The position numbers were made by a program, and so were the translations under genes. A stretch of DNA of 11,067 nt from Chloroflexota bacterium. GTDB taxonomy: Bacteria > Chloroflexota > Limnocylindria > Limnocylindrales > CSP1-4. The notes under the pieces are model-generated. The model had not been told where the DNA came from, did not search any database, and saw only the letters and a list, made by a program, of their open reading frames with translations. Where the stretch lies: assembly GCA_021812735.1 (NCBI GenBank), contig JAKAMV010000238.1, positions 1 to 11,067 of the forward strand. The letters are read 5' to 3'. Shown here piece by piece: positions 1 to 11,067 of this stretch (its first letter is position 1; every line of letters begins with the position of its first letter).

Positions 1-405
1 GCGGGCGACCACGTCCTGCACGAGCTGGGGACCACGCTTCGGCTCGCCGTGCGGACGAACGACATCGTGGCGCGCTACGGTGGCGACGAGTTCGTCGTGC
101 TCATGCCGGACACGGCGGCGCGGGAGGCGCGGCTGGCCGCCCAGCGGATCCTCGGGGCGCTGCGCGAGCGGACCTACGCGCTGCCGGGCGGGGACGTGGC
201 GTCGGTGGGGGCCAGCATCGGATACGCGATCTATCCCCAGGATGGCCTGACGCCTGGGGCGCTCCTCGCGGCGGCGGACCGAGCCATGTACCTCGTGAAG
301 CGACGAGGTGGTGGGCAGGTGCGCCACTCGATGCGCCCGAGCGAGGGCGCATCGGTCGAGGGCGCGTCGGTCGGGGCCGACGAATCGTCTTCGCGGCGGG
401 CCTGA
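1..405 (+). CDS. Diguanylate cyclase, GGDEF domain (C-terminal part; 5' end outside window)
   Basis: The reading frame is open from base 1 and ends at TGA 403-405, giving 134 visible residues; the start and any sensor domain lie upstream of the window. GGDEF-domain enzymes make the second messenger cyclic di-GMP from two GTP. The signature GGDEF is intact at visible residues 27-31 (nt 79-93), preceded by RY as usual. An RxxD inhibitory I-site (RTND, residues 18-21) lies exactly five residues upstream, so the enzyme is probably both active and product-inhibited. The later conserved block ASIGYAIYPQDG and the ADRAMY helix are present, so the domain is complete at its C-terminal side. The last ~30 residues are a non-conserved tail containing a directly repeated EGASV (nt 343-372). 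What the protein senses cannot be told from this part. Confidence 0.93.
   Translation, partial: AGDHVLHELGTTLRLAVRTNDIVARYGGDEFVVLMPDTAAREARLAAQRILGALRERTYALPGGDVASVGASIGYAIYPQDGLTPGALLAAADRAMYLVKRRGGGQVRHSMRPSEGASVEGASVGADESSSRRA
343..372 (+). repeat. 15-bp tandem duplication in the diguanylate cyclase tail
   Basis: Two consecutive 15-bp units (343-357 and 358-372) differ at one base and each encode EGASV. They lie after the folded GGDEF domain, in a tail that is probably disordered. Confidence 0.8.
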
Positions 406-442
406 TGGTGGGCCGCAGGTGGGGCGGCCGATCGCCATCCGC

Positions 443-448
443 TATACT
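443..448 (+). promoter_or_regulatory. Putative -10 box of tRNA-Asn promoter
   Basis: TATACT, one base off the TATAAT consensus, lies 14 bases before the mature tRNA 5' end in an otherwise very GC-rich spacer. No convincing -35 hexamer is seen at 16-18 bp spacing. The match and its position before a stable RNA gene are the only support. Confidence 0.45.
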
Positions 449-462
449 CCGCGGGTTGCCGG

Positions 463-538
463 TCCGGCGTAGCTCAGTCGGTAGAGCGGGCGGCTGTTAA
501 CCGCTTGGTCGCAGGTTCGAGTCCTGCCGCCGGAGCCA
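463..538 (+). tRNA. tRNA-Asn (anticodon GTT)
   Basis: A full cloverleaf can be folded by eye. The acceptor stem is 463-469 with 528-534 (seven Watson-Crick pairs). The D stem is GCTC/GAGC (472-475/484-487). The anticodon stem is 489-493/501-505, with one G-T pair at its base and loop CTGTTAA carrying GTT at 496-498. The T stem is GCAGG/CCTGC with loop TTCGAGT (516-522). The discriminator is G535 and the CCA end is encoded at 536-538. The anticodon reads AAC/AAU, so the tRNA charges asparagine. It stands alone between the diguanylate cyclase and the convergent protease gene. Confidence 0.96.
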
Positions 539-676
539 TTTCTCGACCACCAGGTCCGCTCTGGGCCACCGCGTGCGACCCTGCGCGACCCGGGGCGTGG
601 GACGCGTGACGCTCCCGGTGACGCTTCCAGAAGCCGCTCGACGAGCACGGCCGCCTCGCGCGGGTGCGGGCCGCGG

Positions 677-1894
677 CTATCCGGGCAGCTGACCGAGCGT
701 CACGTGCACCGTGGCCTGGCTCCCGTCGGGATGCGTGATGCTCACCGAGACCGTCTGCCCGGGTTTCAGGTCCGCCAGCGCGGTCGCGAGGTCGGCGGCC
801 GACGTGATCGCTTGCCCGTCGATCGCGGTGATGATGTCGCCGGCCCGCAGTCCGGCCTTCGCAGCGGGGCCACCGGGCACCACGCTGTAGACGAGCGCAC
901 CGCCGCCCGCGAAGAGGTCGGCGCTCTGGATGCCCAGGTACGCCCGATGCGAGTTGATGACCTTGCCGTAGGCAATGATCTGGCTGGCCAGGTCCTTGGC
1001 CACATTGCTGGGGATCGCAAAGCCGATCCCGGCCGCGGCACCACCGATCTGGGGATCGGTCGCCGCCAAGGTCGGGATGCCGACCACGTCGCCGGCGAGG
1101 TCGACGAGGGCGCCGCCGCTGTTCCCCGGGTTGATCGCGGCGCTGGTCTGGATCACGTTGGGGAGCGCGGCGCCGTTCGGTTCGGCCACCGTGCGCCCGA
1201 GGGCGCTGACGATCCCCTCCGTGACGCTGCTCTGCAGGCCGAGCGGGTTGCCCATGGCCAGGACGATGTCGCCCACCTGCAACTTCGAGGAATCGCCGAA
1301 CGTCGCCGGCTGCAGGTTGCTCGCGCTGGCTCGGATCACGGCGATGTCGTTGGGCACGAACTCGCCGACGAGCTTGCCGCTGACGCTGCGCCCGTCGGCG
1401 AGCGTCACGGTGAACGAGGTGGCGCCGCCTGCCACGTGCGCGTTGGTCACGATGTCCCCGTGCGTGTCGAAGACGATCCCGGAGCCCAGGCCGACGTTCG
1501 TCTGGATCAGCACCACCGACGGGTTGACCTTCTGGATCACCGAGACGAATTGCGCCTGCAGGGCCTCCGCCCCGAACGCGGCGCCGGAGGGCGCGTTCCC
1601 CGTGCTCCCGGACGGAGATCCCGACCCATCGGCGGCGGGGGCTGCGCTTGCGCGGGCGGTCCCCGGGGAGAGCGAGGCCCCGGCGGATGGCGCGGCGGGG
1701 GCGGCGCTGGCGCCCGCGCCGGGGGGCGCCACGGGAGTGGCGGAGGGGGTCGTCGAGGTGCCGCAGGCGGCCACCAGGGTGCTGACCAGGGCCAACGTTG
1801 CGAGCCGGAGAGGCCGGCCGACAGCCCTGCGGTGTCCGGCCGGGCCGCGGCGCGCGGCCACCTCGCGGATGATGGATCTGGAAGCGGTCGTCAT
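677..1894 (-). CDS. HtrA/Deg-type serine protease with PDZ domain, lipoprotein-anchored
   Basis: A 405-residue trypsin-like protease of the HtrA (DegP/DegQ) family, which degrades or handles misfolded envelope proteins outside the cytoplasm. The N-terminus has basic residues, a hydrophobic stretch and a lipobox ending at Cys44 (LVAAC), so it is probably a lipoprotein tethered to the membrane. Residues ~47-105 form a low-complexity Ala/Pro/Ser/Gly linker. The protease domain spans ~110-310, with catalytic His153 (TNAHV), Asp183 (NDIAV) and Ser259 (GNSGG). A single PDZ domain spans ~318-402. This matches the one-PDZ HtrA plan; DegP has two. The start is ATG at 1894-1892 with no clear Shine-Dalgarno sequence. 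The N-region is long (~30 residues), so an internal start such as the GTG codon for Val12 is possible. The stop is TAG at 679-677. It is transcribed towards the tRNA gene. Confidence 0.94.
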   Translation of the reverse strand: MTTASRSIIREVAARRGPAGHRRAVGRPLRLATLALVSTLVAACGTSTTPSATPVAPPGAGASAAPAAPSAGASLSPGTARASAAPAADGSGSPSGSTGNAPSGAAFGAEALQAQFVSVIQKVNPSVVLIQTNVGLGSGIVFDTHGDIVTNAHVAGGATSFTVTLADGRSVSGKLVGEFVPNDIAVIRASASNLQPATFGDSSKLQVGDIVLAMGNPLGLQSSVTEGIVSALGRTVAEPNGAALPNVIQTSAAINPGNSGGALVDLAGDVVGIPTLAATDPQIGGAAAGIGFAIPSNVAKDLASQIIAYGKVINSHRAYLGIQSADLFAGGGALVYSVVPGGPAAKAGLRAGDIITAIDGQAITSAADLATALADLKPGQTVSVSITHPDGSQATVHVTLGQLPG

Positions 1895-1916
1895 CGAACT
1901 GACCAGTGTTCAGGTG

Positions 1917-1954
1917 CCGTGGACCCACGGCCGAGGCCGGGACCCCACGGTCCC
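1917..1954. promoter_or_regulatory. Two adjacent hairpins upstream of the protease gene
   Basis: CCGTGG/CCACGG at 1917-1930 (6-bp stem, 2-nt loop) is followed by GGGACC-CCAC-GGTCCC at 1939-1954 (6-bp stem, 4-nt loop). They lie 23-60 bp upstream of the protease start, on the 5' side of its minus-strand transcript, and could act in the leader or as a protein-binding site. There is no T-tract, so an intrinsic terminator is not supported. In GC-rich DNA such stems also arise by chance. Confidence 0.35.
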
Positions 1955-1994
1955 GGGTCCTCCACGCTAGCACGCCGCGCCCCAAGGGGCCGGC

Positions 1995-2038
1995 GCTGCG
2001 CCTCTGGACGCCGCTGCGCCTCTGGACGTCGCTGCGCC
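1995..2038. repeat. 18-bp tandem repeat, about 2.4 copies
   Basis: Units at 1995-2012 and 2013-2030 are identical except at one position (C/T), and a partial third unit covers 2031-2038. They lie in the gene-free stretch upstream of the protease. They probably arose by replication slippage. Confidence 0.85.
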
Positions 2039-2296
2039 GACGGCGCGGCGCGCTGCGGCCATGCGACGGCCAAGACGCTTCGACGGCGCGGCGCCACGTG
2101 GTCTGGGGCGATCCGCCCAGTCGGCGGTTCCAGGTGCTGGCGGCGACCGACGCCGGCCTGGTGGTGCTGACGGCGCAGTTCGAGGGGTAAGTGCTCCAAG
2201 GGCTCGGTGCCGCCGGCGAGCGCATCGTCGCTTGGATGAGCGAGGTCCATCGCCGCATCGACCGATCCGCTGTAGGCGGCTGACGCGCACCGCCGA

Positions 2297-2340
2297 TTCG
2301 CCGACGCCAGCGCGCTCGTTCGCCGACGCCAGCGCGCTCG
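2297..2340. repeat. Exact 22-bp tandem duplication
   Basis: Bases 2297-2318 are repeated without change at 2319-2340. The duplication lies just beyond the stop codon of the SDR gene (2357-2355). Perfect identity suggests a recent slippage event. Confidence 0.9.
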
Positions 2341-2354
2341 GGTGCCGACCCCGC

Positions 2355-3194
2355 TCAGCGCAGCAGGCGTCTCGCGATCCGCTGGGCGCGCGCGACCTCG
2401 TCGGCGTCGTAGGCGGGGATGCCCGCTGTCATCGCACCGTCGAGGGCGACCGTGGCCCCGCTCACGAACTGCGCGTCGTCCGAAGCGAGGAACGCCGCCA
2501 GCGCGGCGACATCCTCAGGCCAGCCGTACCGGCCGAGCGGTGGCAGCGGGGCAATCTCCGGCACGTCGCCTGCGTCGTGTCCCGAGATGCGGTCGGGAAA
2601 GTCGCTCATGCCCGGCTCGACGTAGGTCGGGCAGATGCAGTTGGCCCGGATCCCGTCCGGGGCGCCGTCGAGTGCCAGCAGCTTCGTGAGCATCACGACC
2701 GCCGCCTTCGAGACCGAATACGCGCCGATCAGCCGCTCGCCGTTGACGGCCGCGTCGGAGCCGATCGTGACGATGGCGCCGCCTCCAGCGGCCGCCATGC
2801 GGGGCATCAGCAACTGGGCGGCGAGGAGCGTCCCGGTGACGTTCGTGCCCATCACCCACTCCCAGTCCGCGAGGTCGGTCCGTGATACGAGCTGCACGAC
2901 CCCGACGCCGGCCGCGCAGGCAAGGATCGTCGGCGTCCCGTGTTCGTGCTCGGCATCGTCGAACGCATGGCGGAGCGCCTCGCGATCGCGGACGTCCGCC
3001 ACCGCGAAGCGGACACGGGTCCCGGGCACGGCTTCCTCCAGCGCACGCCGCGCCCGCTCACCCTTGCCCGCGCTGCGCCCGATGATCGTCACCGCCGCCC
3101 CCTCATCGAGGAAGCGCCGGGCGATCGCGAAGCCGATCCCGGAGTTGCCGCCGGTGACCACGGCAGCCCGACCCGCCAGTCGTCGCATGTCCAT
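2355..3194 (-). CDS. SDR-family NAD(P)-dependent oxidoreductase
   Basis: A 279-residue classical short-chain dehydrogenase/reductase, a Rossmann-fold enzyme oxidising or reducing an alcohol/carbonyl in the cytoplasm. The cofactor motif TGGNSGIG is at residues 14-21. Arg40 at the end of the second strand hints at NADPH preference. The structural NAG motif is altered to AAG (94-96). Asn118, Ser146 and Tyr159-x3-Lys163 form the catalytic tetrad. The C-terminal block with SGATVALDGAM is typical of FabG-like SDRs. The substrate is unknown. I chose ATG 3194-3192 because the fold begins about ten residues later; the frame is open further upstream to another ATG at 3230, but that extension is not SDR-like. 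There is no Shine-Dalgarno sequence, and a TATCCT box ends 6 nt before this ATG, so a leaderless mRNA is likely. Confidence 0.92.
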   Translation of the reverse strand: MDMRRLAGRAAVVTGGNSGIGFAIARRFLDEGAAVTIIGRSAGKGERARRALEEAVPGTRVRFAVADVRDREALRHAFDDAEHEHGTPTILACAAGVGVVQLVSRTDLADWEWVMGTNVTGTLLAAQLLMPRMAAAGGGAIVTIGSDAAVNGERLIGAYSVSKAAVVMLTKLLALDGAPDGIRANCICPTYVEPGMSDFPDRISGHDAGDVPEIAPLPPLGRYGWPEDVAALAAFLASDDAQFVSGATVALDGAMTAGIPAYDADEVARAQRIARRLLR

Positions 3195-3200
3195 GCCCGG

Positions 3201-3206
3201 AGGATA
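3201..3206 (-). promoter_or_regulatory. Putative -10 box for leaderless SDR transcript
   Basis: On the minus strand TATCCT is followed by six bases and then the SDR ATG, which places the A of ATG at or next to the expected +1. This fits leaderless transcription. The -35 region is weak (TGTCGC at 17-bp spacing). Confidence 0.45.
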
Positions 3207-3212
3207 GCGTGC

Positions 3213-3218
3213 GATAAT
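3213..3218 (+). promoter_or_regulatory. Putative -10 box for the 122-aa protein gene
   Basis: GATAAT, one base from consensus, lies 27 bp upstream of the ATG at 3246. It leaves room for a short leader with the strong ribosome-binding site at 3233-3243. It lies only a few bases from the minus-strand -10 of the SDR gene, making a compact divergent promoter pair. Confidence 0.45.
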
Positions 3219-3245
3219 GCCGCGCGACACGCGGAGAGGAGGACC

Positions 3246-3614
3246 ATGAGCGGCGCGACCGGACTCGCCCCGGACCCTACCGAGTACCGTCGACGGCTCG
3301 AGGCGCAGCCCGACGAGCAGATCGACGCTTGGGCGAAGGAGCTCATGCGCGATCTGTCGATCCGCATCGGTGTGCGGCGGGTGCTGCGCGACTTCCTGCG
3401 GGCGACCCAGATCGAGGAGACTGGCTTCGAGCGGGTCTTCGCTGCCGGCGGCGGGGCTCCCGCGACGCTCGGTCGCACGGCCGACGGTGAGCTGATGGTG
3501 CCCGCGATCGAGCTGTGGTGCCTAGTCCCCGGCATCCGGCACGAGACGCCCGATGGCCGCCATCGCCTGATCGAGTACCTCGTGGAGAACTTCCACGAGA
3601 TGACCTTTATCTAG
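3246..3614 (+). CDS. Conserved-looking hypothetical protein, 122 aa
   Basis: I do not recognise this family. The ATG at 3246 has a near-perfect ribosome-binding site (GGAGAGGAGGA at 3233-3243), so the start is firm even though the frame is open further upstream. The product is a soluble, charged protein with no signal peptide or membrane segment. Its first half looks helical (an Arg/Glu-rich stretch from TEYRRRLEAQPDEQ to RDFLRATQ). The second half has short hydrophobic segments (ELMVPAIELWCLVPGIRH) and ends in HEMTFI. Codon choice is strongly G/C at third positions, as in a real gene. It is divergent from the SDR gene, and nothing in the context gives a function. TAG stop at 3612-3614. Confidence 0.8.
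   Translation: MSGATGLAPDPTEYRRRLEAQPDEQIDAWAKELMRDLSIRIGVRRVLRDFLRATQIEETGFERVFAAGGGAPATLGRTADGELMVPAIELWCLVPGIRHETPDGRHRLIEYLVENFHEMTFI
3579..3599 (+). other. Hairpin at the 3' end of the 122-aa gene
   Basis: A perfect 8-bp stem (CTCGTGGA/TCCACGAG) with a 5-nt loop lies inside the last codons, 13 bp before the stop, and is followed by a short CCTTTAT stretch. It could slow or end transcription but lacks a proper T-tract, and it may simply reflect coding sequence. Confidence 0.3.
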
Positions 3615-3753
3615 GGCACCCGATCTAGTCGACCTGCCGCGGCCGCCGCGCGCGTAGTCGCTGGTGGGTGGCCGTCGGCCCGGATGGCCACCCTGCTGGT
3701 CGCCGCTGTGGCAATCGGCCCCGGGGTGCTGGCGAGCCGGCGATCCTCCCGGA

Positions 3754-3798
3754 GGGCGGGACCGGGCCGCGCGAAGCCTGCTCGGCTTGAGCCCGCCC
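3754..3798. terminator. Possible structured terminator between convergent genes
   Basis: A 7-bp outer stem (GGGCGGG 3754-3760 with CCCGCCC 3792-3798) encloses a 5-bp hairpin (AAGCC-TGCTC-GGCTT, 3774-3788). The element lies between the 3' end of the 122-aa gene and the 3' end of parB, where a bidirectional terminator would be expected. There is no T-tract. The rest of 3615-3819 holds nothing I can identify. Confidence 0.3.
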
Positions 3799-3819
3799 GG
3801 TGTCCCGGTCCGTGTGCGT

Positions 3820-4854
3820 TCAGGCCCGGCCCTCGCCGGCGCGGAGCAGCGCGATCGCGTTCTCCAGCCGCAGCTTGGCGATCGTCAGGTACTTGGCGAG
3901 GTTCGCGCGGTCGACCTCGCTCATCCCGTCGAGCGCCTGCGGAGCGCGCAGCACCGCGACGAGATCCTCCAGCGCTTGGCTCAGGTGGGTCTTCGACGCG
4001 ACCAGGGCGTCGTCGCCGGCCGGGGTGGGCCGTGGGGCGGGTTCGACCTCGGGCTCGGACGCCGGCGTCTCCGCCGTCGCCGCTGCAGCGGCGACGCCCG
4101 CGGCGGTCCGGATACGGCGCCGACGCCGGGGCGGGTCGTCCTCGTCGGCGACGGGACGGCCCTCGATGCGCTGGCGGAGGCGTTGGAGCGTCAGTTCCCC
4201 GCGCGCGACCTGTTCGGCAAGCCGCTTGCGTCGTCGCGGATCCTGCACTTTGAGGAGCTCGTAGGCGTGTGAGACGGTGTCTTTGCGCAAAGACACGAGC
4301 TCGCGGATCTCGGACGGGGCGTTGGCGAGCCGCAGCCGGTTCTCCACGTAGCCCTTGTCCTTGCCCAGCTTCTGGGCCAGCTTGCGGACGCTGTAGCCGT
4401 AGTCGTGCGTCATGCGCTGGTACATGGCCGCCTCATCGAGCGGCGAGAGGTCCTCCCGCTGGAGGTTCTCGATGATGGCGATCTCCAGCGCGGTTTCGTC
4501 GTCGATCTCTTCGACGAGCGCAGGGATGGTCGCCAGCTCGGCAAGCTGCGCGGCGCGCCAGCGCCGTTCGCCGGCCACCAACTGGTAGCGCCCGGCCGGC
4601 AACGGCCGGAGCAGGATCGGCTGCAGTACGCCGTGCTCCCGCACGGATGCCGCGAGCTCGTTGAGGGCGTCCTGGTCGAGCGCGAGGCGCGGTTGCTCGG
4701 GGTTCGGGTCGATGCGTCCGAGCGGCACCTGTCGGACGGCCGTGCTGCGGGTCTTCTCGTCGGGCGAGAGGAGGCTGAGGATGGCAGGGGAGAGGTCCTC
4801 GCGCTCTTCGGACAGGCGGCGCGCGGCGGCACTCCGGAAGTCGGGCCTAGCCAA
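3820..4854 (-). CDS. parB: ParB chromosome-partitioning protein (parS-binding CTPase)
   Basis: A 344-residue ParB/Spo0J-type protein, which loads on parS centromere sites as a CTP-dependent sliding clamp and works with ParA (and usually SMC) in origin segregation. Visible parts are a basic, disordered N-terminus (1-~35); the CTP-binding domain with [10 protein letters not shown] (75-84), GERRWRA (95-101) and ENLQRED (129-135); the helix-turn-helix DNA-binding region (~154-178, [20 protein letters not shown]); a variable Arg-rich/Ala-Pro linker (~231-275); and a C-terminal dimerisation domain (~280-340). The start is TTG at 4854-4852, supported by GGGAGGT 8 nt upstream and an 8-bp overlap with the end of parA, which implies translational coupling. 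Residues 187-193 (VSLRKDT) are encoded by a 20-bp perfect palindrome (4277-4296), a candidate parS site. Confidence 0.96.
4279..4294. promoter_or_regulatory. Candidate parS-like 16-bp palindrome, copy 1 (inside parB)
   Basis: GTCTTTGCGCAAAGAC, a perfect palindrome; here symmetry extends to 20 bp (4277-4296). It is identical to three other copies in the window. It lies within parB just after the helix-turn-helix coding region. A parS inside the parB gene is known in B. subtilis. The assignment as parS is inference; the repeat itself is directly visible. Confidence 0.65.
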
Positions 4855-5617
4855 GATCGATTACCTCCCGTGCCAGCTCGCGGAACGTGCGAGCAGCGTC
4901 GGATGCGCCGGCGTATGCCGTGACCGGACGACCGGTCAGTGGCGCCTCGCCCAGCTTCACCGTGTTCTTGACGATGCTGTGAAAGACGTGGTGATCGCCC
5001 AGCTCGCGCAGCTCGTCGAGCATCTCGCGCCCGAGCAGCGTCCGGCCGTCGTAGAAGGTCGGCAGCAGTCCCAGGATGCGCAGGTCGGGGTTCAGCCGCT
5101 TGGCGCGGATCTGGTTGATCACCTTGACGAGCGCGCTGAGCCCTTTGAGGGCGTAGTACTGCGTCTGCACTGGGATGATCACGTTGTCTGCCGCCACCAG
5201 GCCGTTGATGGTGAGCAACCCGAGGGTCGGCGGGCAGTCGATCAGGACGTAGTCGTAGCGATCGTCCACCCAGCCAGAGGTCGCCTCGTGCAGCGCCTGT
5301 TCGCGGCCGATCGCGGAGAAGAGTTCAACCTCGGTCGAGGCGAGCTCGAGGGTCGCGGGCGCGACGTCGATCCCGCTCGTCTGCGTCGGGATCACGACCT
5401 CTTCGAGCCGGGCCCGCTCGTCCGCCAGCACATCAGCCATCGACCGCTCGACTGTACCGATGTTGATCCCGAGACCGACGGTCAGGTTGGCCTGCGGGTC
5501 CATGTCGATGCACAGCACGCGGTACCCTTGCTCGGCCAGCGCGCCGGCAAGGTTGATGGCCGTCGTCGTCTTGCCGACGCCGCCTTTCTGGTTCGCGATC
5601 GCGATGACGTTCGCCAC
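4847..5617 (-). CDS. parA: ParA/Soj chromosome-partitioning ATPase
   Basis: A 256-residue ParA-family Walker ATPase, the usual length for chromosomal Soj/ParA without an N-terminal DNA-binding domain. ATP-dependent dimers bind nucleoid DNA, and ParB stimulates hydrolysis to move origins apart; in several bacteria Soj also controls DnaA. The deviant Walker A motif KGGVGKTT is at residues 11-18 with signature Lys11. DMDPQANLT (38-46) and the Walker B segment [11 protein letters not shown] (123-133) are intact. The start is GTG at 5617-5615, with a purine-rich GAGAGGAAG about 10 nt upstream. The TAG stop (4849-4847) overlaps the TTG start of parB, so the two form an operon. The absence of an HTH domain argues against a type Ia plasmid ParA. 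Confidence 0.96.
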
Positions 5618-5683
5618 GGGCTCGCTTCCTCTCTACGCCGGTTTGATCAGATCCGTATCAGCGCCGGGCGCCGGGCTCGCGCC

Positions 5684-5712
5684 AGTCTAGCGCCAGCAAC
5701 CGGCCTGCCCAA
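5684..5712 (-). promoter_or_regulatory. Putative parAB promoter
   Basis: On the minus strand TTGGGC (5712-5707) and TAGACT (5689-5684) are separated by exactly 17 bp, giving an expected leader of about 60 nt before the parA GTG. The nearest DnaA-box-like site begins 6 bp upstream of the -35 hexamer. Confidence 0.5.
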
Positions 5713-5717
5713 CGCAG

Positions 5718-5760
5718 TTGTCCACACAGATGCCGAGTTGTTCACCGAATCGGTGGATAA
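5718..5760. promoter_or_regulatory. Cluster of three DnaA-box-like sites
   Basis: TTGTCCACA (5718-5726, plus strand) equals the DnaA-box form preferred in high-GC actinobacteria and is one base from the E. coli TTATCCACA. TTGTTCACC (5738-5746, plus) and TTATCCACC (5760-5752, minus) are weaker matches. Three such sites in 43 bp of very GC-rich DNA, directly upstream of the parAB promoter, are unlikely to be chance. They may be part of oriC or a DnaA-controlled promoter. Confidence 0.6.
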
Positions 5761-6016
5761 GTCTGGCCGCTCCGGTCCGCGTCGCCATCCCCCGATCGTC
5801 CGGTACGGAGACCGGTCCGTCGCGCGGCGACACGCGCCACGCGCAGCGACCACGCGTGCTGCGCCTTGCCCTGGGTCGCCTGCGACCCGCGTACCGCGAT
5901 CGAGGCTTGTGGCCCAGCCCCCGGGGCGCGCGTCGCGTAGCCGTTCGCACGCGGGGCGCGCCGTCGCACGCGGCTCGCGCCGTCGCGGCCCCTGAGGCGG
6001 CGGGCGGGGCCACTGG

Positions 6017-6022
6017 TACGAT
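6017..6022 (+). promoter_or_regulatory. Putative -10 box of the carboxylase operon
   Basis: TACGAT fits the TAnnnT pattern and would start RNA near 6029-6030, so the palindrome at 6032-6047 would lie just downstream of +1. No good -35 hexamer is seen in the GC-rich DNA upstream. Confidence 0.3.
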
Positions 6023-6031
6023 AGCCGAACC

Positions 6032-6047
6032 GTCTTTGCGCAAAGAC
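6032..6047. promoter_or_regulatory. Candidate parS-like 16-bp palindrome, copy 2 (upstream of carboxylase operon)
   Basis: An exact copy of GTCTTTGCGCAAAGAC, the only one of the four outside coding sequence. It begins 32 bp before the carboxyltransferase GTG and ends 16 bp before it, upstream of the ribosome-binding site. Its position would also suit an operator for the operon. Confidence 0.65.
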
Positions 6048-6063
6048 AACGGAAGGGAGAGCC

Positions 6064-7617
6064 GTGGCGAGCAATGACGTTCGCGTCGCGCGCCTGCGGG
6101 CCATGCGGGAGCAGAGCCGCCTCGGTGGCGGATCCGAGCGGATCGAACGACAGCACCGGCAGGGCAAGCTGACGGCGCGTGAGCGGTTGGAGCTGCTGCT
6201 CGATCCGGGGTCCTTCGTCGAGTTCGATGCGTTCGTGCTGCACCGGACCGCAGAGTTTGGTCTCGACGAGCAGCGCATCCTTGGCGACGGCGTCGTCACC
6301 GGACACGGCACGATCGACGGCCGTCTGGTCTTCGTCTTCAGCCAGGACTTCACCGTGTTCGGCGGCTCCCTGTCGGAGGCACACGCGGAGAAGATCTGCA
6401 AAGTGATGGATCTCGCGATGCGGACGGGCGCACCGATCGTCGGCCTCAACGACTCGGGCGGCGCGCGCATCCAGGAGGGCGTGGCGTCGCTCGGGGGCTA
6501 TGCCGAGATTTTCCTGCGCAACACCCTCGCGTCGGGCGTCGTGCCGCAGATCTCGCTGATCATGGGTCCCTGCGCCGGCGGCGCCGTCTACTCGCCCGCC
6601 ATCACCGACGTCACGATCATGGTCGAGGGGACCAGCTACATGTTCGTCACCGGCCCCGAGGTCGTACGCGCGGTCACCCACGAGGAAGTGGACCGCGAGC
6701 GGCTGGGCGGCGCGGCCACACACACTCAGGTGAGCGGCGTGGCACATCTCGCTGCCCCGGACGAAGCGAGCGCGCTGGACCTGGCGCGGCGGCTGCTTGG
6801 GTTCCTGCCGCAGAACAACCTCGGCGACCCTCCGCTGCGCCCCACGTCCGATCCGGTCGAGCGGCGGGACGAGATCCTCGACCGCATCATTCCCGACGAA
6901 CCGACGCGGGCCTACGATATGAAGACCGTCATCCGCGCCATCGTCGACGACGGCGAGTTCCTCGAGCTACAGCCAGACTGGGCCGCCAACATCATCGTCG
7001 GATTCGCGCATCTCGGCGGGCGCAGTGTGGGCATCGTCGCACAACAGCCGATGGTGCTGGCGGGCGCACTCGACATCGACGCGTCGGACAAGGCGGCGCG
7101 TTTCGTGCGCTTCTGCGACGCGTTCAACGTCCCGCTGGTGACGCTGGTCGACGTGCCGGGGTTCCTGCCCGGCGTGGCGCAGGAACACGGCGGCATCATC
7201 CGGCACGGTGCAAAACTGTTGTACGCGTACTGCGAGGCCACCGTGCCGAAGCTGACGGTGATCACCCGCAAGGCGTACGGAGGCGCGTACGACGTGATGA
7301 GCAGCAAGCACATCCGGGGCGACGTCAACCTCGCCTGGCCCACGGCTGAGATCGCGGTGATGGGGATCGAGGGTGCGGTCAACATCATCTTTCGCGACCG
7401 CATCGCGCGGGCCGCGGACCCGGAGGCGGAACGTGCGATCCTGGTGCGAGAGTACGAGGAACGCTTCGCGCATCCGTACGTGGCGGCCGCGCGCGGTTAC
7501 GTCGACGACGTGATCGAACCATCGGAGACGCGGCCCCGGCTGATCCGTGCGCTCGAGATGCTGGCGAGCAAACGCGACCGGAACCCGTCGCGCAAGCACG
7601 GGAATATCCCGCTGTGA
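6064..7617 (+). CDS. pccB: Acyl-CoA (propionyl-CoA type) carboxylase, carboxyltransferase subunit
   Basis: A 517-residue biotin-dependent carboxyltransferase, the usual length for PccB/AccD5-type beta subunits. It moves CO2 from carboxybiotin to an acyl-CoA, most likely propionyl-CoA to (S)-methylmalonyl-CoA. Both crotonase-like halves are complete: the N-half (to ~270) has [12 protein letters not shown] (129-140) and the oxyanion-hole loop [12 protein letters not shown] (168-179), and the C-half has VPGFLPG and [15 protein letters not shown] (375-389). The C-terminus KHGNIPL is a family hallmark. Asp410 in GGAYDVM corresponds to the Asp that favours propionyl-CoA in studied PccB proteins, so I prefer propionyl over acetyl specificity. 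A sodium-pump methylmalonyl-CoA decarboxylase alpha subunit is similar in sequence but less likely beside a biotin carboxylase. GTG start at 6064 with AAGGGAG 5-7 nt upstream. It leads the operon and overlaps the next gene by 4 bp. Confidence 0.93.
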
Positions 7618-8909
7618 CCGTACCGCACGGCAGCGTCTTTGCGCAAAGACAGCAAGCCCCGCTCCCGTCCGTGACGCGGATCGCAGCGTTCGGAGAATCC
7701 GTCATCCGCGAGATGACGCGCCTGGCGCAGCGATACGACGCCGTGAACCTCGCGCAAGGCTTTCCCGATTTCCCGGCCCCGGCGCCTGTCAAGGCGGCCG
7801 CGGTCCGCGCCATCCGGGGCGACCTCAATCAGTACGCCGTCACCTGGGGAGCGCCCGAGCTGCGCGCGGCGATCGCTGCGGCGTACGGCCGGCGCGGGTG
7901 GGCGGGGATCGACCCCGAACACGATGTCACGGTGGTCTGTGGCGCGACCGAAGCGATCGCTGCGGCCTGCCTCGCGTTGCTGGAGGAAGGGAGCGAGGTG
8001 CTGGTCTGCGATCCGTTGCACGAGTCGTACGCGCCGGCGCTGCTGCTGGCTGGTGCGCGGGCGGTCCCAGTTCCCCTGCGCTGGCCCGACTGGACGTTCG
8101 ACGCCGATGCGCTCCGCGGCGCGGTCGGACCGCACACACGCGCACTGATCCTGACGAACCCGCACAACCCCACGGGGCGCGTCTTCCGTGACGACGAGTT
8201 GGCCGCCATCGCAGCGCTGTGCCGCGACCACGACCTCTTCGCGTTCACCGACGAGATCTACGAACACATCGTGTACGAGGGGCGCCACCGTTTTCTCGCG
8301 CAGTATCCCGGGATGGCCGAGCGCACCGTGACGGTCAGCGCCCTGTCGAAGACGTACGCGGTCACCGGCTGGCGCATCGGGTGGGCCATCGCCCCGGCCC
8401 CGTTCAGCGACGCGCTGCGCAAGGTCCACGATTTCCTGACAATCGCGGCACCCACGCCGTTCCAGGCGGCGGGCGTGGCTGCGCTCGGACTCGGCGACGC
8501 GTATCACGAGCGGCTTGCCCACGTCTATCGCAGGCGCCGCGATCTGCTGCTGCGCGCACTCGCCCCGGCAGGAATGGCCGGGGCTGCCCCGCAGGGTGCC
8601 TACTACGTGCTGGCGGACGTCAGCCCCCATCTTGCGGCGGGTGGCTTCGCCGACTCCGCGGAGTTCGCGAAGTGGCTGGTGGAGGAGGCAGGGGTGGCGG
8701 TCGTGCCCGGCACGGCGCTCTTCCTGACTCCGGGCGCGGGTCGCGCGCTGGTGCGACTGGCGTTCCCCAAGCGACGCGCCACGCTGGAGCTGGCGGGCGA
8801 GCGCCTGATCGCGGCGGCGCGGCGTCTCGGGGTGGCGCCGCGGCGCGTCTTTGCGCAAAGACAGCGCGCCGGGCGCGCCCAGCAAGGGCGCGAGGGGCGG
8901 CGGGCGTGA
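7614..8909 (+). CDS. PLP-dependent class I/II aminotransferase
   Basis: A 431-residue fold-type I aminotransferase resembling kynurenine/methionine aminotransferases (KAT/YbdL-like), which transfer an amino group from an amino acid to a 2-oxo acid. Visible residues are [10 protein letters not shown] (45-54), the NPHNPTG loop with Asn185 (182-188), Asp213 and Tyr216 in [13 protein letters not shown], the PLP Schiff-base Lys246 in [16 protein letters not shown], and the carboxylate-binding Arg381. The GTG start overlaps the upstream stop as GTGA (7614-7617). The first ~17 and last ~22 residues lie outside the conserved fold. Each tail contains VFAQRQ, encoded by a copy of the 16-bp palindrome. 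A later start, after the palindrome, is possible but has no better-supported codon. Its place inside a carboxylase operon suggests a role in amino-acid breakdown to the acyl-CoA substrate. The true amino-acid substrate is unknown. Confidence 0.92.
7635..7650. promoter_or_regulatory. Candidate parS-like 16-bp palindrome, copy 3 (5' end of aminotransferase gene)
   Basis: An exact copy of GTCTTTGCGCAAAGAC starting 18 bp after the carboxyltransferase stop. It covers codons 8-13 of the aminotransferase (VFAQRQ), before the conserved fold. It uses TTT and AGA; AGA is used in this gene only within the two palindrome copies. Confidence 0.65.
8847..8862. promoter_or_regulatory. Candidate parS-like 16-bp palindrome, copy 4 (3' end of aminotransferase gene)
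   Basis: An exact copy of GTCTTTGCGCAAAGAC covering codons 412-417 (again VFAQRQ) in the unconserved C-terminal tail, 44 bp before the stop codon begins. It is in the same reading frame as copy 3, 1212 bp away. Confidence 0.65.
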
Positions 8910-10504
8910 AGCCGCCGTTTCGTCGCGTGCTGGTGGCCAACCGCGGAGAGATCGCGGTGCGCGTCATCCGTGCTTGCCACGAGCTTGGTTGCGAAGCCGT
9001 TGGGGTGTATAGCGACGCCGACGTCCGGGCGCCCCATGTGCGCGCCGCCGACGTGGCGGTCCGGATCGGACCCCCGCCCGCAGCCGAGAGCTATCTGCGG
9101 ATCGACGCCATCCTGGCGGCCGCCCGCCAGACGGCCGCCGAAGCCATCCACCCCGGGTACGGCTTCCTCTCCGAGCGGGCGGCGTTCGCCCGCGCCTGCG
9201 CGGAAGCGGGGATCGCGTTCGTGGGCCCCTCCCCGGAAACGCTGGCGGGCCTGGGAGACAAGCTCGCGGCCCGGCGGGCGGCGCGGGCAGCCGGCGTGCC
9301 AGTCGTGCCGGGGACGCTGGAACCGGCACCGGTCGAGGACCTCGAGGCGGCCGCGTCGGTACTGCCCGAGGCCGATCGCGTCGGCTGGCCCTTGATGGTC
9401 AAGGCGTCTGCCGGCGGTGGGGGGCGCGGCATGCGGCGAGTCGACGAGGCAGGGGAGCTGCCGGCCGCCCTGCTCGCGGCGTCGCGCGAGGCGGCGGCCG
9501 CGTTCGGGGACGGATCGGTCTATCTGGAGCGCTACGTGCAGGGCGCGCGGCACGTGGAGGTGCAGCTGCTCGGAGACGCGGAGGGGGAGATCGTGGCGCT
9601 CGGCGAGCGCGACTGCTCGCTGCAGCGGCGGCACCAGAAGCTGGTCGAAGAGGCGCCCGCCCCGGGTTTGACCGCGCCGCGCCGGCGCGAGCTGCACCGC
9701 CTCGCCGTCTCCGTGGCCCGTGCGTTCGGGCTGCGCAACGCCGCCACGGCGGAGTTCCTGCTGGCGCCTGACGGCAGTTTCTGGTTCCTGGAGGTCAACA
9801 CGCGGCTGCAGGTCGAACACGGGGTGACCGAGCTGGTGAGTGGCCTCGACCTCGTCCACGAGCAGTTGCGCATCGCGGCGGGTGAGTCGCTCTCTCGGCG
9901 GGTCCGCGCGGCCGCGGCGCATGCCGCGCGTCCCGAACGGCATGCCATCGAGGTGCGGATCAGCGCCGAGGACCCCGGCCGCGAGTTCGCCCCGGTCTCG
10001 GGTCGGATCACGCGCTGGCGCGAACCGGGCGGACCCGGCGTGCGCGTGGATGCGGGGGTGGAGGAGGGGAGCGTCGTCGGCACCGACTACGACCCGCTGC
10101 TGGCGAAGCTGTTGGTGGTGGCCGAGGACCGGCCCGGGGCGCTCGCCCGGCTGCGGCGGGCGCTCGATGAGTTCGAAGTGGCCGGGCTCCAGACCACGCT
10201 GCCGTTCCACCGCTGGGTGGCCGCGGAGCCGGCGTTCGCGGCGGCCGTGCTCTCGACCTCGTTCGTGCCGGACCGCTGGCGTGCGGCGCAGCTCCGTGCC
10301 GCGGCGGCCGCACGGGCAGCGGCCATCGCGGCGACATGGACGGCGGCGACCGAGTTCGGGAGGCGGGGGGCCGAGGCCTGGTCCGGCCGGCCGCCCGACG
10401 ACGTCGGCCCGCGCCGCGATCCGGCCGCTGACGGGTCCGCCAGCTCCGACGAGCGATGGGTGCGCGTCGCCCGGCGCGAGGCCGTCGAGCGGTGGCCCGC
10501 GTGA
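8906..10504 (+). CDS. accC: Biotin carboxylase subunit of acyl-CoA carboxylase
   Basis: A 532-residue biotin carboxylase, which uses ATP and bicarbonate to carboxylate biotin on the carrier protein. The N-terminal domain begins RRVLVANRGEIAVRVIRACHELG. The ATP-grasp domain has Lys166 in MVKASAGGGGRGM (164-176) and GERDCSLQRRHQKLVEEAPA (233-252). The active site has Glu296, Asn298 and Arg300 in EVNTRLQVEH. The C-terminal lobe (RISAEDP, DPLLAKL, the GLQTTLPF block) is complete at about residue 455. The remaining ~75 residues are an Ala/Arg-rich, non-conserved extension, making it longer than a plain AccC (~450). Biotin is not attached here; the carrier is the next gene, unlike fused PccA/MccA alpha subunits. 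The usual EHPVTE reads EHGVTE (Gly306). GTG start overlaps the previous stop as GTGA (8906-8909). Confidence 0.95.
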   Translation: MKPPFRRVLVANRGEIAVRVIRACHELGCEAVGVYSDADVRAPHVRAADVAVRIGPPPAAESYLRIDAILAAARQTAAEAIHPGYGFLSERAAFARACAEAGIAFVGPSPETLAGLGDKLAARRAARAAGVPVVPGTLEPAPVEDLEAAASVLPEADRVGWPLMVKASAGGGGRGMRRVDEAGELPAALLAASREAAAAFGDGSVYLERYVQGARHVEVQLLGDAEGEIVALGERDCSLQRRHQKLVEEAPAPGLTAPRRRELHRLAVSVARAFGLRNAATAEFLLAPDGSFWFLEVNTRLQVEHGVTELVSGLDLVHEQLRIAAGESLSRRVRAAAAHAARPERHAIEVRISAEDPGREFAPVSGRITRWREPGGPGVRVDAGVEEGSVVGTDYDPLLAKLLVVAEDRPGALARLRRALDEFEVAGLQTTLPFHRWVAAEPAFAAAVLSTSFVPDRWRAAQLRAAAAARAAAIAATWTAATEFGRRGAEAWSGRPPDDVGPRRDPAADGSASSDERWVRVARREAVERWPA

Positions 10505-10512
10505 AACGCGGG
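10496..10512 (+). other. Hairpin at the biotin carboxylase / carrier junction
   Basis: CCCGCG-TGAAA-CGCGGG forms a 6-bp stem and 5-nt loop. The stem contains the G of the downstream GTG start (10501), and the upstream TGA stop (10502-10504) lies in the loop. It could tie translation of the carrier to ribosomes finishing the carboxylase gene. No strong Shine-Dalgarno sequence is seen for the carrier gene, which fits re-initiation. Confidence 0.4.
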
Positions 10513-11067
10513 CCGGGTGGGGCCACGAACCGGCCCGACGCGCTTGCACCGGGTGGGATGGTGGCGACGACGGAGCCCTCAGGCGACGCCGCGGCCGGGC
10601 AGCCCTCGAGCGGCGAGCCGTCAGGCGACGACGCGGCCGGGCAGCCGTGGAGCGGCGAGACCGCCCCTGGGTCCACCGCGGCCGGGCTCGCAGTCAGCGC
10701 GGTGGCCCCGCTGCTCCCGGACTCGGCGATCCGAGTGACCGTGGAGGGAGAGACGCCGCTCGTGCTCGACGTCGTGCCGGATCCCGCGCCCGCGGATGGG
10801 CCCGCGGCGGGGGCCCTGGGGTCGGTCCGGGTCCTGCCCCGATCCGACGGACAGCCCACCGGGTCTCTACGCGTGGAGGTCGTCGTGGACGGCTGGCGGT
10901 TCGAGGCTACCGTGGAGCCGGCCCGTCGCGCCGCGCTGCGGGAGCGGATGCAGCGGCAGGCCGGCGGGCCCGCGCTTGGCCGGCAGGCTGTGCGCGCGCC
11001 CCTGCCCGGCCGGATCGTCGGGGTCTGGGTCGCCGTCGGCGATCGGGTCGCGGCGGGGGCGCGGCTC
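10501..11067 (+). CDS. Biotin carboxyl carrier protein-like subunit (3' end outside window)
   Basis: The frame is open from GTG 10501, which overlaps the biotin carboxylase stop as GTGA, to the window end; 189 residues are visible. Residues 1-~65 are a low-complexity Gly/Ala/Pro/Ser linker with a 14-residue tandem repeat. Residues ~75-150 form a beta-rich part (AIRVTVEGETPLVLDVV, SLRVEVVVDGWRFEATVE) followed by a charged helix. This resembles the region between BC and BCCP domains in carboxylase alpha subunits that contacts the beta subunit. From ~164 the biotinyl domain begins (VRAPLPGRIVGVWVAVGDRVAAG). The biotinylated Lys of the EAMKM motif would fall just past the window end, so it is not seen. 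With the two carboxylase genes upstream it would complete the enzyme. Confidence 0.87.
   Translation, partial: MKRGPGGATNRPDALAPGGMVATTEPSGDAAAGQPSSGEPSGDDAAGQPWSGETAPGSTAAGLAVSAVAPLLPDSAIRVTVEGETPLVLDVVPDPAPADGPAAGALGSVRVLPRSDGQPTGSLRVEVVVDGWRFEATVEPARRAALRERMQRQAGGPALGRQAVRAPLPGRIVGVWVAVGDRVAAGARL
10576..10659 (+). repeat. 42-bp tandem repeat in the carrier protein linker
   Basis: Units 10576-10617 and 10618-10659 are nearly identical and encode the 14-residue units PSGDAAAGQPSSGE and PSGDDAAGQPWSGE. They lie in the flexible N-terminal linker, where length changes should be tolerated. Confidence 0.9.

Follow-up and report, generated by a model that had tools for sequence, protein, structure and literature searches.

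A 16-bp palindrome clustered at the parAB1 locus of Chloroflexota bacteria is a probable parS-like site of a second ParB

The window, by which we mean the whole 11,067-nt stretch of DNA that was analysed, contains a parA–parB pair (parA1 and parB1) next to genes for a carboxyltransferase, an aminotransferase and a biotin carboxylase (Table 1). It also contains four exact copies of the palindrome GTCTTTGCGCAAAGAC, and no further copies were found when up to three mismatches were allowed. The initial annotation had reported four perfect copies with unrelated flanks, and both observations held: the coordinates were borne out, and by eye the flanks have only a few bases in common. Across 200 dinucleotide-preserving shuffles the mean copy count was 0.01 and the maximum 1, so that four copies were never reached. 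Relative to the parB start, the copy centres lie at +567.5, -1185.5, -2788.5 and -4000.5. The in-gene copies use codons that are rare in seven ORFs of the window, namely Ser TCT (4/129), Leu TTG (17/265), Lys AAA (7/48), Phe TTT (8/69), Gln CAA (10/73) and Arg AGA (2/249). Because of this codon usage, selection on these copies seems to act on the DNA letters rather than on the protein.

Table 1. Genes and palindrome copies in the window
Feature	Position	Strand	Location or domain match	Remark
parB1	3820..4854	-	ParB_N PF02195, E 1.9e-35; HTH_ParB PF17762, E 8.3e-20	presumed palindrome binder
palindrome copy 1 (parS1-like candidate)	4279..4294		inside parB1	exact match; codons TCT/TTG/AAA rare
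parA1, ParA-type ATPase	4847..5617	-	PF13614 AAA_31, E 3.3e-62	3' end overlaps parB1 start
palindrome copy 2	6032..6047		intergenic, parA1 upstream region, 16 bp ahead of carboxyltransferase ORF start	exact match
carboxyltransferase, acyl-CoA carboxylase type	6064..7617	+	PF01039, E 1.7e-201	neighbour, outside system
class I/II aminotransferase	7614..8909	+	PF00155, E 2.1e-60	host ORF of two palindrome copies
palindrome copy 3	7635..7650		inside aminotransferase ORF, beginning	exact match
palindrome copy 4	8847..8862		inside aminotransferase ORF, close to end	exact match
biotin carboxylase	8897..10504	+	PF00289, PF02786, PF02785	neighbour

In the PDB, ParB1 is most closely related to Noc (best E 2.9e-42) and ParB (best E 4.3e-40), and its AlphaFold model matches Noc and ParB folds, including ParB-CDP, ParB-CTP-analogue and Noc entries. 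The segments GERRWRA and ENLQRED, which we take to be the CTP motifs of ParB, do not vary across an alignment of 34 close relatives that includes the window. ParB1 has a ParB_N fold, an HTH domain and CTP-binding motifs, and is predicted to bind CTP. Most relatives encode a further ParB, ParB2 (both classes were matched in 48 of 61), which has its own ParA, ParA2; in the tree ParB1 forms a separate clade (100/100). A comparison of recognition residues, to which the initial annotation had pointed, showed that the DNA-contact residues of ParB1 differ from canonical ones. With contact positions taken from the accessible text of PMC7383237 and placed on ParB1 through the PDB matches, all 29 ParB1 rows had V, I or L at 162, D at 172, K at 173, R at 179, S, T or A at 201 and Y at 204. 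The 20 ParB2 rows had Q or H at 162, mostly A or S at 172, mostly R at 173, mostly T at 179, G at 201 in 19 and R at 204 in all 20. According to the accessible text of PMC12704722, canonical chromosomal ParB proteins carry an LG[KR]GL-type ParA-binding motif close to the N terminus. No ParB1 row out of 55 had this motif, compared with 15 of 20 ParB2 rows, counted with script-chosen start codons that may have clipped some N termini in both classes, and the coupling of ParB1 to ParA1 therefore remains putative.

ParB1 is present in 156 of the 177 genomes of the class, and in 53 of the 53 good ones. These relatives are Chloroflexota, probably Ca. Limnocylindria, and fall into families that we label f1 to f5. 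In 55 parB1 loci fetched from f1 and f4 (806 kb, up to three mismatches), a scan with the palindrome found 148 sites, lying from -6.5 to +2 kb relative to the parB start, with at least one site in 55 of 55 loci and at least two in 51; the reversed motif, used as a control, gave none. Together with the shuffles, this control rules out a chance origin of the sites at parB1. When palindromes were sought blind, all 15 of the f1 loci tried yielded the motif and the control yielded none. The positions recur as well: 54 of the 55 loci have a site inside parB at +540..+590, matching copy 1, and relatives in f1 and f4 have sites at about -890 to -1300 and at -2600..-2900, matching copies 2 and 3. When nine f1/f4 genomes were searched whole with up to two mismatches, all 26 sites lay within ~4.3 kb of parB1. 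The nearest genome, G001, has three exact copies, all inside 4.6 kb at parAB1; its counterpart of copy 3 has one mismatch and that of copy 4 is exact (G001:C4:42361-42376). The clustering at parB1 and the same placement in relatives support the original assignment of the palindrome to the adjacent parAB.

Sites were also found elsewhere. Among the matches listed, several contigs bear sites yet have no parB1 (for example G035:C52, G070:C216, G071:C63, G074:C80, G075:C117 and G078:C46), which is likely explained by contig breaks. A scan of the genome_contigs collection gave at least 117 loci with exact matches; of those listed, 42 have a window-type parA or parB and 75 do not. About 60 chance matches are expected across the entire collection at equal base frequencies, and many of the matches away from parAB1 are chance. 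Among the matches listed, 24 of the 75 loci without parA or parB are GC-rich (>62%), and some of these are fragments of Chloroflexi and may be part of the parAB1 system.

In the remaining families the site has drifted or is missing. A weight-matrix scan of f2 gave a diverged site at -859..-862 as the best match in 6 of 16 loci (tied in G052), all from one genus, with scores of 8.5-12 against a reversed-matrix control that reached 8.1 in one locus (G039). The same scan found no site in G044, where parA1 and the upstream sequence are present. Of the ten other f2 loci, G041 has no upstream sequence and eight have no visible parA relative, with the sequence of G050 and G051 ending too close to judge; six f2 loci whose upstream sequence spans 3 kb or more contain parB1 and no parA relative. 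None of 19 f3 loci has a site at parB1, one of them having a weak match 7.7 kb off, and the single f5 parB1 locus has none; the ParB1 proteins of f3 and f5 carry the same contact residues as other ParB1. Away from parB1, one site with one mismatch was found in G061 (f5) and one with two mismatches in G057 (f3). De novo palindrome searches of f2, f3 and f5 loci yielded no convincing substitute motif. High-count GC-rich words from these searches were attributed to composition, and GAACTTCGCGAAGTTC-like words, seen in 17 of 19 f3 loci, to conservation of the coding sequence: each of these loci has one such word at +835..+862 in parB, and the words are often non-palindromic. Separately, f3 has an inverted repeat directly upstream of parA1.

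The canonical system persists beside this locus. We found no canonical parS at parB1 in the window, and 17 of the 20 ParB2 loci fetched have one, a result that the initial annotation had listed as counting against its proposal but that leaves the palindrome itself unaffected. Thus the proposal of a re-specified ParB–parS pair stands as a separate specificity at parAB1, and not as a replacement of the only pair of the lineage, since ParB2 and ParA2 are kept in most relatives. The expectation that the sites would lie near the origin likewise found no support. The ParB2 locus lies 20-37 kb from dnaA in seven of nine genomes, whereas parB1 shares the dnaA contig in none of the nine genomes with a strong DnaA match; by contig arithmetic, assuming one replicon, the distance from dnaA to parB1 is no less than 0.37 Mb in G060 and 0.29 Mb in G058.

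The window has the features of a type I ParABS, that is, a parA gene beside parB, a ParB with the ParB_N/HTH fold and, as in f1 and f4, clustered inverted-repeat sites. With canonical ParABS (ParB/Spo0J and TGTTTCACGTGAAACA-type parS) it shares the parA–parB pair, the ParB_N and HTH_ParB domains, the CTP-motif residues and the presence of several copies of a 16-bp palindrome in and around parB. It differs in that the half-site departs from canonical parS at five of eight positions (by eye), the ParB1 contact residues are changed, LG[KR]GL is lacking, the locus is off the dnaA contig and parAB1 coexists with the canonical system. Secondary-chromosome ParABS of Vibrio and Burkholderia likewise have a distinct parS for each system within one cell, but on separate replicons, whereas in 3 of 11 genomes parB1 shows linkage to the sole S10 gene. 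A parallel on a single replicon is the Streptomyces plasmid SCP1, for which the accessible text of PMC13245405 describes two ParABS of type I that differ in parS: each ParB binds a set of three identical inverted repeats surrounding the operon that encodes it, and does not bind the parS of the chromosome. That case concerns a plasmid, with repeats of 13 bp and 19 bp, and was established by ChIP-seq and BLI; the present one is apparently chromosomal, class-wide and drawn from sequence. Noc and its site NBS are likewise a case in which a ParB paralogue has a palindromic site of changed specificity and exists beside canonical ParB, but, as far as the accessible text of PMC7383237 describes them, NBS departs from parS at only two positions and Noc sites are chromosome-wide, whereas ParB1 differs in its contact residues and is encoded next to a ParA and amid its putative sites.

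Several other explanations could account for such a palindrome. A perfect palindrome in several exact copies might be a genome-wide iterated element like HIP1, as had been considered initially; the genome-wide counts, 2-4 copies per genome in the nine whole f1/f4 genomes and three in G001, all at parB1 and nowhere near hundreds, refute this idea, to which we give practically no credence. The palindrome could instead be the operator of an unrelated regulator that governs parAB1 and the carboxylase genes. One copy is indeed intergenic, upstream of parA1 and the carboxyltransferase ORF, and f4 and six f2 loci retain a site upstream. However, three of the four window copies are inside ORFs, the fixed site inside parB is not operator-like, the nine whole genomes have no site away from parB1, the Pfam scan of seven window ORFs found no regulator, and ParB1, a protein of DNA-binding type, is retained at the locus. 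An operator is thus very improbable.

It is somewhat less improbable, but still unlikely, that parAB1 and its sites reside on a secondary chromosome or chromid, so that the two systems serve two replicons. Multi-replicon bacteria have a distinct parS for each replicon, and in these broken assemblies parB1 is not only off the dnaA contig but also on a different contig from S10 in 8 of 11 genomes and from 16S rRNA in five of the six with a 16S match. Against this, the single S10 gene shares the parB1 contig in G171, G060 and G145 (61-141 kb apart), 16S rRNA does so too in G171, and ~420 kb sampled of the G060 parB1 contig hold 10 tRNA genes. Moreover, each of nine genomes has one strong DnaA match, the Pfam scan found no replication initiator among the seven window ORFs covered, and among the best 5000 plasmid records none exceeded 60% identity to ParB1 or covered 80% of it. 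Of these alternatives we give most weight, while still thinking it doubtful, to a Noc-like role, in which ParB1 would gather at its sites for division control or DNA anchoring and not for segregation. The lack of LG[KR]GL, the top PDB sequence and fold matches to Noc (with ParB a close second) and the six f2 loci with parB1 and no parA relative are consistent with it. However, parA1 adjoins parB1 in part of f2 and almost throughout the f1, f3 and f4 loci, ParB1 falls outside the Noc group in the tree (where the Noc branch is long), and the sites of nine genomes all lie at parAB1, unlike the chromosome-scattered Noc sites described in the accessible text of PMC4331003. Noc also has Q/K/K/R at 173/179/184/201, as given in the accessible text of PMC7383237, where ParB1 has K, R, a variable residue and S, T or A.

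Together, these data suggest that the palindrome is very probably a parS-like site of the adjacent ParB1. We hold with considerable confidence the fuller reading that it is parS1, the nucleation site of ParB1, with CTP-clamp loading and positioning by ParA1. ParB1 would form CTP-bound clamps that are loaded at the sites about parAB1 and then slide across the adjoining DNA, and ParA1 would move or position the ParB1-bound DNA; the ParB1 and ParB2 systems would not cross-react, and the task would be to position or segregate a second locus on the chromosome. The best reading is that two ParABS systems of different specificity exist in one chromosome, with binding and segregation inferred from sequence. 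We are evenly divided on the broader proposal that, class-wide, one chromosome has two ParABS insulated from each other: the canonical one at oriC and, far from it and close to the ribosomal protein cluster, a second that has a distinct centromere sequence and docks ParA through a different N terminus.

To our knowledge, chromosomal parS is highly constant across bacteria; it was reportedly surveyed by Livny et al. in 2007. Our searches of the open-licence PMC literature brought up no chromosome that carries a second ParABS with a parS of its own, and no match for the palindrome letters, for "two ParABS systems" or for Limnocylindria with chromosome segregation. Two separate centromere-like systems in one bacterial genome would be an unusual case. 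If the reading is true, the locus would provide a natural orthogonal ParB–parS pair whose recognition residues (D172, K173, R179 and Y204) are unusual, and a test case for re-specifying ParB specificity and ParA docking, and the pair of ParB1 and its site could serve as an additional orthogonal DNA-labelling tool. It would also mean that these bacteria have a chromosome with two separately handled centromere-like regions, which raises the question of why it retains a second centromere away from oriC.

The initial annotation had described four exact copies of a 16-bp palindrome beside parAB, and our search bore this out: the window held no further copy at up to three mismatches, and shuffled versions of it contained a mean of 0.01 copies. 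The copies within genes are spelled out by codons that are rare in the window. We consider it very probable that the palindrome is a parS-like site of the adjoining ParB (ParB1), in a second ParABS system present alongside a canonical one.

Features of the window
Feature	Position	Strand
Trypsin-like and PDZ (HtrA-like) protease	677-1894	minus
Short-chain dehydrogenase	2355-3230	minus
ParB (ParB1)	3820-4854	minus
ParA (ParA1)	4847-5617	minus
Carboxyltransferase		
Aminotransferase		
Biotin carboxylase		
16-bp palindrome	4279-4294, 6032-6047, 7635-7650, 8847-8862	

The genome-wide mapping that had been proposed for the 16-mer placed it beside parB1 in two families of the class, f1 and f4. In a search of 13 whole genomes at up to two mismatches, the nine from these families contained 26 sites, every one of them on the contig that carries parB1 and no more than ~4.3 kb from that gene, and the four from families f2, f3 and f5 contained two sites in total, neither at parB1. 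In G001, the genome nearest to the window (80% of sampled words in common), the 16-mer occurred in exact form just three times, each time adjoining parAB (G001:C4:37793-42376), and a fourth copy at the same locus had one mismatch; an exact copy was present in 22 of 61 relatives. Class-wide, 117 of 177 genomes had a match at up to one mismatch (f1, 99 of 107; f4, 16 of 22; f2, 0 of 19; f3, 1 of 28; f5, 1 of 1), and the motif written backwards gave none in any of them. Among the matches listed class-wide, some sites lay on contigs without parB1, several of which were short.

We fetched 96 loci and found a parB match in 94, of which 91 came from the class (40 f1, counting two from a single genome, 15 f4, 16 f2, 19 f3 and one f5) and three from elsewhere in the phylum. 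At up to three mismatches, the site was present at all 40 f1 and all 15 f4 loci, with two or more at 38 and 13 of them, respectively. None of the 16 f2, one f5 and three outgroup loci had such a site, and the only match among the 19 f3 loci was a single weak one 7.7 kb off. Counted over the stretch from -6.5 to +2 kb relative to the parB start, the f1 and f4 sites numbered 148 and were grouped in a few bands: within parB at +540 to +590, where 54 of the 55 loci have one; upstream of parA1 at about -890 to -1300; and at ~-2600 to -2900, with six sites further out than -4000. Positions 1, 2, 6, 11, 14, 15 and 16 of the motif were invariant in all 148 sites and position 3 in 147; positions 4, 5, 9 and 13 varied most. 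Across the f1 and f4 loci, 806 kb in all, the reversed motif had no match, and a blind palindrome search rediscovered the motif in 15 of 15 f1 loci tried. One genome, G016, carries two parAB1 loci (L285 and L286) with sites at both; G096, G051 and G141 likewise gave two matches each (duplication or mixed bins).

Searching the 61 relatives with the window ParB (E up to 1e-20) yielded two score classes: ParB1-class matches in 53 genomes and weaker ParB2-class matches (E 5e-42 to 8e-31) in 54, with both in 48 and neither in two. At 20 fetched ParB2 loci, the protein was 35-48% identical to the window ParB over the aligned part, a parA relative adjoined parB2 in every case, and a GTTNCACGTGNAAC site lay upstream of parA2 in 17. 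Locus L349 (G057) carried TGTTTCCCGTGAAACA, which differs from the canonical 16-mer at one position, and the f3/f5 loci L351 (G059) and L353 (G061) had no parS within three mismatches of the canonical one, which occurred somewhere in the genome of 49 of the 61 relatives. The closest documented parallel is plasmid SCP1, for which an excerpt of PMC13245405 describes two ParABS systems with distinct parS, each ParB having three identical repeats around its own operon.

In a tree of 56 proteins (29 ParB1, 20 ParB2, four PDB proteins including Noc, and three ParBs from the rest of the phylum; midpoint-rooted for drawing only), a branch with 100/100 support parted the 29 ParB1 proteins from all others. 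With a threshold of E 1e-45, ParB1 matched 58 of 400 sampled phylum genomes, 55 of them from the class and three from outside it (8e-47 to 1e-45). Of 120 protein matches listed, four bear the label Candidatus Limnocylindrales, an order within Ca. Limnocylindria, where the window would probably belong. Using the DNA-contact positions given in an excerpt of PMC7383237 and mapped on Caulobacter ParB, we found 162, 172, 173, 179, 201 and 204 changed in 29 of 29 ParB1 proteins, 171 and 178 kept in all 29 and 170 in 28; position 184 varied in both ParB1 and ParB2. ParB1 retains the CTP-motif residues. The ParA-binding motif of ParB, as described in an excerpt of PMC12704722, was found in none of 55 ParB1 proteins but in 15 of 20 ParB2 proteins (in both sets with script-chosen starts, some clipped). 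In its place, the N termini of close relatives of ParB1 share a conserved stretch that ends in SLL; we infer that ParA1 uses it.

The main gap in the parS reading lies in f3 and f5, whose loci retain parA1 and the same ParB1 contact residues and have no recognisable site. Directly upstream of parA1, f3 loci such as L400, L402 and L406 carry an inverted repeat whose centre is of the CTTCC type and whose arms are GC-rich; it may be an operator or a diverged site. At about -880 to -895, L402 (G146) and L403 (G145) have a perfect half-site (GTCTTTGC, or GCAAAGAC) where other families carry the upstream site; it may be a relic. The f2 genomes (0.8-1.2 Mb) had no close copy. Six f2 loci from one genus, close kin and not independent, had a weight-matrix match at -859 to -862 in the form GTCCGTGTACGCAGAC, GTCCGTGCGCGCAGAC or GTCTGCGCACACGGAC, scoring 8.5-12 (true sites, at least 21); the reversed control reached at most 3.2 in these loci but 8.1 in the f2 locus of G039. 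Its shared position upstream of parA1 suggests the same site, drifted. G044, also f2, has parA1 and no site.

DnaA lay 20-37 kb from ParB2 on the same contig in seven of nine genomes with a strong DnaA match and on a separate contig in the other two (G038 and G057); ParB1 was on the DnaA contig in none of the nine. If parB1 and dnaA share a replicon, contig arithmetic puts them no less than 0.37 Mb apart in G060 and 0.29 Mb apart in G058. Three of 11 genomes have their single S10 ribosomal gene on the same contig as parB1 (G171, 61 kb away; G060, 69 kb; G145, 141 kb), and in the other eight it is on a different contig. Pieces of 16S rRNA accompany parB1 on its contig in G171, whereas the five further genomes with a match have them on other contigs. 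Because of such linkage, parB1 looks chromosomal in these contig-level assemblies.

The main rival for the function of the second system is a Noc-like role. The AlphaFold model of ParB1 (mean pLDDT 77, pTM 0.54) resembles Noc and ParB structures alike, including ParB with CDP or parS, at modest whole-chain TM-scores. In f2, six further loci (L328, L329, L330, L331, L333 and L334), each with 3 kb or more of upstream sequence, have parB1 but neither a parA relative on the stretch retrieved nor a site at -859 to -862; these are possibly an orphan, Noc-like ParB1 of small genomes. For the second system itself, our first choice is that it would segregate or position a further locus of the chromosome.
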